A stretch of 64,000 bases of DNA from Streptomyces fagopyri (GTDB lineage: Bacteria; Actinomycetota; Actinomycetes; Streptomycetales; Streptomycetaceae): positions 1,426,001-1,490,000 of the forward strand of contig NZ_CP045643.1 of assembly GCF_009498275.1 (NCBI RefSeq), in the 5' to 3' direction. Of the stretch, positions 1 to 64,000 are shown piece after piece; position 1 is the first letter of the stretch; each line of letters opens with the position of its first letter. Under the pieces are notes generated by a model. That model worked only from the letters and a program-made list of their open reading frames with translations. It was not told where the DNA came from and made no database searches. The position numbers were made by a program, and so were the translations under genes.

Positions 1-1
1 C

Positions 2-982
2 CTGCGGGCCGCCGGATACTTCGGCCTGGCGCTCGTGGGTGTCGAGGCGTGCGACGACCCTCGGACACGGCTGCGCGAGGTGTTCGGGGAGCACCGCGAC
101 TGCTTCGACCGGTTCGCGCGGGCATGGGACCCTCCGGCCGAGCGGGTCGCGATCCCGTACGAGGGGAGGACGCTGCCGGGCTACCTGGTGAGCCCGGCCG
201 ACCGTCCGGACCCGCTGCCGACGGTCATCGTCAACAACGGCGGCGACGGCACGATCAGCACCGCCTGGACGCATCTCGGCGCACCCGCGGTGGCCCGGGG
301 GCACCGCGCGCTGTTGTTCGACGGGCCCGGTCAGCAGTCCATGCTGTTCGACCACGGGGTGACGTTCCGTCCGGACTGGGAGAAGGTCGTCACGCCGATC
401 GTCGACCACCTGTCCGCGCGGTCCGACGTCGACACCGATCGCATCGCGCTCGCCGGCGTCGGCCAGGCCGGATACTGGGTTCCGCGCGCGCTCGCGTTCG
501 AGCACCGGATCGCCGCCGCGGTCGCCGATCCGGGTGTCGTCGACGTCTCGGAGAGCTGGTGGCACCACCTCGGCCCGGAGTTGCGCGCCTTGTGGGACTC
601 CGGGGACCGCGACACGTTCGACCGCGTCGTGCGCGAGGCTCTGGACGCGGACCCGGCGCTCGCCGCGACGTGGCGCCGGCGGGCCCGGCCGTACGCGGTC
701 GACTCGCCGTACGACCTGCTGGCCGAGGTCGCCCGGTACGACGTGACCCCGGTGGCCGGACGGATCACCACCCCGCTGCTGATCACCGTCCCGGACGGGG
801 AGCACCTCTGGCCCGGCGCGTCGCGGCGGCTCTACGACGCGCTGCCGGGCCCGAAGGCGCTGGTCTGCTTCACCGAGGCCGAGGGCGCCCATCTGCACTG
901 CGAGCCGATGGGCCGCGCGCTGTTCGAACAGCGTGTCTTCGACTGGCTGGACGCGCACCTGGCACCCGGACCGGCGGACTGA
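2..982 (+). CDS. Alpha/beta hydrolase, 5' end outside window
   Basis: The frame is open from base 2 and reads as coding upstream of the first possible start (GTG at 35), so the gene most likely begins before the window. The protein resembles the FrsA/dihydropseudooxynicotine-hydrolase type of alpha/beta hydrolase. It has an oxyanion-hole-like NNGGDGT segment, a nucleophile region GVGQAGYW in which the usual Ser of G-x-S-x-G is replaced by Gln, and a late His in EGAHLHCEPM. Loss of the nucleophilic Ser would make it an unusual or inactive hydrolase. The substrate cannot be told from sequence. The next gene is convergent. Confidence 0.8.
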   Translation: MRAAGYFGLALVGVEACDDPRTRLREVFGEHRDCFDRFARAWDPPAERVAIPYEGRTLPGYLVSPADRPDPLPTVIVNNGGDGTISTAWTHLGAPAVARGHRALLFDGPGQQSMLFDHGVTFRPDWEKVVTPIVDHLSARSDVDTDRIALAGVGQAGYWVPRALAFEHRIAAAVADPGVVDVSESWWHHLGPELRALWDSGDRDTFDRVVREALDADPALAATWRRRARPYAVDSPYDLLAEVARYDVTPVAGRITTPLLITVPDGEHLWPGASRRLYDALPGPKALVCFTEAEGAHLHCEPMGRALFEQRVFDWLDAHLAPGPAD

Positions 983-1135
983 TCCGTCCCGCGGGCCGCG
1001 GACTCGGGCCGGGGACGCGGGGACCAACGGCCGCCGCCGACGGACGTACGGCGCAGCGCGCAGCGCGCAGCGGGGCGGGGCGGGGTTCCCGGGAGCTGCC
1101 TCCGGGAACCCCGCACCACCGTTTCCGTCAGAACC

Positions 1136-2344
1136 TCAGCAGGCGCCCTCGTCCTGCCAGACGCCCCAGTCGGACGCGACCGGAGTCTCGTTCTGGGTCC
1201 ACCACTTGGCCTTCCAGTTGTGCTTGTTGTACGACACCTCGTTGCCGGCCGTGTAGACGGCGGTCGAGCTCCAGGCCGTCTTGCACCCCGTCCCCGGGGG
1301 CGTCGGAGTCGGCGTGGGAGTCGAGGTGGGCGGTGTCACGCCGGCGAACCGCACCGAATACCTGGCGAAGTCCCAGGAGTTCTGCGCGACACTGGAGCAA
1401 GTACCCGAGGTGCGGCCGCCGTTGTCGGCCGGGGTGCACTGCCGGTCGCGGTTGAGGGACCAGAACGTGAAGCGGTCCATGTGGTGCCCGGTGGCGTAGT
1501 CGAGCACGGTCTGGAAGTCGGCCTGGCTGAAGTACTCGCCGGTGTCGCTGCGCCCGTTCATCCCGGAGAAGCCCTCGTGGGCGTAGGCGGTCGCCTGGTC
1601 CCAGCCGAAGGTGGACTGCAGGATCTGGTTGAAGTTGGTGAGCGCGCCGGTCTGCGAGGCCGCGCCGTTGAACCCGCCGTCGAACGGCATGATGGAGAAG
1701 TTGTTCGGGGTGAACCCCTGCGACTTGGCCTCCAGCAGCATCTGCTTGCCGAACCAGCCGGTACCGTCCGCCGTGCCCGCGGTGGTGACGGAGACGTACA
1801 GGCCGGGGTTGTTCTGCTGGAGGATCTTGGCGGCGCCGATCTCGTTCCTGATGGCCGCGGTGTTCTCGTACTCCGGCTCCTCCAGGTCGAAGTCGATGGC
1901 GTGCAGTCCGTACTTGGTGATGACCTGCTGGTACGCCGCCGCCGTGGCGGTCGGGTCCGAGCACGCCTGGCCGAGCTTCGTGCCGCCGTACCCGCCGATG
2001 GAGACGGAGACGTCGCCGCCCCTGGCACGGATGGTGTTGACGACCGACTGGACGGCGGTGTCCGAGGAGACCGCGGCTGTGCCGCCCCATGTGGGGCTGC
2101 AACCACCGCCGTTGGGGGCGAGCACGAAGGCGAGCTGGAACGCCTTCAGACCGGTGGCGTCCATGATGGCGGCCGCGTCCGGCGGGTCGTTGTCGAGCGG
2201 CATCAGATAGGGAGCCGCGGCGTACCAGCGGTCGGCGAGTGCGGAGGTCGCACCGGAAGCGCTGCCGGCGACCAGTGCGGTCGTGCCCGCCGCGGCGAGT
2301 CCGACGGCCGCGACCGCGCCCAGACATGCGCGAAGAGGTCTCAC
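1136..2344 (-). CDS. Secreted GH18 chitinase with C-terminal chitin-binding module
   Basis: 402 residues. A hydrophobic N-terminal signal peptide covers about residues 1-33. The glycoside hydrolase family 18 domain (about 36-335) contains SIGGYGG and the motif D151-F-D153-L-E155, with Glu155 as the expected proton donor. A Thr/Pro linker near 340-352 leads to a C-terminal CBM5/12-type module (about 353-402) rich in Trp, with CKTAWSS, VYTAGNEVSY, KAKWWT and DWGVW. GH18 enzymes hydrolyse beta-1,4 GlcNAc chains by substrate-assisted catalysis, so this is an extracellular chitinase. Upstream direct repeats look like a chitin-responsive DasR operator. Confidence 0.93.
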   Translation of the reverse strand: MRPLRACLGAVAAVGLAAAGTTALVAGSASGATSALADRWYAAAPYLMPLDNDPPDAAAIMDATGLKAFQLAFVLAPNGGGCSPTWGGTAAVSSDTAVQSVVNTIRARGGDVSVSIGGYGGTKLGQACSDPTATAAAYQQVITKYGLHAIDFDLEEPEYENTAAIRNEIGAAKILQQNNPGLYVSVTTAGTADGTGWFGKQMLLEAKSQGFTPNNFSIMPFDGGFNGAASQTGALTNFNQILQSTFGWDQATAYAHEGFSGMNGRSDTGEYFSQADFQTVLDYATGHHMDRFTFWSLNRDRQCTPADNGGRTSGTCSSVAQNSWDFARYSVRFAGVTPPTSTPTPTPTPPGTGCKTAWSSTAVYTAGNEVSYNKHNWKAKWWTQNETPVASDWGVWQDEGAC

Positions 2345-2410
2345 TGCGTGCCTCCAGGGGAGAGGGGGGTTCGCCCCAGCTTCGTGATGCTGTTGCGCTC
2401 ATGTCAATGG

Positions 2411-2446
2411 ATTGGCCTAGACCAGATTCCCCCTTGGACCGGACCA
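2411..2446. promoter_or_regulatory. DasR-like operator / chitinase direct repeats
   Basis: Two 12-bp copies, TGGCCTAGACCA (2413-2424) and TGGACCGGACCA (2435-2446), are spaced 22 bp start to start, about 70-100 bp upstream of the chitinase start. Streptomyces chitinase promoters carry paired 12-bp direct repeats that overlap the binding site of the GlcNAc-responsive repressor DasR (dre consensus close to ACTGGTCTAGACCACT). The first copy matches that palindrome with few changes. Chitin/GlcNAc control is inferred. Confidence 0.65.
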
Positions 2447-2470
2447 TGCGGATTCTTTACTCCTTCGCGG

Positions 2471-2530
2471 GCGCCGGCCCGGGCACGGACGCGCGCCGGC
2501 CCGGGCACGGACGCGCGCCGGCACCGGCAA
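2471..2530. repeat. 22-bp GC-rich tandem repeat
   Basis: The unit beginning GCGCCGGCCCGGGCACGGAC occurs at 2471 and 2493, with a partial third copy from 2515. It lies in the non-coding gap between the chitinase promoter and the gene on the other side. No function is evident. Confidence 0.7.
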
Positions 2531-2587
2531 GGGCGCAGACATGGACGCGGGCTCAGGCGCGCGCGACGGCGGCCGGTCCGGCCGGGG

Positions 2588-3013
2588 TCACCCGCGTCGG
2601 TCCTCCAGCGCCGACGCCACGAGCCGCGCGGTCTTCTCGCCCGCGTGCTGCTTGATGAGGCCTTCCTTGGCCGCCGCCCGCACCCGTATCCCGGTGCTCT
2701 CCTCCTCGACCCGGGTCACGGTGACCGTGACCACGACCGGGTTCATCGCGGCGAAGCCCGCCCCCGACATCACGCGCAGCGCCACCCGGTCCGTCCCGGA
2801 CTGGAGCAGTGACGGGTCCGTGCCGCCCGTGGACTCGACCAGGCTCCCGCGGACGCGTTCGAGGGCGAGGTCGAAGCTCAGCGGCAGCCGCAGTTCGATC
2901 TCGTGGACGTCGTGCTTGAGGAACCTGGCCGCGAACTTCGCGCCGAGCCGCCCCTGTCCGGCGATCGCGCCGAGGGCCTCCTCCAGAAGCCTGTCCTCCG
3001 AGTGATCCAGCAT
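2588..3013 (-). CDS. Hypothetical protein, 141 aa
   Basis: A small soluble protein of unknown function. It starts with an acidic/helical stretch (MLDHSEDRLLEEALGAI), then alternates strands and Arg/Lys residues, with TVTVTRVEEES near residue 98 and a final helix. No signal peptide or membrane segment is visible. Codon use fits the neighbours. It is followed on the same strand by the chitinase, but 240 bp of promoter-containing DNA separates them, so they are not an operon. Confidence 0.65.
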   Translation of the reverse strand: MLDHSEDRLLEEALGAIAGQGRLGAKFAARFLKHDVHEIELRLPLSFDLALERVRGSLVESTGGTDPSLLQSGTDRVALRVMSGAGFAAMNPVVVTVTVTRVEEESTGIRVRAAAKEGLIKQHAGEKTARLVASALEDRRG

Positions 3014-3049
3014 CCGACTCCCCTGCCCCTCACCTGCACGAATGGCCGC

Positions 3050-3775
3050 TCACCCTAGCGTGCGAGGCCCCTCTCCCGGAACGCGGTCACCCCCTCGGCC
3101 CGCGGGACCTTCCCGGGACGGGGTCCGGGTCCGGTTCCGCGCCCTCGCCCGGACGCGTTCCGGGTACCACTTCGTGAAGCGGACCGCCGCGACCAGCATC
3201 GCGATCGGGATGACCCAGTTGAGCCAGTCCACCCCCGACGCCACCCGCAGGGCGAGCAGCCCCAGCAGGGCCGTGACCAGGAAGACCCCGCCCCACATCG
3301 CCGTCAGGACACGGTTCGTGCGCCGGAACACCGGCGAGTCCCAGTACTCACGGGGCACCGACTCGCGCGCGTACTGCTCGGTGAACGGCGTGAAGGCGAG
3401 GGACCCGAGCGCCACGGCGGCGATCACCCCGTTGGACAGGGTCTGCGCGTAGGTCTCCAGCCAGAGCAGTTCCTGACGGTCCAGCACGAGTCCCAGCACA
3501 CAGACGACGGCGAAGAAGACCACACCCGCCGCTTCCAGGATCTTGAGGGTCCCGTGCCGCAGTTCGGGGACGTTGAGCACCAGCGCGGTGACGAGCGCGG
3601 CCAGGGCGGCGTACTTCCACGTACTGGGACTCGCCACGACGTCGAAGACGATCCAGGGGGCGAACCCGAGGAAGACACCGCGGGAGTGCGGCGGTTCACG
3701 GACGGACGCGCCGGACGGCGGGGTCCTGCCGGTCCCGGTTCCGCCGGGGCCGCGCGTCGCATCGGATGGAGCCAT
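3050..3775 (-). CDS. Multi-pass membrane protein, unknown function
   Basis: 241 residues from the ATG at 3775. The longer frame upstream is Arg-rich and unlikely to be translated. After a Gly/Pro-rich cytoplasmic N-terminus there are about six hydrophobic helices: near FAPWIVFDVVA, AALAALVTALVLNV, AAGVVFFAVVCVLGLVL, NGVIAAVALGSLAF, GGVFLVTALLGLLAL and VIPIAMLVAAV. The C-terminus is basic. It resembles uncharacterised Streptomyces membrane proteins of the intracellular-septation/VC0807 type. No catalytic motif is seen. Confidence 0.7.
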   Translation of the reverse strand: MAPSDATRGPGGTGTGRTPPSGASVREPPHSRGVFLGFAPWIVFDVVASPSTWKYAALAALVTALVLNVPELRHGTLKILEAAGVVFFAVVCVLGLVLDRQELLWLETYAQTLSNGVIAAVALGSLAFTPFTEQYARESVPREYWDSPVFRRTNRVLTAMWGGVFLVTALLGLLALRVASGVDWLNWVIPIAMLVAAVRFTKWYPERVRARARNRTRTPSREGPAGRGGDRVPGEGPRTLG

Positions 3776-4011
3776 CGGACACCTCCGCGGCCTGAGCCGC
3801 CGTATCGGGCCGAGGGCACGAGGTGTCCCCCGGCTCGGCGCTGAGGCGAGACCTCTGCCTCTCATGCTGCGACCGCCCCGCCCCCGCCGCATCCGCTGCG
3901 TGCGTCCGGCCGGGAGACGCAGGTCACATCCGAGGGCCCTGCCGCCGTGTCACATCCCGCCGCGCCGGTCCGTCAAGGCTGTGTACCGACCGACGCAACG
4001 AGGAGACCACC

Positions 4012-4485
4012 ATGGACGCTCGTCTGAACTTCTACAGCAACCCCCTCGCGGCCAAGCTCGCGCGGCACATCAACTCGGCGGGCAAGGTCGTGTCGGACTC
4101 GTCGCTGCCCCGCACGACGCAGGAACTGGTGAAGCTCCGTGCGAGCCAGATCAACGGGTGCGGCTTCTGCACGGACATGCACACCAAGGAAGCCGCGCAC
4201 GCCGGTGAGTCCACCCTCCGTCTCAACCTGGTCGCGGTCTGGCGGGAGGCCACGGTCTTCACCGACGCCGAGCGAGCCGCGCTGGAGCTGACCGAGGAGG
4301 GCACCCGGATCGCCGACGCCGCCGGGGGCGTGTCCGACGAGGTCTGGGCGAACGCCGCCAAGCACTTCGACGAGGAGCAGCTCATCGCGCTGGTGTCCCT
4401 GATCGCGCTGATCAACGCCTACAACCGCATGAACGTCATCGTCCGGCAGCCCGCGGGCGACTACCAGCCCGGCCAGTTCGGATGA
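4012..4485 (+). CDS. Carboxymuconolactone decarboxylase/AhpD-family protein
   Basis: 157 residues; ATG at 4012 preceded by GAGGAG. The AhpD-type motif E-LVKLRASQINGCGFCTDMH contains the redox pair Cys-x-x-Cys followed by His, as in alkylhydroperoxidase AhpD and related YnjF/Sll proteins. The family reduces peroxides through this disulfide, usually acting as a small homotrimeric or hexameric all-helical protein. No ahpC is adjacent, so a general peroxidase-like role is inferred. It stands alone, with a strong hairpin downstream. Confidence 0.88.
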   Translation: MDARLNFYSNPLAAKLARHINSAGKVVSDSSLPRTTQELVKLRASQINGCGFCTDMHTKEAAHAGESTLRLNLVAVWREATVFTDAERAALELTEEGTRIADAAGGVSDEVWANAAKHFDEEQLIALVSLIALINAYNRMNVIVRQPAGDYQPGQFG

Positions 4486-4513
4486 CCGCGGCGGACTGAC
4501 CTCGCGTCAGTGC

Positions 4514-4541
4514 CCGGTGGCGCCGGGGCCGGCGCCACCGG
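4514..4541 (+). terminator. Perfect 11-bp hairpin after the AhpD-like gene
   Basis: Arms CCGGTGGCGCC (4514-4524) and its exact complement (4531-4541) enclose a 6-nt loop, 28 bp after the stop codon. There is no U tract, which is common in Streptomyces terminators. Intrinsic termination is inferred. Confidence 0.6.
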
Positions 4542-4638
4542 CCTCATTCACCGGCCCGATCCACCGCCCCGATCCACCGGCGCCGGCCGGCCACGGCCGG
4601 CGCCGGCTCACCGCCCTCGATCACGTTCGGAGCGTGCC

Positions 4639-4660
4639 GGGTGGTACCGCGGTACCACCC
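4639..4660. promoter_or_regulatory. 22-bp perfect palindrome upstream of ABC transporter operon
   Basis: GGGTGGTACCG followed directly by its exact complement, about 110 bp upstream of the ABC transporter ATPase. A related half-site, CGGTACCACGG, lies at about 4681-4691. The placement and perfect symmetry suggest an operator. The candidates are the operon's own NarL-type response regulator or an unlinked repressor. Confidence 0.6.
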
Positions 4661-4770
4661 GATGGCCGTAGTTCACCCCCCGGTACCACGGCTCGCGGGG
4701 GCTGTGGAGTCTAACGTCGCAGGTGAGGCGCTCCAGAACCGGTGTGGCGCCCGGACGCGAGGGATGAGCG

Positions 4771-5715
4771 ATGATCGAGGCGCAGCAGCTGACCAAGCGG
4801 TACGGGGAGAAGACGGCGGTCGACCATCTCGACTTCGTCGTCCGGCCCGGTACCGTCACCGGCTTCCTGGGACCCAACGGCGCGGGGAAGTCGACCACGA
4901 TGCGCCTGATCGTCGGACTGGACGCCCCGAGCGGTGGCTCCGTTCGGGTCGGCGGCCGCCGCTACGCCCAGCACGCCGCCCCCTTGCAGGAGGTCGGCGC
5001 GCTCCTGGAGGCCAGGTCGATCCACCCCGGCCGTTCGGCGTACAACCACCTCCACGCGCTCGCGCTCACTCACGGCATCCCGCGCCGCCGGGTCGACGAG
5101 GTCATCGAGCTGGCCGGGCTCGGCAGCGTGGCCAGGAAGCGGGCCGGCGCGTTCTCGCTCGGCATGGGCCAGCGCCTCGGGATCGCGGCGGCGCTGCTGG
5201 GTGATCCGCAGACGGTCATGCTGGACGAGCCGGTCAACGGGCTCGACCCCGAGGGCGTGCTCTGGATCCGCAACCTCCTCACCGAGCTCGCCGCCGAGGG
5301 CCGCACCGTCTTCGTCTCCTCGCACCTCATGACCGAGGTCGCGCTGGTGGCGGACCACCTGATCATCGTGGGACGGGGCCGGCTGCTGGCCGACACCACC
5401 GTGCACGACCTGATCCGTGAGGTGGGCGGCGACACCGTGAAGGTGGCCACCGCCGACCCGGCCCGGCTGCGGGAGGTGCTGGCCGGTCCCGGCGTCGACA
5501 TCACCGGCCACGCGGGCTCGGAGGAACTGCACGTGACAGGTGTGACGGCACGCCAGATCGGACTGACGGCGGCCGAGCACGGCATCGCGCTGTTCGAACT
5601 CAGTGCGAAGTCCGTGTCACTGGAGGAGGCGTTCATGGACCTGACCAGGGATGCCGTCGAATACCACGGCTCCACCACCGCGACCGGCGCCGAGACCCCC
5701 GGGAGGGCCGCATGA
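4771..5715 (+). CDS. ABC transporter ATP-binding protein (BcrA/CcmA type)
   Basis: 314 residues. Walker A GPNGAGKST (34-42), signature SLGMGQ (129-134), Walker B VMLDEP (149-154) with the following D-loop, and H-loop His185 are all intact, so it should hydrolyse ATP. The C-terminal ~90 residues match the extension of DrrA/BcrA-type exporter ATPases. It overlaps the permease gene by 4 bp (ATGA) and is followed by a histidine kinase and response regulator. This is the layout of bacitracin- or lantibiotic-type export/resistance modules. The substrate is unknown. Confidence 0.93.
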   Translation: MIEAQQLTKRYGEKTAVDHLDFVVRPGTVTGFLGPNGAGKSTTMRLIVGLDAPSGGSVRVGGRRYAQHAAPLQEVGALLEARSIHPGRSAYNHLHALALTHGIPRRRVDEVIELAGLGSVARKRAGAFSLGMGQRLGIAAALLGDPQTVMLDEPVNGLDPEGVLWIRNLLTELAAEGRTVFVSSHLMTEVALVADHLIIVGRGRLLADTTVHDLIREVGGDTVKVATADPARLREVLAGPGVDITGHAGSEELHVTGVTARQIGLTAAEHGIALFELSAKSVSLEEAFMDLTRDAVEYHGSTTATGAETPGRAA

Positions 5716-6560
5716 GCACCATCACCGCGACCGAGACCTCCGCTCCCCTGCCCGCGCCCGCCACGCGCCCCGACTACCGGGTGACCGGACGCCGGGTGCT
5801 GCGCTCGGAGTGGGCCAAACTGTGGTCCCTGCGCTCGACCTGGATCACGCTCGGCCTGGGGCTGGTCTTCCTGGTGGCCTTCGGTCTCATCGCCGCGGCC
5901 CAGTACAAGTCGAGAATCGATTCCGGCCACCACATGGACCCGGACTTCGCCCGTTCCACCGCCGTCAGCCTGTCGCTGTTCGGTACGAACTTCGCGCAGC
6001 TGGCGCTGGGTGTGCTGGGCGTGCTCGTCACGGCGGGCGAGTACTCCACAGGCATGATCCGTTCCACGCTGGCCGCGGTCCCGCGCCGGCTGCCGGTGCT
6101 CTGGTCCAAGTCGGCCGTCTTCGGCCTGGTCTCACTCGCCGTGAGCACGGTCGGCGTGTTCGTCGCCTTCGTGTTCGCGAGCGGCATCGTGTCCGGTACG
6201 GGCGCGGCCATGACTCTCTCGCACCCGGGTGTGGTGCGCAGTCTGCTGGGCGCCGGCCTCTACCTCGGCCTGGTCGGTGTCATCGGCGCCGCTCTGGGCG
6301 CGCTGCTGCGTTCGGTGGCGGGCGGCATCTCGGTGCTGGTCGGCGCCCTGATGCTGGTGCCCGGCCTGATCTCGCTGCTGCCGAGTTCCTGGCAGGACGA
6401 CATCAGCCCGTACCTGCCCAGCAACGCGGGCGAGTCGATGTTCGCCCTCACCCACGACAGCACCACCCTCGCGCCCGCCGCCGGGCTCGTCGTCTTCCTC
6501 GGCTGGACCGTGCTCGCGCTGGCGGGAGCCGCCTACCGGCTGGTGCGCAGCGACGCCTGA
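5712..6560 (+). CDS. ABC transporter permease
   Basis: 282 residues with about six membrane helices, including LGLGLVFLVAFGLIAAA, LALGVLGVLVTAGEY, GLVSLAVSTVGVFVAFVFA, LGLVGVIGAALGALL, ISVLVGALMLVPGLISLL and a C-terminal AGLVVFLGWTVLALAGAAY. The segment GEYSTGMIRSTLAAVPRR is the cytoplasmic loop typical of ABC-2/BcrB-like permeases. It is translationally coupled to the upstream ATPase through a 4-bp overlap. The pair forms an exporter of unknown substrate. Confidence 0.9.
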   Translation: MSTITATETSAPLPAPATRPDYRVTGRRVLRSEWAKLWSLRSTWITLGLGLVFLVAFGLIAAAQYKSRIDSGHHMDPDFARSTAVSLSLFGTNFAQLALGVLGVLVTAGEYSTGMIRSTLAAVPRRLPVLWSKSAVFGLVSLAVSTVGVFVAFVFASGIVSGTGAAMTLSHPGVVRSLLGAGLYLGLVGVIGAALGALLRSVAGGISVLVGALMLVPGLISLLPSSWQDDISPYLPSNAGESMFALTHDSTTLAPAAGLVVFLGWTVLALAGAAYRLVRSDA

Positions 6561-6650
6561 CGGCCCGCGCTCCACGCGTATCGTCCGCTGTCGGTGCGGT
6601 GCCCGGTCCATCCGGGTGCCGCGCCGCCGTGCCTCGCCCACGATGGACAG

Positions 6651-7943
6651 GTGACACCCGTGACCGCCGACGACACCGCCGGTATGAGCCCCCTGTTCGC
6701 CCGGCTGACCCGCGCCGGACAGTGGCTGCGGCAGGCGGACCGGGCGCGTCCGTGGATGCTGGACACGTCCGTGGTCGTCCTGGTCTTCGTGATGTTCTGT
6801 CTGGCCGACCTGGTGCACGCGCACGACGGCCGCCGCGAACTGGCCGCGAGGTTCACCCGCCCGCCCCTCGCCGGGATGCTGGCGCTGCAGGCCGGACTGG
6901 TGCTGCCGCTGCTGTGGCGGCGCAGGAATCCGTCCGCGGCCTTCGCGGTGATCACGGCGGTCTTCCTCCTGCAGTGGTCGCTCGGTGTGCTGCTGCGCGC
7001 CGACGTGGCCCTGCTGATCGCCCTGTACAGCCTGACGTTGCACGGACCGCTGCGGCATCTGGCGTGGGCCTGTGCCGTCACGGCCCTCGGCCTGGTCCTG
7101 GTCGCCGTGCGGGTCTCCGCCGTGGTGTCCGTCTGGGACGCGCTGTTCTTCCTGTTCAGCACCGCGATCGCGGCCGTCGCCGTGGGGATGGCGGTGCGCA
7201 TCCGACGGGCCCAGCTCGCCGGGCTGCGGGAGCGCGCGGCCCGGCTGGAGATCGAACGGGACCAGCGCAGCAGGCTGGCGGCGGCCACCGAACGCACCCG
7301 GGTGGCCCGCGAGATGCACGACATCGTCGGCCACAACCTCGCCGTCATGATCACTCTCGCCGACGCCGGTGTCTACGCCTCCGACGTCACCCCCGAACGG
7401 GGCAAGCAGGCCCTGCTCCTCATCGGCGACACCGGCCGCCAGGCCCTGGGTGAGCTGCGCCGTATGCTCGGCGTGCTGCGCGAGGAGGCCGAGGCTCCCG
7501 CGCTCAGTCCGCAGCCGGGCATCGCCGACATCGACGCGCTCTGCGCGCGTATCCGCTCCGCCGGCCCTCTGATCACCTACCGGACGGCCGGTGACACGGA
7601 CGCGCTGGACGGCGGGGTGCAGGTGACGGTCTACCGGATAGTGCAGGAAGCGCTGACCAACAGCCTCAAGCACGCCGGAGCCGGCACGCGGGTCCACCTC
7701 ACGATCGGTGTGGAGGGCACACGATTGCGCATCCGGGTCCAGGACACCGGGCCGCATGGCGGCTCGCGGTCCGCCGGTCCCCCGAACGAGGAGGGGCACG
7801 GGCTCGCCGGCATGCGCGAACGGGCGGCGCTGTACGGCGGCACGGTGGACGCGGGGCCGGTGCCTCCGCCCGGCGCCGGATGGACCGTACGGGCGACCCT
7901 CGACCTGACCCCGCTCCCCGGCTCCGAAGGCGGTACCCCTTGA
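6651..7943 (+). CDS. NarL-family sensor histidine kinase
   Basis: 430 residues from the GTG at 6651. GTG 6660 or ATG 6684 are alternatives, and the exact start is uncertain. Four to five N-terminal membrane helices (about 40-185) lead to a dimerisation domain with the HisKA_3 motif [14 protein letters not shown], phosphorylated at His223. A HATPase domain follows, with N-box [11 protein letters not shown] and [11 protein letters not shown]. There is no extracellular sensor domain, so it probably senses within the membrane or works with the ABC permease. It overlaps the response regulator gene by 4 bp. Confidence 0.9.
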
Positions 7944-8614
7944 CCACCGTGCTCATCGTGGACGACCAGCCGCTGCAGCGCTTCGGGTTCCGCATGCTGC
8001 TGGAGTCCGTCCCCGACACCGAGGTCGTGGGAGAGGCCGCGCACGGTGCCGAGGCCGTGCGCGGGGCGGCGGAACTGCGCCCCGACGTGGTCCTCATGGA
8101 CGTCCGGATGCCCGGCATGGACGGCATCGAGGCCACCCGCCGGATCATCGCCACGGGCGGTCGCTCCCGGATTCTCGTCCTGACGACCTTCGACCTGGAC
8201 GAGTACGCCCACGCGGCCCTGCGCGCCGGGGCGAGCGGTTTCCTCCTCAAGGACGCCCGTCCGGAGGAGCTCCTGGCGGGCATCCGCGCCGTCGCCGCGG
8301 GGGACGCCGTCATCGCCCCCGCCCTGACCCGGCGTCTGCTCGACGCGTACGCCCAGCACCTGCCGCGTCAGGGCGTACCGGACGCGGACGCCGACCCGAG
8401 GCTGCGCTCACTCACCGACCGTGAACGCGAGATCCTGGTGGCCATCGGCAGGGGCTGGAGCAACGGGGAGATCGCCGCGCGTCTCGTCCTGTCGGAGTCC
8501 ACCGTCAAGACGCACGTCGGCCGGGTCCTCGCGAAGATCGGCGCGCGCGACCGGGTCCAAGCGGTCATCTTCGCCTACGACCTGGGCCTCGCCCGCCCCA
8601 ACAGCACCACGTGA
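7940..8614 (+). CDS. NarL/LuxR-family response regulator
   Basis: 224 residues from a TTG start overlapping the kinase stop (TTGA). The receiver domain has acidic residues D8/D9, phosphoacceptor Asp54 in MDVRMPG, Thr82 and Lys104. The C-terminal LuxR-type helix-turn-helix (about 160-218) is [18 protein letters not shown] followed by the recognition helix around ESTVKTHV. Partner of the upstream kinase. The four genes 4771-8614 look like one operon, and the palindrome at 4639-4660 could be its autoregulatory target. Confidence 0.93.
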
Positions 8615-8873
8615 CCGGCCCGGCCGACGGCCCGCTCCAGGGCCGTGCGTCCGCCGGTTCGTCACCGTACCGGGCCACCCGGTGGGCCCGCCCCCGCCGG
8701 AACGGGCCGGCTTCCGGGGCACCCGCGTGGCGCCGCGACGGGTCCTGGCGGACGCGCACCCCGGGAAAACGGGCGCCCACGACGGGGTGATCGGGCACGG
8801 TCCGCACGGACACGTCCCAACTGCGGTGCGCGACAGGCTTCTTGACGTCGTACGTCACCACGGCCCCGGGCGC

Positions 8874-10064
8874 CTACGTCCTGGCCGGTGCCGGCCGCCG
8901 GAGCAGGTAGAGGACCGCGACGGAGACCAGGACGGCCATGCACGCGATGAACACCAGCCCGGCGCCCTCCAGACCGATCCGGTCCGCCAGCACCCCCGCG
9001 CCGATCACCGGCAGCGAGATGCCCACGTACGCGACCACGAACAGCAGGGAGATGACCGCCGCACGCTGGTCGTCGGGGGACGCCTGGGCCACCTCGGACA
9101 GCGCACCGCGGAACGCGATCCCCTGCCCGGCACCGCCGACGAGCGCGCTCAGCACCACCAGCGCCAGCAGGTCCCACCGCAGCGCGCCCGCGAGGAGTGC
9201 CAGCCCCGCGAGGAGTGCGGCGCAGCCCACCGGCAGCGAACGCCCCGGCCCGATGACGCCGACGGCCAGTTGTCCGGCGGTCGAGGCGAAGAAGGCCAGC
9301 GCGACGACCAGCCCGCTCACGGCGCGGCTGTGCACACCCAGGGAGTGTTCGAGGAACGCCGGACTGACCGCCGTGAACACACCGAACAGCGCGAACCCCA
9401 CGAACGCGGCGATCGCCGCCGGTCCGAAGACCGCCCGCACCTGTGCGGGCAGACGGGGCCGTTGCGGCCGTACCGTGCGCGGCGGCCGCCGCTCCCCCAC
9501 GGTCTCCGGCAGCCGGAGCAGGACGGCGGCCGAGCAGGCCACCAGACCGAGATGTACGGCGAAGGGCAGGTACAGCGGCCAGGGGGCGTACTGCGCCAGC
9601 AGCCCGGCGAGCAGCGGACCGCAGCCCAGCCCGCCCATGTTGGCGGCCGTCGCCACGAGCGTGGCCCGCGAACCGCTGCCGCGGGGTGCCAGATCGATCA
9701 CGTAGGCCGTGGCGGCGCCGGTGAACAGACCGGCGGACAGCCCGGACAGCAGACGTCCCGCGTAGAGCCAGCCCAGTCCGGTGGAACACAGGAAGCAGAC
9801 GGCACTGGCCGCCGCGAACCCCAGGCCCCACAACAGCACCGGTCGCCTGCCCACGGCGTCGGAGGCGTTGCCCGCCAGCAGCAGCACGCCGATGACCCCG
9901 AAGGCGTACACGGCGTACACGACCGTGACCATCAGCTCGGAGAACCCGAACTTCTGCTGGTAGAGGTTGTAGAGAGGGGTCGGCAGTGTGGTGCCGGCCA
10001 TGCACACCGCGAACACGGCCCCGCCGAGCAAACACTGGCGCCACCCTCGGCGAACACCGTCCAT
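8874..10064 (-). CDS. MFS transporter
   Basis: 396 residues from the ATG at 10064. The longer frame upstream is not membrane-like. Twelve hydrophobic helices are evident. Loop 2-3 carries the MFS signature in degenerate form (GNASDAVGRRPVLLWG), and motif C-like Gly-rich helices occur in the fifth segment. This profile fits drug/metabolite exporters of the major facilitator superfamily. It diverges from an IclR-type regulator gene across a 175-bp intergenic region, so local control by that regulator is plausible. The substrate is unknown. Confidence 0.87.
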   Translation of the reverse strand: MDGVRRGWRQCLLGGAVFAVCMAGTTLPTPLYNLYQQKFGFSELMVTVVYAVYAFGVIGVLLLAGNASDAVGRRPVLLWGLGFAAASAVCFLCSTGLGWLYAGRLLSGLSAGLFTGAATAYVIDLAPRGSGSRATLVATAANMGGLGCGPLLAGLLAQYAPWPLYLPFAVHLGLVACSAAVLLRLPETVGERRPPRTVRPQRPRLPAQVRAVFGPAAIAAFVGFALFGVFTAVSPAFLEHSLGVHSRAVSGLVVALAFFASTAGQLAVGVIGPGRSLPVGCAALLAGLALLAGALRWDLLALVVLSALVGGAGQGIAFRGALSEVAQASPDDQRAAVISLLFVVAYVGISLPVIGAGVLADRIGLEGAGLVFIACMAVLVSVAVLYLLRRPAPART

Positions 10065-10239
10065 GCCGCCGACAGTAACCCCGTGCTCGGCCGCTGACCG
10101 GTTGGGCGGCCCGGCGTGCCCCGCGTGCCGTGCGTGCGGTGCGCGGGGAGGGTCGCGGGCCGGTTGAGTAATGGCTACTGATCCGCAGCCCGCCGTACTT
10201 GGCCACAGTGCTCGTGTGGCGACAACGGGGGGATGGCTC

Positions 10240-11073
10240 ATGGGACAGGGATTCGGGCAGGGGTTCGGGCAGTTACCCGGGCCGTACGAGACGCTTCGGG
10301 CGGAGTCGCGCGTACCGGCCCCGTGGCAGGGCGGACGGGGAGTGCTGGAGGGCGCGTTCCAGGTGATGGCGGTGCTGGACCAGGCGGGCCAGGCCGGGTT
10401 GACCAGTCTCGCGGCGCGGAGCGGACTGCCGAAGTCGACGGTGTACCGGCTCCTGGGGCAGCTGGCCGAACTGGGCGCGGTGGAACGGCAGGCGGACGTC
10501 TACCGGTTGGGGCCGCGGATGTTCCGCCTCGGGCAGGGGTGGCAGCCGTATCCGGGGCTGCGCACGGCGGCCCGGGAACCGGTGCGGCGGCTGGTCGCGG
10601 CCACCGGGGCGACCGTGGGAGTCAGCGTGTTGAGGGAGGGCCGGACGCTCGTGCTGGACTGGGCGGCCGGCCAGGACACCGCGCTCACGCCGCTGCTGGA
10701 CGTGGCCTCCTGGCCGTGGTTCACGGCGGCGGGCAAGGTCCAGGCCGCCGGGCGTCCGGACCCGGGCCCGGACGCCCCCGCCTCCTGGCCGCGCGAGGCG
10801 GCGGCCATCCGGGAACGCGGCGTGGCCTTCGACCGCGGAGAGGTCGTGGAGGGGGTCTGCTGCGCGGCGGTGCCGCTGCTGGGTGCGGGCGGTGCCGCCG
10901 TCGGGGCGCTGTGCGTCCTGACCACGGTCTCCGAGCGTCTGGAACCGCTCGCGGACATCGCCCAGCGGGCCGGCGAGGCGATCACGGCCCGTCTGCGGCA
11001 GCGGCGGCCGGGGGTGACCCCGTCCCGGGTCCGTCCTTCGTCGTTCACCGGCCCTGCCCCGATGACTCGGTGA
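10240..11073 (+). CDS. IclR-family transcriptional regulator
   Basis: 277 residues from the ATG at 10240, preceded by GGGGGGA. The N-terminal winged helix-turn-helix (about 37-95) has the IclR-like pattern AARSGLPKSTVYRLLGQL. The C-terminal ligand-binding domain (about 110-260) shows GVSVLREGRTLVLDW, TAAGKVQAA and GVAFDRGEVVEGVCCAAVPL. IclR proteins are effector-responsive dimers that often control adjacent catabolic or transport genes. The divergent MFS gene is the obvious candidate. The stop codon lies inside a short tandem repeat. Confidence 0.87.
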   Translation: MGQGFGQGFGQLPGPYETLRAESRVPAPWQGGRGVLEGAFQVMAVLDQAGQAGLTSLAARSGLPKSTVYRLLGQLAELGAVERQADVYRLGPRMFRLGQGWQPYPGLRTAAREPVRRLVAATGATVGVSVLREGRTLVLDWAAGQDTALTPLLDVASWPWFTAAGKVQAAGRPDPGPDAPASWPREAAAIRERGVAFDRGEVVEGVCCAAVPLLGAGGAAVGALCVLTTVSERLEPLADIAQRAGEAITARLRQRRPGVTPSRVRPSSFTGPAPMTR

Positions 11074-11086
11074 CTCGGTGACTCGG
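11063..11086. repeat. Three tandem copies of TGACTCGG
   Basis: Three perfect 8-bp units overlap the stop codon of the IclR-type gene. Because 8 is not a multiple of 3, loss or gain of a unit would change the reading frame of the protein's end. The 300 bp that follow hold no gene. They are rich in GGGACC/GGGCCC motifs, including GATCGGGACC repeats near 11228. Confidence 0.75.
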
Positions 11087-11389
11087 TGAAGGGCTTCGCG
11101 CGGGCGCGGGCTCCGTGCGAGCGGGGCCCGTAGCTGCGGGGCCCATGCCCACGGGACCCGTGCCTTCGTCTGTGGGCCCCCGCGCCTGCGGGACCGTCCC
11201 TGCCTGTGGGGACCCCGTCGGGTCCTGATCGGGACCTGATCGGGACCCCGGATTTTGGACTTGCGGGTCCATTTTTTACCTCGCACAGTGGACCTCGCGC
11301 CCTGGCCGTCCAGGGCCCCGTCCAGCCGGCGGCCGTGTGCGGTTCGGCCGGGCGGATTCACGATGCAGGACCGAGCAGCGGAGTAGATC

Positions 11390-12154
11390 ATGTCGATGCG
11401 TCTTGAGGGTAGGACCGCCCTGGTGACCGGTGCGACGAGCAACATCGGGCGGGCGATCGCGGAGGCCTTCGCCGCCGAGGGCGCGCACGTCGTCGTCTCC
11501 GGCCGCAGCGCCGAACGGGGCCGGGAGGTCGTCGACGGAATCCGCGTACGCGGCGGTCGTGCCGACTTCGTACGGGCCGACCTGGACGGCAGCGCCGCCG
11601 CCTCGCGGGCACTGGCCCAGGAGGCGACACGGGTCCTCGGCGGCCGGATCGACGTCCTCGTCAACAACGCCGGCATCTACCCCGGCGACACCACGACGGC
11701 CACCGACGAGAAGACCTTCGACCTGGTCTACGCCGTGAACGTGAAGGCCCCGTTCTTCCTGACCGCGGCCGTCGCCCCCGCGATGGTGGAGGCCGGCGGC
11801 GGGGCGATCATCAACCTGGGCTCCTGGATCGCCCGTCTGGGCATTCCGGTCGGCGCCCTCTACAGCTCCACCAAGGGAGCCGTGGAGACGCTGACCCGGG
11901 CCTGGGCGGCGGAGTTCGGACCGCAGGGCGTGCGCGTGAACGCGATCTCCCCCGGCGTGGTGCTGCCGCCCACGCAAGGCGAGGAGCGCCCCTCCGCGAT
12001 CATGATGAAGGGCACCCCGGCGGGCCGGATGGGCACTCCCGACGCCATCGCGCACGCCGCCGTGTACCTGGCGGGCGACGAGTCCTCGTTCGTGCACGGC
12101 ATCGTGCTCGACGTCGACGGCGGCCGCACCACCGCCGCCGTCATCGCCGCCTGA
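11390..12154 (+). CDS. Short-chain dehydrogenase/reductase
   Basis: 254 residues, a classical SDR. The cofactor motif TGATSNIG spans 13-20, NNAG 92-95, catalytic Ser145, and YSSTK with Tyr158 and Lys162. The C-terminal IVLDVDGG segment is typical of FabG-like enzymes. It should oxidise or reduce an alcohol/ketone with NAD(P)H. The substrate is unknown and no pathway neighbours are present. It is preceded by about 300 bp without genes and followed by a strong hairpin. Confidence 0.9.
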   Translation: MSMRLEGRTALVTGATSNIGRAIAEAFAAEGAHVVVSGRSAERGREVVDGIRVRGGRADFVRADLDGSAAASRALAQEATRVLGGRIDVLVNNAGIYPGDTTTATDEKTFDLVYAVNVKAPFFLTAAVAPAMVEAGGGAIINLGSWIARLGIPVGALYSSTKGAVETLTRAWAAEFGPQGVRVNAISPGVVLPPTQGEERPSAIMMKGTPAGRMGTPDAIAHAAVYLAGDESSFVHGIVLDVDGGRTTAAVIAA

Positions 12155-12375
12155 CACGCACCACGGGCCGGGGATCCGGGCACGCCGTCCCCGCCGTCGG
12201 GCGGCGGCACGGCGACTCACGCCCTCCCGCACCACGCACCACGGCCCCAGCCGTCGCGAAACCACCGGCCGCCTGCCGGCGCGGCCCGTGGCGGGTCCGC
12301 CACGCGCCGCGCCGGGGAACGGTGTCGGCGCGTGACCGTGCCGACCCGCCACCGCTCCGGTCATGTCCGTTCCAG

Positions 12376-12415
12376 CGCAGGCGAGTTGACCAGGTGAAGG
12401 GTCAACTCGCCTGCG
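12376..12415. terminator. 16-bp perfect stem-loop
   Basis: The arm CGCAGGCGAGTTGACC (12376-12391) and its exact reverse complement (12400-12415) flank an 8-nt loop. It lies about 220 bp after the SDR stop in a 620-bp stretch without a clear gene. It could be a bidirectional terminator or an RNA element. There is no U tract on either strand. Confidence 0.6.
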
Positions 12416-12780
12416 ACGCACCACCACCGGCACGGTCCGCCGCCGGCGCCGTCAAGGACCGGTCGCCGGCCGCGCCTGGCGGACCCTCGCCGGACCGCTC
12501 CGTCGTGAGGGACGACCGGTCCTACCTTGCCTGCCCGGTGTCCGCGGCGGCGTACCACCGCTCCGCGATCGGGCGTGCCTTCATGGGCATCCGACCCGCC
12601 GTCCCCCGGCCGGGCGCCGGGCGTGCCCGTGACCGTGCCGCACGCTCCCTGGCCGTACCGGCCCACGGGGCAAGGGAATTGGTTCCTGTCCGCCGCATCC
12701 GAAACCGTCCCCGCCCCGGAAGTACGGCACCAGAAGCGACAACGCGCGCGTGGAGATCACGCCGAAGGGTGCCGGGGGCC

Positions 12781-12945
12781 ATGCCGAATCCGCAACCGGG
12801 GCATCACAGTCCCGAGGCCGTGTACGTCAGTCATGTCGGCAACTGCCGAGTCTGCAAACGGGAGTCGGGCCGCTGCCCGCGCGCCGAGCGGCTGTGGCGC
12901 GTGTACCAGGAGTGGCGCGCCACCACACGCGACCGCTCCGACTGA
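12781..12945 (+). CDS. Small Cys-containing protein, 54 aa
   Basis: The frame MPNPQPGHHSPEAVYVSHVG continues with C-R-V-C and a third Cys, then Arg/Trp-rich helices (RLWRVYQEW). A Gly/Gly-rich purine stretch just upstream can serve as ribosome-binding site. The residue pattern and codon bias look coding, unlike the flanking frames. Three cysteines and two adjacent histidines could bind a metal. No known function. Confidence 0.5.
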   Translation: MPNPQPGHHSPEAVYVSHVGNCRVCKRESGRCPRAERLWRVYQEWRATTRDRSD

Positions 12946-13118
12946 GCGGTGCCCGTGCCCGTGCGCGAGCGGGTGAGGGCGGGCAGCCGTCACGGCGTCG
13001 CCCGCCGCACCGCTCCCCGGGTGTGTGCCGGTGGTGGACGACGGGGTCGAGGCCAGGGGTGCCTCCGGGCGGGGCCGGGCCGTCACCCGCCCGGAGGCCG
13101 TAGGGGAGGACGCCGCCT

Positions 13119-14453
13119 CTACAGCCCCACGTCGCGGCTGCGGATGTCGTCCAGTGACTCGCGGCGGACGAGAAGGCGGGCGTGGCCACCGTGCACGGCG
13201 ACCACCGGCGGGCGGCCGACCATGTTGTACCCGGACGCCATGGAGAGGTGGTAGGCACCCGCGACGGGGACGGCCAGCAGGTCGCCCGGGTGTACGTCGG
13301 CGGGGAGTTCGACGTCGGTGGCGAGCACGTCACCGGCCTCGCAGTGGCGGCCCACGACGGTCACCGCGGCCCGCTCCGCCGCACCGTGACGGCCGATCAG
13401 ACGAGGCGCGTACCGCACGCCGTACAGCGCGGGCCGCGGGTTGTCGCTCATCCCGCCGTCGACGGCGACGAAGACGTGGTCGCCGGTCCGCTTGACGGCC
13501 AGGACGTGGTAGAGGGCGACCCCCGCCGGCCCCACGACGGCGCGGCCGGGCTCGATCATCAGACGGGGTACGGTCAGCCCGGCGGCCGCACACGCCTCGA
13601 CGAGTTCGCTCCGGACCCGGCGTGCCAAGGCCGTGAGGTCCAGGGCCTGTTCACCCGGCCGGTAGGCGATGCCGTGGCCGCCGCCGAGGTCGAGCTCGGG
13701 CAGGACGAGGCCGTGCTCCTCACGCAGCCGCGCCATCAGCCCCACCATGCGCCGCACGGCCGTCAGATACGGCTCGACGCTGGTGATCTGAGAGCCCAAG
13801 TGGCAGTGCAGGCCCGTGAGTTCGAGCTGCGGTTGGTCGAGGATCCGGCTGATGGCGTGCTGGGCGTACCCGTCGGCCATGGACAGGCCGAACTTCTGGT
13901 CGTCGGTGCCGGTGCGGATCTTCTCGTGGCCGCCCGCGCTGATGGCCGGCACCACCCGCACCATGACCTTCTGGTGTCCGCCGGGCCCGACGGCGGCGGC
14001 CAGCCGGGCGATCTCGGAGGAACTGTCGATCACGATGCGCCCGACCCCCAGACGCAGCGCGGATTCCAGGTCCTGCGGGGACTTGGCGTTGCCGTGCAGC
14101 ACGATCCGCTCGGGCGGGAACCCGGTGGTGACCGCGAGTTCCAGTTCACCGGCGGAGCAGACGTCGAGGCCGAGGCCCTCCTCGTCCACCCAGTGGGCCA
14201 TGCCCCTGCACAGGAACGCCTTGGCCGCGTAGAGGACGTCGGCGTCGGGGAAGGCGTGCCGGTAGGTACGGCAGCGCTCCCGCACCTCGCCCTCGTCGAG
14301 TACGTAGGCGGGGGTGCCGAAGCGGTCGGCGATCTCGGCGAGCGGGACGCCGCCCACGGCCAGGTCTCCCTGACGGGGCTCGGTGGCCGAGGCGGGCCAC
14401 ACCGACAGGTCGCCGCCGGTGGTGCTGACAGCGGATTCGTGAACAGTGGTCAT
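13119..14453 (-). CDS. lysA: Diaminopimelate decarboxylase-like PLP enzyme
   Basis: 444 residues, fold type III PLP decarboxylase. The PLP lysine is Lys78 in YAAKAF. The phosphate-binding GGGHG spans 257-261, EPGR 301-304, and the active-site Cys371-Glu372 lies in CEAGD. The family converts meso-diaminopimelate to L-lysine. A Streptomyces chromosome usually has its main lysA next to thrA/hom, so this separate copy, paired with a small accessory gene, may be a paralogue with another substrate. It lies 13 bp downstream of the 152-aa protein gene, so the two are probably co-transcribed. Confidence 0.85.
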   Translation of the reverse strand: MTTVHESAVSTTGGDLSVWPASATEPRQGDLAVGGVPLAEIADRFGTPAYVLDEGEVRERCRTYRHAFPDADVLYAAKAFLCRGMAHWVDEEGLGLDVCSAGELELAVTTGFPPERIVLHGNAKSPQDLESALRLGVGRIVIDSSSEIARLAAAVGPGGHQKVMVRVVPAISAGGHEKIRTGTDDQKFGLSMADGYAQHAISRILDQPQLELTGLHCHLGSQITSVEPYLTAVRRMVGLMARLREEHGLVLPELDLGGGHGIAYRPGEQALDLTALARRVRSELVEACAAAGLTVPRLMIEPGRAVVGPAGVALYHVLAVKRTGDHVFVAVDGGMSDNPRPALYGVRYAPRLIGRHGAAERAAVTVVGRHCEAGDVLATDVELPADVHPGDLLAVPVAGAYHLSMASGYNMVGRPPVVAVHGGHARLLVRRESLDDIRSRDVGL

Positions 14454-14466
14454 CGTGCGTTCCCTC

Positions 14467-14925
14467 TCAACCGATCCACAGTGCCAGAGCCGAGACGAGT
14501 GCGGCGGCGCCGGTCACCCGCAGCACCCCGACGGCCTGCGGATCCCATGTGCTCGTGCGGGTACGGGGTGCGGGCCGCTCCCGCGGGGCGGGGGCGGCGG
14601 CCCGGACGGGCTCCGTGGCGACCGGCGTGGTCCGGGTCGGAGCCGGTGCGGAGAAGGAGGGGTCCACCGTGACCGTGGTGACTCCCAGCGGCTCCGCCAT
14701 CGTGCGCAGAGCGGGCTCGGCGAGCCTGATCCACGCCTGCTCGGGGCCGAGTGTCGTGGTCAGTCCGCGCTCCGAGGTGAAGCCGACGGCCGTACGCTCG
14801 CCGAGCGGCGTACGGAAGAGCCGGACGGCACACCCTGCCGACCCCGGCCGGACCGGAACGAACAGCGCTCCGGCCGGGAATCGTTCGGAGGGTTCCGGGT
14901 CTTCACCGCACGAGAGTTGTTGCAT
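14467..14925 (-). CDS. SAV_915/SseB-like small membrane-anchored protein
   Basis: 152 residues from the ATG at 14925, with an ideal AGGAGG 6 nt upstream. The N-terminal domain (PAGALFVPVRPGSAGC, VRLFRTPLGERTAVGFTSE) matches SAV_915-type proteins of Streptomyces, which resemble the SseB N-terminal fold. An Ala/Pro/Arg-rich linker and one C-terminal hydrophobic helix (VTGAAALVSALALWIG) suggest membrane anchoring with the soluble part in the cytoplasm. It sits directly upstream of the lysA-like gene. The functional link is unknown. Confidence 0.65.
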   Translation of the reverse strand: MQQLSCGEDPEPSERFPAGALFVPVRPGSAGCAVRLFRTPLGERTAVGFTSERGLTTTLGPEQAWIRLAEPALRTMAEPLGVTTVTVDPSFSAPAPTRTTPVATEPVRAAAPAPRERPAPRTRTSTWDPQAVGVLRVTGAAALVSALALWIG

Positions 14926-15179
14926 GGGATGCCTCCTGGAGGATCCGGGACGGTTCGGTGAGCGACTCGACGCCTCCGACGCGAGGAGGCCGGCGCTCAC
15001 AGCAGAAGCTATTCCCGTGCCCACCGGTTCTCCGACACCTCATGACGCGACGCTGACGGTGATCGTGCCGACGCTGACGGGATGCTGACGCGGGCCACGA
15101 CCGGCTGGCGGGACGGCGTCAGGAGCGCGCCAAAAAGGGGCCTGTGGGGTGCCGAAGCGCCCCTGCCCAGGAGTGCAAT

Positions 15180-15192
15180 GGGACGCGGTCCC
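15180..15192. promoter_or_regulatory. Possible DevR/DosR-type box
   Basis: GGGACGCGGTCCC is a perfect inverted repeat 55 bp upstream of the universal stress protein start. Dormancy regulators of the DevR/DosR type bind GGGAC-n-GTCCC-like palindromes in front of universal stress protein genes. The assignment is by analogy only. The same 320-bp gap also holds three CGCTGACG-like repeats near 15050-15095. Confidence 0.4.
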
Positions 15193-15246
15193 TCGTGGAC
15201 CGCCCGCGGGAGGGACCCGTGGACGTGTGCGAAGAACGGTCGACTC

Positions 15247-15816
15247 ATGTCTGATTCCGGCGCCCCCGCGGCCGCCCGTGTCCTGGTGGGAGTCAGCGGC
15301 TCCCTCGGCAGCCTCACCGCTCTGTGCCGGGCCGCCGACGAGGCCCGGCGGCGGGGCGCCGAGCTGTGGCCCGTGCTGGCCTGGGAGCCGCCCGGCGGTG
15401 AACTCGCCGCCCGCCGTACGCCGGCCTCGTACGTGCTGCTCGACGAGTGGCAACGGCTGGCGCGGGGGAATCTGCTCACCGCGCTCGACGACGCTTTCGG
15501 GGACACCGGTCCCGGGGTGCCGATGCGCGCCCTCGTCGCGCGTGGCACCGCGGGCCGGGCGCTGGTGGAGAGCGCCGACCGCGAGAGCGATCTGCTGGTC
15601 GTCGGCGCCGGGCGGCGAAGCGGCTGGCACCGGCTCTGTTCGTGCTCGGTGAGCCGTTACTGCCTCACCCATGCCGTCTGCCCGGTCCTCGCGGTGCCGC
15701 CGTCCCCGCTGGAGGCCGAACTGACCACCGCGCACCGGCGCAACCTGTGGCACCTGCGGCTCGACACCCGGCGTCTGGCGGAGGCGGCCGAGAAGACCGC
15801 TGCGCCCGACGCCTGA
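15247..15816 (+). CDS. Universal stress protein (UspA family)
   Basis: 189 residues from the ATG at 15247. One Usp domain: N-terminal strand VLVGVSGSLGSLTALCRA, then DLLVVGAGRRSG followed by a CSCSVS segment and CPVLAVPP near residue 155. These correspond to the ATP-binding G-x2-G-x9-G(S/T) region, with the last Gly replaced by Cys, so nucleotide binding is uncertain. The C-terminal 30 residues extend past the domain. Such proteins respond to hypoxia or starvation in actinobacteria, and the upstream palindrome would fit. Confidence 0.83.
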   Translation: MSDSGAPAAARVLVGVSGSLGSLTALCRAADEARRRGAELWPVLAWEPPGGELAARRTPASYVLLDEWQRLARGNLLTALDDAFGDTGPGVPMRALVARGTAGRALVESADRESDLLVVGAGRRSGWHRLCSCSVSRYCLTHAVCPVLAVPPSPLEAELTTAHRRNLWHLRLDTRRLAEAAEKTAAPDA

Positions 15817-15922
15817 CGGCCGGGCGGGCACGGTCCCCCGTGGACCGAGCCGCCACGGCCCGTACGGTCCGTACCGCCGATGGCGCGCACGGGTCCGCTT
15901 CCGCGGCTGTCCGCGCCGCCGG

Positions 15923-16873
15923 TCACTCCTCGTTCGTCGCCGTCACCGGACGTGTGCAACCGACCTCCGGCGGCTTGGACATCTGTGCGCGCAGGTGCAG
16001 GGCGTCGCCGATGAAGAGGTCGTAGACCAGGACTCCGATCACGCCGCCGATCAGGGGGCCGACGAGGGGAATCCAGAAGTAGTCGCTGAAGGCACCCGGC
16101 GAGGTGCCCGGCAGGGCCAGCTCGCGCCAGCCCGCGAGCCAGGCGAACAGGCGCGGGCCGAGGTCCCTGGCCGGGTTGATCGCGTAGCCGGCGTTCGCAC
16201 CGTACGAAAGTCCGATGGCGGCGACCGCGAGCCCGATCACCAGCGGTCCGAGGAAGATCCGTACGGCCGGGTTGCGCATGTCGATGACCGCCATGATGAA
16301 GACGAGCATGAACGCCGCCCCGACGATCTGGTCGACGAGCGGGCCCCAGACGCCGCCGTGGAAGTACTGGGCGGGAAAGGTGCCGAAGATCGAGAAGGTG
16401 GCGAGGGTGTGCCCGTTGGTCTTCGGCCCCTTCATCGCCTGGTCCAAGGCGCTGATGGCGTCGTGGTAGACCGCGTACACCAGCGCGGCACCGGCGAACG
16501 CGCCGACGACCTGTGCGACCACGTACGGCACGACCTTGGCCCAGGGGAATTTGCGGCGCAGCGCGAAGGCGAGGGTGACGGCCGGATTGAGGTGCGCGCC
16601 GCTGACTCCGCCCGCCACGTAGACGCCGAAGGTGACGGCCAGTCCCCAGCCCGCCACCGGCATGACCCAGTCGCCGGCGCCGAGGAACATGGTCGTCGCT
16701 CCCGCAGTACGGCCCGAACCGGGAAGGGCGGCCACGGCCATGGCCGCGACGCCGCACCCGAACGAGATGAGGACGAACATCCCCAGGAACTCCGCCAGGC
16801 ACTCGCCGAGCAGGCCGCCCCTGCGCCGGAGCCGGGAGGGTCGCACCAGGAGTGGAACGTGAACCGTCATCAT
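15923..16873 (-). CDS. glpF: MIP-family aquaglyceroporin
   Basis: 316 residues, six membrane helices and two half-helices. The NPA signature appears twice, at 96-98 (HLNPAVT) and 233-235 (AINPARD). Asp237 after the second NPA and Gly-rich surroundings are typical of glycerol facilitators rather than strict water channels. The N-terminal 20 residues are basic, giving a cytoplasmic start. glpK and glpD are not next to it, unlike the usual Streptomyces gyl operon, so this may be an extra channel for glycerol or small polyols. Confidence 0.88.
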   Translation of the reverse strand: MMTVHVPLLVRPSRLRRRGGLLGECLAEFLGMFVLISFGCGVAAMAVAALPGSGRTAGATTMFLGAGDWVMPVAGWGLAVTFGVYVAGGVSGAHLNPAVTLAFALRRKFPWAKVVPYVVAQVVGAFAGAALVYAVYHDAISALDQAMKGPKTNGHTLATFSIFGTFPAQYFHGGVWGPLVDQIVGAAFMLVFIMAVIDMRNPAVRIFLGPLVIGLAVAAIGLSYGANAGYAINPARDLGPRLFAWLAGWRELALPGTSPGAFSDYFWIPLVGPLIGGVIGVLVYDLFIGDALHLRAQMSKPPEVGCTRPVTATNEE

Positions 16874-17054
16874 GGCTCCCTAGGGGCCTGGGCCGGGCGG
16901 CGGGGACTTCTCGCGCCGTCGAGATGTCCACCGATGACCGGGAACCCGGCGTCGCGCGCGACGGGGCGCGGAGAGCACGTGGCCGATGTCGGCGCGCCTT
17001 GGCCTCCGACCGTTCCCGGGTGGGTCCGGCTGATCCGCCGGACCGAGGAAACGT

Positions 17055-17903
17055 CTATTCCCCGTCGGCGCCGGGGCGGCACTGGAACCGCGTCACCCAC
17101 TGCGGGAGATCGCGTTCGAGGTCGCTCCGCTGCTGGAGGCCCGCTTCGAAGAGGTGCTTGGCGACATGCTGCTGGGCGGGGCGGTTCGTCGCGGCCCAGA
17201 AGGCGTCCATCTGGTCCTTCAACTCGCTGTCCGGTCGCTTCGTGGCGAGGTTGACGAAGTGCTTGATGTCCCTGATCGTGTGCAGGTCGAACTGGGCGAC
17301 GCGCGACGCGAAGTCATCGACGAAGGCGTCGAGTTCGGCGTCGGGGAAGGCCCGGTTCATGTATCCGTACCGTTCGGCGAGCGCCCCGTCGTAGTCGAGG
17401 CCGCCGAAGAGGATCTCGAACGTCCGGCCGCGCCCGACCAACCCGGGCAGAAGAGTGGCGGGCCCACCCCCCGGAACGGCGCTCATACCGATCTCGAACT
17501 GGCCGATGACCGCCTTCTCGCGGCTCGCGAACCGGATGTCGGTGGCGAGGAGGAACTCGCTGCCCGCACCGCGTGCCCTGCCCCGGACCGAGGCGATGGT
17601 GACCACGGGCAGGGTCATGAGACGGGTGAGCACCCTCGTCCAGGGATGGATCTCCTCCGGGTGGGCCAGGGCACGCTTGGACTCGTTCTCGTCGGACAGG
17701 TCGAAGTGGGCCAGGTAGAAGTCGGGGTCGGCGCTGTCGAAGACGATGACCGCCAGCGTGTCGCTCTCCTCGGCACGCGTGAGCAGCGCGCCCAGTTCCC
17801 TGGTCATGGCCGCGTCGACGAGATTGACCGGAGGATTGTCGAAGGTCACCCGCCACAAGGCGGGCGAGTGCTCCGTGAGGGCGAACGTCGTCGGTGAGTC
17901 CAT
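17055..17903 (-). CDS. Enoyl-CoA hydratase/isomerase family protein
   Basis: 282 residues with the crotonase fold. The strand FDNPPVNLVDAAM, the oxyanion region SVRGRARGAGSEFLLATDIRFAS, and FEIGMSAVPGGGPATLLPGLVGR are all present. The usual catalytic Glu positions of enoyl-CoA hydratase are not clearly conserved, so hydratase activity is uncertain. Isomerase, hydrolase or dehalogenase activity is possible in this superfamily. It is a single-gene unit with the accessory region beginning just after it. Confidence 0.8.
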   Translation of the reverse strand: MDSPTTFALTEHSPALWRVTFDNPPVNLVDAAMTRELGALLTRAEESDTLAVIVFDSADPDFYLAHFDLSDENESKRALAHPEEIHPWTRVLTRLMTLPVVTIASVRGRARGAGSEFLLATDIRFASREKAVIGQFEIGMSAVPGGGPATLLPGLVGRGRTFEILFGGLDYDGALAERYGYMNRAFPDAELDAFVDDFASRVAQFDLHTIRDIKHFVNLATKRPDSELKDQMDAFWAATNRPAQQHVAKHLFEAGLQQRSDLERDLPQWVTRFQCRPGADGE

Positions 17904-18169
17904 GGAGCCGACGCTAGTGAAGCAGGGCCGAACGGCAACCCGGCCCCGTCCGATCGAGTACCCCCGGCCGCCCGCACCGGCTGTCCCGGCTGTCCCGGCG
18001 GGTTCCGCCGCGGTGGCGCGCGAGGCTCCGTGCCGGTGGCGGGCCCGGCACCGTTTCGGCCCCGAGGGCTGTCCGTGACCCCCGGTGGATCGGCGCGCGG
18101 CGTCGGACGCGGTGCGTCGGACAGGTCGCGTGAGGGTGGTGGCTCCCTGGGCGGGCGAGGCCGTTCCTC

Positions 18170-18460
18170 CCCCTGGAGTGGGCCGAACGCCACCTCGGCG
18201 ACTTCACCGGCGCCTTCAGCATGCCGGTCCTGCAGCGCACAACCTCAGCCTTCCTCGTCCGACGAGCCCTCGGAAAGACCATCGTCGACGCCGCCGAATT
18301 CCTCGGCCTCGGCATCGACGGAAAGGGCCTGGGCACCCCCATCACCAAATGGGCCCGCCGGCAGGGCACCGCGGAGGCATACGAACGAGCCGCGGACGCG
18401 ATCGGCGCAGAACTCGCCTCCTCACCACTGATCGACTACCGGCACCGGCGCGCCCCTTCT
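18170..18460 (+). pseudogene. Fragment of an uncharacterised coding sequence
   Basis: A coding-like frame (LEWAERHLGDF, then MPVLQRTTSAFLVRRALGK, WARRQGTAEAYERAADAIG) without a start and ending abruptly. Residue composition is good, but flanking sequence shows no continuation. It looks like the C-terminal part of a helical, possibly TniQ-like or DNA-associated protein, left at the edge of the island. The family is not identified with confidence. Confidence 0.45.
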
Positions 18461-18682
18461 CGCCAACTGAGCACTGCCACCAGACGCATGCGGCATCGCT
18501 CTTCTATGACGGTGCCGTTCTCGTCGGAGACGGGTGGCATCACGAAACTCCGGTCAGAGCACGGCAGACTCACGGTAGGACGTCAGTCCATCAGCGGAGC
18601 AAGCCGGGCACCAACGGTTTTCGCAAGGATGGCTCTGACGGTGTTTGCAGAGCTGAAGGGACAGATGACCGTCGACAATCGG

Positions 18683-18873
18683 CCCGGGCGACGAACCAGA
18701 CCGCGGAGGGCGTGAAGTCTTGCCGGGCCATCGTGCACCTGGCTCGGAAACACGGTGTCGAGATGCCGATCACCGAGGTCGTCACCGCGGTCATCGGCGG
18801 CACGGCAACCGTGAAGGACGCGGCCGCAGCCCTAATGTCCCGGAGCCCGAAACCCGAGCTGTACGACGCCTGA
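18683..18873 (+). pseudogene. gpsA: 3'-terminal fragment of gpsA
   Basis: The frame reads ARATNQTAEGVKSCRAIVHL through to SRSPKPELYDA and stop. It is about 87% identical in DNA to the end of the gpsA-like gene at 62606-63599, in the same orientation. GpsA is glycerol-3-phosphate dehydrogenase, and this is its last ~63 residues with no upstream part. The two copies bracket about 44.7 kb of accessory DNA. Confidence 0.8.
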
Positions 18874-18918
18874 CGCGACTTGGACGCCCGCCCGGCGCTG
18901 TCTGTAACCCTGGGATGC

Positions 18919-19449
18919 CTACGCCTCCAGGTCGACGACAGTCCACACCTGGCGGCCGTCGACGGTCATCTCCGTCCCGCGAATCGCTGCCCCGAGTTCC
19001 CGCAGGCGTCTAGGACGTCATCGTCCCGCGGTTGTGCCGGACGGGCGTGGTGGCTGAAGGCCAGCAGGAGCACCTGGTCGTTCTGTTCGGCGAGATGGAG
19101 GCTGACATGCGGCCCCGTCGGCCACGACCGTGGCCACGAGATGCCGGACCAACGCCTCCAGGCCGTCCGGCCTCTTCAGCCCCCATGTGCCGAGCCGATC
19201 CGTCACCTCGGCGAACGCCTTCCCCGGCGCCCAGGGCTGCGTCTCCAGCGACCAGGAGGCGCCTTGACGGTTCCTCATCACCGGTAGGCCTCCGCGACCG
19301 GACCGCTGAGGCATCGGCAGCGCGGATGACGCCGCCAGCGTCTGCGGGGGCGGAGGTGACGGCGGCGTCTTTGGCGGGTAGTCGGGGCGCGGCTTGATGG
19401 CCCCAGGCCCGGTGTCCGGCTCCATGGGGGCCCCTTCGCGTTCCCACAT
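18919..19449 (-). pseudogene. ATP-binding (HATPase/RsbW-like) protein gene with two frameshifts
   Basis: Reading the minus strand from the ATG at 19449, a Pro-rich N-terminus leads to WSLETQPWAPGKAFAEVTDR and LVATVVADG. The frame must then shift near 19110 to continue HVSLHLAEQNDQVLLLAF, and again near 19011 to finish RELGAAIRGTEMTVDGRQVW and the stop at 18919. Together this is a Streptomyces anti-sigma-like ATPase regulator. Two separate indels mean it is dead unless sequencing is wrong at both places. The following 19450-19745 stretch has no convincing gene. Confidence 0.7.
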
Positions 19450-19745
19450 AGGTGTCACCCGTCGTAGAGGTCTCGTCACCTTTGAGGGACGAGTCTCCTC
19501 ACATCCGGCCCGGGCTTGGCGACAGCTGCCCGAATTCACGTCGACGTAGTCGGCCTACGGACCGTCGAGAACGGCCACCGCCTCACCGCGACATCCCGGA
19601 CGGCGACGCGCCCGAACCCGCCACAGCACCAGCGACTACCGCGACTGGCGGCCGGAGGACAATGGGGACAGGTGACGCGCCGCGAGCAGCGCTACCAGGG
19701 TGCTGCCCACGGCACCGGTCAAGCACCACTGGATGGCCGTGCGCT

Positions 19746-20135
19746 TCAGTTGAGCGGGCCGCAACCCGAGACGGGCCGAGTACGGATAGTCGAGATCGCA
19801 CAGATCTTTTCGGAGTGGCCCGGGCCGTCGTAATACCAGGCGCTCGTGTAGTGGACGTTGTTCTTGATGGTCCAGGTGGCCTTCGTGACGCCGTTGTCCA
19901 CCAAATCGACTTCGCAGTACGGGGAGGTGGGGTTGGTCTCCCACCTCATCCACTCATGTCCGTCCGTTTGCACCTGAACCTCTTCAAGAATCGAGCAGCC
20001 CGGCGCCGGAACGGCGGAATAACCGATGGGTCCCAGTACTCCTCCAGCGGGTGCTGCCGAGGCAGGTCCGGCCAGCGCGATGGTCGTTGCAGCAGTTCCC
20101 GCCGCGATCAGCAGGGACAAGTTGCGGTGCATCAT
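19746..20135 (-). CDS. Small secreted protein
   Basis: 129 residues. A signal peptide (MMHRNLSLLIAAGTAATTIALAGPASAA) cleaved near residue 28 is followed by about 100 residues with Cys pairs (GCSILEE, YCEVDL, ICAIST, SGCGPLN) that could form two disulfides outside the cell. Trp/Tyr-rich strands (WMRWETN, WTIKNN, SAWYYDGPG) suggest a small beta fold. No known family recognised. It stands alone between pseudogenes. Confidence 0.72.
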   Translation of the reverse strand: MMHRNLSLLIAAGTAATTIALAGPASAAPAGGVLGPIGYSAVPAPGCSILEEVQVQTDGHEWMRWETNPTSPYCEVDLVDNGVTKATWTIKNNVHYTSAWYYDGPGHSEKICAISTIRTRPVSGCGPLN

Positions 20136-20144
20136 GGCTTCTCC

Positions 20145-20619
20145 CTAGTGCCGTCCGTACATGGGCGCCTGCTCCATCACCACGGAGGAGCGATGGAGTA
20201 GACCAATCCCACGATGGCACAACTCGCTCTCTTCTGCAGGGAGTTCACTGCCCGCCGTGACGCGGTTCAGCGCCCGAAGCGGGCCATCAGCGTAGGGGGC
20301 CCCGCGCTCGTCCAGGCCCAGCGCCGCGGCGGCCTGGACGAGGTTGGCGTCCCTGCGGGCGTCGCGGGCGGGCCAGTACGCGGTCTGTGCCGCGAGGACC
20401 TCCAGACGCCGCGCGGCGCGGATCGCCTCCATCCGCGGGACTTCGCCGGCTTCTCGACCTCGACCTCCAGCTGGGGCCAGCAGAGCTGTGACTCTCCCGC
20501 AGCTTGCCGCTGTTTCTGCTGGGGTCGAAGAAATAGGATGCGCTTTGTGCGTCATGGGGATGGCCATGTGCTGCCATGTACTTCCTGAGCCGGTGGAGAT
20601 CCGAGTCACTCAACGCCAT
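20145..20619 (-). pseudogene. Frameshifted small gene of unknown function
   Basis: The N-terminal part starts at the ATG at 20619 (MALSDSDLHRLRKYMAAHGH, SASYFFDPSRNS). The coding-like frame then moves to MEAIRAARRLEVLAAQTAYW and ALGLDERGAPYADGPL, ending at 20145. The switch happens around 20450-20480. Both halves have good residue composition, and neither alone makes a sensible protein. Unknown family. Confidence 0.45.
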
Positions 20620-20810
20620 GCCGCGACTTTTCCTCGTCGGCGGCGAGGTGATCTTCCTTGGGCCAAGACCATGTGTGCAATCGCCCAGCGAGGGGAATCA
20701 ATGGGCAAGTTGTAGTGAGCGCGCCCCACTGTCGGGCGGGTTCGCGGCCGTCCCCGTCGATGAGCCCATCATCCCGGTTCTGTGCCCTGCGAGCAAGGAA
20801 GGGGATTTTC

Positions 20811-22994
20811 GTGCCAGACGAGGGCAGCGGAAAACGCCACGCGGATGGGATCTCGACTGGTACTCACAACGAGGTTTCCGGAACCGTGATGGGTCCTCTT
20901 GTCCAGGCTCGTACTATCCACGGCGGGATCCATCTGCACCACTCTCCTCCAGAATGGCCAATACCTCGGCAGCTTCCCGTGGACACTCGTCATTTTGTCG
21001 GCCGCTCTGCTGATTTGACCGAACTGGGGCAGGCTCTTGATGATGTCCATCACGAATCAGGTGTGGTCGCGATCACGGCGATCAGTGGCACAGCCGGAAT
21101 CGGAAAGACCGCGTTGGCCATTCACTGGGCGCACCAGATAGCCCGTCATTTCCCCGACGGGCAGCTGTACATCAATCTGAGAGGATTCGACACACGATCT
21201 CCGGTCGAGCCCGAGCAGGCACTGCACGCTTTTCTCTCCGCTCTCGGTGTCGAAGCCGGCCGGATTCCCCTTGATCTGGCCGCCCAGGCCGCCCTGTTCC
21301 GCAGCACGGTGGACGGTCGGCGCGTACTGATCGTTCTTGACAACGCACGCGATGCGCAGCATGTACGGCCGCTGTTGCCGGCCAGTCCGTCGTGCCTAGC
21401 GGTGATAACGAGCCGTAATCGAGTGGACAGTCTCGTGGTCAGAGAGGGGGTGCACCGCGTCATCCTGAATCTGATGTCTCACAACGATGCGAGAGCTCTC
21501 CTTGCGAAGCGCATAGGGCGCGAGCGGGTCGACTCCGAGCCAGCTGCGGTCGATGACGTGATCCAGCTGTGCGGCCGGCTCCCTCTCGCGCTGAGTATCG
21601 TGGCCGCCAGAGCCGCGGCCCTGTCACAGTTCCCGATCAGCTCCCTCGCCGAGGATCTACTGGATGAGCGTACGCGTCTCGACGCCCTGAACCTTCACGA
21701 GACGGACCTCAGTGTTGAGGCTGTGTTCTCGTGGTCCTCGCGCCTCCTCACGCCCCAGGGAGCTCGCTTGTTCGAGCTCCTGGGTGTGGCGCCGGGGTCG
21801 GACGTGGGAGTCCACGCATCAGCCGTTCTGGCGGACATGCCGCCCACCGCGGTGAGCACGTTGCTCACCGAGCTCACCCAGGCTCACCTCGTCGAGGAGT
21901 ACTCGCCCAAGCGCTACCGTCTTCACGACTTGTTGCGGGCGTATGCCGTGAAAGTTGCCCGCTCCGACGACGAGCTGGATCTGAAGCCGGCCATGCAACG
22001 GTTGCTCGACTTCTATCTACATATCAGCCACTCCGGTGACCGGATCCTTGATCCTCTGAGGGAGTCGATAGAGATCGAGGAAGGTGACCGGCACTCAAGT
22101 TTTTCACTCGTCGACAGAAAACAAGCTCAGGACTGGTTTGCGGCCGAGCACGACAACTTGCTGTCCGCCGCACGCTATGCGGCAGAGAACGATCTGGACG
22201 AACAGGTTGTATGGCTGGCGTGGTCAGCGACAACTTTCCTTCACCGAGGCGGCCACTGGTACGACTACCGGGAGATCCAGCGCGTTGCGCTGCTGTCCGC
22301 GCTGCGAACCGGCGAAAAGAAGGCTCAGGCCATCACTCATCGCAATCTGGGCAACGCGCTGGCCCAGCTGCAGAGCTACGATGAGGCGTCTGAGAATCAC
22401 CGAAAGGCGCTGGCTCTATTTGTGGAGTTGGGTGACGAGCGAGGCCAGGCTCGGGTTCATCATGCGCTCGGATATCTTTCCGAGAAGAGGGGAGATTACG
22501 CAGCCGCGCTGGAGCATGGGAAACGTGCTCTCGCCCTCTACCAAGCCTGTGACGACCGGGCAGGAGAAGCACGGTCCCTGAACGCGATGGGCTGGTACCA
22601 CGCGATGCTCCAGAATTATGAAGCGACGGTTTACAACTGCGAGCAGGCACTTGTTATTTTGCGAACTCTAGACGATCCCACCTATGAGGCGCACACGCTT
22701 GACAGTCTGGGATACGCGTATCATCACACGGGAAGCTTCGAGCAGGCCATCTCTTGCTTCCGTACCGCAATAGAGTTCTATCGCGAACTCGAAGATCAGT
22801 ACTACTACGCAGCCACGCTGCATCATCTCGGTGACACGCTTCAAGAATATGGGAATTCGGAAGAGGCTCGTACGGCATGGCGTGAAGCAAGACGCGTTCT
22901 GCACGACATGGGGCACTCGGAGGGGGAAGAGGTCTCCGCGAAGCTCCGTGCGAGCTTGACGGAGGACGGCCCGAGACTGTCCGGGACAGGGTGA
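20811..22994 (+). CDS. STAND NTPase: NB-ARC with TPR repeats
   Basis: 727 residues from the GTG at 20811, preceded by AAGGAAGGGG. The N-terminus carries a short motif (residues 22-43: VSGTVMGPLVQARTIHGG, then IHLHH). The NB-ARC domain has Walker A GTAGIGKT (93-100), Walker B LIVLDN (173-178) and the GLPL-like GRLPLAL (255-261), then a winged helix. The C-terminal half (about 470-700) holds at least five tetratricopeptide repeats. STAND proteins are nucleotide-gated sensors that oligomerise, and many act in anti-phage immunity. No effector domain is fused, so the effector may be the downstream gene product. GC and codon use are less extreme than in the core genes. Confidence 0.88.
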   Translation: MPDEGSGKRHADGISTGTHNEVSGTVMGPLVQARTIHGGIHLHHSPPEWPIPRQLPVDTRHFVGRSADLTELGQALDDVHHESGVVAITAISGTAGIGKTALAIHWAHQIARHFPDGQLYINLRGFDTRSPVEPEQALHAFLSALGVEAGRIPLDLAAQAALFRSTVDGRRVLIVLDNARDAQHVRPLLPASPSCLAVITSRNRVDSLVVREGVHRVILNLMSHNDARALLAKRIGRERVDSEPAAVDDVIQLCGRLPLALSIVAARAAALSQFPISSLAEDLLDERTRLDALNLHETDLSVEAVFSWSSRLLTPQGARLFELLGVAPGSDVGVHASAVLADMPPTAVSTLLTELTQAHLVEEYSPKRYRLHDLLRAYAVKVARSDDELDLKPAMQRLLDFYLHISHSGDRILDPLRESIEIEEGDRHSSFSLVDRKQAQDWFAAEHDNLLSAARYAAENDLDEQVVWLAWSATTFLHRGGHWYDYREIQRVALLSALRTGEKKAQAITHRNLGNALAQLQSYDEASENHRKALALFVELGDERGQARVHHALGYLSEKRGDYAAALEHGKRALALYQACDDRAGEARSLNAMGWYHAMLQNYEATVYNCEQALVILRTLDDPTYEAHTLDSLGYAYHHTGSFEQAISCFRTAIEFYRELEDQYYYAATLHHLGDTLQEYGNSEEARTAWREARRVLHDMGHSEGEEVSAKLRASLTEDGPRLSGTG

Positions 22995-23057
22995 AGAATC
23001 CGTCGCTCGTTGCTCGTTGACCGGAAGCGGAATTGTCGCGGGTACAGGAGGTTCGGG

Positions 23058-23507
23058 ATGGACCCGGTTTCAGTGGGACTGCTGGCAGCACTGGCGGGCG
23101 GGGCCGGCGGGGAGGTCGGCAGGCAGGCATGGGCAGGGCTAAGCGCGCTGGTGCGTCGTCCGGTCCGCCGAGATGGCGGCGGCCGGATCCCGGCGGCATC
23201 CAGTTCCGGGGAGGGCGAACTGGTGCGCCTGGCCGAAAATCCGGCAGACCAGGGCCGGGCTCAGGCGCTGAGTACGGTGCTGGCGGTTCGGGCCGCGTTG
23301 GACGAGGATTTCCGGAGCGGACTTTTGGCCTGGCAGGAGCAGGCCCGCCTGGTGCGCACCGGAGACGGGACGGTGACCAACAACGTCAGCGGCGGCGCCC
23401 AGCACGGGCCCGTCGTGCAAGGTCGGGACTTCACCAATCTGACCTTCACCTCTCCGCCCGTCCGACTTGATTTGCCCGCCGCCGATGCGGCCGAGCCCGA
23501 GCAATGA
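23058..23507 (+). CDS. Small partner of the STAND protein
   Basis: 149 residues from the ATG at 23058, with a perfect AGGAGG 6 nt upstream and 63 bp after the STAND gene. The N-terminus is hydrophobic and Gly-rich (VGLLAALAGGAGGEVGRQAW), suggesting one membrane-interacting helix. A helical middle region follows. The C-terminal part has NNVSGGAQHGPVVQGRDF, the same V-S-G-x3-G-P-x-V-Q-x-R pattern found in residues 22-33 of the STAND protein. This shared motif and the operon position suggest the two proteins meet through it. No enzyme motif is seen. Confidence 0.75.
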   Translation: MDPVSVGLLAALAGGAGGEVGRQAWAGLSALVRRPVRRDGGGRIPAASSSGEGELVRLAENPADQGRAQALSTVLAVRAALDEDFRSGLLAWQEQARLVRTGDGTVTNNVSGGAQHGPVVQGRDFTNLTFTSPPVRLDLPAADAAEPEQ

Positions 23508-23815
23508 CCGCAACGAGCGAAACCGGTATGTGCGACGCGGCCAAGGACCGGTTCACCGGCGGGATCTGCTTCCACGTGGTCGCCCGCAGCCAGGGAGCGC
23601 TTGTGGCCGCCACGGGCGGCCTCGGGGTCGCCCATTTTGGCGCCCGCTTTCACCGTCGTACGCGGCTGGACGTCGAACGCACCGGCTCTCCGCCAGCCCA
23701 CCCCCTCGCTTTCTTTCTCTCTCCCCTCCCGCACCTCCTCGGTCACCCCTGCCGCTCCGGCGGCCGAGTAGTCGGCGCCGGGACCATCCCCGCGCGAGCG
23801 GAGGTGTCCCGATGA
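23504..23815 (+). CDS. Possible third gene of the STAND operon
   Basis: 103 residues. The ATG at 23504 overlaps the preceding stop by 4 bp (ATGA), the usual sign of coupled translation. The first ~60 residues (MCDAAKDRFTGGICFHVVARS) look coding. The rest runs into a decayed CRISPR repeat and is probably not native, so the gene may be truncated. Unknown function. The alternative is a chance frame. Confidence 0.33.
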   Translation: MTATSETGMCDAAKDRFTGGICFHVVARSQGALVAATGGLGVAHFGARFHRRTRLDVERTGSPPAHPLAFFLSPLPHLLGHPCRSGGRVVGAGTIPARAEVSR

Positions 23816-23931
23816 TGTGGGGGATTAACCAGGCCGTCAGGCCATCGGCTCCGCGCACGGAGATGGTCCCGACGCGCAGTTCGCGCGCTGGTCCCAGAAT
23901 TCCTGCTCCCCGCGCACGCGGGGATGGTCGG
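23780..23931. CRISPR. Decayed CRISPR cluster A (type I-E-like repeats)
   Basis: Three 29-nt repeat relics lie at CRISPR spacing. A reverse-oriented copy, GGGACCATCCCC..., is at 23780-23808. A degenerate forward copy ending GATGGTCCC is at 23842-23870, and a better forward copy, CTGCTCCCCGCGCACGCGGG..., is at 23903-23931. Intervals are 33 and 32 nt. The repeat resembles the Streptomyces type I-E repeat. No cas genes are in the window. The rest of 23816-24080 holds no recognisable gene. Confidence 0.6.
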
Positions 23932-24081
23932 GCTTCGACCGGCCGGGCCGGGTCAGCGCCCGAGAGCAGTGCTGGGGTTGGACACGATGACAGGCGGCTG
24001 GGGGTCGTCGAGAGAGCGCCTTCGTGGAGCGTCGGCGACTGACTCCACGGCCGGCGTGGCCCCGGCACGCGGGTGCTGCGT

Positions 24082-24751
24082 CTAATCCAGGTCCTGGTCG
24101 CGGAGTAGTCGGCGGCCGAGGTCGTCGGCCCACTCCTGGGCCCAGGCCATCAGATCGTCGATCAGTTCGGGAGTCGCGCCGTATGCCTCGAGTTCCGCGT
24201 CATCGATCCAGGCGATAGCGGTCAGCCGGGTCTGGAGAGATTCCAGGTCGAATCGCTCGCGGGCGTGGCGGCGGCCGAATTCCTCGAGGTCGGTCGTTGG
24301 CCATCGGCGTGAGGCGGCGAAAACGTCCAAAGCGTCACGGGCCACGCCCCGTTCGGCCAGTGCTCGGACCTTGGTGCCGATCACGTCTTCCTCAGCGAGC
24401 ACGGGCCCGTAGGCGGAGGAGGCGGCCGGCCGGGTGAATACTTCTTTCAGGACGTCCACCTCGCACGTCTCCTGGGTTCCGGCGCGGGTGTCGGTGACGT
24501 TGAGGCGCGCGGACAGTGGGGCGATTTCGATCACCTGAGGCTGCCAGCCGCGTTCGGTGAGCCCTTCGGTGAGAGTGCGGACGATCTCGTCCATCGGGGC
24601 AGGGTTTTCGGTGGCGACGTCGAGGTCCTGGCTTGGGCGTGTGATCAGTGCGTGGGCTTGAACGGCGTAGCCGCCGGTGATCACCAGGGGTAGGGGAGCC
24701 GATGGCCAGGACGTCTGCCAGGAGGCGGGCGTGCAGGTCGGGGAGTCTCAC
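24082..24751 (-). pseudogene. AbiEii-like nucleotidyltransferase toxin, frameshifted near the N-terminus
   Basis: The native start is most likely the GTG at 24751, which overlaps the upstream gene's stop as GTGA (VRLPDLHARLLADVLAIG). Near 24688 a one-base shift in a C-rich run moves the reading to LVITGGYAVQAH and RPSQDLDVATE. This is the GG-x-A...R-x-S-x-D-L-D nucleotidyltransferase motif of AbiEii/AbiGii toxins (DUF1814). About 200 residues then continue to the stop. AbiEii is the GTP-binding nucleotidyltransferase toxin of type IV toxin-antitoxin/abortive infection systems. A shorter product from the GTG at 24684 would lack part of the fold. Either the gene is dead or the indel is a sequencing error. 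Confidence 0.75.
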
Positions 24752-25200
24752 GCTGCCGCCGGGCCCTGGCGGGTACGCGGTCGCCGGGCCGGAGGCACCT
24801 CGGCCAGCGCCCGCAGCTCCGAAAACTGTTCCTCCCACACGCTGCGAATGGTGGTCGAGACCAGGGTTCGCAGCGTGGGCCACGAGTGCAGGAGGATGCC
24901 GCGGTTCAGGAGAGCGGACAGATCGCCCCGCATGCCTTCCGCCAGGACAATGCGATACAAACTCATCCGCTGACGTTCCTTGGCAAGATCGAAGACTCGC
25001 AGCCCGGACCAGACCACGGTGGCAGGCGGCTCCACGCATCCCTCTGTCGGCCCCTGAAGATCATCCAGCGAATCCGGCAACCGCCGCCGAAACTTTTCCC
25101 GGTACAACTCCAGATCCGTGCCGCCAGAGCCCTCGAACGCACCGGCCCCGCCTGCAGGGGACGACACGGGGATCGGGTACTGCTGCGGTGCGGCTGCCAT
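24748..25200 (-). CDS. AbiE-associated small protein (putative antitoxin partner)
   Basis: 150 residues from the ATG at 25200. Core motifs DLELYREKFRRRLPDSL, VFDLAKERQRMSLYRIV and GILLHSWPTLRTLVSTTIR are those of small actinobacterial proteins that precede AbiEii-type genes. It is coupled to the toxin-like gene by a 4-bp GTGA overlap. It lacks the winged-helix AbiEi antitoxin domain, so if it is the antitoxin it is of a different type. The function is inferred from context only. Confidence 0.7.
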   Translation of the reverse strand: MAAAPQQYPIPVSSPAGGAGAFEGSGGTDLELYREKFRRRLPDSLDDLQGPTEGCVEPPATVVWSGLRVFDLAKERQRMSLYRIVLAEGMRGDLSALLNRGILLHSWPTLRTLVSTTIRSVWEEQFSELRALAEVPPARRPRTRQGPAAA

Positions 25201-25335
25201 ACCCCCAATTATGACGGCTACCGTCCGGTGCCGTAGGGCAACACCATCTTCTGCTCCTTGGCGCCTTCCGCTCCCGCCGAGGCGCACCGGGGTCTTCCTG
25301 CACACACGTAGCGTCGGCACCAGCTGTCGGTGCCA

Positions 25336-25608
25336 TCAGCCTCCAGGATCCGGCATGCCAGACCCGCGCGGTCCGGTTCCAGACGCTGGCCACCACGCCC
25401 AGGCTGAGCTCATAGGCGGCATGGTCAGGAGGAGGCCGGTCGCGCAGTTGGCCCCGGTGCACCAGTGGGACCCGATGGCGACCGGCAAAGCCCGCTCAGC
25501 ACGGTGTCCGGCTCCGCAGAGGCAACACCGGACCACGTTGCGGGGGTGCCCGAAGCGCCAGGGGCTGCACGCCGCCCCCGCTCCGGTCCGGCCAGCCCGC
25601 ATGACCAC
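25336..25608 (-). CDS. Possible small Cys-rich protein
   Basis: 90 residues. Motifs RCCLCGAGHRAERALPVAIG and HWCTGANCATGLLLTMPP contain paired Cys and His that could bind zinc. The frame ends at the Gly-rich C-terminus. It is flanked by non-coding DNA (25204-25335) and by CRISPR relics at 25655. The residue pattern supports coding, but no family is recognised. Confidence 0.35.
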   Translation of the reverse strand: MVMRAGRTGAGAACSPWRFGHPRNVVRCCLCGAGHRAERALPVAIGSHWCTGANCATGLLLTMPPMSSAWAWWPASGTGPRGSGMPDPGG

Positions 25609-25654
25609 GAAGAGCTCCGGGCCAGAGCGCCCACAGGCCCCCGCTACTCATGTC

Positions 25655-25990
25655 GGGACATCCCTGCGGACGTGTGGAGCGGATCCCGCTCGCGTCGGCT
25701 TCATCGTCTCCGTGGGAGCATCCTCGCGGTCGCAGGAGCAGCCCCGCGGGGGGCACCGGGGAGTCGTGTGCGCCGGTGAACTGCTCCCCGCGCATGCAGG
25801 GATGGCCCCGCCTCGTCGATGATGTTCGTGGTGCCGGTGAACTGCTCTCCGCGCGTGCGGGGATGGCCCCGACGCGCCGCCGGTGATCAGGTGGGCTCGG
25901 CCGCTCCCCGTGCATGCGGGGATGGCCCCTACCAGTCTTCGCTGCCGGCACCGTCGCGGTACGTGTCTGCGCGGAGAAGGGGCTGTCCCG
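25655..25990. CRISPR. Decayed CRISPR cluster B (orientation switch)
   Basis: Two reverse-oriented repeat relics (25655-25683 and 25714-25741) are followed after 39 nt by three good forward repeats of 29 nt at 25781-25809, 25842-25870 and 25901-25929. The forward repeats have the form CTGCTCCCCGCGCATGC..GGGATGGCCCC. Spacers between the forward repeats are 32 and 30 nt. A fourth forward relic at 25962-25990 is about 60% similar and runs into the end of an IS5-type element. The repeat is type I-E-like. No leader or cas genes are seen. Confidence 0.75.
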
Positions 25991-26043
25991 TAAATGTTCT
26001 CTGAGTGGCTTCGGGCATGGGGGGCTGCTGTGCGGCGGGTGGT

Positions 26044-26441
26044 CTATCCGGCGAGGGCGACGTTGTGCATTCGTGCGATGCCGAGCATGGCGTGGTGGAC
26101 GCCGTCGCCTTTGAGGCGGCAGTCGCGGAGGATCTTCCAGGTTTTCATGCGGGCGAAGACGTGCTCGACGCGGGCGCGGACTTGCTTGTGGGACTTGTTG
26201 TGGGCCTGCTTCTAGCCGGGCAGTTCCTTGCCCTTGCGTCGTCGGTGGGGCATCACGAGCCCGGTGCCCGGATAGCCGCCGTCGGCGATGGTCATGGTCG
26301 TGCCGACGGCGGCCTTCGCGCCGGACTCCTCCCATGCCTTGCAGTCGTTGCGGTTGCCGGGCAGGGGGCGGCCAACCACCACGACGAGGCGGGTGTCGGC
26401 GTCGATGACGACCTGGTGGTTTGTCGAGTACCGGTAGTTCT
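26044..26441 (-). pseudogene. IS5-family transposase, C-terminal half
   Basis: The minus strand reads NYRYSTNHQVVIDADTRLVV, GNRNDCKAW, VRARVEHVFARMKTWKILRD and HHAMLGIARMHN to the stop at 26044. An in-frame TAG at 26212-26214 replaces the expected Trp of LPGWK. The sequence continues exactly from the N-terminal half at 30607-30978. The gene was cut by the IS110 insertion and is inactive. Its outer left end is probably the GGGGCTGTCCCG stretch near 25980. Confidence 0.85.
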
Positions 26442-26558
26442 AATAGCTCATCGGTGAGCCCGAGCACGGCAGTGCAAGGGCCCCGGTGCGAGGTGGAAGT
26501 CTGCCGCCGTTCTGAGGCTTTGATCCCTGTGTTCAGACCGGCTCTGCCTCGCTCAGGC

Positions 26559-26781
26559 CCTGCCGGGCGGAGACCTTCGGTAGTTCCGGGACCTTGATCT
26601 CTCGTCAAAGACCGGTCCTGCCCGGCAGGAGCTCGGATCCAGGTTTCATGTCCTCAGCCCGCCGACAGGGGCCACCTCTCAGCAGTTCGCGAGCCATGAG
26701 CTCTCCAGCAGACCGAGGTCCCTGTCGGTCGCTGGAGACACGAACGGCTCATGAGATGGCGTGCCTTGAGCACTTCTATTA
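26559..26781 (+). ncRNA. Bridge-RNA-like region of the IS110 left end, interrupted
   Basis: A first stem-loop has 10-bp arms at 26559-26568 and 26620-26629. Its loop carries CGGTAGTTC (26578-26586), identical to the left target at 26432-26440, and GTCAAAG (26604-26610), complementary to 6 of 7 bases of the right target CTTGGAC. A second module has CATGAGATG (26750-26758), identical to the right end at 30597-30605, and CTATTA (26776-26781). With G29283, the latter restores CTATTAG, the exact complement of CTAATAG at the left end. A stem 26734-26742 with 29291-29298 could close this second loop. IS630 insertion after 26781 breaks the RNA. Confidence 0.72.
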
Positions 26782-26840
26782 CTGACCTTGAAGTCGTCTT
26801 GTCGTAGGGGCTGACGGTTGGTGATCGTCGCGGTAGGCCG

Positions 26841-26896
26841 GAGGTATGAGGTATGAGGTATGAGGTATGAGGTATGAGGTATGAGGTATGAGGTAT
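26841..26896. repeat. Eight tandem copies of GAGGTAT
   Basis: Eight perfect 7-bp units run into the start codon of the IS630 transposase (ATG at 26888 is formed within the last two units). The second IS630 copy has no such expansion. The array probably arose by slippage and could change spacing between promoter and start. Confidence 0.95.
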
Positions 26897-26998
26897 CCGC
26901 AGGGTGGGGGTCTGACCGCGGAGAGGCAAGCGTTCCGCGAGCGGGTCCGGATGGAAGCGGTCGCGATGTTGGGCCTTGACCCCGGATTTTGAACACGT

Positions 26999-27901
26999 CT
27001 ATGCGGCTTGGGCCAGGGTAGTTGCTGTTGGTTGGAAGTCGTCCTCGTAGGCGATCGGGGACCGCTGGCCGAGGCGGGAGTGCCGGCGGCGGGTGTTGTA
27101 TCGGGTCAGCCAGCGGAAGGCGTCGAGCCGGGCCTGGCGCTTGTCCGGCCAGCCTTTGCGGCCCTTGAGTGTCGCTCTCTTGAAGGCGGCGTTGAAGCTC
27201 TCGGCAGCGGCATTGTCCGCGCTGGACCCGACCGCTCCCATGCTTCGCCGGACCCCAGCTGACCTGCACATTTCAGCGAAGGCTCTACTCGCATATTGCG
27301 AGCCGTGGTCCGTGTGCATGATCGCCCCCTCGAGACTGCCGCGAGTCTGCTCAGCGGCCGCCAGGGCGTCGATAACGAGCTCGGCTCGCATGTGATCGGC
27401 AATCGCCCACCCGGCCAGGCGGCGTGAGGCGAGATCGATGACGGTGGCCAGGTAGAGCGGCTTCGCGCCGTTGACCGGCAGATACGTGATGTCACCGACG
27501 TACTTCGTGTTCACCGCGGCAGCGGTGAAGTCACGTTGGATCAGGTCCGGTGCCTTCGCCGTGGCCGGGTCGGCGAGCGTGGTGCGGTGTCGGCGGCGCA
27601 GGCGGACCCCCTCGATCCCGATGGTCCGCATGATTCTCGCGACGCGCTTGTGGTTGACCATAGGGCCGCCTTCGTCGCGGAGTTCGGCGGTGATTCTGGG
27701 GGCTCCGTAGGTGCCGTCGGAGTCCTGGTGGATCTTGTCTATCCGGGCGGCGAGCTCGGCCTCGGCGGCTTGCCGGGCCGCCCTGGCGGCCACGGTGCGG
27801 CGCCAGTAGTAGAAGCTGGAGCGGGCCAGGCCGAGGATGTCGCAGAGCCGCTTCACGCCGTGACGGCGCTGGTGATCCTCAACGAACTGGCAGCGGTTCA
27901 C
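26999..27901 (-). CDS. IS3-family transposase OrfB (DDE integrase)
   Basis: 300 residues. An N-terminal HTH_21 segment (FVEDHQRRHGVKRLCDILGL) is followed by an rve integrase core. The catalytic acids are Asp in YVGDITYLP, Asp in MHTDHGSQY and Glu in AAESFNAAFK. The C-terminal end is TRYNTRRRHSRLGQRSP. Its ATG overlaps the orfA stop by 4 bp, so OrfB may be made alone or as an OrfAB fusion by frameshifting. OrfAB is the active transposase in this family. Confidence 0.95.
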   Translation of the reverse strand: MNRCQFVEDHQRRHGVKRLCDILGLARSSFYYWRRTVAARAARQAAEAELAARIDKIHQDSDGTYGAPRITAELRDEGGPMVNHKRVARIMRTIGIEGVRLRRRHRTTLADPATAKAPDLIQRDFTAAAVNTKYVGDITYLPVNGAKPLYLATVIDLASRRLAGWAIADHMRAELVIDALAAAEQTRGSLEGAIMHTDHGSQYASRAFAEMCRSAGVRRSMGAVGSSADNAAAESFNAAFKRATLKGRKGWPDKRQARLDAFRWLTRYNTRRRHSRLGQRSPIAYEDDFQPTATTLAQAA

Positions 27902-28203
27902 CAGCGCGTCTCCGTCGCGAAATACCGGGCCGCCTTGCGAAGGATGTCGCGCTCTTCCTCCAGCTCACGGATCCTCTTGCGGGCAGCGGCCAGCTCCGCC
28001 TCGACGGCGTCACCACCAGCCGGGACGAAGGCTGTCTGCGAGGAATGGGCTCCGGAACGACGTCCGTCGGCGGCCCGGATCCAGTTCCGCAGCGTCTCGG
28101 TGTTCACCCCGAGATCACCGGCCACAGACTTGATCGTCGCTCCCGGCTTCGACCTGTACAACGTGACCGCGTCCGCCTTGAACTCGGCGGGGTAGTGCTT
28201 CAT
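27898..28203 (-). CDS. IS3-family transposase OrfA
   Basis: 101 residues from the ATG at 28203 (MKHYPAEFKADAVTLYRS). It has a helix-turn-helix of HTH_Tnp_1 type (VAGDLGVNTETLRNWIR) and a C-terminal leucine zipper-like coiled coil (AAARKRIRELEEERDILRK). OrfA binds the terminal repeats and oligomerises with OrfB. An in-frame extension upstream to 28260 crosses towards the element end and is unlikely to be used. Confidence 0.93.
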   Translation of the reverse strand: MKHYPAEFKADAVTLYRSKPGATIKSVAGDLGVNTETLRNWIRAADGRRSGAHSSQTAFVPAGGDAVEAELAAARKRIRELEEERDILRKAARYFATETRW

Positions 28204-29337
28204 CCCCACAGGGACTCCGTTCTCCTGGACCATCAAGATCCAAGTGTCTCCGGTGTCCAAAATCCGGGGTTAGGGCCCGTTCGCCGACGGGCGGGGCAGT
28301 ACGGAGATCGCGAAGGAGTTACGGGTCAGCGTTCGGTCGGTTCAGCGGTGGAGGCATTCCTGGCGGGAGGCCGGCCGGGAGGCGCTCCGTTCCCGCGGTC
28401 CGGTGTCCCGCCCGAAGCTGAATGACCGGCTCTTCGCGATGCTCGAGGAGGAGTTGGTCAAGGGCCCGGTCGCGCACGGCTGGCCGGACCAGCGATGGAC
28501 GCTCGATCGGATCAAGACGCTGATCGGCCGACGGTTCCACAAGTCCATGACGTTGTCCGGGGTCTCCCAGATGCTGCGGCGGCATGGCTGGAGCCATCAG
28601 GTTCCGGGCCGTCGTGCGGTCGAGCGCGACGAGGCAGCCGTTGCCGGCTGGGTGAAGGATGCGTGGCCGCATCTGGAACCACCGCGGCGGCGCTCGGTGC
28701 CTGGATCGTCTTCGAAGACGAGGCCGGATTCTCGATGACGCCGCCGACCTCACGCACGTGGGGCAGACACGGATCCACCCCGGTTATCCGGGTGAGGGGC
28801 CGTTCCCAGCGTCGTTTCTCCGTGGCAGCCCTGTGTTGCTACCGGCCCGGCGAACGCTCCCGCCTGATCTACCGGCCCAAACGGCATACCGACCATAAGA
28901 GCGGCGGCCGCAAGAGCTTCGCCTGGACCGAGTACCGCGACCTCCTCATCGCCGCCCACCAGCAGCTCGACGGACCCATCGTCCTCATATGGGACAACCT
29001 CAACGTCCACAAAGACCGCCGCATGAGGGCCTTCATCGACGCACAGGACTGGATCACCGCCTACCACCTGCCGCCTTACGCACCCGACCTCAACCCCGTC
29101 GAAGGCATCTGGTCAGTACTCCGCCGGACCACCCAGGCCAACACTGCCTTCACCGACCCCGACGACCTCATCCGCCGGCTACGGCACGGCCTCCGCCAAA
29201 TCCAATACCGCAGCCACATCATCGACGGATGCCTCACCGGGACCGGTCTCACACGGACGACATCACGCCTGCAATCTCAGTAGAGCGCCGCGTGCTCCGC
29301 ACAGGTCCAACCTGCAGATTCATACGGAGGCACGGGG

Positions 29338-30573
29338 TTGAACAAGATCTTCTGCGGCATTGACTGGGCGGAAGGGCATCACGACATAGCCCTGGTTGAC
29401 CAGGACGGAACCCAAGTTGCAAAGCTACGGATCAGCGACGATAGCTCCGGCTTCCACGCATTGATGGAACTTCTGGCTCAGCACCGTGACAGCGCAGCAG
29501 AACCGATCCCGGTCGCCATCGAGACGCCCCGCGGGCTTCTCGTCGCCGCCTTGCGGGCCACCGGCCGCCAGATCTACGCAATCAATCCATTGGCCGCAGC
29601 CCGATATCGCGACCGCGCCAGCGTCTCCCGAGCCAAGTCCGACGCAGCGGACGCCCGGGTTCTGGCCAACATCCTCCGGACTGACCGGCATGCTCACCGG
29701 CCTCTGCCCGACGACAGCGAAGCGGGGCAGTCCGTCGCCGTCCTGGCCCGCGCTCACCAGGACGCCATCTGGGACCGGCAACAGATGATCAACCGGCTTC
29801 GATCACACCTTCGCGAGTACTATCCAGCCGCCCTCACTGCCTTTCACGGCGCTGGAAAACCCGGACTCGACTCGCCGCGCGCCCGCGTGATCTTGACTGC
29901 CGCACCCACGCCGGCCGACGCCGCCAAGCTCACCCGTAGCCAGCTGCGCGCGTTGCTCAAGCGCGGTGAGCGTCCACGTTGTGGGATCGAAGCCGAGGTC
30001 GAGCGACTTCGGGCAAACTTCCGCGCGGACTCCCTGCGGCAGCTGCCGCAGGTCGAACAGGCTCTGGGACAGCAGGCAGTGGCACTCATCCGGCAGGTCG
30101 ACGCCGCCTGCGTCAGCGTGGCCCAGTTGGCGGTGGCGACGGAAGAGGCATTCCTCGCGCACCCGGATGCCGAGATCATCACCAGTTTCCCAGGGCTCTC
30201 GGTGCTCTCTGGAGCACGCGTTCTCGCCGAGATTGGAGACGACCGCGAACGCTTCGCGGATGCCAGAGCCATGAAGGCATACGCCGGTGCGGCTCCTGTC
30301 ACACGGGCTTCCGGCCGCAGCCACGTGGTTGTGGCCCGGACCGTCAAGAACCAGCGACTGGCATCAACCGGGCACATGTGGGCCTTCGCAGCCCTGCGCA
30401 CGCAGGCTCCACGTGCCCACTATGACCGACGGCGTGCTGGTGGAGAACGGCATACCGCGGCTCTCAGGAACCTGTTCAACAAGCTGCTCGGCTGCCTCTT
30501 CCACTGCCTACAGCACCGCACGCTGTTCGACCCCGACCGTGCCTTCGTACCACCCACCGATCTTGCTGCCTAA
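29338..30573 (+). CDS. IS110-family transposase
   Basis: 411 residues from a TTG start with GGAGG 9 nt upstream. The N-terminal DEDD RuvC-like domain (FCGIDWAEGHHDIALVD, VAIETPRG, SKSDAADARVLA) is followed by a coiled-coil middle and a C-terminal Tnp_20 domain (ITSFPGLSVLSGARVLAEIG, with the catalytic Ser context, and AYAGAAPVTRASG). IS110 recombinases act with a bridge RNA made from the element's end. This gene looks intact, but the RNA region upstream is broken by an IS630. Confidence 0.94.
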   Translation: MNKIFCGIDWAEGHHDIALVDQDGTQVAKLRISDDSSGFHALMELLAQHRDSAAEPIPVAIETPRGLLVAALRATGRQIYAINPLAAARYRDRASVSRAKSDAADARVLANILRTDRHAHRPLPDDSEAGQSVAVLARAHQDAIWDRQQMINRLRSHLREYYPAALTAFHGAGKPGLDSPRARVILTAAPTPADAAKLTRSQLRALLKRGERPRCGIEAEVERLRANFRADSLRQLPQVEQALGQQAVALIRQVDAACVSVAQLAVATEEAFLAHPDAEIITSFPGLSVLSGARVLAEIGDDRERFADARAMKAYAGAAPVTRASGRSHVVVARTVKNQRLASTGHMWAFAALRTQAPRAHYDRRRAGGERHTAALRNLFNKLLGCLFHCLQHRTLFDPDRAFVPPTDLAA

Positions 30574-30606
30574 GCGCCTACTTGACCCGCCAGAGACATG
30601 AGATGT

Positions 30607-30978
30607 CTTGGACCGCTCGGCGACGGTGTGATCGCGAGTGGGTACCAGGGTGCCGTCCACGATCAGCACGGTGTCCTTCGCGAACCGCTTGCGGGGCTGG
30701 AGAGCGAGCATCGGCCCGAGGTGATCGATGATTCGGTCCGCCGCCGACTTGGAAACCCCGAACAGCGGGGCCAGTTGGCGCATGGTCAGGTTTGTCCGCC
30801 AGTAGGCCGCAACCAGCAGTGCCCGGTCCTCCAGCGGCAGGCTCCACGGCCGGCCCTTGCGGACCGCGTCCGCACCCTCGCGCCGCAGAACCGTCACCAG
30901 CTTGCCGAGCTGCCGCGGGCTCAGCCCGGTGAACGGGGCTATCCAGGACGGCTCCGACGCCGTGATCACACCAGCCAC
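30607..30978 (-). pseudogene. IS5-family transposase, N-terminal half
   Basis: From the ATG at 30978: TASEPSWIAPFTGLSPRQLG, an HTH (NLTMRQLAPLFGVSKSAADR) and the first catalytic strand VLIVDGTLVPTRDHTVAERS. The frame is cut at the CT core of the IS110. The C-terminal half continues at 26441 on the same strand. The match at the joint is exact when the intervening DNA is removed. Confidence 0.87.
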
Positions 30979-31014
30979 ATCAAGATCATCTCACCCGTGA
31001 TCCAGAGGGGTGAC

Positions 31015-31419
31015 TCAGATGCGGACGCTCAGCCGCATGTTCAGCAGGTGGCGTAGGCGAGCAGAGGCACCACGAAGGGTTCCGAGCCTCCTCACCTCGA
31101 GTTCCAGCCGTTCGGCGAGAGCGAGTACGGCGGCGTAGGGGCGTTCGCCCTCCTCGAGCTTCGCTGCAACGGCTTCGAGGACAGCTCGAAGAACGACGGG
31201 GTTCGCGCCGGGGTGCTCTGCCAGCAGGAGAAGAAGCTTGTTGTCGTTCCAGACGCTGTCTCGGGACGTGCTCAGTTCTTGGAGGGCTTCGGGCGGGGTG
31301 TGGGGATTGGCCGCCAGCGCTTGCCAGACGAAAGGGTACGGACGTTGCGCGAGCTGCTGCAGGACAAAGCTGTCCTTCTCGGCATGCGCCAGTGCGAGGT
31401 AGTCGGCAGGCGTGGGCAC
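31015..31419 (-). CDS. Leucine-rich-repeat-variant-like protein
   Basis: 134 residues from a GTG. Two repeats of the type WQALAANPHTPPEALQELS and LLLLAEHPGANPVVLRAVL resemble leucine-rich repeat variant/HEAT-like units built of short helix pairs. A helical C-terminus follows. Such proteins are usually binding scaffolds. It has no partners nearby: IS5 remnants lie on one side and CRISPR relics on the other. Between 31420 and 31936 I see no gene. Confidence 0.6.
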   Translation of the reverse strand: MPTPADYLALAHAEKDSFVLQQLAQRPYPFVWQALAANPHTPPEALQELSTSRDSVWNDNKLLLLLAEHPGANPVVLRAVLEAVAAKLEEGERPYAAVLALAERLELEVRRLGTLRGASARLRHLLNMRLSVRI

Positions 31420-31936
31420 GAGGATGGCCTCTCAAGATGGTCGAAGCCGTCATCCTGCCACTGCACCTTCGCTGCCGCGGACTCCGGGCTGCCGGTCATG
31501 CCCTACCTGGCTCGCCCATCAGTTACGGGACAAGTCTTAGCTTCAGATTTTCACCGCACAACCAGCCAAGAAAAGCAGCCGGTTACCAAATCCGGCGCGA
31601 AACCGCATCCGCAGCGTGGCCAGACAGGTGGCATTGAGGACGGTGCAGGACTCGGGATTGACACACCCGTGCGTACGCATTCGGGACGCTCTGGACGTCG
31701 TCACTATTACTGTGACCGTCGAGAGCCACGAGGAAAGTACCTCCGCCTTCGGGAGCCGGTCCGCCACAGAGCACGTGATCTAAATCCTCTCGGCCTAAAG
31801 GCGCGGCGACGCTCTGCCTGCGCCTTTACGCAAAGAGGGGCGCTGGCAGATGGAGCGGGAGTGGCACGACCTCGAGAACCCGCCCGACGCACCCTCCTCG
31901 TGACACCCGGGAAAGGCGAAGAGCAGCCTCGTGGGG

Positions 31937-32090
31937 GGGACCATCCTCGCGGGTGCGGGGAGCAGTCGAGCTCCGCATAGGGCGTTTTCTGGGGTCCGGG
32001 ACCATCCTCGCGCGTACGGGGATGGTCCCGACGCAGAGTTCTACTGGCTGCCCGAGGGTGTCTACTCCCGCGCACGCGGGGATGGTCCTG
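31937..32090. CRISPR. Decayed CRISPR cluster C with palindromic hybrid repeat
   Basis: A reverse-oriented 29-nt repeat (31937-31965), a 32-nt spacer, a repeat that starts in reverse and ends in forward orientation (31998-32029, GGGACCAT...ATGGTCCC), another 32-nt spacer, then a forward repeat (32062-32090, CTACTCCCGCGCACGCGGGG...). Both spacers are exactly 32 nt. The repeat family is the same as in clusters A and B. No cas genes. Confidence 0.7.
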
Positions 32091-32244
32091 CGACAACCGC
32101 TTTGGGAGTTCGATCCGCACCCGCCTCGGGGACCGCCGACGGCTGGTCCGGCAGTCGTTCGGGGGTGCTGCCGTATGCCGCCGTCTGACTGCGTTGATGT
32201 CAGCCCTGGATGTCAGACGGCTCTGGCATCCTGCGCCAGTGACA

Positions 32245-32513
32245 ATGACATGGGCCGCCTTCTGGACACTGATAGCCACCCTGAAAGGCGAAGCCACGGA
32301 GGCGAGCTGCCTGCGCCTGGCCGAGGAGTTGAGCCGCCGTTCCGTCTCCGACACCGTCGGCTTCGCGGAACGTCATGCCGAGGCTCTCCACCGCATGGAC
32401 CAAGAGAAGTTCGGGACGCTTCCGGTCGCCGACATGACGGACCGGAACGGCGAGCCCTTCCCGCAGTCTGCCGACGGTTTCCTGTACGCCCGTTGCGCTG
32501 TCGTCGCCGCGGT
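32245..32513 (+). pseudogene. DUF4240-type gene truncated by ISL3 insertion
   Basis: From the ATG at 32245 (or GTG at 32239): MTWAAFWTLIATLKGEATEA, SDTVGFAERHAEALHRMDQ and SADGFLYARCAVVAA. This matches the start of DUF4240 proteins, whose FWxLI and DGFxYxR segments are characteristic. About the last 50 residues are lost where the ISL3 inverted repeat begins. The open frame then reads into the repeat to 32568. DUF4240 proteins are of unknown function and often occur among toxin immunity genes. Confidence 0.7.
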
Positions 32514-32619
32514 GGCTTTGTTCACGAGAACGGGTTCTGGCTCAGCTTCTGTGACGCGGCCACTATGAGTGAGATCCGAGCTCCTTCGAGCCGTACGTGA
32601 AGTCGCCCGAAAATGATCC

Positions 32620-34251
32620 GTGGGCAAGGCGGTCGGGCTGAAGTTCGGGGCCGTGGAAGACGTTGCGCTCCGGCTGAAGGAGTTGCTGTTCCCGTCGATC
32701 GCGGACGTCGCGGTGCTGTCGGTGGACGCCAACATCGAGATAGTGCGCGTTGATGCGCAATGCATCGCGGACGGCGCCGTGTGCCCAGTCTGTCGGGTCT
32801 GGTCGAACCGGATTCATGGTTCCTACCTGCGGTTTCCCGCTGATGTGCCGAGCGGTGGCCGAAGCGTTGTTCTCCAGTTGAGGGTCCGTCGGTTCGCCTG
32901 CGGGAACCCGGGATGCACTCGCCGTGCTTTCGTCGAGCAGATACCCGGCCTGACACGCCGGCACGGTCAGCGGACCGAGAGGCTGCGCTCCACCCTGGCC
33001 GCGGTCGGTCTGGCCCTCGCGGGCCGGGCTGGGGCCCGCATCGCCCGCGTTCTCGGGGTGTCCGTCAGCCGCAGTACCGTGCTCCGGCTGGTCGACGCTC
33101 TACCCGATCCCGAGGTGGCCGCACCGCGTGTGGTCGGTGTCGACGAGTACGCCACCCGCAAGGGCCGCCACTACGGCACCGTCCTCGTCGACATCGAAAC
33201 CCGCCGTCCCATCGACCTGCTGCCGGACCGGGAGGCGTCCAGCCTGGCGGCCTGGCTCGCCGACCGGCCGGGTATCGAAGTCGTCTGCCGCGACCGTGCA
33301 CCGTTCTTCGCCGAAGGCGCCTCCACCGGCGCCCCGCAGGCCATCCAGGTCGCAGACCGGTGGCACCTGTGGCACAACCTGAGCGAAGCCGCCGAACGGG
33401 CCGTCGCCCAGCACCGCAGCTGCCTCCGCGCCCTTGTCCCGGCCGCCCACGGACCCGAGCCGGAGCCCGCCCCGGAAGAGGAACCGCCCGGTTCACCCTG
33501 GCCGACCGGGCATCGGTTCGCTGACCGCACCCGGGCCCGGCACGCTGCCGTCCACGCGCTGCTGGAGGCCGGGCACAGCCGTCGCTCGATCCAGCGTCAG
33601 CTCGGCATGACCTGGCGGACCGTCAAGCAGCTCGCCGACGCTGCGGTCCCGGAGGAACTGTTCACCGACCAGTGGCAGAACCGGCCCTCGGTCCTCGATG
33701 ACTACAAGCCCTATCTGGACGACCGGTGGAACGAGGGTTTCACCAACGCCTGGAAGCTGTGGGAGGAGATCGTGCCGCTCGGCTACAAGGGCAGCTACCA
33801 GCGCGTCCGTGCCTACCTGCACAAGAATCGGACCTCGCCGCGGCTGGTGACCGCCCGGCCACCGTCGCCCCGGACCGTCTCCGGGTGGATCCTGAGCCGC
33901 CCGGAAACCCTCACCGAGCCCGAACAGCTCCAGCTCAAGACTCTCCGCACGCACTGTCCCGAGCTCGACGCCCTCACCCGGCATGTCCGCTCCTTCGCGG
34001 TCATGCTCACGCAGCGCCAAGGTGAACACCTGCCAGCCTGGCTCGACGCTGTCCGGCAGGACGACCTGCCCAGCCTCCACACCCTCGCCGGCGGCATCGA
34101 CCGCGATCTCGACGCCGTCACCGCGGGATTGACGCTGCCCTGGAGCTCGGGCGCGGTCGAAGGGCATGCCAACCGGATCAAGATGCTCAAGCGCCAGATG
34201 TTCGGCCGAGCCGGCTTCGCGCTCTTGCGCAAGCGAGTCCTGCTCGCCTGA
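32620..34251 (+). CDS. ISL3-family transposase
   Basis: 543 residues if begun at the GTG at 32620. The GTG at 32653 is also possible. An N-terminal zinc-finger region (CPVCRVWSNRIHG, then FACGNPGCTRRAF) and a helix-turn-helix (ARIARVLGVSVSRSTVLRL) precede the DDE domain. That domain has VVGVDEYATRKG, VCRDRAPFFAEGA, QVADRWHLWHN and a terminal SSGAVEGHANRIKMLKRQMF. All expected catalytic motifs are present, so it looks functional. Confidence 0.93.
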   Translation: MGKAVGLKFGAVEDVALRLKELLFPSIADVAVLSVDANIEIVRVDAQCIADGAVCPVCRVWSNRIHGSYLRFPADVPSGGRSVVLQLRVRRFACGNPGCTRRAFVEQIPGLTRRHGQRTERLRSTLAAVGLALAGRAGARIARVLGVSVSRSTVLRLVDALPDPEVAAPRVVGVDEYATRKGRHYGTVLVDIETRRPIDLLPDREASSLAAWLADRPGIEVVCRDRAPFFAEGASTGAPQAIQVADRWHLWHNLSEAAERAVAQHRSCLRALVPAAHGPEPEPAPEEEPPGSPWPTGHRFADRTRARHAAVHALLEAGHSRRSIQRQLGMTWRTVKQLADAAVPEELFTDQWQNRPSVLDDYKPYLDDRWNEGFTNAWKLWEEIVPLGYKGSYQRVRAYLHKNRTSPRLVTARPPSPRTVSGWILSRPETLTEPEQLQLKTLRTHCPELDALTRHVRSFAVMLTQRQGEHLPAWLDAVRQDDLPSLHTLAGGIDRDLDAVTAGLTLPWSSGAVEGHANRIKMLKRQMFGRAGFALLRKRVLLA

Positions 34252-34278
34252 TGCTGTCCACCAGCTGCCCTCCCCAGA

Positions 34279-34848
34279 TCAGATCGCGGGGCGCCGGAGC
34301 ACGTTGGTGGGCTCCCAGTCGCTCTTCCAGAAGGTTTCAAGCCCCTGCTCGTTGATGAACTGCCGCTCGACCTCGTGGATGGGGTACATCCCTTGGATGT
34401 TGATCACGTCGTGGCCCTCGTGTCCCGAAATGCCGACGTCGATGCCCAGGTAGTCGTCTCTGTCGAGGACCAGCGGCGCGAACACGCAGAATGCCGTCAT
34501 CTCTGACTCGGGCACGATGCGCTCACCGAAGTTGATCGTGCTGCCGTAACTGAATGGGCAGGTTCCACGGAGCTGCTCGGCGAGGAAACCCACCGCATGA
34601 GCCCAGATCACGTTGGTCGAGTTCACACTGAGGCAGAGTTCCGGCGAGCCGTGCCGCCAGTCCGGGTGTTCTGCCAGCGACAAGCCATAGGTGAGCGCCG
34701 TGAGAAGCCCGTCCGGCAGGTTGTCGTAGACGATCTCCGTCACGCCCCGCAGCCCCTGCTTGGTCGAGTCGACAGGGAAGAAGCGGGGCTCCCTTCCTCC
34801 GGAAAGTCGATCAAGATGGGCGAGGTACTTCTCAACGCGGCTGGCCAT
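34279..34848 (-). CDS. Suppressor-of-fused domain protein (IS passenger)
   Basis: 189 residues from the ATG at 34848. The pattern LLTALTYGLSLAEHPDW, ELCLSVNST, FLAEQLRGTCPFSYGSTINF, SEMTAFCVFAPLVL and MYPIHEVERQFI is that of the bacterial SUFU family. These proteins commonly act as immunity factors in polymorphic toxin systems. It lies inside the inverted repeats of the ISL3 element, convergent with the transposase, so it can move with it. No toxin gene is next to it. A longer start at 34863 is possible. Confidence 0.82.
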   Translation of the reverse strand: MASRVEKYLAHLDRLSGGREPRFFPVDSTKQGLRGVTEIVYDNLPDGLLTALTYGLSLAEHPDWRHGSPELCLSVNSTNVIWAHAVGFLAEQLRGTCPFSYGSTINFGERIVPESEMTAFCVFAPLVLDRDDYLGIDVGISGHEGHDVINIQGMYPIHEVERQFINEQGLETFWKSDWEPTNVLRRPAI

Positions 34849-34960
34849 GTGTCCAGCCTGCACGATCGCTCACCGGTGCACGCCACCGGGGCCGTCACCA
34901 GTAACGCTCCGCAACAGGTCCACAGAAGCTGAGCCAGAACCCGTTCTCGTGAACAGAGCC

Positions 34961-35277
34961 ACGTGAGCGGGATCGCCTACGGCGACGCCCACGATGACCC
35001 CGAGCCGGTCGAACGCGACCTGCGGACCCGGGCATGCCTGCACGCCCAACACCGTGCCGCCCTCCCACCGATAGGCTGCCACCGGTCCGCGCGGCAACCC
35101 CCACTGACGCCAAAGCCATCACCCGCATGCGCTCCACACACGTCCTGTCCGCACCGTTTACCGACGACTGGCTCAAGCGGTGAACGGACAACCTGGCGCC
35201 ACGGCTCACTCCGAAGGCAGACGCCCAGGCACGCCGCTTTGTGCGGAACCAGTGCGCTGACGTTACCGTCAAGACGC
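34961..35277. other. Gap right of ISL3: coding remnants, no intact gene
   Basis: The minus strand at 34961-35097 reads AYRWEGGTVLGVQACPG and VAFDRLGVIVGVAVGDP, a coding-like piece cut by the ISL3 end. The plus strand at about 35105-35182 reads DAKAITRMRSTHVLSAPF to a stop. Neither is complete or recognisable. No RNA gene is seen. Confidence 0.4.
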
Positions 35278-35315
35278 AAGAAGCCCCGCCAGAAGTCGTA
35301 CTGGCGAGGCCTCTT
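35278..35315. terminator. Stem-loop terminator
   Basis: The 15-nt arms AAGAAGCCCCGCCAG and CTGGCGAGGCCTCTT pair with one or two mismatches around an 8-nt loop. The hairpin lies 10 bp after the stop of the minus-strand gene at 35326 and is followed on that strand by GCGTCTTG. Intrinsic termination of that gene is likely. Confidence 0.6.
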
Positions 35316-35325
35316 GGTTAGCTAC

Positions 35326-35871
35326 TCACGGAAGCAAAGGAACTACTTCCTCCCACGCTTTCAATCGCCCATCGACCTCTTCTCTGGACGCCACTCTCGC
35401 GAGACTCAGAGCGGGCGAAACGAGATTCTTGACAGTCCGCAGAAGTCGAATCTGGACAATGCCGAGAGCACGCCAATGGATAGCCCGCTCCCGAGCCTCT
35501 TCTACGGACATCTGGAGCTCTTGAAATAGGAGGTCGATTAAATGGTTCGGATTCAGGATGTCAACCACAGAATTCGACGGAATCCGCTGCAACAAGGCTG
35601 CAGAGAGATTTAGGCGGCGAATTATGCTCTCGGTCTCATCAATGGAGCCCGAGGCCACCGCGGCTTCGAGAGCGTAGGTGAGCGCCAACGAACAGGTAGC
35701 CCAGGACTCCGCGGACAGGGAGCCGCACTCGTCAGTCAGGCGCATCATCATCAGCTCAACGACGCCAAGCCACTGACCACGCCCAAGCTCAGAGATGGTC
35801 GGAGTGTGTGCAGCCAGGAGTTCAGAAAGCGATCGCAGGTCGAGCGATGCCAACTCATCCAATCTATCCAT
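35326..35871 (-). CDS. Helical protein of unknown function
   Basis: 181 residues, almost entirely alpha-helical by composition (LDELASLDLRSLSELLAAH, GVVELMMMRLTDE, SWATCSLALTYALEAAVAS, LLRTVKNLVSPALSLA). No signal peptide, membrane segment or known motif. The DNA is clearly less GC-rich than its neighbours, a sign of recent transfer. Its place beside immunity-type genes (SUFU, DUF4240) makes an immunity role possible but unproven. A stem-loop follows the stop. Confidence 0.65.
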   Translation of the reverse strand: MDRLDELASLDLRSLSELLAAHTPTISELGRGQWLGVVELMMMRLTDECGSLSAESWATCSLALTYALEAAVASGSIDETESIIRRLNLSAALLQRIPSNSVVDILNPNHLIDLLFQELQMSVEEARERAIHWRALGIVQIRLLRTVKNLVSPALSLARVASREEVDGRLKAWEEVVPLLP

Positions 35872-36009
35872 CAGAAGTGAACTCCCGCCGCAGCAAATGC
35901 GTCCCTACCAATTTGCAGACTCTCACTCGACGGTTGGAAGTGACCGCTATGGTTATTGATATCCAACCCAAAGAAGCCGACTCCCGACATCAGAGAATCA
36001 AACGCTCAC

Positions 36010-36693
36010 TTACGGGCGATCAGGTCCGCCGGCAGCAGGGTTGTCGGATTCACAGTGTCGTGGGTGAGCGCGCGTGCCGCAGGCGTGGTGCCGACGGCAG
36101 GGGGTGGGCGCACCTGTGTCCGGTGCGGCGCGGAACGCCTCGATCACGTAGGCGGCGAACCGGCGGGAGGCCGTGAGCCGGACCGGGAGAGGCGCGTGCT
36201 GGAGGCCCTGGTGGGCCGTGAGCATGAGGACCAGGTCGTCGACGACGAAGCCGGGGCGGAGCTCGCCGGCCTCCTGGGCACGGCGGGCCAGTTCGGCGAC
36301 CGCGCGCAGGGTCCGCTCCCGGTCGGCGGCGAAGTCCATGGCCTCGGGGAAGGCCGTCATGAAAGCGTCGGCGAATCCCCTGCTGCGCGCGTGCAGTTCA
36401 CAGATCCGCTGGATCAGGTTCTGGAATCCGTGCCACGGGTCCGCATCCGTGAGAGCGTCGCGGACGGCGGCGTGACAGGCGCGGCGCTGCTCGGTGAAGG
36501 TCTGCGCGATCAGTGCCTGCTTGGTCGGGAAATGCCGGTACAGCGTGGCGGGGGCGAGGTCTGCGTGCCGGGCGATGTCGCGCATGGGTGCGCTCAGGCC
36601 CGCCTCGCCGAACACCGCGCGGGCGGCGTCCAGGATATGGGCCCGGTTGTCGCGGGCATCCGAGCGCACGGTCTGAGGCAACTGGCCAGTCAT
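36010..36693 (-). CDS. TetR-family transcriptional regulator
   Basis: 227 residues. The N-terminal TetR helix-turn-helix is RAHILDAARAVFGEAGLSAP followed by DIARHADLAPATLYRHFPTK (about 17-64). The C-terminal ligand-binding part contains FADAFMTAFPEAMDF and LVLMLTAHQGLQHAP. The final 30 residues are Arg/Pro-rich and may not belong to the fold. It diverges from a quinone-oxidoreductase-like gene 160 bp away, which it probably represses. Confidence 0.88.
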   Translation of the reverse strand: MTGQLPQTVRSDARDNRAHILDAARAVFGEAGLSAPMRDIARHADLAPATLYRHFPTKQALIAQTFTEQRRACHAAVRDALTDADPWHGFQNLIQRICELHARSRGFADAFMTAFPEAMDFAADRERTLRAVAELARRAQEAGELRPGFVVDDLVLMLTAHQGLQHAPLPVRLTASRRFAAYVIEAFRAAPDTGAPTPCRRHHACGTRAHPRHCESDNPAAGGPDRP

Positions 36694-36853
36694 CGTCTCT
36701 CACTTCAGCCAGACGGACGGAGGCGCCCGTTACGGTCCGATGGCGGTGCCGCCGCCCCGCCCGGGCAATCCGCCGGTGACCCCGACGGTGGGGCCGATTC
36801 GACACCCACGGTCGCAGCAGTTGTGTCCGTCCGTCCACAGCCGAGGAGCAGAG

Positions 36854-37816
36854 ATGAAAGCCGTCGTCATCAGGGAGTTCGGAAACCCTGAGGGTCTGGA
36901 GGTCATCGATGTGCCCGTACCCGTTCCCGCTCCGGGGCAGGTGCGGATCGCCACGGAGGCGATCGGGGTGGGCGGTGTGGACGCCGTGATCCGCCGGGGA
37001 ACGCTCGCTGCCTACGGCTTCCGGGCGGGCCATCTCCTCGGCAGCGAGGTCGCGGGAAGCGTCACCGCGGTGGGAGAGGGTGTGGACGCCTCGTGGATCG
37101 GTCGGCGGGTATGGGCGTTCACCGGCCTGTCCGGTGGGTATGCCGAGCAGGCCGTCGCCTCGGTTGATGATGTGCTGCCGCTGCCCCACGGCTTGACCAG
37201 CACCGACGCGGTCGCTCTCGGCGCCTCCGGCGTGGTCGCCCACTTCGCCTTGGAGCGGGCCCGTTTCGCACCCGGGGAGGCGGTGCTCGTGCGCGGTGCG
37301 GCGGGCAGCATCGGGATCACGGCGGTCCAGCTCGCAGCCAGGAACGGCGCGGGCTCGGTGGCGGTCACCACCTCGTCGGCCGAGCGAGGCGCCCGCCTGA
37401 GGGAACTGGGCGCCACGCACGTCCTGAACCGCTCCGGTGAGGGTGGCCAGGACGCGCCGGCGGGCTTCGACGTGGTGATCGATGTCGTGGGGGGACCCCA
37501 GCTTCCCCTCTTCCTGGACAGGTTGAACTCCAACGGGCGGTACGTGGCCGTGGGTGTGGTCGGTGGGCAGCCGCCGGCGGACTTCGGCACGCGGCTGATG
37601 GATGCCTTCCGCAGATCGCTGTCGTTCGCCACCTTCAGCTCGGACACCGTGCCCGGCTCCGACCGGAATGCCGTGCGGTCGTCCCAGTTCGCCGATGCCG
37701 CGCTCGGGGACCTGCGCACGAGGGTCCACGAGGTGCTGCCGCTGGACCAGGCGGCTCTGGCCCACCGCAAGATGGACGCGGGAGAGGTCTTCGGGAGGGT
37801 AGTGCTGGCGCCGTGA
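36854..37816 (+). CDS. NAD(P)H:quinone oxidoreductase-like MDR protein
   Basis: 320 residues from the ATG at 36854, with GAGGAG upstream. Medium-chain reductase: the N-terminal GroES-like domain (MKAVVIREFGNPEGLEVIDV) lacks the zinc-binding Cys/His set. The Rossmann domain has RGAAGSIGITAVQLAARNGA, the AxxGxxG-type NADPH motif of zeta-crystallin/QOR enzymes. It likely reduces quinones or enones with NADPH. Control by the divergent TetR gene is probable. Confidence 0.9.
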   Translation: MKAVVIREFGNPEGLEVIDVPVPVPAPGQVRIATEAIGVGGVDAVIRRGTLAAYGFRAGHLLGSEVAGSVTAVGEGVDASWIGRRVWAFTGLSGGYAEQAVASVDDVLPLPHGLTSTDAVALGASGVVAHFALERARFAPGEAVLVRGAAGSIGITAVQLAARNGAGSVAVTTSSAERGARLRELGATHVLNRSGEGGQDAPAGFDVVIDVVGGPQLPLFLDRLNSNGRYVAVGVVGGQPPADFGTRLMDAFRRSLSFATFSSDTVPGSDRNAVRSSQFADAALGDLRTRVHEVLPLDQAALAHRKMDAGEVFGRVVLAP

Positions 37817-37974
37817 GCGGGGCAGAGACGGCCCTCGCCGCACAGCGCGACGGAAAGAGGCCACTCGAGCGCACGGGAGGTCCGCCGTATCGTCTGGAGC
37901 ACGCTCCGTGGGTTGTGCGACGGGCCGCCGCAACCCTGTGCCAGGGCGTGTCACACCGCCGGCCCGCCGGTCTC

Positions 37975-38535
37975 TCACTTTTGCGGGCTGATCCCCTGTA
38001 CCGCCAGGGCGAGCAGTCGGTTCGCTTCGGCAGCAGGGTCTGGATGACGCTCCGTGGCGAGTGCGAGGCCGGTGACCAGCGAGACCAGATCGGCGGTGGT
38101 CACCTCCGGGGCCACCGCGCCGGCCCGTGAGGCGCGGTGCAGTAGTGGATCGACCGCGTCGCCGAGGCGCACCGCGCAGGCATTGACGTGGTCCGCCTCG
38201 TCCGTCCCGTCCTGGATCAGCGCATCGGCCATCCCGCGCGCGGTAGTTGCGTACGTGGTGAGCGCGCTCAGCCACTCCAACAGCGCGGCCCGTGGGTCGT
38301 CCGCGTCGGCGAGCTCGACGGCACGGGCACAGAGTGCGTCGATCCGGTGGCTGAACACGGCCTCCAGCAGGACCCGGCGGCTGGGGAAGTGGCGGCGCAC
38401 GGTGGCCGATCCGACTCCGGCGGTGCGGGCGATCTGCTCCAGGGAGGCGTCGGCGCCGTGCGCGGCGACCTCCCCCTCCGCAACGGCGAGGATCAGTGCG
38501 TAGTTGCGCCGGGCATCCGCGCGCTGGACTGTCAT
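37975..38535 (-). CDS. TetR-family transcriptional regulator
   Basis: 186 residues from the ATG at 38535. The helix-turn-helix is NYALILAVAEGEVAAHGADA followed by LEQIARTAGVGSATVRRHFP (about 11-55), with C-terminal ligand domain motifs RGMADALIQDG and LVSLVTGLALATERH (the SbtR-type C-domain). It diverges from an NmrA-type gene, and a palindrome between them (38583-38611) is a likely operator. It is convergent with the quinone oxidoreductase-like gene. Confidence 0.9.
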   Translation of the reverse strand: MTVQRADARRNYALILAVAEGEVAAHGADASLEQIARTAGVGSATVRRHFPSRRVLLEAVFSHRIDALCARAVELADADDPRAALLEWLSALTTYATTARGMADALIQDGTDEADHVNACAVRLGDAVDPLLHRASRAGAVAPEVTTADLVSLVTGLALATERHPDPAAEANRLLALAVQGISPQK

Positions 38536-38582
38536 GGCGTCTCCGTGCTTGCTAAGTGGCGGGGCCCTCCGTATCGTACTCG

Positions 38583-38611
38583 AGGTAAATGGCGGACCCC
38601 GCCGTTTACCT
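38583..38611. promoter_or_regulatory. Putative TetR operator, 13-bp inverted repeat
   Basis: AGGTAAATGGCGG and CCGCCGTTTACCT flank a 3-nt centre, with one mismatch between arms. It sits between the divergent TetR and NmrA genes, 24 bp upstream of the latter's start. A related half-site (AAGTGGCGGGGCCC) lies nearer the TetR start. Repression of both genes is inferred. Confidence 0.7.
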
Positions 38612-38634
38612 CCCGATGTGATCCGAGGAGCAGC

Positions 38635-39552
38635 ATGAGCACACCCTCCGCCCCCGTTCTGGTCGTCGGCGCCACCGGTCAGCAAGGGGGCGCCACCGCT
38701 CGCGCCCTGCTCAGGGCGGGGATTCCCGTTCGGGCGCTGGTCCGCAACCCTTCGACCGCCCGGGCCAAGGCCGTCGAGGCACTGGGCGCCGAGCTGGTCA
38801 CCGGCGACCTCGACGACCGCGGCTCCGTGAGCCGGGCCGCCGCGGGAGCGCGCGCCGTCTTCTCCGTCCAGATGCCCGACATGGATGGCCGCGGGTTCGA
38901 AGGGGAGGTCACGCAGGCCGGCAACTTGATCGACGGTGCGCGGGCCGCCGGAGTCCCGCAGTTCGTGCACACCTCGGTCTCCGGTGCGGGTCAGCATGTC
39001 AGCTGGGTCAAGGACCGGTGGGCTTGGATGGAGCCGTACTACTCCGCCAAGGCCGGGATCCAGGACCGAGTCCGTGAGGCACGCTTCCCACACTGGACGC
39101 TCATCAAGCCGGGGTTCTTCATGGAGAACTTCCGCCCCTGCGCTCAGATCATGTTCCCCCGTGGCGTCGAGGGGGGCCTTGTGAGCCTGCTGAAGCCCGC
39201 GACCCGGCTGTCCCTGATCGCCGTCGACGACATCGGCGTGGCTGCCGCCGCGGCCATCGCCGCGCCGGAGCGTTTCGAGGGGATCGAGCTGGAACTGGCC
39301 GGTGACTTCCTGACCATGACGGATATCGCCGCGGTCCTCTCCCAGACCCTCGGCACCGAGCTGACCGCACCCGACATGACCGCCGAAGAGGCGACCGCCG
39401 CCGGGATGCCCAACATGGGCTTCGCACAGGCCCGCATCAACGAGGAACCTCAGCCCGCCCGTCCCGAGTTCGCACGGCATCTGGGGCTGCCCCTCACCAC
39501 CTTCGAGACCTGGGCACGAGACCACCTGGACCGCTTTGGAGACACCGGGTGA
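38635..39552 (+). CDS. NmrA-family NAD(P)-binding protein
   Basis: 305 residues from the ATG at 38635, with GAGGAG upstream. Rossmann motif VLVVGATGQQGGATARAL (residues 8-25), then VRALVRNPSTARAKA and AAGVPQFVHTSVSGAGQ. The Tyr/Lys catalytic pair of classical SDRs is absent (PYYSAKAG is present instead). NmrA/HSCARG-type proteins sense NADP or reduce small substrates such as quinones or nitro compounds. It is probably controlled by the adjacent TetR. Confidence 0.88.
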   Translation: MSTPSAPVLVVGATGQQGGATARALLRAGIPVRALVRNPSTARAKAVEALGAELVTGDLDDRGSVSRAAAGARAVFSVQMPDMDGRGFEGEVTQAGNLIDGARAAGVPQFVHTSVSGAGQHVSWVKDRWAWMEPYYSAKAGIQDRVREARFPHWTLIKPGFFMENFRPCAQIMFPRGVEGGLVSLLKPATRLSLIAVDDIGVAAAAAIAAPERFEGIELELAGDFLTMTDIAAVLSQTLGTELTAPDMTAEEATAAGMPNMGFAQARINEEPQPARPEFARHLGLPLTTFETWARDHLDRFGDTG

Positions 39553-39976
39553 CGCTGGCTCCTGGATGGAGACCTGACCCCGGCCGGTACGCCGGCTCGG
39601 CCCGCGTCGAAAGGAGTGCGGTCCGAACCGCCGTAGTCGCCGCGAGCGCCGGGGCGCAGTCGGGGCCTGGACCGGCTGCGGCCGGACGCGGCGGCGACTG
39701 TCGCCGCCGCTCACCACGTGACGGGCCGCACGCCCGCACGCCGCTACTGCTCCTGGGCCGGGTCTGCTCATACGATGACAACGCCGCGCGAGTTGCTCCG
39801 TGGCCGCCGCTGGACCTCGAAGACACAGTGGCCGTCTTCCCGTTGCCGTTGACGCAGGTATGGTGCTGCCGCTGCATAGCGCGGCAGGCCGTGCACGGCG
39901 GTACACGGCCTGCCGCCTTGGGCCCCCGAGTCCGGTCCCGTCGAACCCCCGGGGCCAGGGCGCCCGAGCAAGAAGC

Positions 39977-40096
39977 TCAGAAGGCGTCGGCCAGTTCATC
40001 GAGCACTTCATCCGCCCACGACCACCCTGGCAGGAGGGCGCGCTCCGCCGCCCAGGGTCCAATGCGTCGGAACCCGTAGGATTCTGTGTTAGGCAC
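39977..40096 (-). CDS. Possible short protein or C-terminal fragment, 39 aa
   Basis: From a GTG at 40096 the frame reads MPNTESYGFRRIGPWAAERA and ends WADEVLDELADAF. The composition is strongly coding-like (amphipathic acidic C-terminus), but the length suggests a remnant. The rest of the 834-bp gap 39553-40386 shows no gene, tRNA or repeat that I can support. Confidence 0.3.
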   Translation of the reverse strand: MPNTESYGFRRIGPWAAERALLPGWSWADEVLDELADAF

Positions 40097-40386
40097 TCGC
40101 TGGTCGGCAACACCTCAGCCCCACAAGCTCACCGAAGATTTTCCCGATGCCGGCTATGTCGTGCGGGCTACGCTGGCCAGGGTCCTTGTGCGGCTGAATT
40201 CGGGGTCGCGCTGGTGAGCTCGCTGGGGGTCAAGCCGCTCGCCGACTTCTGCTGCGGAATTTGGGTGCGCACCCATTTCCCGACCTCTTGGCGCATTGTG
40301 GCTGCTTCCGCCAGGTGGCCAGCCTGGAAGCGGCCTGGCCCGTAGCAGATCTGTTCCCGGCGGGCCCGCCTGGCGGTGTTCGGCTG

Positions 40387-41154
40387 TCAGCGCATGTCGA
40401 CGTAGTCGCCTGCGGCGTTGACCGCCGGTGTGGTGGACGTGCCCGCGAAGGACCAGCGCCAGTAGCCGTCAGCCGCTGCCGTGACCTTCGTCGACAGGTT
40501 GCCTGTCGAGTTGGTGTTGACCGTCTTGACGGTCTTGTAGGTCGTGGTACCCGCCTTGCGGAACTGCAGCTTCACAGGCTGGTTGGTGTAACCGGCGTAG
40601 ACGCGCTTGTCCCAGTTGGCGCGGGCCAGCTTGCCCGTGACGGTGATCGGCTTACCCTTGGCGACTGGCTCCGGCGCGGCGTTGACGCTGAGCGTGGAGC
40701 GCCGCAGGACCGAGTGCTTGGTGGCGCCGCCGTTGTTGTAGAAGTCGCCGTCCTTGGACTGCAGTTGAACGGTCACATCCCACTTGCCGGCGAGGGTGTT
40801 GCGGGGCACACCCCAGCCGGAGTCGAGCTTGAAGGTGAGCGTGCAGGTGGAGGTGGTGGCGTTGACCGCGGTGCACTTCGGGGTCCCGTGGTACGACCAG
40901 TAGTCGTTGCCGACCTCCCGGTCGATCCCGAGGAATGCGAGATCCTTACTGATCCCCGAATCGTCCGAGGCAGTCACCGAGATGGTGAACGACTCGGTCT
41001 GGGACGTGCCAAGAACGATGGGCTTGCCACCGTTCACGGACAGCTTCTGAATGATGACGCCGGTCTCCGTCGCATGGGCGACCGGAGCGGAGACTGCGGA
41101 GGCGGAAAGCGCCAGGGCGCCGGTGAAGACGGCACCTATAGATCTTATGAGCAT
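40387..41154 (-). CDS. Secreted Ig-like domain protein
   Basis: 255 residues from the ATG at 41154. A signal peptide (MLIRSIGAVFTGALALSAS to VAHA, about 30 residues) is followed by two beta-rich domains. The first, about 32-150, has VTASDDSGISKDLAFLGID and a Cys pair at CTAVNATTSTC. The second, about 155-255, is Ig-like (ITVTGKLARANWDKRVYAGY, VKLQFRKAGTTTYKTV). The family is common in Streptomyces and uncharacterised. Likely extracellular and non-enzymatic. Confidence 0.78.
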   Translation of the reverse strand: MLIRSIGAVFTGALALSASAVSAPVAHATETGVIIQKLSVNGGKPIVLGTSQTESFTISVTASDDSGISKDLAFLGIDREVGNDYWSYHGTPKCTAVNATTSTCTLTFKLDSGWGVPRNTLAGKWDVTVQLQSKDGDFYNNGGATKHSVLRRSTLSVNAAPEPVAKGKPITVTGKLARANWDKRVYAGYTNQPVKLQFRKAGTTTYKTVKTVNTNSTGNLSTKVTAAADGYWRWSFAGTSTTPAVNAAGDYVDMR

Positions 41155-41649
41155 GGATCCCCAATTGGTTCGGGCCTTCCGCAGCCGTGTATCCCCCCGG
41201 CCGCAGGCATGGCAGGTGCGCTGAGGATATGTCACCTGCGCTGCTCAGCCTCCGTTGGGAACAGCGGCATGCCCCCTTCGCCGGGGCTCTTCTGACGGCG
41301 CTGGACAGCCTGCGGCTCGCGCCCGCCCCGAGGAGTTCCCGGCACGGCTCGAACGGTGGAGGTCGGACGTCGCCGGAGCGGGTTGGTCGGCTATGTCGTA
41401 GCGTCTGTCCGGGCCGATTCAAGGCAACGCTGCGACGGACACTCGGCGTACTTCTGCAGGCGGTGGCGGCCTACGCGTCGCCGCGGGTCAGACCTCAACG
41501 CGAGTCCGGCGGCCGTACCTCAGCGATGTCCGGTTGTGCCCTTTTCGTTTCCCTTCTCCACGGCTGCCACGGCCCGTCTGCATCTCCTCCGGGTATCGGG
41601 CAACCGAATTCGCCGGACCGGTGGTCTGGAGGTCGAGGGAGGGTGGTCG

Positions 41650-42180
41650 ATGCAGGCCGAACAAGACGACAGGTTCCAGGACTTCGTCAGAGCACGGTGG
41701 CCGCAACTGGTGCGGACCGCGTATCTGCTGACGGGGGACGTCCACCATGCGGAGGACCTCACACAGACTGCACTCGCCAAGGCTTTTCGGTCATGGCGCC
41801 GGATCTCCCGCGCTGACAACCCGGAGGCATACGTCCGACGGATGCTGGTGAGCTGCAACAGTGACCGGTTTCGCAAGCGGCGGGTGGCCGAGTCGCTGAC
41901 CGCGGCGGTCCCCGACACGGCGGGACGTGACGAGGGCGCGGACCGGGTGGAGGAGCGTGGCTCTCTGCTGGCCGGACTGGCTCAACTTCCCGCGCGGCAG
42001 CGTGCGGTGGTGGTGCTGCGGTACTGGGAGGACCTGTCGGAGGCGGAGGTGGCCGAAGTGCTCGGCTGCTCGACCGGCACGGTCAAGAGCCAGGCGTCCA
42101 AGGGGCTGGCGAAGCTGCGCAGGTATCCGGGATTGGCCGCCGACCGCACGGTGTCCGGAACACAGGGAGGCAGCAGGTGA
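41650..42180 (+). CDS. SigE-type ECF RNA polymerase sigma factor
   Basis: 176 residues from the ATG at 41650, with GGGAGGG 6 nt upstream. Region 2: FVRARWPQLVRTAYLLTGD and HAEDLTQTALAKAFRSW. Region 4: LPARQRAVVVLRYWEDLSEA and VLGCSTGTVKSQASKGLAKL. It fits the SigE-family (SigE-70) ECF class of actinobacteria. The next gene overlaps by 4 bp and encodes a single-pass membrane protein, presumably the regulator of this factor. Confidence 0.92.
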   Translation: MQAEQDDRFQDFVRARWPQLVRTAYLLTGDVHHAEDLTQTALAKAFRSWRRISRADNPEAYVRRMLVSCNSDRFRKRRVAESLTAAVPDTAGRDEGADRVEERGSLLAGLAQLPARQRAVVVLRYWEDLSEAEVAEVLGCSTGTVKSQASKGLAKLRRYPGLAADRTVSGTQGGSR

Positions 42181-43121
42181 GCAGGGCAAACAACGACCGG
42201 CAGGCCGGTTCTCAGACACAGCGGTCAGAAGACCAAGAGGCGTCCGGCTTCGAGACACGTATGCGTGAGCTACTTGCTGAGGACGCGTACGCCATCCGGC
42301 CTTCGCCGATTCCCTACGAGGCGATCCGGCAGCAGGGCCAGGTCGAGCGAAGGCGGCATGGTGCGATGGCCGCGCTCGTACTGGTGTCGCTGGTCGCTGT
42401 GTCGGCGGGGGCCTACTCCTTCGTCGGTGGCGACGGGGAACGGGTCGCGCACCCGGCGGTCCGGACGCCCTCGGACACCAGCCCGAAGGCCTCCGCCGCC
42501 ACGTCGTCCGGTCCCACGCAGTTTGCCCCGGGGCAGTTCCTCGACGGGATCACCCACGCCCAGGCATCCGCCGGGCTGAAGAAGTGCCTGACCGCGGAGC
42601 GCGTTGCGCCGTCCGCCCGCCGCAACGCCTTGGGGGAAGCCGGCGACTACCAGATCATCCTTGCGGCAAGGAGCTCCGGCGGTTCGGCGGCCGGTGGCAG
42701 CTTCCACGTCGTCGGTGTGCGGGAGCACCCCGCAGGTACGAGGGTCGTCTGCGACATCGAGAATGGCGAGGCTTCCGGTATCAGCACCGGCACCAGTGCC
42801 GATGATTCCCCCGACGCAGGCCCGGTCGTACCCGATGTCAACGCCGCCGAACTGTTCCAGCCATCGGCCTCCTCCATGGGTAGCTGGAAACTCCCCTTCC
42901 GCTGGGCGGTCATCGGAACAGTCGAACCCTCGGTGACCAAAGTGTCCGTCTCCTACGGCGGTGCCACCCGCCGGGCCGTACTGGACCACGGCTGGTTCGT
43001 CGCCTCCGGCCTCCTGCACCAGCAGGCCACGACTGCACCCCGCATCAAGGGGTACGGCGCTGCGGGGAAACTCCTCTACGACTCCGACCAGGACGAATCC
43101 TGGGCCCGGACACTGCCATGA
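42177..43121 (+). CDS. Membrane protein partner of the ECF sigma factor
   Basis: 314 residues from a GTG overlapping the sigma gene stop (GTGA). The N-terminal cytoplasmic part has FETRMRELLAEDAYAIRPSP, then one membrane helix (AMAALVLVSLVAVSAGAYSF, about 63-83), then a Ser/Thr-rich linker and an extracellular domain. The N-terminal MRELLxEDAYxIxPSPxPY pattern is typical of proteins encoded after SigE-family sigma genes. An anti-sigma role is inferred from this and the coupling, though no zinc-binding anti-sigma motif is present. Confidence 0.75.
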   Translation: MSRANNDRQAGSQTQRSEDQEASGFETRMRELLAEDAYAIRPSPIPYEAIRQQGQVERRRHGAMAALVLVSLVAVSAGAYSFVGGDGERVAHPAVRTPSDTSPKASAATSSGPTQFAPGQFLDGITHAQASAGLKKCLTAERVAPSARRNALGEAGDYQIILAARSSGGSAAGGSFHVVGVREHPAGTRVVCDIENGEASGISTGTSADDSPDAGPVVPDVNAAELFQPSASSMGSWKLPFRWAVIGTVEPSVTKVSVSYGGATRRAVLDHGWFVASGLLHQQATTAPRIKGYGAAGKLLYDSDQDESWARTLP

Positions 43122-43556
43122 CGAAACCCGCCCGGCCGAGGCACCGTACAAGGGTTGGTGTCTCGGCCCGCCGAGATACTGGCGTACACGGTGGACTGCT
43201 CGCGAGGCCGCCCTGCTCTCCTCACCCTGGTCTGCACCAGAAGCTGATTGCGCGCGACCTCGTCCGCCGGGACCGCCACAGCACAGTCGGCCCCAATTCA
43301 GCCCACGGAACTCTCCTGAACCACGGTGCGCGGAAAACGATCGCGAGGAACGACGGAGTCTGCGTGCCCTGCCACTGGCTCTCGACCAGGACCAGCGGTT
43401 GGCCGCGGTGAGCGCAGCGCTGGCCCCACCGTCGACGACGCGACAGACGCACAGAACACACAGGACACCATTCGGTGCGCCAACCAGGCGGGTCCCCGCG
43501 TGCGACGCGCACGATCCGGGCGGACCGGTCCCGCGCACGGCCAGGAGGCGTACAGG

Positions 43557-45326
43557 ATGGGAACGAGAGCACGCGGGAAGCAGGCACGACCGCGCGGCCA
43601 CCACCCCGGCGGAGCCGGGCGGGACGCCAGCCCGTACAGCAGGGACGGCAGGGACGGCAGGGACGGCAATCCTGTCCGGCTCGCGGGCGCGCCTGCAGCC
43701 GACTACGAGCCCTCTGACCGGGGAGACGGAACGGACGGTGCGCCGGCAGGAACAGCGACAAGGCGTCGCCACCGCAGCCCGTCCGGCAGTCGTGCATCGC
43801 AGGGCGGTCGGTCCAAACGCGCCCGGGGCATTTCCCGGTCGCGGCGCCTGCATTGGGCCCTTCGCTGGTCCGCGACCGTGCTGGCGATCCTGATAGTCGG
43901 CAGTGCGGGCGCCGGCTATCTCTACTACCGCCACCTCAACGGCAATATCAGGAAGGACGCGCTGAACCTGGGGGACGAGAAGGACAAGGCCGCCAAAGCC
44001 GAGGCCAACGAGGTGGGCCAGACACCGCTCAACATCCTGCTGATCGGCTCGGACGCCCGAGACACCAAGGAGAACCAGAAGCTCGGCGGCGCCCGGAACA
44101 CCTTCAACGGAGTGCCCCTCGCGGACGTGCAGATGCTGTTGCATGTCTCTGCCGACCGTTCCAACCTGTCGGTCGTCAGCATGCCCCGCGACACGCTGCT
44201 GCAGATCCCGCGGTGCACGGACCCCCACGACGGCAAGGTCTATGAGGCCACCGTTCTGCCCACGCCGGCGAACGAGTCCCTTGGCCGCGGTGGCCCCGGC
44301 TGCACGGTGGCGACATGGGAGAAGCTCACCGGCATCCACATAGACCACTTCATGCAGATCGACTTCTCCGGTGTGGTCTCCATGGCGGACGCGATCGGTG
44401 GCGTGCCGGTCTGCGTAGACGCTGACATCCACTCCCGGGACAGCCAGGGTCACGGTTCAGGGCTGAAGCTCACCAAAGGCACCCACCCGGTCAAGGGCAA
44501 GCAGGCCCTGCAGTGGCTGCGCACCCGTTACGGCTTCGGAGACGGCAGTGACCTGATGCGCGCCCGGGCCCAGCACATGTACATGAACTCGATGGTCCGC
44601 CAGCTGCGCGAGAACGCCACACTCACCAACCCGAGAAAGCTGCGCTCACTCGCCGAGACCGCCACCAAGGCGCTGACCGTCGACGACGGCCTCGGCACAG
44701 TCAAGAGGCTCTACGACCTCGCCGTCGAGCTGCGCAGAGTGCCGACCCGGAGCATCACGATGACGACAATGCCCAACCAGTACGCCGGTGTCCGGGTGAA
44801 ACCCACCCCGGACGCCTTCACGTTGTTCCGGCTCGTGCGCGAGGACATCTCACTCACCGGCAAGAGCGGGAAAGTGAGGACAACCAAAACCGTGGCGTCC
44901 CACGACCCATCTGCCGACGACAGCCAGATCACCGTGCTGGTACGCAACGGTACCCGCTCCCACACCCTGGCCCCGGTCGAGGGGCGAGCGAACGAGGTAG
45001 CCCACCTACTGGCCGACAGGGGCTTCCCCAAGGCGACAGCTGACACCTCTGCGGCAGTTGCCCAGGACACAACGATGGTCCGCTATCCCCACACCGATCT
45101 GGAGGGCGATGCGCAGCGTCTGGCCAAAGTCCTGGGAATTCCCGCGAGTTCGGTCACGCAATCCCCAGACGTTACGGGTGTCACACTCGTTGTGGGAGCG
45201 GACTGGCGCTCGGGCACCGCATACAAGGCGCAGAAGGAGGACAACCGGCTCCCCGACACAGCGGACGCCCTCAACGGCGCTGACAGCGGCAAATGTATGC
45301 CGGTGAATCCAAATTACACAGGCTGA
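43557..45326 (+). CDS. LCP (LytR-CpsA-Psr) family protein with LytR_C domain
   Basis: 589 residues from the ATG at 43557. A long basic cytoplasmic N-terminus with a GRDGRDGRDG repeat leads to one membrane helix (about 105-127). The extracytoplasmic LCP domain has LNILLIGSDARDT, SVVSMPRDTLLQIP, IDFSGVVSMADAIGGVPVC and LQWLRTRYGFGDGSDLMRA. A C-terminal LytR_C domain ends in VVGADWRSGTAYK. LCP enzymes transfer undecaprenyl-linked glycopolymers to peptidoglycan, and the conserved Asp and Arg residues of the active site are present. Confidence 0.92.
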   Translation: MGTRARGKQARPRGHHPGGAGRDASPYSRDGRDGRDGNPVRLAGAPAADYEPSDRGDGTDGAPAGTATRRRHRSPSGSRASQGGRSKRARGISRSRRLHWALRWSATVLAILIVGSAGAGYLYYRHLNGNIRKDALNLGDEKDKAAKAEANEVGQTPLNILLIGSDARDTKENQKLGGARNTFNGVPLADVQMLLHVSADRSNLSVVSMPRDTLLQIPRCTDPHDGKVYEATVLPTPANESLGRGGPGCTVATWEKLTGIHIDHFMQIDFSGVVSMADAIGGVPVCVDADIHSRDSQGHGSGLKLTKGTHPVKGKQALQWLRTRYGFGDGSDLMRARAQHMYMNSMVRQLRENATLTNPRKLRSLAETATKALTVDDGLGTVKRLYDLAVELRRVPTRSITMTTMPNQYAGVRVKPTPDAFTLFRLVREDISLTGKSGKVRTTKTVASHDPSADDSQITVLVRNGTRSHTLAPVEGRANEVAHLLADRGFPKATADTSAAVAQDTTMVRYPHTDLEGDAQRLAKVLGIPASSVTQSPDVTGVTLVVGADWRSGTAYKAQKEDNRLPDTADALNGADSGKCMPVNPNYTG

Positions 45327-45527
45327 CAGCAGCGGCATACCGTCGAGCGGCGCATCAATTGACTGAAGCAGTGAGGTTTTCTCAACCGTGGTCATTTCGA
45401 GATGCCGTTGAGGACGAGGGCAGCCCGGGCGATGTCGCCGATGCGGTTCGGGCACCTCCACAGCTCTTACAAAATTCTCACCTGCACCGTTACGTTCATC
45501 CCTCACGGATCATCCCTCGGGGGACAC

Positions 45528-46235
45528 ATGTCGCAGAATCAGCCGCCGCCTTCCGGGCCCGCCTGGGGCCAGGTACCGCCGCCGCCTCCGGTGCCGCCGC
45601 AGCCGGCCAGCGGCCCGAAGTGGGCGCGGAAGCGGATCGTCATCCCGGCCGCCCTGGTCATCCTGTTCATCGGGGTCGGTATCGGCTCCTCGGGCAACGA
45701 CCAGAAGAACACCGCGGCTTCGAAGCCGGCTCCGCGCGTCACCGTCACCGCGACCGCCGCAGGCGGCAAGGCCACCAGCACCCCGGCGTCAGGCGTCACC
45801 ACGTCAGCGTCAAAGGACGACAAGCTCCCTGCGGCCGGGCGTAAGGCGGTGCCCACCTTCGTTGGCATGGGACTGCAGTCCGCGCAGGATGCGGCGCAGG
45901 AGCAGGGCTTCTACTCGCTGAAGTCGCACGACTCGCTCGGCCGGGACCGTATGCAGATCCTCGACCGTGACTGGAAGGTCTGCTCGCAGAACGTGAAGGC
46001 CCCGTCCACGGCGGGCGGGAAGATTCCGGACTTCACGGGGAAGTCCGTGAAGGCGGCGCGGGCCGCGCTCGACCCGGGCACGTCCTTCACGGTCAAGGAC
46101 GCTTCCGACGCGAGGCGTTGGATCCTGGTCGAGAGCAACTGGAAGGTGCGCGCGCAGTCGCCGGCCGCCGGTACTGCTCTCAAGGGGCAGCCTGTGACGC
46201 TCGGCGCTGTCAAGTTCGAGGAGACCTGCCCGTAA
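45528..46235 (+). CDS. Membrane-anchored PASTA-domain protein
   Basis: 235 residues from the ATG at 45528. A Pro-rich cytoplasmic N-terminus (SQNQPPPSGPAWGQVPPPPP), one membrane helix (VIPAALVILFIGVGIGSS, about 38-55), a Thr/Ser linker and two PASTA-like units (KAVPTFVGMGLQSAQDAAQ; IPDFTGKSVKAARAALD) follow. PASTA units bind peptidoglycan fragments or beta-lactams in Ser/Thr kinases and PBPs. Here no kinase or transpeptidase is fused. Confidence 0.82.
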   Translation: MSQNQPPPSGPAWGQVPPPPPVPPQPASGPKWARKRIVIPAALVILFIGVGIGSSGNDQKNTAASKPAPRVTVTATAAGGKATSTPASGVTTSASKDDKLPAAGRKAVPTFVGMGLQSAQDAAQEQGFYSLKSHDSLGRDRMQILDRDWKVCSQNVKAPSTAGGKIPDFTGKSVKAARAALDPGTSFTVKDASDARRWILVESNWKVRAQSPAAGTALKGQPVTLGAVKFEETCP

Positions 46236-46921
46236 CGGCGAGCCACATCTCAAGCCCAACCCTGGGGGGAATCAGGCGCGTTCGCACGACTGCGGCTACG
46301 GCCTCCCTGCTTCTGGCCGCTCTGACCGCATGCGGCGGGGGTGGCGGCGACAGTCAGGCTGGAGGGGCCACCAAGGCTGTCTCGTCGAAGCCTGACAAGA
46401 AGAAGAACGTTGACTGCACTGACGAGAATCTGAGCCAGGCCGACTGGATCGACTACTGCTCGAAGGATGCGGCCGGGACGGGCGGCGATGGGAAGGACTC
46501 GAAGTCGACGGTCCTCAAGTTCGGTACGGCCTACACCTGGCCTGACGGGCTGAAGGTCAGCGTCGTCAACGCGAAGGTGTTCACCGGCTACAACAAGGAT
46601 TTGCTGGAGTCCGCGTCGCCTGGCAAGACGGACTTCCGGATCACCCTGAAGGTCGAGAACGCGGGCAAGGTGTCGGTGGACCTCAGCTCTCTTTCGACCA
46701 TCATCGAGGGGGCGACGGATGGCGGCGAGGCGGCGTCGACGGTCTTCGAGAACGGTTCGTCGCCGCTGGAGGGTCGGCTTGCCATGGGCCGGACGGTGAC
46801 GAAGACCGAGGACGCCGAGCTGGAGACGCGGTACGGGAAGGCGATCGTTGTCACCGTGCAGCGCTCCAGTGACGACCTCGATACGACGTTCCCCGAGTTC
46901 GAGGGCACCATCGCCAAGTGA
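46118..46921 (+). CDS. Lipoprotein with DUF4352-like domain, start uncertain
   Basis: The mature part is clear: signal sequence TTAATASLLLAALTACGG with lipobox LTAC, then a charged linker and a beta-rich domain (DFRITLKVENAGKVSVDL, VVTVQRSSDDLDTTFPE) like DUF4352/Telomeric-repeat-type lipoproteins. The signal sequence begins near 46272, but no ATG, GTG or TTG exists in frame close to it. The only canonical start is a TTG at 46118, deep inside the preceding gene. An ATC follows a GGGGGGA stretch at 46264, where an ATG would be expected. A mutated or non-canonical start is likely. Confidence 0.7.
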   Translation: MDPGREQLEGARAVAGRRYCSQGAACDARRCQVRGDLPVTASHISSPTLGGIRRVRTTAATASLLLAALTACGGGGGDSQAGGATKAVSSKPDKKKNVDCTDENLSQADWIDYCSKDAAGTGGDGKDSKSTVLKFGTAYTWPDGLKVSVVNAKVFTGYNKDLLESASPGKTDFRITLKVENAGKVSVDLSSLSTIIEGATDGGEAASTVFENGSSPLEGRLAMGRTVTKTEDAELETRYGKAIVVTVQRSSDDLDTTFPEFEGTIAK

Positions 46922-46929
46922 AGCGGCGT

Positions 46930-47024
46930 GCCCGCCTGACGGGTTCTTCGACCTCTCGACGTGGATCGCCGCTATCGTGGGCTCCCTCATCCTGCTCGCT
47001 GTCTACCGCCTCGTCACCGGCAAC
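46930..47024 (+). pseudogene. C-terminal scrap of a small membrane protein
   Basis: The frame FFDLSTWIAAIVGSLILLAV followed by YRLVTGN reads like the last helix of GlsB/YeaQ-type stress membrane proteins. There is no upstream part or start codon. It marks the beginning of a scrap zone. Confidence 0.3.
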
Positions 47025-47131
47025 CGTCCACCCCAGCAAAGGTGCGCGGGTCATCAGCGACGATGGGAGCGCTGAAGTAGAGCGAGGACTTGGCGTGTTC
47101 GACCACGGAGGCGAGAGAGGCAGCGCTCGGT

Positions 47132-47315
47132 CTACCCATATGACAGCCTGGCCAGCCCGGTGTCCGGGCAGACGTCGCGGGGACTGACGACCTTGCCTGG
47201 CCTCGGACGGCGGTGGGTGACGAACACCGGTCCGCGGGCGTGGCCCTTGAGTAACCGGGTCAGGAGCCGGGCGGTGCCAGCGTCCCAGTACACGGTCTCC
47301 AGCACGTAGTCCCCG
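47132..47315 (-). pseudogene. Tyrosine recombinase (integrase) fragment
   Basis: The minus strand reads [40 protein letters not shown] and [13 protein letters not shown] before a TAG. This is the mid-part of the catalytic domain of Streptomyces integrase-type recombinases, just before the His-x-x-Arg motif. Upstream the frame is lost. It is a relic of an earlier mobile element. Confidence 0.6.
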
Positions 47316-47393
47316 CGCGCCTGGCCGCGGCGAGATTTCTGCGAATTCTCTGGCAGAGGCGCTTTCCCCTGTTACCACGTCGGCACCAATGTC

Positions 47394-47510
47394 TTGCGTA
47401 CGACATTTCTCAACCCGGAGGTCCGTGAGCTGTACGAGGGCTGCGAGCGCACCGTTCACAGTCTGGTGGCTTCCGCAGTTGGCCCCCGTCCCGGCCGGCT
47501 CACTCGCTGA
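47394..47510 (+). pseudogene. MmyB-like regulator fragment
   Basis: The frame TTFLNPEVRELYEGCERTVH followed by SLVASAVGPRPGRL and a stop matches part of the ligand-binding domain of XRE/MmyB-type regulators, whose FLNPEVRELY..WE.TV segment is conserved (Trp is Cys here). The helix-turn-helix part is missing. From 47511 to 48006 I see no further gene. Confidence 0.5.
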
Positions 47511-48006
47511 TCGCCAGCCGGGTACTCGGTCGGCGGTCTTCAAGAAACCATGCCCGCCTGAATTAGGGGTTCCGGCGGGGAGCTGGTCGTTGGGATGATG
47601 ACCCAATCCGTGACGCTGGCGGGGTCTGCGTCGGGCGGGCGGGCGCGGGCTTGCGCTCGAGCGGGAAGGCCGCGCCCCCCGTCGGGTGTCCCGGTCCGGT
47701 GCGTACCGGGACACCCACCAGCATCGTGACACCGGCCATGTGAGCGCGCCGCGCTGAACAGAGCGGCCGGATGACGGACGGCTTCGCCCCGAGCCGTGCG
47801 CAGCCCTTCCGACCGTACAACGACGGGTGGCACAAGCCCAGGGCAACAACCTGCCCCAGGCAGGGAAGAGTGTGTGTAAGTCCCCAGGTCGACTGCGCCA
47901 TAACCGTTGGCGTCGATGTCCGCCCGAGGGATGGGAGTCGGGCAGGTTCTCAGTCACAGTGAACGTACTCGGTCGAGGGGAAGCCGTGGCGGGGGAAGGA
48001 GGACCG

Positions 48007-48573
48007 ATGCCGGAACCCGGTCTGTTCGAGCTGGAAGCCGTTGTGGTGGGGCAGCCGAAGCGTTCACGGTGGCGTAGATATGCGGGCCCCGCCTTGGCCG
48101 TGTCCACCGTGAAGGGGACTCCGCTCGCCTGGGTCACGTACCCCGACGACACGTACTCCGTCCTCACGAAAACTTCCGGTGAGTTCCTTGTCGGTATCGA
48201 GCAGTTCGGGCCGGTGGAGTTCCGCTTCACCGACGCCGCGGACCGGGAGGTCGGCACCGCCGGTGCCTCTGGACTCATCAAGACCCGGCAGCTGGGCCTC
48301 CAGACGGAACAGGGACGCCAACTACTCCTCACACGGCCGGGTCTCCTGTTCGCCGAATGGCATCTCACGGAGACCGATCCGGAAAGGGGCCCAGCGCCGG
48401 AGATTCTCGGCCGGGTCACGGTGAGCACCATCGACTCGTGGATGGGGTTGCAGCAGTACGTTGTCGAAATGGACCCTCGCCTGGACGTCTCCGAACGGCG
48501 GACCGTCGTCGCCTCGGTCATCTGCTTGCACCGGCTCCGCCGGCCTCCGGGTGCCCATATCGCGCCGGCGTGA
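48007..48573 (+). CDS. Hypothetical protein, beta-rich
   Basis: 188 residues from the ATG at 48007, preceded by GGAAGGAGG. Strand-rich sequence with GPALAVSTVKGTPLAWVTYP, GPVEFRFTDAADREVG, LLLTRPGLLFAEWHL and WMGLQQYVVEMDPRLDVSER. The pattern recalls LURP-one/tubby-type or scramblase-like folds, but the match is weak. No signal peptide or helix. It is the only intact gene between scrap zones. Confidence 0.65.
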   Translation: MPEPGLFELEAVVVGQPKRSRWRRYAGPALAVSTVKGTPLAWVTYPDDTYSVLTKTSGEFLVGIEQFGPVEFRFTDAADREVGTAGASGLIKTRQLGLQTEQGRQLLLTRPGLLFAEWHLTETDPERGPAPEILGRVTVSTIDSWMGLQQYVVEMDPRLDVSERRTVVASVICLHRLRRPPGAHIAPA

Positions 48574-49067
48574 GAGGGGCCCTGCCCGGCTACACCACTT
48601 CACGGGACGCGATCCCGCCTCACGACAGCGACCGCACCCCCGCTCAACGGCCCATCAGCGACAACAACCCTGCCTGACAAGCCGTCACCGACACCCGCCC
48701 TCTGACACCAAACCGGCGCATCGCACCACCGGCCCGGTCACCCCCCGAGGCCGATCAGGACGTGCACGGCCCGGCGGACGCCGGAGCCGATCCGCCGTAC
48801 GCGGTGAGGACACACCGCGGCGAGAATCGCGGTGCCGGCGGCTGAGGACCCCCACAGGCGGCGGACCTGCACGCCACGAGTCTCCCGGTGACCGCCACAG
48901 CCCGGGTCGGAGCGAACAGGACGTCACGGTCTACGCCGGCTCTCGCCGTCCTGCGACCGGGGGCGGGCGTCGGTGTCACTGCCTGTCCGCGGGGGGCAGC
49001 CCGCCGGCAGGGGCGAGGGAGGTCAGCAGTTGGAGCTTCTCGGCGGCGTCGCTGTCCTGGTCCGGGC

Positions 49068-49655
49068 CTGACCAAGCTGGCGGATTTCCTGGTCGCCGAG
49101 GGGGTGGTCGACGACATCAGCCACGAGGGCCTGCGCATTCCGCTCCGTGAGGAAGGCGTCTCCTTCAACGCCTGAAGACCTGGAAGACCTCCCGCGACCC
49201 CGACTACGCGACCAAGAAGGCCCGTGTCGAACACCTCTACGCGATCGCCGACGGCGAGGTCCTGCCCGAGGACGATGAACCCGAAGTCATCTTCTGCATG
49301 GATGAGTTCGAGCCGCTCAACCTGATGCCCCACCCAGGCCGGCAATGGGCCGAACACAGCGGCAAGCATAAGAACCTCGACCGTGAGCCACGCCGACGGC
49401 GGCGGGCGACCTACAACCGCTACGGCGGGGTGCGGCACCTGTTCGCCGCACTCGACCTGGCCAAGGACGAACTCATCGTGGCTCAACCGCATCGAGACCC
49501 AGTTCACGGCCCTGCGTTACTTCACTCTCGACGGCACGGACCATGCCGACCACAAGGAACAGGGCAGCATGATCCGGCGCTGCATCATCTGGCGAAACCG
49601 CCACGCCGACGACCGACGCCTACGCGCCGTCGTCGACAGGGCGAACGTTGCCTGA
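49068..49655 (+). pseudogene. IS630-family transposase remnant (different subgroup)
   Basis: Pieces read LTKLADFLVAEGVVDDISHE up to a one-base deletion at about 49169, then LKTWKTSRDPDYATKKARVE and EPEVIFCMDEFEPLNLMPHP to about 49476. A deletion of roughly 55 codons follows, after which WLNRIETQFTALRYFTLDG and MIRRCIIWRNRHADDRR run to the stop at 49655. The deletion removes the second catalytic Asp region. The stretch 48574-49067 before it holds no gene. Confidence 0.8.
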
Positions 49656-49710
49656 TGCGGCGCTGGGTTGGCGCGGGCGTACTCTTGATCACCATCCTGA
49701 GGGGGTCTAC

Positions 49711-50472
49711 GTGGCAGCGACGGGGATACAGAGGGCTGGCCGAGCCGGTGGCGCACTGATGCTGGTGTCTGCGGCCGTGCTCCTGACAGGTTGCGGCGAC
49801 GGCCGCGGCGATCCGCCCCCGAGGCCGAAGGCGGGGCCCGTGATCCGCACCTGTGTGACCTCGTCGGGCGGTCTGCGGGCCGACCTGAACGGTGACGGTA
49901 CGGCCGACGAGGTCTCGCCCGCCTCCGCCCCCCGCGCCGGGACCGACTCCGGGCTCCGCATCACCTTCGGCGCGACTCACGGACCCGACACCTCGGTGAC
50001 TCCCGAGCAACTGGTCGGCGACCGGGGTGACCACCCGGTGACCGTGTCGGCGGCGGTGGCGGACTTCGACCGGGACGGCTGGCTGGACCTGTTCATCGCC
50101 GCCACCGGGAAGACATGGGGCGACGACCCGATAGATCCAGCCGTCTCCGAACTGCGCCTCGGCCCGTTCTCGTCCCGCGGACGTGGACAGAGCGACCATC
50201 ACGTCGACCTGAGCGAACCGCGCGCCGCAGGCGTCGCCGACTACAACCACGACCGGTACCCGGATCTCGCCGCCTACGAGTACGACGGAGACGGGCAGCA
50301 TTCCGTGAGGGCCCGCCTCGGTGGTCCCAAGGGCCTCGAAGGCAAGCAGACCGCCTCCGACCTGCCGTACACGAGCGGGGCCCAGCAAGGCGCTGTGCCC
50401 ACCCCGGACTCCATGCCGGCCCCCAGCCTGCGGAATTTCTACCCGCCGTGCGAGGAGAAAGGCAAAGGCTGA
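49711..50472 (+). CDS. FG-GAP/VCBS-repeat lipoprotein
   Basis: 253 residues from the GTG at 49711, with GAGGGGG upstream. The signal sequence ends in lipobox LLTGC near residue 29. Three calcium-binding-like loops follow at DLNGDGTADEV, DFDRDGWLDLF and DYNHDRYPDLA, as in FG-GAP/VCBS beta-propeller repeats. The protein has fewer repeats than a full seven-blade propeller, so it may be truncated or work as an oligomer. It is flanked by two tails of the same IS630-type transposase. Confidence 0.75.
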   Translation: MAATGIQRAGRAGGALMLVSAAVLLTGCGDGRGDPPPRPKAGPVIRTCVTSSGGLRADLNGDGTADEVSPASAPRAGTDSGLRITFGATHGPDTSVTPEQLVGDRGDHPVTVSAAVADFDRDGWLDLFIAATGKTWGDDPIDPAVSELRLGPFSSRGRGQSDHHVDLSEPRAAGVADYNHDRYPDLAAYEYDGDGQHSVRARLGGPKGLEGKQTASDLPYTSGAQQGAVPTPDSMPAPSLRNFYPPCEEKGKG

Positions 50473-50535
50473 CGGCGACGCGTGTGGCCCCGCACCCGGC
50501 CGACGATCTCTCCATCGAACCCGGGGCGGTTCAGA

Positions 50536-50634
50536 GAGCAGGGCAGCATGATCCGCCGCTACATCATCTGGTGGAACAAGCACGCCCAGGACGAGCGCCT
50601 ACGCGAGGTGATATCCCGGGCAAACGTCGCCTGA
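50536..50634 (+). pseudogene. IS630-family transposase C-terminal scrap
   Basis: The frame EQGSMIRRYIIWWNKHAQDE then RLREVISRANVA and stop is nearly the same as the tail at 49557-49655. Nothing of the rest of the gene is here. Together the two tails bracket the lipoprotein gene in direct orientation. Confidence 0.75.
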
Positions 50635-50658
50635 GCTGCGACCACGTGCTTCGCCGGA

Positions 50659-51480
50659 TCAGCCTGCGGAGCCCGGGTCGACAGGACGGACGTACCACTC
50701 CCAAGCGAAGTCCGCTTGCAGTACCACTTCATCCTGCCTGAGGTAGTCCGCGTAGTGAAGGTCAACTCCGAGCCCGAGCCGCCGCAGCATCTTTGATCCG
50801 CTTGCCCCAGACTGACGGCCGCAGCTGTCAGGGCCTGGCGGACTGGATTGTCTCCTGCAGGTGGTGCAGGGCCTGTTCTGAGCGAAGTCCACCGTGACAT
50901 AGCGCAGACGGATCTCCACTGTCGATGACCAGCGAGGCCGGCGGCACTCCAGACGGCGCGCAGCGAACGAGAGGGTCACCGGGCCGCTTAACACCGCACC
51001 GGACAGCACAACATGCCCAGCACACTTCAAAGGCCCCAACTGATCGGCGCCCTTGAAGTTCGCCGCCTCGAATCCGACGTCGCCCTTGAAGGTCGCTGAC
51101 CTGAACCCGGCGCCCTCGAAGGTCGCCGACACGAACTGGGTTTCGCCTAAGCGGGCGATGTCGGTTGAGGGGTCACGCAGGCGGTTGAGTAAGGCGTTGA
51201 GGAGGGAGTCGGTGAACGTGGTGCCCCGGTGGTCGATGCTGGCGCCGGGAGTCAGGCCAGCCAGGTAGGTGTCGCGATCAGCGTCGCCCAGGTGGGCGAG
51301 GCACGCGGTGTGGCCGGCGACGTGGATGCCGCGGCAGCCGACGGGATCGGTGGCCGGGTCCGCGCCGTGCGCGCAGTGCGGCCAGGACGGCGCTGTCAGG
51401 GGTGTGCTCGTGTGCGGCAGCTCCACGGTGTCAGTGCCCGTATAAACGCCCTGGGGACCGGAACGGTTCAGGCTCGAAGT
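50659..51480 (-). pseudogene. Pentapeptide-repeat protein remnant
   Basis: The minus strand reads CAHGADPATDPVGCRGIHVA, RLGETQFVSATFEGAGFRSA, DVGFEAANFKGADQLGPLKC and GHVVLSGAVLSGPVTLSFAA. This is the N-terminal region of large Streptomyces pentapeptide-repeat proteins (A-x-F-x-G-A steps). After about 50880 the frame becomes incoherent, so most of the expected protein is missing. The upstream side is broken by an IS5 element. Confidence 0.6.
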
Positions 51481-51606
51481 TGACGGGCCTTGTCGGAGAT
51501 CGGGACCCACGTCGCCAACATGCCGTACATGCCGGAACAACCCGTAGATGTCTGTCAGGCACGGCGCGCTGAGGCGCACCAAACCCTCATGCCTTCTCCG
51601 AACTAA

Positions 51607-52700
51607 AAGAGCGTTTTGTCCCGGCGAGGTTGTTTGGTGGCGCTTCACCGGGACGAGTTGAGAAGGCTGCTGAGGCGAAGGCGTTCCCTGTGATGGATGG
51701 GGCAACTGCCGCTCTTCGTCCGCCCGTTTCCGTCGGTTCGCTCCTGTCTGATCCCAGAGCGCCCCCGCTTGGCTCTGTTTGCGCCCTGCAGGGACGGGCT
51801 GCCCGCCGGTACTACCGAAACATGACGCGACAACGCCCGTACCCCAGCGACCTCTCCGATGCGCGCTGGGAACTGATCGGGCCCACCCTCACCACCTGGC
51901 GGGCCGACCGCAGAGGCAAGGGCCTGGACATCGGCCGACCGCCCGAGCACGACCTGCGCCGCATCATGGACGCCATCCTCTACGTCGACCGCACCGGCAT
52001 CCCCTGGCGTTACCTGCCGCACGACTTCCCGCCATGGGAAACGGTCTACGGCTACTTCGCCGCCTGGCAAAAAGAGGGCATCTTCGACCAGCTCAACACT
52101 CTCCCGCGCCGCCTGCTCCGGGAAGCCGAAGGTCGCGACGGCGAGCCGACCGCCTGCGTGCTGGACGCGCAGAGTGTGAAGACCTCCGCGAACGTGCCCG
52201 CGGCCGGCCAGGGCATCGATGCCGGCAAGAAAATCGCAGGCCGCAAGCGCCACATCGGGGTTGACACCCTCGGCCTGCTCCTGGCCGTCTGGGTCACCGC
52301 GGCGAGTGTCTCCGACAACGTCGGTGGCATACACCTGATGTCCCACATCGCCGCCGCTCACCCTCGCGTGACCAAGGCATGGGCCGACACCGGCTACCGC
52401 ACCAAAGCCATCGACCACGGCGCCCGTCTGGGCATCGACGTCGAAGTCGTCCACCGCGAGCCGGGCGTCAAAGGCTTCAAGGTGATTCCGCGGCACTGGG
52501 TCGTCGAACGGACCTTCGGCCGGCTCATGCATCACCGCCGCCTGGCCCGCGACTACGAAACCCACCCTCACCGCTCCGAAGCCATAATCCACGTCGCGAT
52601 GATCGACCTCATAAGCCGCAGACTCACCCGCGAATCCACCCCCAACTGGCGCGACACCTGAACCTCGAACCAAACAACCTCGCCGGGACAAAACGCTCTT
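51607..52700 (+). mobile_element. Intact IS5-family element
   Basis: 1094 bp with 32-bp perfect terminal inverted repeats (51607-51638 and 52669-52700, AAGAGCGTTTTGTCCCGGCG...) and a 3-bp target duplication TAA (51604-51606 and 52701-52703). It contains one complete transposase gene. The clean ends and duplication imply a recent insertion. Confidence 0.95.
51822..52661 (+). CDS. IS5-family transposase
   Basis: 279 residues from the ATG at 51822. The N-terminal DUF4096 part (PYPSDLSDARWELIGPTL, GIPWRYLPHDFPPWETVYGY) precedes the DDE core with Asp in CVLDAQSVKTS, Asp in AWADTGYRTK and Glu in HWVVERTFGRLMHHRRL. All three acids are present, so it looks active. An in-frame extension to 51630 begins inside the inverted repeat and is not needed. 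Confidence 0.95.
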   Translation: MTRQRPYPSDLSDARWELIGPTLTTWRADRRGKGLDIGRPPEHDLRRIMDAILYVDRTGIPWRYLPHDFPPWETVYGYFAAWQKEGIFDQLNTLPRRLLREAEGRDGEPTACVLDAQSVKTSANVPAAGQGIDAGKKIAGRKRHIGVDTLGLLLAVWVTAASVSDNVGGIHLMSHIAAAHPRVTKAWADTGYRTKAIDHGARLGIDVEVVHREPGVKGFKVIPRHWVVERTFGRLMHHRRLARDYETHPHRSEAIIHVAMIDLISRRLTRESTPNWRDT

Positions 52701-52824
52701 TAAGGAAGCCCCCGCAGGCCGCCAAGGCCAAGGAATTACGAACCACGCTCACCCGCCGCTCAGCAGTTCCTGACCAACATCACGACACAGCTCGCGTTGT
52801 ACAGTCCGGGTAGGGGAGGGGATC

Positions 52825-53007
52825 GTGACTGACGAAGGCCCGGCGGGGAACAGGCTCCACGATGCTGGTGGCCGCCTCGCGCGGAATCTCATGCTGATCT
52901 TGTTGATCATCCTCGTGCCCCTTGCCTTCATGAGCTTCTTGGGCGCTGTTCTGGGCTTCGGCGAAGGCTTTCTCATCGCTGTTCAGGGCGGCGTCGTCAA
53001 AGACTGA
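52825..53007 (+). CDS. Small membrane protein, 60 aa
   Basis: From the GTG at 52825, with AGGGGAGGGG upstream. An N-terminal polar segment (TDEGPAGNRLHDAGGRLARN) precedes one long hydrophobic helix (LMLILLIILVPLAFMSFLGA) and a short amphipathic tail. No family recognised. Plausible as a real gene because of the ribosome-binding site and clean helix. Confidence 0.5.
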   Translation: MTDEGPAGNRLHDAGGRLARNLMLILLIILVPLAFMSFLGAVLGFGEGFLIAVQGGVVKD

Positions 53008-53162
53008 TACGGCTCGAGCCCAACAGGGTCTGTGGAATCGGCCAGTGCTGCTCTTCGCTCCCTGCTTGATTGCCGGAGGCAACGGTGGCCGGGGTCGCCC
53101 GTGCTGTGTCGGGTGCTGGTGGCGGCCCTCGCCCGGAAACAGCGTCGTGAAATCATCCAGCG

Positions 53163-53594
53163 ATGACTGAGCCGAGCAGCGACGACGGCCGCACTCTCCG
53201 ACGCGAGACCGAGCGGGTCGTCAACGAGATCGCCCAGGGGCTCCGCACGTTGGACGCTGGTGTGAGCTGGTTCTCCGGCCTCGCCCCGACACGCCAGCAG
53301 ATGGTTCTACAGGAAGTCGCTGGCTATGCGATGCAGGCGCACGTTACAGCTGCGGACGGCCGTGCGGGGGTGGCGCGGTCTGGTGTGAAGCCCACGGCTA
53401 ACCCCTCGGTCATGATCTGCATGGACCCGCCCCGCTACGGGTTCGCGGGCCTGCCCTCCGCCGAACACGTCAAGGCGTTCCGCGTCCTCGTTTCCGTGTT
53501 CGCCGTTGCGGACACTCGCCGCCGCGAGAGGTACTGCAAAGGCGCCTGCGGACATGCATGGCACAACCTGCCGGCGGCGACCGAGCAGCCGTAG
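53163..53594 (+). CDS. DUF5958 family protein
   Basis: 143 residues from the ATG at 53163. NEIAQGLRTLDAGVSWFSGL, QEVAGYAMQAHVTAADGRAG, AGLPSAEHVKAFRVLVSVF and RRRERYCKGACGHAWHNL are the conserved segments of DUF5958 proteins, widespread and uncharacterised in Streptomyces. The Cys-x3-Cys-x-His near the end could bind a metal. The gap after it (53595-53946) contains only a coding-like scrap (SYSCGCGPGDGSLNCYLCWG), no intact gene. Confidence 0.8.
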   Translation: MTEPSSDDGRTLRRETERVVNEIAQGLRTLDAGVSWFSGLAPTRQQMVLQEVAGYAMQAHVTAADGRAGVARSGVKPTANPSVMICMDPPRYGFAGLPSAEHVKAFRVLVSVFAVADTRRRERYCKGACGHAWHNLPAATEQP

Positions 53595-53946
53595 CATCGA
53601 CCGTTCCAGCTCGGGCTGGGCTGGTAATCGAGCGGCCCCTCCTGAGTGACATCCGTTCGTAGGTCAACGCGCTGCGGGTGGGGAGAAGTGTGAGCAGGCC
53701 TGGGAAACCTCTGAGCATCGGGTGGGGAAATTCAACGAGCCTCATCGTCTCCCCGTCGCCCGAGTACGGGTCACCCCTGGTAGTTCGGAGAAGGCAGCTG
53801 CCGAGGGTGCGCAGCGGTACTGGCGCAGAGCACCTGTTCCGTTGCTGTCGTATTCCTGTGGCTGCGGTCCCGGCGATGGCTCGCTGAACTGCTATTTGTG
53901 CTGGGGCGAATTGGGTCCCTGAGACCTTTGGGCATAGGTTGACGGC

Positions 53947-55629
53947 ATGGTGGAGGGGGCGAACTCCGCGGCGCAGACCATGCCGCAGGAGCAGGCGAAT
54001 CGGGGGCGGCATGCCGCGCGGAGGAAGAAGGACAAGGGTGGGCTGGCTCGTTCGTCCTTGTTGATGGCTGTTGGCACGGTGGTGTCACGGGCGACGGGAT
54101 TGATCCGCCAAGTGCTGCAGGCCGCAGCGCTGGGAACGGGCTTGCTGGCCAGTACCTACAACACGGCGAACACTGTGCCGACGAGCCTGTACACGCTGCT
54201 GATCGGTGGCGCGCTCAACGCCGTGCTGGTCCCGCAGCTGGTCCGCGCCAGGGCAACGCAGCCCGATGGCGGACGCGCTTACGAGCAGCGTCTGGTCACG
54301 CTCGTGGTCTGTGTGCTGGGTGTGGGGACGGCGCTGGCGGTGTGGGCGGCGCCGCAGATCGTGGGCCTGTACATGCGGGACACCCCGGACAGTCACGAGT
54401 CGTTCGAACTGACGGTGACGTTTGCGCGGTTCCTGTTGCCGCAGATCTTTTTCTACGGGCTCTTCAGCATCTACGGGCAGGTGTTGAACGCTCGCGAGAA
54501 GTTCGGCGCGATGATGTGGACCCCAGTGCTGAACAACGTCGTGCTGGTCGGCATGTTTGCCTCCTATCTAGGGCTGATGACGGTGCCCGACCGGGTGGAG
54601 GACATCACCGCCGACCAGGTGCAGTTGCTGGGGATCGGGACGACGTCGGGCATCGCCGTGCAGGCCCTGGCGCTGATCCCGTTCGCGCGAGCGGCGGGTT
54701 TTCGTTTCCGACCGCGGTTCGACTGGCGGGGCACCGGCTTGGGCAAGAGCGTCCACGCGGCAAAGTGGACGCTGATGTTCGTCCTGGCCAACCAGGTCGC
54801 CCTGACGGTGGTCACGAACTACGCCAACGCCGCCGACCAGGAACTGCCACAGGCCGGCGCCGGCTACTCGGCCTACACCTACGCGCAGACCATCTGGATG
54901 CTGCCGCAGTCGATCGTGACGGTATCCCTGGTAACGGCGTTGCTGCCGCGTATGAGCCGGGCCGTCGCTGACGGGCGCATCCCGGATCTGCGCGCGGACC
55001 TGTCCCGGGTGCTGCGGATCAGTGGCGTGGTCATTGTGCCCGCCGCGTTCCTCTTCCTCGCTCTGGGTCCGCAGATCTCCTCGCTGCTGTTCGCCCACGG
55101 GGCGGCGGACGCCGACTCGGTCCGACCGCTGGGGTACATGCTGCAGGCGTTCGGGCTCGGGCTCATTCCGTTCTCCGCTCAGTACCTGCTGTTGCGCGGC
55201 TTCTACGCGTTCGAGGACACGCGCACGCCGTTCTTCATGGCGGCTTGGATCGCGGGCGTGAACATCGCCCTGGCCACCGCGTGTCATGTGCTCCTGCCCG
55301 CCCGGTGGGCGGTCGTCGGCATGGCTGGCGCCTACACCCTCTCCTACGTGGCCGGTCTCGCACTCACCGCGCGTTTGCTGCGCAGGAGGCTTGGGGGTCG
55401 CATCGACGACGGCGGCCTGCGCCGCACCTATGTGAAGCTGTTCTGCGCTGCGGGCCCTGCTGCTGGGCTGGGCTGGGCTGCAGCGCATGCGTGTGCGGGC
55501 CTGGGAAGTGGAACGTGGCCTACGGCCGTCGCGCTGGCTACCGGGGCGCTGGCGACAGCCGTGGGGTACCTCCTTCTCGCCCGGATGATGAAGGTCAACG
55601 AGTTGCGTCGCCTGCCCGGGATGCGCTGA
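53947..55629 (+). CDS. murJ: MurJ-type lipid II flippase paralogue
   Basis: 560 residues, about 14 membrane helices. MurJ/MviN features are clear: ARSSLLMAVGTVVSRATGLI at the first helix, ALNAVLVPQLVRA, QIFFYGLFSIYGQVLNAREK and LRGFYAFEDTRTPFF. A short basic cytoplasmic N-terminus (HAARRKKDKGG) precedes helix 1. MurJ flips lipid II for peptidoglycan synthesis. The essential Streptomyces copy normally sits near the origin next to trxB/parAB, so this copy in an accessory region is probably a paralogue. It has no cell-wall neighbours here. Confidence 0.9.
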   Translation: MVEGANSAAQTMPQEQANRGRHAARRKKDKGGLARSSLLMAVGTVVSRATGLIRQVLQAAALGTGLLASTYNTANTVPTSLYTLLIGGALNAVLVPQLVRARATQPDGGRAYEQRLVTLVVCVLGVGTALAVWAAPQIVGLYMRDTPDSHESFELTVTFARFLLPQIFFYGLFSIYGQVLNAREKFGAMMWTPVLNNVVLVGMFASYLGLMTVPDRVEDITADQVQLLGIGTTSGIAVQALALIPFARAAGFRFRPRFDWRGTGLGKSVHAAKWTLMFVLANQVALTVVTNYANAADQELPQAGAGYSAYTYAQTIWMLPQSIVTVSLVTALLPRMSRAVADGRIPDLRADLSRVLRISGVVIVPAAFLFLALGPQISSLLFAHGAADADSVRPLGYMLQAFGLGLIPFSAQYLLLRGFYAFEDTRTPFFMAAWIAGVNIALATACHVLLPARWAVVGMAGAYTLSYVAGLALTARLLRRRLGGRIDDGGLRRTYVKLFCAAGPAAGLGWAAAHACAGLGSGTWPTAVALATGALATAVGYLLLARMMKVNELRRLPGMR

Positions 55630-55658
55630 GTCCAGCGGACAGTGCGAGGAGGCGTGCT

Positions 55659-57920
55659 TCATGGACGGTCCTGCGTGCGGCTGGCGATGTAGTCGAGCCA
55701 GTCGCGTCTGGCGTATCCGGTCCAGCGCGTGGCGTTGCTGATGCTGGTGCCGGTGAAGTCGGCGAGGACAGAAGCCGGCAGGTCGGTGGCCAGTGCGCGA
55801 CGGGCATTGTTGCGGCTGGCGAGGGGCGCGATGCCGTGTCGGCGGAGCTTCAAGTTGAGGTAGGCGGCTCCAAGGGGGCGGGCGGGCTCCTGGCCGGGGA
55901 ACAGCCACGGTGTTGTGCTGGCTGTCTGATCGAGCTGCCAGCGTGCCTGGCATTGGGCGCGTAGTGCACGGACCAACTGGGCGACTTCGGGCGGCAGAGG
56001 AAGACGGTGGCCTGCGAGATTGAGTGCCACCATTGCGTTGTCGTCGATGACGTCCTTCACGGTGAGTTCGAGCAGTTTGGTGTGCTGTAGCCCGAAGAGG
56101 AGCGTCAGGGCGCCAGCCGTACGAACATCAAGAGGCAGAGCATCGTCGCCGAGACACCGGTGCAGTTGCTCGGTCTGCTCCTCGTCCGTCATGAAGACGC
56201 TGGGTGCAGCGATGCGGGCCCGGGGAACCACGAGCTCGCCGGCAAGGCCCCGCCCTCGCGCCCAGGTGACGAAGGCACGCACCTCACGACGTTCTACCGA
56301 CCCTTCCTCCAGCCACATCTCTAGTTCTGGCTGTGTGAGTTCACCGAGAGTGGTGCCGTGCTCGTCAAGCCAGTCGAGCAGCTCCAGGGCGCGGCGCAGT
56401 CGCGATCGCATCTGGTGTTGTGTGCTGGCGCGTAGCGGGCGGTGCCGGTGGGCCCGGCGGATGCGGTGGAGCAGATACCAATGGGTGAAGGGGGTGACGA
56501 GCTGCCGCTGGGGGAGCGGTGTCTGGGCCAAGAGGGCGTCCGCCCAACGGGGCAGGGCCTCCAATCGTTCGTCTCGCGGCGGCAGCACTGCGGCGACGAC
56601 GAGGACGTCGCGGATGTAGCGGGTGGTCGGTGTATTGGGGAGGTCGTCTAGCTGTTGGTGGGTGATCTCTTCATCCGAGGTGGCCAGTTGAGACAGGAGG
56701 GCGGGTACTCCGGCGCGGGTCAGCCAGTGCGCCACTCGGCGGGGGCGTCCTGCGGCGGCGAGAGCCGAGTGGAAGTTCTGCCGCTGTGCGGGGACCGTTG
56801 CGTCTTTTCCACCGAGAGCTTCGGTAAGCTGTTTCGTGGCGAAGCAACGTGTGCACAACTGCTCGCGGAGGATCCTGTCGCTCGTGCCGCAGCGCTGGCA
56901 CGCGTAGGTGAGATCGACTCCGGCGCAGGGTCCGCAGATGCCGGCTCCTGCTTCGGTGGAACCGATGAGTGGACGTCGTTTTTCGCACTGCGCGCAGGTG
57001 CCGGGGCGTGCGCGCACTGCCGTGTAGCAGTGCTTGCAGACCGGGCCCATCGGCCAGTAGGCATGGACAGGACGGTCGTGGAGACAGCGTGCGCATGGGC
57101 CCGTGGGGCGGGGACAGCAACTCTGACAGAACGGCTTGCCCGCCACCCTGCGCGCGCAGGTCCGGAGTCGGCCGCAGGAGGCGCAGGCGACCGGCGGAGC
57201 GTGATAGCAGCGGGAGCACAGATCGGGTCTGTCGTCGCCACCGCGCCGGTCGACCGTGCGTACTTCTCCGCAGCTGCCGCAGCGGCGCTCAGGTTGTCGG
57301 TAGCAGCGCCGGCAGACCGGACCGTCCGCCGAGATCGCTTGGACTGGAGCTTGAACTCCGCACCCGACGCAGGTCCGCTCGGGGCGTGGGTGGCATCCCT
57401 GACAGCGGACACTGCCGTCGGGCATGCGGTAGGTCGCGCGGCGTACGCGCCCGCACTGCCCGCATGCGGTGGCAACCTGCTTGCCGTAGCAGGTGCCGCA
57501 GAGCGGGCCGTTCGGGCCGTTACCGTTGATCCTCATCTGGCGGCCGCAGTCTGAGCAGGTCTTCGGGGGCCGCACTCGGTAGGCGCAGCTCGAACAGCAG
57601 TGTCCGGCCGGGAGTCGATGCGTGAGCTCGCGCGAGATCTTTCCGCAGCCGGCGCATGTTGACAGGGTGACCGGGCCGTGCCCGGCAGCCGCGAGAGCAT
57701 GGGCGAGCCTCACCAGATTCTGCGGAGGCGTCGGGCCTGGATTCGTCAGGGCGTCTTGGTGCTGCTGGAAGTGGCGGGCAAGGCCGACGCAGGAACGTGC
57801 TGTGATCTTCCCGCGCTCCAGCGCCTCCGCGGCCTGCTCGCCGGTCACCCCTGTGAGCCGGGTGGCCAGGTGGGCGACGACCTGTCGATGTGCCTCGCCG
57901 AGGCGGAGGGGAGCGGTCAT
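55659..57920 (-). CDS. Zinc-ribbon-rich protein with degenerate tyrosine recombinase domain
   Basis: 753 residues. After an N-terminal helical part (1-90) come about eight C-x2-C...C-x2-C zinc ribbons (about 88-365; CAGCGKI, CSDCGRQ, CGQCGRV, CVGCGVQ, CGSCGEV, CASCGRL, CARCLHD, CQRCGTS). A core-binding-like domain and a C-terminal recombinase-like fold (about 590-745; LTLLFGLQHTKLLELTVKDV) follow. The catalytic Arg is replaced (GLQH for GLR), and the His-x-x-Arg motif reads RNNAR, so strand cleavage is unlikely. It overlaps the HTH gene by 4 bp (ATGA) and is the last gene of a three-gene operon with a complete recombinase. A DNA-binding partner role is inferred. Confidence 0.8.
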   Translation of the reverse strand: MTAPLRLGEAHRQVVAHLATRLTGVTGEQAAEALERGKITARSCVGLARHFQQHQDALTNPGPTPPQNLVRLAHALAAAGHGPVTLSTCAGCGKISRELTHRLPAGHCCSSCAYRVRPPKTCSDCGRQMRINGNGPNGPLCGTCYGKQVATACGQCGRVRRATYRMPDGSVRCQGCHPRPERTCVGCGVQAPVQAISADGPVCRRCYRQPERRCGSCGEVRTVDRRGGDDRPDLCSRCYHAPPVACASCGRLRTCARRVAGKPFCQSCCPRPTGPCARCLHDRPVHAYWPMGPVCKHCYTAVRARPGTCAQCEKRRPLIGSTEAGAGICGPCAGVDLTYACQRCGTSDRILREQLCTRCFATKQLTEALGGKDATVPAQRQNFHSALAAAGRPRRVAHWLTRAGVPALLSQLATSDEEITHQQLDDLPNTPTTRYIRDVLVVAAVLPPRDERLEALPRWADALLAQTPLPQRQLVTPFTHWYLLHRIRRAHRHRPLRASTQHQMRSRLRRALELLDWLDEHGTTLGELTQPELEMWLEEGSVERREVRAFVTWARGRGLAGELVVPRARIAAPSVFMTDEEQTEQLHRCLGDDALPLDVRTAGALTLLFGLQHTKLLELTVKDVIDDNAMVALNLAGHRLPLPPEVAQLVRALRAQCQARWQLDQTASTTPWLFPGQEPARPLGAAYLNLKLRRHGIAPLASRNNARRALATDLPASVLADFTGTSISNATRWTGYARRDWLDYIASRTQDRP

Positions 57921-58240
57921 TGCGCGCCAGGGCGCCGGATCGTCGTGCGACGCGCCTGCGGCCGGGACACAGGCTGCTCGCCGGCGGTCTTGCGCACCTC
58001 AGCGTTGGTGACCTCCACCCGGATCAGGTCGTTGGGCTCACACGCGAGGATGTCGCACAGCGCGGCGAGCGTGTCCATGGACAGTCGTTGCGGTGTCTGG
58101 GTCACGAGACGAAAGACCTGCTCACGTGACAGATGCACGCCGCGTTCGGCCAGCAGCGGCACCAGTTCCGTGGTCTGGAACATGCCCTTCTCCGCCATCC
58201 GGATCCGTAGCTGCCAGTCGATGCCCATCTTCCTGATCAC
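57917..58240 (-). CDS. Small XRE-type HTH protein
   Basis: 107 residues from the GTG at 58240, which overlaps the recombinase stop as GTGA. A longer start at 58255 would lose this. Helix-turn-helix of the Cro/C1 type: GIDWQLRIRMAEKGMFQTTE, then LSREQVFRLVTQTPQRLSMD and TLAALCDILACEPNDLIRVE. The C-terminus is basic and disordered. It lies between two recombinase-type genes with 4-bp overlaps on both sides and probably regulates or directs them. Confidence 0.85.
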   Translation of the reverse strand: MIRKMGIDWQLRIRMAEKGMFQTTELVPLLAERGVHLSREQVFRLVTQTPQRLSMDTLAALCDILACEPNDLIRVEVTNAEVRKTAGEQPVSRPQARRTTIRRPGAQ

Positions 58241-59367
58241 GTTTCCTGCCCCCATAGATCGCCGTGCCGGGCTTGCAGTGAGCGTCGCAGCAGCCGGTTT
58301 CGGTACTCATCCGAGACGTGGCTGTAGATGGCCGTGGTGCTGGCGTAGGCGTGGCCGACCTGGTCCTGGACGAACTTCTCTGGATAACCGAACTCGATCA
58401 GATGGGTCACGTAGCTGTGCCGCAGCGAGTGCAGGTCCAGCTCCGGGGGCAGGTCGGCGGCCTGGCGCGCCGTCTCGAAGGCCTCGTTCAATCGTCGCAG
58501 GGACATCCGGTCGCGCCGCTCGGTGATCCAGAACGCCGGGTGCTTGCCAGGCATGAAGGCGGGGCGGACCTCGCTGACGTACTGGTCGAGAACGCCGACG
58601 ATCCAGTCCATTTCCGGGACGGTCAGAACGCTGCGGCGCTTGGGAGGTCCACCCTTGGAGGCCTTGCCGTAACGGACAAAGATCGCACCGAAACGGCCGT
58701 AGTCGGCGACCCTGGGATTCCGGCGCAGGTCGCACAGATCCAGGCCGCAAGCTTCCTGGCGCCGCAGGCCGAAGGCGTAGACCGTCTTCAAGACGATGGC
58801 GTCGCGAAGGGCCGCGAGCGAGCCCTTGCGTCGTCGTGCGCGGATCTCTCCGACACGGCCGTCGGCGGCGTCGAAAAGGGTCTGGACTTCGTCGTAGGCG
58901 AGCGGACGGCGTTCGGCGGCTCCTTCGTACTCGCTGGTGTGGGTGATCGTGTTCCACTCGTGCAGAAGCTGGACCGGTGCCCGCCCGAATCGCTCGTTGC
59001 ACATGGACGGCCAGCCGTAGCGGGTGTCGGTGATGTAGTCGAAGAACAGCCGTAGGTCGTTCTGGTAGTTCCGTGCGGTCGACACCGCCAGCGGCCTTCC
59101 AGGGCGCCGGGTACGGAGGTGGTCGAAGAAGGCCTCTACCTCGGCGGGGTCCCATTGCCACGGGTATTCGTTGGTGAAGCGGGTCAGCCGACGGACCAGC
59201 GCGATCCGGGGGCGGATCGTCGACTCCCAGTTCAAGAAGCGCGTCCGCTGTTGCAGTGCCCAGCCCTCGAGCATCGCTTCCAGGACGGCGGGTTCGGGGT
59301 CCAGGTGCACGACTCCGTCGGCGAGGACCAGGTGCGCGGCTCCTGGCATATCAACGACAGCACTCAC
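58237..59367 (-). CDS. Tyrosine recombinase/integrase, complete active site
   Basis: 376 residues. The SAM-like core-binding domain covers about 28-115 (RLTRFTNEYPWQWDPAEVEA). The catalytic domain has Arg202 in YAFGLRRQEACG, a Lys at 235/238, His313-x-x-Arg316 in LHSLRHSY, His339 and nucleophile Tyr348 in TTAIYSH. It should cut and join DNA through a 3'-phosphotyrosine. It is the first gene of a tightly overlapping operon with an HTH protein and a zinc-ribbon recombinase-like protein. No att sites were identified. Confidence 0.92.
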   Translation of the reverse strand: MSAVVDMPGAAHLVLADGVVHLDPEPAVLEAMLEGWALQQRTRFLNWESTIRPRIALVRRLTRFTNEYPWQWDPAEVEAFFDHLRTRRPGRPLAVSTARNYQNDLRLFFDYITDTRYGWPSMCNERFGRAPVQLLHEWNTITHTSEYEGAAERRPLAYDEVQTLFDAADGRVGEIRARRRKGSLAALRDAIVLKTVYAFGLRRQEACGLDLCDLRRNPRVADYGRFGAIFVRYGKASKGGPPKRRSVLTVPEMDWIVGVLDQYVSEVRPAFMPGKHPAFWITERRDRMSLRRLNEAFETARQAADLPPELDLHSLRHSYVTHLIEFGYPEKFVQDQVGHAYASTTAIYSHVSDEYRNRLLRRSLQARHGDLWGQET

Positions 59368-59500
59368 GATGCATCTAACGCATCATCGTTGAGTCGGTAA
59401 CGGGTGCCTGGTCAGCGCATCCCAATCAGCCACCGACTCGGCGCTAGCCTGGGCACCAACTGCAGCTCAGCGACTTGGCCCAGCGCGACGTGTGTTGCAT

Positions 59501-59767
59501 TCAATGCAATACGGCAGCCTGGATGCAGTGGTGGTAGCGGCGGCCGCACTTCCCGCACCGCTGGCGTGCCTCCATCGCCCGGTCCAGGGCCCGCTCCTGC
59601 GCGAGGGTCATCGGCCGGACCGGCAGTGCTTGGTCGATCCGGTACAGGTATGTCGGCCGGGTGCAGATGCGGCCGGGCCAGATCGCGCACGGACGGCAGC
59701 GCAGCACGACCGGTTCCTGGCCCGCGGGCCGCAGCCCGAGCACACGTAACTGGCGGCGCGTGGCCAA
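59501..59767 (-). CDS. Mobile-element RRQ-type small protein, start unclear
   Basis: The frame LATRRQLRVLGLRPAGQEPV, then LYRIDQALPVRPMTLAQERA and RQRCGKCGRRYHHCIQAAVL is that of small actinobacterial proteins found with integrative-element replication genes (RRQLR.LGLRPGGQ type). A Cys-x2-Cys and His could bind zinc. The same frame stays open and coding-like upstream to a TGA near 59925 (RRCEPACHACAYDRFGSRFR, SLVSAYDWETAPEG) without ATG, GTG or TTG. The TTG at 59767 is thus probably internal, and the gene may have lost its start. Confidence 0.55.
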   Translation of the reverse strand: MATRRQLRVLGLRPAGQEPVVLRCRPCAIWPGRICTRPTYLYRIDQALPVRPMTLAQERALDRAMEARQRCGKCGRRYHHCIQAAVLH

Positions 59768-59948
59768 GCCTTCGGGGGCGGTCTCCCAGTCGTAGGCCGA
59801 AACCAGCGAGTTCGCGGATTCTGGGAGCTGTCTGGCTCTGAACCTGCTGCCGAACCGGTCATACGCACAGGCGTGACACGCGGGTTCGCAGCGCCTATCT
59901 ATATCCGTGAGTCAGAGCGTGTGGGCATGGCCTGGGAGACTGCCGGAC

Positions 59949-60503
59949 ATGACAAACAACGATCTTGACGTGCGGACGCTGTGGGAGCGCGTCAAAACCC
60001 GTCTGAACTTGCCCGCCGGCCAGTCTCTCGTCCGGCGGGCAAGTGCGAACGCGAGCCGGCGAGGCGTGGTCGAGGCCCTGTTGGAGGTGTCGATGCCTGC
60101 GGACCTGCACGATTGGTGGTCCCTCGCCGATGTGAGCGCCGACTTCTGGATCCCCGGGGGCGGTGACGAGTTCGCTCCGGTGGATCTGGACGAGGCCGTC
60201 GAGACGTGGAAGATCTGGCTGCAGGTCGCCGACGAAGAGGGACAGCCAGCGGTCGACGAGAACGGTGAGGCCGAACCCCGGTTTCAACCGCAGTACCTGC
60301 CGTTCGCGCAGAGCCCCGGCGGAGACGGGCTCATCATCGACCTGCGACCCGGCACGTCGTATGGCGCGGTATTCGTCTGGGACCACGAACAGTGGGGACT
60401 CCGCGAGCCGCTGTGGGCGTCTATCAGCGCGATGCTCCAAGACGTAGCGGTCACGCTTGAGCGCGAAACCGGCGGCAGCCCCGGACCGCATCAAGGGGTG
60501 TGA
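59949..60503 (+). CDS. SMI1/KNR4-type protein
   Basis: 184 residues from the ATG at 59949. VEALLEVSMPADLHDWWSLA, SADFWIPGGGDEFAPVDLDE, YLPFAQSPGGDGLIIDL and GAVFVWDHEQWGLREPLW follow the SMI1/KNR4 pattern (a conserved LPxDLxxWW and DGxxIDLRPG). In bacteria these are often immunity proteins of contact-dependent or polymorphic toxins. No toxin is adjacent, and an IS630 lies 35 bp downstream. Confidence 0.83.
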   Translation: MTNNDLDVRTLWERVKTRLNLPAGQSLVRRASANASRRGVVEALLEVSMPADLHDWWSLADVSADFWIPGGGDEFAPVDLDEAVETWKIWLQVADEEGQPAVDENGEAEPRFQPQYLPFAQSPGGDGLIIDLRPGTSYGAVFVWDHEQWGLREPLWASISAMLQDVAVTLERETGGSPGPHQGV

Positions 60504-60523
60504 CGAGGCGGCAGGTCCGTCGC

Positions 60524-61123
60524 TCAGTGAGGTGTTACTGACGTTGTCGTCGTGGTGAGGCAGGTTTCGGCGAGGCATCCGTCGATGAGGTTGCTGCGGT
60601 ATTGGATCTGGCGGAGACCGTGGCGGAGCGTGCTGATGAGGTCGTCTGGATCGGTGAAGGCGGTGTTGACCTGGCTACTGCGGCGCAGGAGTGACCAGAT
60701 GCCCTCGACGGGGTTGAGGTCTGGTGCGTAGGCCGGGAGGAAGTAGCAGGTGATCCAGTCGTGGGTGTCGATGAACTCCCGTAGTCGGCGGTCTTTGTGG
60801 ACGTTGAGGTTGTCCCACACGAGCACAATGGGTGCGTCGAGCCGCCGGTGTGCGGCGATGAGCAGGTCGCGGTAGTCGGTCCAGGTGAAACTGCGTCTGC
60901 CGCCCCGCTTGTGATCGACGTGTCGTTTGGGCCGGTAGATCAGCCGCGAGCGTTCACCCTGCTTGTAGCAGGCCAGAGCGGCGAGGGAGAAGCGGCGTTG
61001 AGAGCGCCCTCGCACCCGGATGACGGGCGTGTGTCCGCGCCGGGCCCAGGTCCGTGCGGTGGGCGGCGTCATCGAGAAGCCGGCCTCGTCTTCGAAGCAC
61101 AGCCAGGCATCGAGCGCCGCCAC
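60524..61123 (-). CDS. IS630 transposase, DDE part (second frame)
   Basis: 199 residues. FEDEAGFSMTPPTARTWARR (first Asp region), VLVWDNLNVHKDRRLREFID (second Asp) and YAPDLNPVEGIWSLLRR (Glu) form the DDE core. It is in the -1 frame relative to the HTH part at 61069-61608, as in the first copy. Its stop lies outside the element end (60538), because the frame runs through the terminal repeat. A programmed -1 frameshift would produce the fused transposase. Confidence 0.88.
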   Translation of the reverse strand: MAALDAWLCFEDEAGFSMTPPTARTWARRGHTPVIRVRGRSQRRFSLAALACYKQGERSRLIYRPKRHVDHKRGGRRSFTWTDYRDLLIAAHRRLDAPIVLVWDNLNVHKDRRLREFIDTHDWITCYFLPAYAPDLNPVEGIWSLLRRSSQVNTAFTDPDDLISTLRHGLRQIQYRSNLIDGCLAETCLTTTTTSVTPH

Positions 61124-61673
61124 GGACCTTCCACCTGCGGCCAGGTCTCCTTCACCCAGCCCGCCACGGCCTCCTCGTCACGCTCGATCGCTCGACGGAC
61201 CGGCACCTGGTGGCTGAAGCCATGCCGGTGCGGCATCCGCGCGATCGCCGACAGTGTCATGCTCTTGTGGAACCGGCGCCCGATCAGCGTTCTGATCCGC
61301 GACAGCGTCCACGTCTGGTCCGGCCGGCCATGTGCGACCGGTCCCTTCGCCAGCTCCTGCTCGAGCACGGCGAACAGGGCCTCACTCAGCTTGGGCCGTG
61401 ACACGGGACCGGCAGACCGCAGCCCCTCGGAGCCGGTGTCGTGCCAGGACCGGCGCCAGCGCTGCACCGAGCGCACACTCACCCGTAAGTCGTTGGCGAC
61501 CTGGACGTTGGACGCACCCGCAGCGAATCGCTCCGCGGCCTCCAGCCGGATCCGCTCGCGAAACGCCTGCCGTTCAGGCGTCAGCCCACCACCCTGCGGA
61601 TATCTCACACAACCGGCATACCGCGACGATCACACCTCGTCAGCCCCCAACGACATCACGCCGCAAAGGTCAG
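60538..61673 (-). mobile_element. IS630-family element (copy 2)
   Basis: 1136 bp flanked by TA at 60536-60537 and 61674-61675, with inverted ends CTGACCTTT and CTGACGTTG. It is closely related to the element at 26782-29280 but not identical. Both transposase frames are present. The insertion lies between an SMI1-type gene and a 2'-5' RNA ligase-like gene. Confidence 0.88.
61069..61608 (-). CDS. IS630 transposase, HTH part (first frame)
   Basis: 179 residues starting MRYPQGGGLTPERQAFRERI (GTG). Two helix-turn-helix units (NVQVANDLRVSVRSVQRWR; TLSRIRTLIGRRFHKSMTLS) form the DNA-binding half. It overlaps the DDE frame by 55 bp. The last ~15 residues (SMPGCASKTRPASR) are out of the family frame, so the functional protein needs a -1 shift near 61130. 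Confidence 0.88.
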   Translation of the reverse strand: MRYPQGGGLTPERQAFRERIRLEAAERFAAGASNVQVANDLRVSVRSVQRWRRSWHDTGSEGLRSAGPVSRPKLSEALFAVLEQELAKGPVAHGRPDQTWTLSRIRTLIGRRFHKSMTLSAIARMPHRHGFSHQVPVRRAIERDEEAVAGWVKETWPQVEGPWRRSMPGCASKTRPASR

Positions 61674-61797
61674 TAACGGCGGAAGGCGACGTCCTCCATG
61701 ACATAGGGGGTGCCGGACCGACCGGCCGTGGAGTGGTCCCGTCCGGCTCCGGCACCGCGACGGCCACACCTCTGCCGACCGACGGCCAGCAGAGGAA

Positions 61798-62334
61798 TCA
61801 CCGGAGCGCGAACGACGCCCGCTGCTGCCAGCTCGTTCCGTCGTGGACCATCAGATCGACCGACGACACGCGGGCAGTGACGGGAAGTCGGCCGCGAACG
61901 TCGGACTCGGCTTCCTCCAGCACGGCATCGTCTTGCCCTTGGGCGATGGTCAGATGCGGGACGACCTCGTCGAACTGCCCACCGAACGGCGGGGCCTCCG
62001 GCCACCGTTGCGCGATCGCCTCGGTGAGCCGACGGAGCGGTAGGTCCGGTTCGGGAACGAGATACAAGATTCCCGGGAATCGCCCGCAGTGCTCGAACCG
62101 GGCCTCGAAGGGCCGGTGACGCCCGATCACTTCTCCGATGGCAGCACGAGCACCGTCGTCGATGCGGCTCTCGTCGAGAAACGGAAAGAGGACGGTGACA
62201 TGCGCCGGAACACCCGCACGGGCTGAAGGGTCCAGTCGGTCACGCCACGCTCGAACAGCAGGTTCTGCCTCGGGGACCCTCACGATGAGTCCCGACTGCC
62301 CTGCCTGGAACTCACCTGAGTGGTCGCCTGCCAT
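61798..62334 (-). CDS. 2'-5' RNA ligase superfamily protein
   Basis: 178 residues from the ATG at 62334. Two H-x-T motifs mark the 2H phosphoesterase fold: HVT in GVPAHVTVLFPF and HLT in EVVPHLTIAQGQ. The spacing of about 80 residues and overall length match LigT-like/cyclic phosphodiesterase proteins, which act on 2',3'-cyclic phosphates or 2'-5' bonds in RNA. No RNA-repair partners are adjacent, so the substrate is open. The 270-bp gap that follows holds no gene. Confidence 0.85.
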   Translation of the reverse strand: MAGDHSGEFQAGQSGLIVRVPEAEPAVRAWRDRLDPSARAGVPAHVTVLFPFLDESRIDDGARAAIGEVIGRHRPFEARFEHCGRFPGILYLVPEPDLPLRRLTEAIAQRWPEAPPFGGQFDEVVPHLTIAQGQDDAVLEEAESDVRGRLPVTARVSSVDLMVHDGTSWQQRASFALR

Positions 62335-62605
62335 CGCACATATGTACCAGCGAGCCCAGAACGACAGCGACCCGATTAAGATCGCGGGCGGTTGAACCGG
62401 CTGCCGACACCCAACGCGATCCTCGCTCAGGTGGGGCCAATCGACTCGTTCACGACGAGCGCCCCAGGTCCACCGCCACTGGCGCCACCGCTGAGGCCTG
62501 CGACGAAGCCCGTGGGTCACGGAGGCCGGACGGCGTTTCGAGAAGTGCCGGGCAGTCACCAGTAGGGTTCTGGCGGAACCTTGCAACAAGTCAGGAGTGT
62601 GCCGG

Positions 62606-63599
62606 ATGGCTCGGGTCGCGGTGTTCTCCGCGGGATCGTGGGGAACGGCCATGGCGAAGGTCTTCGCCGACGCCGGGAACAACGTCATGGCCCACGCCCG
62701 TCGGGACGAAGTCGTCGACGCCATCAACACCCGGCATCAAAACCCCCGCTACTTCCCCGGTGTCCTCCTGCCGTCCCGTGTGCGGGCGACAAAAGACACG
62801 ACGTTCGCCCTCTCCGGCGCGCAGTACCTGGTGCTGTCTGTCCCGGCGCAGACACTGCGGGACAACCTCACCCACTGGGCTCGATACATCGGGCCGGACA
62901 CGCTCGTCGTCAGCCTGATGAAGGGCATCGAGACGGACACCGGGCTGCGTATGTCGGAGGTGATCCATGAGGTGACGGGCATCCCGTTCGAGCGGATCGC
63001 CGTCCTGTCCGGGCCCAACCTCGCGGGGGAAGTCGCCGGCGGGCAGCCGGCCGCATCCGTCATCGCCTGCCCCGACGAGACCGCGGCCGCCGCGCTGCAA
63101 ACCGCCTGCCACACCCCCTACTTCCGCCCGTACACGACGGCGGATATGACGGGCTGCGAGCTCGGCGGCGCCACCAAAAACGTCATCGCCCTCGCCGTCG
63201 GACTCGCGACCGGCCTCGGCCTGGGCGACAACGCCCGCGCCCTGCTCATCACCCGCGGCCTCGCAGAGACCGCCCGGCTCGGCGCCGCGCTCGGCGCCGA
63301 CCCACTGACCTCCTCCGGCCTCGCCGGCGCCGGCGACCTCATCGCCCCTGTCCCGCAACCGGACCTTCGGCGAGCGCCTCGGGCAGGGCATGACCCTCGG
63401 CCAGGCCGCGCGGGCGACGAACCAGACCGCAGAGGGCGTGAAGTCCTGCCGGGCGATCCGGCACCTGGCCCGGGAACACGGGGTCGAGATGCCGATCACC
63501 GAAGTCGTCACCGCGGTGATCGACGGCATGACAACAGTGAAGGACGCAGCCGCAGCCCTGATGTCACGAAGCCCCAAGCCCGAACTCTACGGCGCCTGA
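62606..63599 (+). pseudogene. gpsA: Glycerol-3-phosphate dehydrogenase gene with frameshift
   Basis: From the ATG at 62606 the protein reads VAVFSAGSWGTAMAKVFADA (NAD-binding GxGxxG with Ser-Ala at its start), VVSLMKGIETDTGLRMSEVI, LSGPNLAGEVAGGQPAASVI, ELGGATKNVIALAVGLATGL and LTSSGLAGAGDLIA. At about 63346 roughly 14 bases expected for ATCSSP are missing. The family then continues in another frame as SRNRTFGERLGQGMTLGQA to SRSPKPELYGA and stop at 63599. Unless an assembly error, the enzyme (DHAP to sn-glycerol-3-phosphate) is inactive here. The 3' end is duplicated at 18683-18873. Confidence 0.82.
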
Positions 63600-63865
63600 T
63601 AGGACTTCGACGTCTCCCCTCGGACCCGGCGCCGTCTGCTGCCCCAAGACCCATTCCCGCCACCCCTGTCACCTGGCTGCCCACGACCACCGGCCGCACC
63701 CCCGCGCGGGGCCGTCGCCAGCCGCCGTCCGGGCGCGGGGATCCCGAGGTGCAGGGTCATCTCGGCGCCGCTACGGCGCGGTTCGACCTCGACGCCGGAC
63801 GTGCAGCCGGCGGCAAGATCGTCAAAGACTTGGGCCATCTGCTGCATGGCAAGCTCAGTGCTCAT
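63587..63865 (-). CDS. Possible small protein at window edge
   Basis: From the ATG at 63865 the minus strand reads MSTELAMQQMAQVFDDLAAG then VEVEPRRSGAEMTLHLGIPA. The first 50 residues look coding. The rest is Gly/Arg-rich and runs to the gpsA stop. No ribosome-binding site stands out. The last 400 bp of the window otherwise show no convincing gene. Confidence 0.28.
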   Translation of the reverse strand: MSTELAMQQMAQVFDDLAAGCTSGVEVEPRRSGAEMTLHLGIPAPGRRLATAPRGGAAGGRGQPGDRGGGNGSWGSRRRRVRGETSKSYQAP

Positions 63866-64000
63866 CGCAAGCGAGCTCTTGCTGAGCGGCAGAAGCACGC
63901 GCGGCCTCCTCGCCGCTGCCCACTTCAACGACGGCCGCTGGCCTTTACTCCAGAGGATCCGCACCCAAAACCGATGGCGTCGCGGTGGCGCCCTGCGGTA

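Follow-up and report, generated by a model that had tools for sequence, protein, structure and literature searches.

In the bridge RNA of IS621 a 5' stem-loop is followed by a single target loop and a single donor loop (PMC11208160, PMC11208158), and bridge RNAs, under study as programmable guides for recombinases, have been described with a single target loop. In the seekRNAs of IS1111 and IS110 elements the target guides lie in an RNA of the noncoding region, as at the locus described below, and natural reprogramming is reported; no array is described in the sections of that paper considered here, in contrast to the array found in this study (PMC11187229). TIGR-Tas systems possess a tandem array of two-guide units, and their Nop-type RNA-binding domain is stated to be common to IS110, while the same account sets bridge RNAs of a single unit against TIGR guide arrays as different architectures (PMC12045711). 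A literature search for bridge RNAs with multiple target loops found none.

In the 64,000 nucleotides of Streptomyces fagopyri DNA analysed here (the window) we find an element of the IS110 group which is very probably guided by a bridge RNA made of tandem two-guide hairpins, three target-type loops being followed by a donor loop. The features are the following.

26440..30606, + strand: IS110-group element, delimited by an empty IS5-type site in its own genome and by relatives with the same ends
26487..26551, + strand: target-type loop 1, with guides CCGCCGTTC (26504-26512) and TGTTCAG (26530-26536); 43.7 bits with profile R2
26559..26629, + strand: target-type loop 2, the loop of the preliminary description, with guides CGGTAGTTC (26578-26586) and GTCAAAG (26604-26610)
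26664..26728, + strand: target-type loop 3, with putative guides CAGCAGTTC (26680-26688) and CCAGCAG (26705-26711)
26730..26781, + strand: donor loop, truncated by the nested insert, with left guide CATGAGATG (26750-26758) and right guide CTATTA (26776-26781, continued by G 29283)
26782..29282, no strand assigned: nested IS630-type element with IS3-type genes (Pfam DDE_3, rve, HTH_21, HTH_Tnp_1), absent at this place in relatives
29338..30573, + strand: IS110 recombinase of 411 aa (PF01548, PF02371, NF033542, PDB relatives)
30582..30606, + strand: right end, with TTGACC (30582-30587), the left-donor match (30597-30605) and T30606
30607..30978, - strand: first part of the interrupted IS5-type transposase gene, the target (PF13613; uninterrupted copy L114), the remainder lying left of 26439

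The recombinase scores 127.8 bits with PF01548, 51.8 bits with PF02371 (DEDD/Transposase_20) and 187.7 bits with NF033542 (cut-off 140), and its relatives in the PDB are ISCro4 and IS621. A long noncoding end, conserved among the left ends of relatives, lies upstream of the gene. We therefore rejected membership of the IS1111 group, whose elements have the RNA region downstream of their gene as well as subterminal inverted repeats (PMC11187229). Membership of TIGR-Tas was likewise rejected, as the gene encodes a complete IS110 recombinase whose match to TIGR_Tas_endo (NF052498) is weak (25.6 bits, where the cut-off is 100). Rfam gave no match within the window at gathering scores.

The preliminary description had placed the IS110 between CT cores inside an IS5 transposase gene, and this is borne out. 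The cores lie at 26440-26441 and 30607-30608, the right one 33 nt from the stop codon of the recombinase gene, and the uninterrupted copy L114, elsewhere in the same genome, matches the joined flanks with 90% identity over positions 5-153 of 154 nt, while a single alignment of 85% with 7 gaps runs through the junction. As the flank matches to L114 (1-83 and 81-154) overlap in TCT, the window junction can be located to within 3 bases. The empty sites L114 and L147 place insertion at the CT core without further target duplication. The interrupted gene itself matches NF033581 under the cut-off, and its proposed restoration by joining the flanks holds in part, the reading frame running through the junction for 203 codons before it meets a stop. 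The nested insert, an IS630-type DDE_3 gene together with IS3-type genes, has TA at both joints, and the left end of relatives is uninterrupted where the window copy carries it. The insert interrupts the right donor guide and also comes between the RNA and the recombinase gene, which has probably disabled the window copy in cis.

Loops and guides can be read directly in the left end. For their detection we used a unit profile trained on 25 loops, selected for matching flanks. Its version R1 (81 positions) did not find loop 1 of the window, probably owing to overlap with the neighbouring unit, and the trimmed version R2 was used instead. It should be noted that when R2 was run over 198 genomes of the phylum most of its matches were weak (50 genomes had matches with E up to 0.5), hence it is not a genome-wide finder. 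In the window R2 detects three units ahead of one donor loop. Loop 2 scores 59 bits at 26561-26625 and matches the element's own flanks at 15 of 16 positions; its stem, of which the earlier reading had named 10 bp (26559-26568/26620-26629), is a stable fold with an MFE of -39.8 kcal/mol over 26559-26629 (z -4.51, equal stability in 0 of 200 shuffles). Loop 3 reaches 26.4 bits (E 0.0096 over 426640 bases), and just one of the 17 pairs of its stem shows changes on both sides.

Of 2000 dinucleotide-shuffled versions of the left end, 11 matched as well as the real sequence for the left target guide, 2 for the left donor guide, 1 for the right donor guide (CTATTA+G, against CTAATAG) and 0 for all four together, in agreement with the earlier view that four chance matches are improbable. 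The right target guide does match at 6 of 7 bases as had been proposed, but as 870 shuffles reach this it is not significant alone, and the evidence is instead supplied by relatives. The donor guides match the ends of the window element exactly. CATGAGATG equals 30597-30605, though it does not abut the right core as had been thought: T30606 stands between, and a T is found here in 70 of 73 elements. In 61 of 73 elements the base after the right donor guide is complementary to target base -1. The preliminary description was accordingly right about a bridge RNA with guides for the target and the element's own ends, but had missed the units at 26487-26551 and 26664-26728.

The resemblance to IS621 extends to an RNA in a long left end, a CT core, a donor loop for the element's own ends, a left guide reading the bottom strand and a right guide reading the top strand, a handshake base, a promoter from joined ends and a DEDD recombinase (PMC11208160, PMC11208158). 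On the other hand, the IS621 pattern of one target and one donor loop is not what the window holds; here the donor loop comes after three target-type units in the window and after as many as four in L113, and different target loops were used by relatives of the window element. Judged from its sequence, the three-unit RNA predicted for the window marks a variant of the bridge RNA.

In a circular form of the element, TTGACC (30582-30587) and CTAAT (26440-26444) would form TTGACC-18-TCTAAT, and TTGACN-17/18-TCTAAT is present in 63 of 70 distinct junctions. We infer that the element is excised as a circle, that the promoter formed by its joined ends has the whole array transcribed as one shared RNA, and that the recombinase catalyses strand exchange at CT, using the donor loop, paired with the element's own junction, and also one target loop, pairing with the chromosomal site on both sides of the CT core. 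It is possible, though in our opinion unlikely, that the array is instead processed or transcribed as separate RNAs of one target loop each, with the donor loop acting in trans. The IS621 complex takes target and donor loops from two RNA molecules (PMC11208158) and tigRNA arrays are processed (PMC12045711), both in favour of such an arrangement, while the one conserved promoter upstream of the entire array argues against it (junctions alone were examined for promoters).

One RNA with several target loops would seem able to choose among landing sites. Target-type loops number one to four per relative, with four in L113, and the loop that matches the insertion site is loop 2 in the window and loop 1 in L013/L089 and L012. 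The window copy would have entered the IS5-type transposase gene via loop 2, which appears re-aimed in the close relatives L017, L092 and L124, whereas loop 1 would serve at the 3' ends of host genes. The targets read by the loop 1 guides are gene ends of the form Phe-stop, and there the stop is restored by the CTAATAG end of the element, so that an in-frame stop at loop-1 sites would leave the gene product unchanged; loop 1 suggests insertion that keeps the host gene product intact. As L089 and L013 are one insertion in two records, loop 1 use in the close clade is represented by two insertions; the empty site of L089/L013 exists in L147 (98%), and the empty-site alignment of L012 extends just 8 nt beyond the junction.

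Alternatively, each element could have one working target loop, the other hairpins being copies in decay that date from previous rounds of re-targeting by tandem duplication. In line with this, no insertion using loop 3 was found in the close set, the right guide of loop 1 is lost in L038 and L052, and the first two units of L015 resemble a recent tandem duplication. We nevertheless regard this as quite improbable. L088 and L089 share the guides of loops 1 and 2 letter for letter (loop 1 shows no difference over 63 nt and loop 2 a single one among 74 positions, outside the guides) and yet L088 sits at a loop-2 target and L089 at a loop-1 target. Furthermore, the right guide of loop 1 is retained in 16 of 18 rows, and the loop 1 stem keeps its pairing, two-sided changes being seen in at least one row for 6 of its 15 pairs.

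As the preliminary description had suggested one should look for, guides co-vary with flanking targets across relatives. Of the 62 elements in which a loop was recognised, 55 match their own flanks at a minimum of 13 of 16 positions, whereas among 3298 swapped pairings 27 do so. Three alternative candidates for left ends, belonging to L119, L131 and L043, had been removed by hand before this count. Guides shared with relatives account for 23 of these 27 pairings, and 17 of the 27 represent an unused loop fitting a relative's real target. Among the 73 elements with both ends, 7 had a unit but scored below 13, and 11 had no recognised unit. The flank of L017 is CAGGTGGAT|CT and its loop CAGGTGGATC; L092 has the flank AGGACCAT|CTCGTC and a loop with AGGACCAT and AGACGAG; L093-L095 match their own flanks at 16 of 16 positions. 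Stems keep pairing through two-sided changes in 12 pairs (shuffled mean 3.4, reached in 0 of 500). Donor guides predict the ends in many relatives, an agreement that is partly by construction as the ends were called with these guides. The notion that guide matches reflect chance, or shared ancestry of one insertion site, could appeal to the IS5-type site common to 18 of 24 aligned close rows and to the chance frequency of the right-target match, but it has next to no credibility given the many different targets (L017, L092, L045, L093-L096, L113 and others), the above counts with located loops, and the fact that with the whole left end scanned the own target still outscores every swapped target in 34 of 61 elements.

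On balance we lean towards the wider proposal that an actinobacterial IS110 clade carries a natural multi-target bridge RNA, with one to four target loops per donor loop. An element would choose among programmed sites, reaching transposase genes of other elements via one loop and stop-restored gene 3' ends via another, and loops would duplicate in tandem and then diverge, linking bridge RNAs to TIGR-like arrays. If true, such an array would imply that several target loops per RNA are tolerated, would explain target change in IS110 by loop duplication followed by drift, and would stand midway between bridge RNAs of a single unit and the guide arrays of TIGR systems; it differs from the latter in ending in a donor unit and serving transposition (PMC12045711).

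Some further units were not counted as loop pairs. In L169 unit 2 scores 15 but unit 1 also 13, and unit 3 of L170 matches 4 of 7 bases on the right. In L144/L167, where no right end was found, the left flank fits loop 2 and loop 1 carries an L093-type guide; the ends that had been called for L167 belong to another part of that stretch.

When 16 genomes were searched for targets resembling those of loop 1, many matches came up, with lower but sizeable controls (27 versus 14 in the own genome) and a forward control as high in some genomes; no clear gene emerged across the 16. The idea that loop 1 of the window is aimed at chromosomal ssb genes was not supported, as its right guide predicts CTGA. 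The genome has three SSB matches, two of which end in DEPPF-stop with CCCCCCTTCTAG.

The element at 26440-30606 is, judged from its sequence, a member of the IS110 group with a bridge RNA. Its parts, with bit scores from the single-unit covariance model R2, are as follows.

Features of the IS110 element and the insertion nested in it
26440-30606, IS110 element, flanked by CT cores and lodged in an IS5-type transposase gene
26487-26551, target-type unit 1 (43.7 bits)
26561-26625, target-type unit 2 (59 bits)
26664-26728, target-type unit 3 (26.4 bits, E 0.0096 over 426,640 bases)
26782-29282, nested IS630-type insertion with IS3-type genes inside it; interrupts the right donor guide and parts the RNA from the recombinase gene
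29338-30573, IS110 recombinase gene (PF01548 and PF02371)

The recombinase passes NF033542, 'IS110 family RNA-guided transposase' (187.7 bits, cut-off 140), and its relatives of solved structure are ISCro4 and IS621. Residues 219-369 weakly match the TIGR-Tas endonuclease family, at 25.6 bits and under its cut-off, in agreement with the Nop domain common to both that PMC12045711 describes. The location between CT cores in an IS5-type gene is borne out by an uninterrupted copy of the target region in the same genome (L114). The preliminary description also held that joining the flanks restores this gene; the joined region is indeed continuous as in L114, but the frame running from left of 26439 to right of 30607 ends in a stop after 203 codons, hence the gene may have been broken already before the IS110 element arrived. 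The window copy is probably not self-mobile. About seven head-to-tail copies of GGTATGA lie at 26843-26896, a short way into the nested IS630 from its left end.

All four guide matches proposed earlier are present in the window. Their levels were reached in 11 (left target), 870 (right target), 2 (left donor) and 1 (right donor) of 2000 dinucleotide shuffles, and jointly in none of the 2000. The left-donor match at the right end does not adjoin the core as described, a single base, T30606, standing between them. A promoter-like TTGACN-17/18-TCTAAT spans the circle junction in 63 of 70 distinct junctions (absent from L167, L043, L061, L068, L112, L133 and L145), which suggests an explanation for this base: T30606 is part of that sequence.

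The guides were compared with flanks in three sets of relatives: the best 80 of 102, 30 loci from the genomes matched at E<=1e-60 (121 of 392), and 30 loci from a further search that matched 49 of 391 genomes. Counting the window, 24 close rows were aligned; 18 share the IS5-type site, and the flanks differ in the others. Donor guides stay the same with few changes across these rows (departures L019, L022 and L048). The agreement of donor guides with element ends is partly by construction, as the ends were called using these guides. Target guides follow the changed flanks in L017 and L092. When whole left ends were scanned, the own target outscored every swapped target, i.e. that of another element, in 34 of 61 elements. 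Loops were then located with A3, a profile built from 25 target-matching loops, and recognition is thus not independent for those 25. At least one unit was recognised in 62 of the 73 elements with both ends; A3 found none in L167, L049, L050, L051, L056, L060, L102, L107, L109, L110 and L111. A match to the own flanks of at least 13 out of 16 guide positions was seen in 55 of the 62, against 27 of 3298 swapped pairings of the same loops. In seventeen of these 27, a loop that its element did not use fits a relative's real target; six come from L035 and L097, whose own flanks are unmatched while their loops fit relatives' targets, and four look like chance. The elements below 13 were L024 (12), L035 (7), L036 (12), L047 (9), L061 (10), L097 (8) and L099 (9). 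Target guides and flanks covary, and the reading as an IS110 bridge RNA with target and donor guides stands.

On sequence comparison, the tandem target loops make this a new form of IS110 bridge RNA. The bridge RNA that Durrant et al. describe (PMC11208160) consists of a 5' stem-loop followed by a single target loop and a single donor loop, in contrast to the array in the window. Siddiquee et al. report natural reprogramming, and no such array appears in the available part of PMC11187229. No bridge RNA with two or more target loops was found in the literature searched, which included few subscription papers and no bioRxiv preprints, making this a weak absence. In A1, an alignment of 18 left ends, 12 pairs of the three stems have changed on both sides with pairing kept (shuffled mean 3.4, 0 of 500 as high); loop 1 holds six of them, loop 2 five and loop 3 only one. 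R2 also detects the donor loop in several relatives (e.g. at 2748-2814 of L108 with E 7.8e-4), and on this showing donor and target loops seem to be units of a single type. Of the 55 matching elements, 19 have one unit by A3, 19 have two, 16 have three and one has four, an undercount since the profile misses loop 3 of the window. Of the 36 elements with at least two units, 18 match best with the first, 17 with the second and one with the third. Ahead of its donor loop L113 has four target-type units by R2, including two weak ones (E 0.074 and 0.022), and L015 has four by eye, the first two near-duplicates, with three listed by R2.

Two near-identical elements, L088 and L089 (94.8% identity over 1666 nt), match their sites with different loops. 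Loop 1 is identical across the 63 nt compared, loop 2 differs at 1 of 74 positions, outside the guides, and 8 of 310 left-end positions differ, one of which falls in the left guide proposed for loop 3. L088 lies in the IS5-type site and its loop 2 fits the flanks at 15 of 16 positions; L089 lies at CCCCCACTT|CT|GACC and its loop 1 fits at 15 of 16. The latter site lies at a gene's 3' end; this gene has an open frame of 169 codons, and the last 50 residues of its product have matches in 54 of 199 genomes. L013 (Streptomyces caniscabiei) shares left end and flanks with L089, hence the two are one insertion, and L147 is the uninterrupted site (98% over the joined flanks, gap-free at the junction). 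L012, whose loop 1 is a distinct version (14 of 16), sits at a different gene end (...DDPPF-stop), uninterrupted in L187 (89%, the alignment extending only 8 nt beyond the junction).

The loop 1 right guide is kept in 16 of 18 A1 rows (lost in L038 and L052), and in all 16 the predicted target is TTC followed by a stop (CTGA in 15, CTAG in L092). As the element starts with CTAATAG, insertion after TT yields TTC TAA and leaves the host product unchanged; L185 has TTC TAA after ...DDPPF from element insertion. Loop 2, going by its guides, reads transposase genes, IS5-type in the window, with flanks that by motif look IS5-like in L017 and IS256-like in L092.

For IS621, PMC11208158 describes bases after the right guides that pair with the partner strand once strands are exchanged. 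In the present set, the base that follows the right donor guide complements target base -1 in 61 of 73 elements; none of 10,000 shuffles reached this, though the lineages are related. Unused loops agree with this handshake base in 34 of 54 cases in a fixed register; that they also keep it is only suggestive because the register of loop 3 may be shifted by one.

The flank CCTGCGCTC|CTGTCTCC is common to L102, L107, L109, L110 and L111 and is explained by no recognised loop. The left ends of L046, L047 and L051 have a left-guide-like target match some 135-143 nt upstream of the donor guide, and the better right-guide match of L046 lies in the proximal loop, as if both guides were in separate hairpins. 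In L016 a further IS110-type element, which has a unit resembling a target loop, lies near the first (6447-7075, minus strand).
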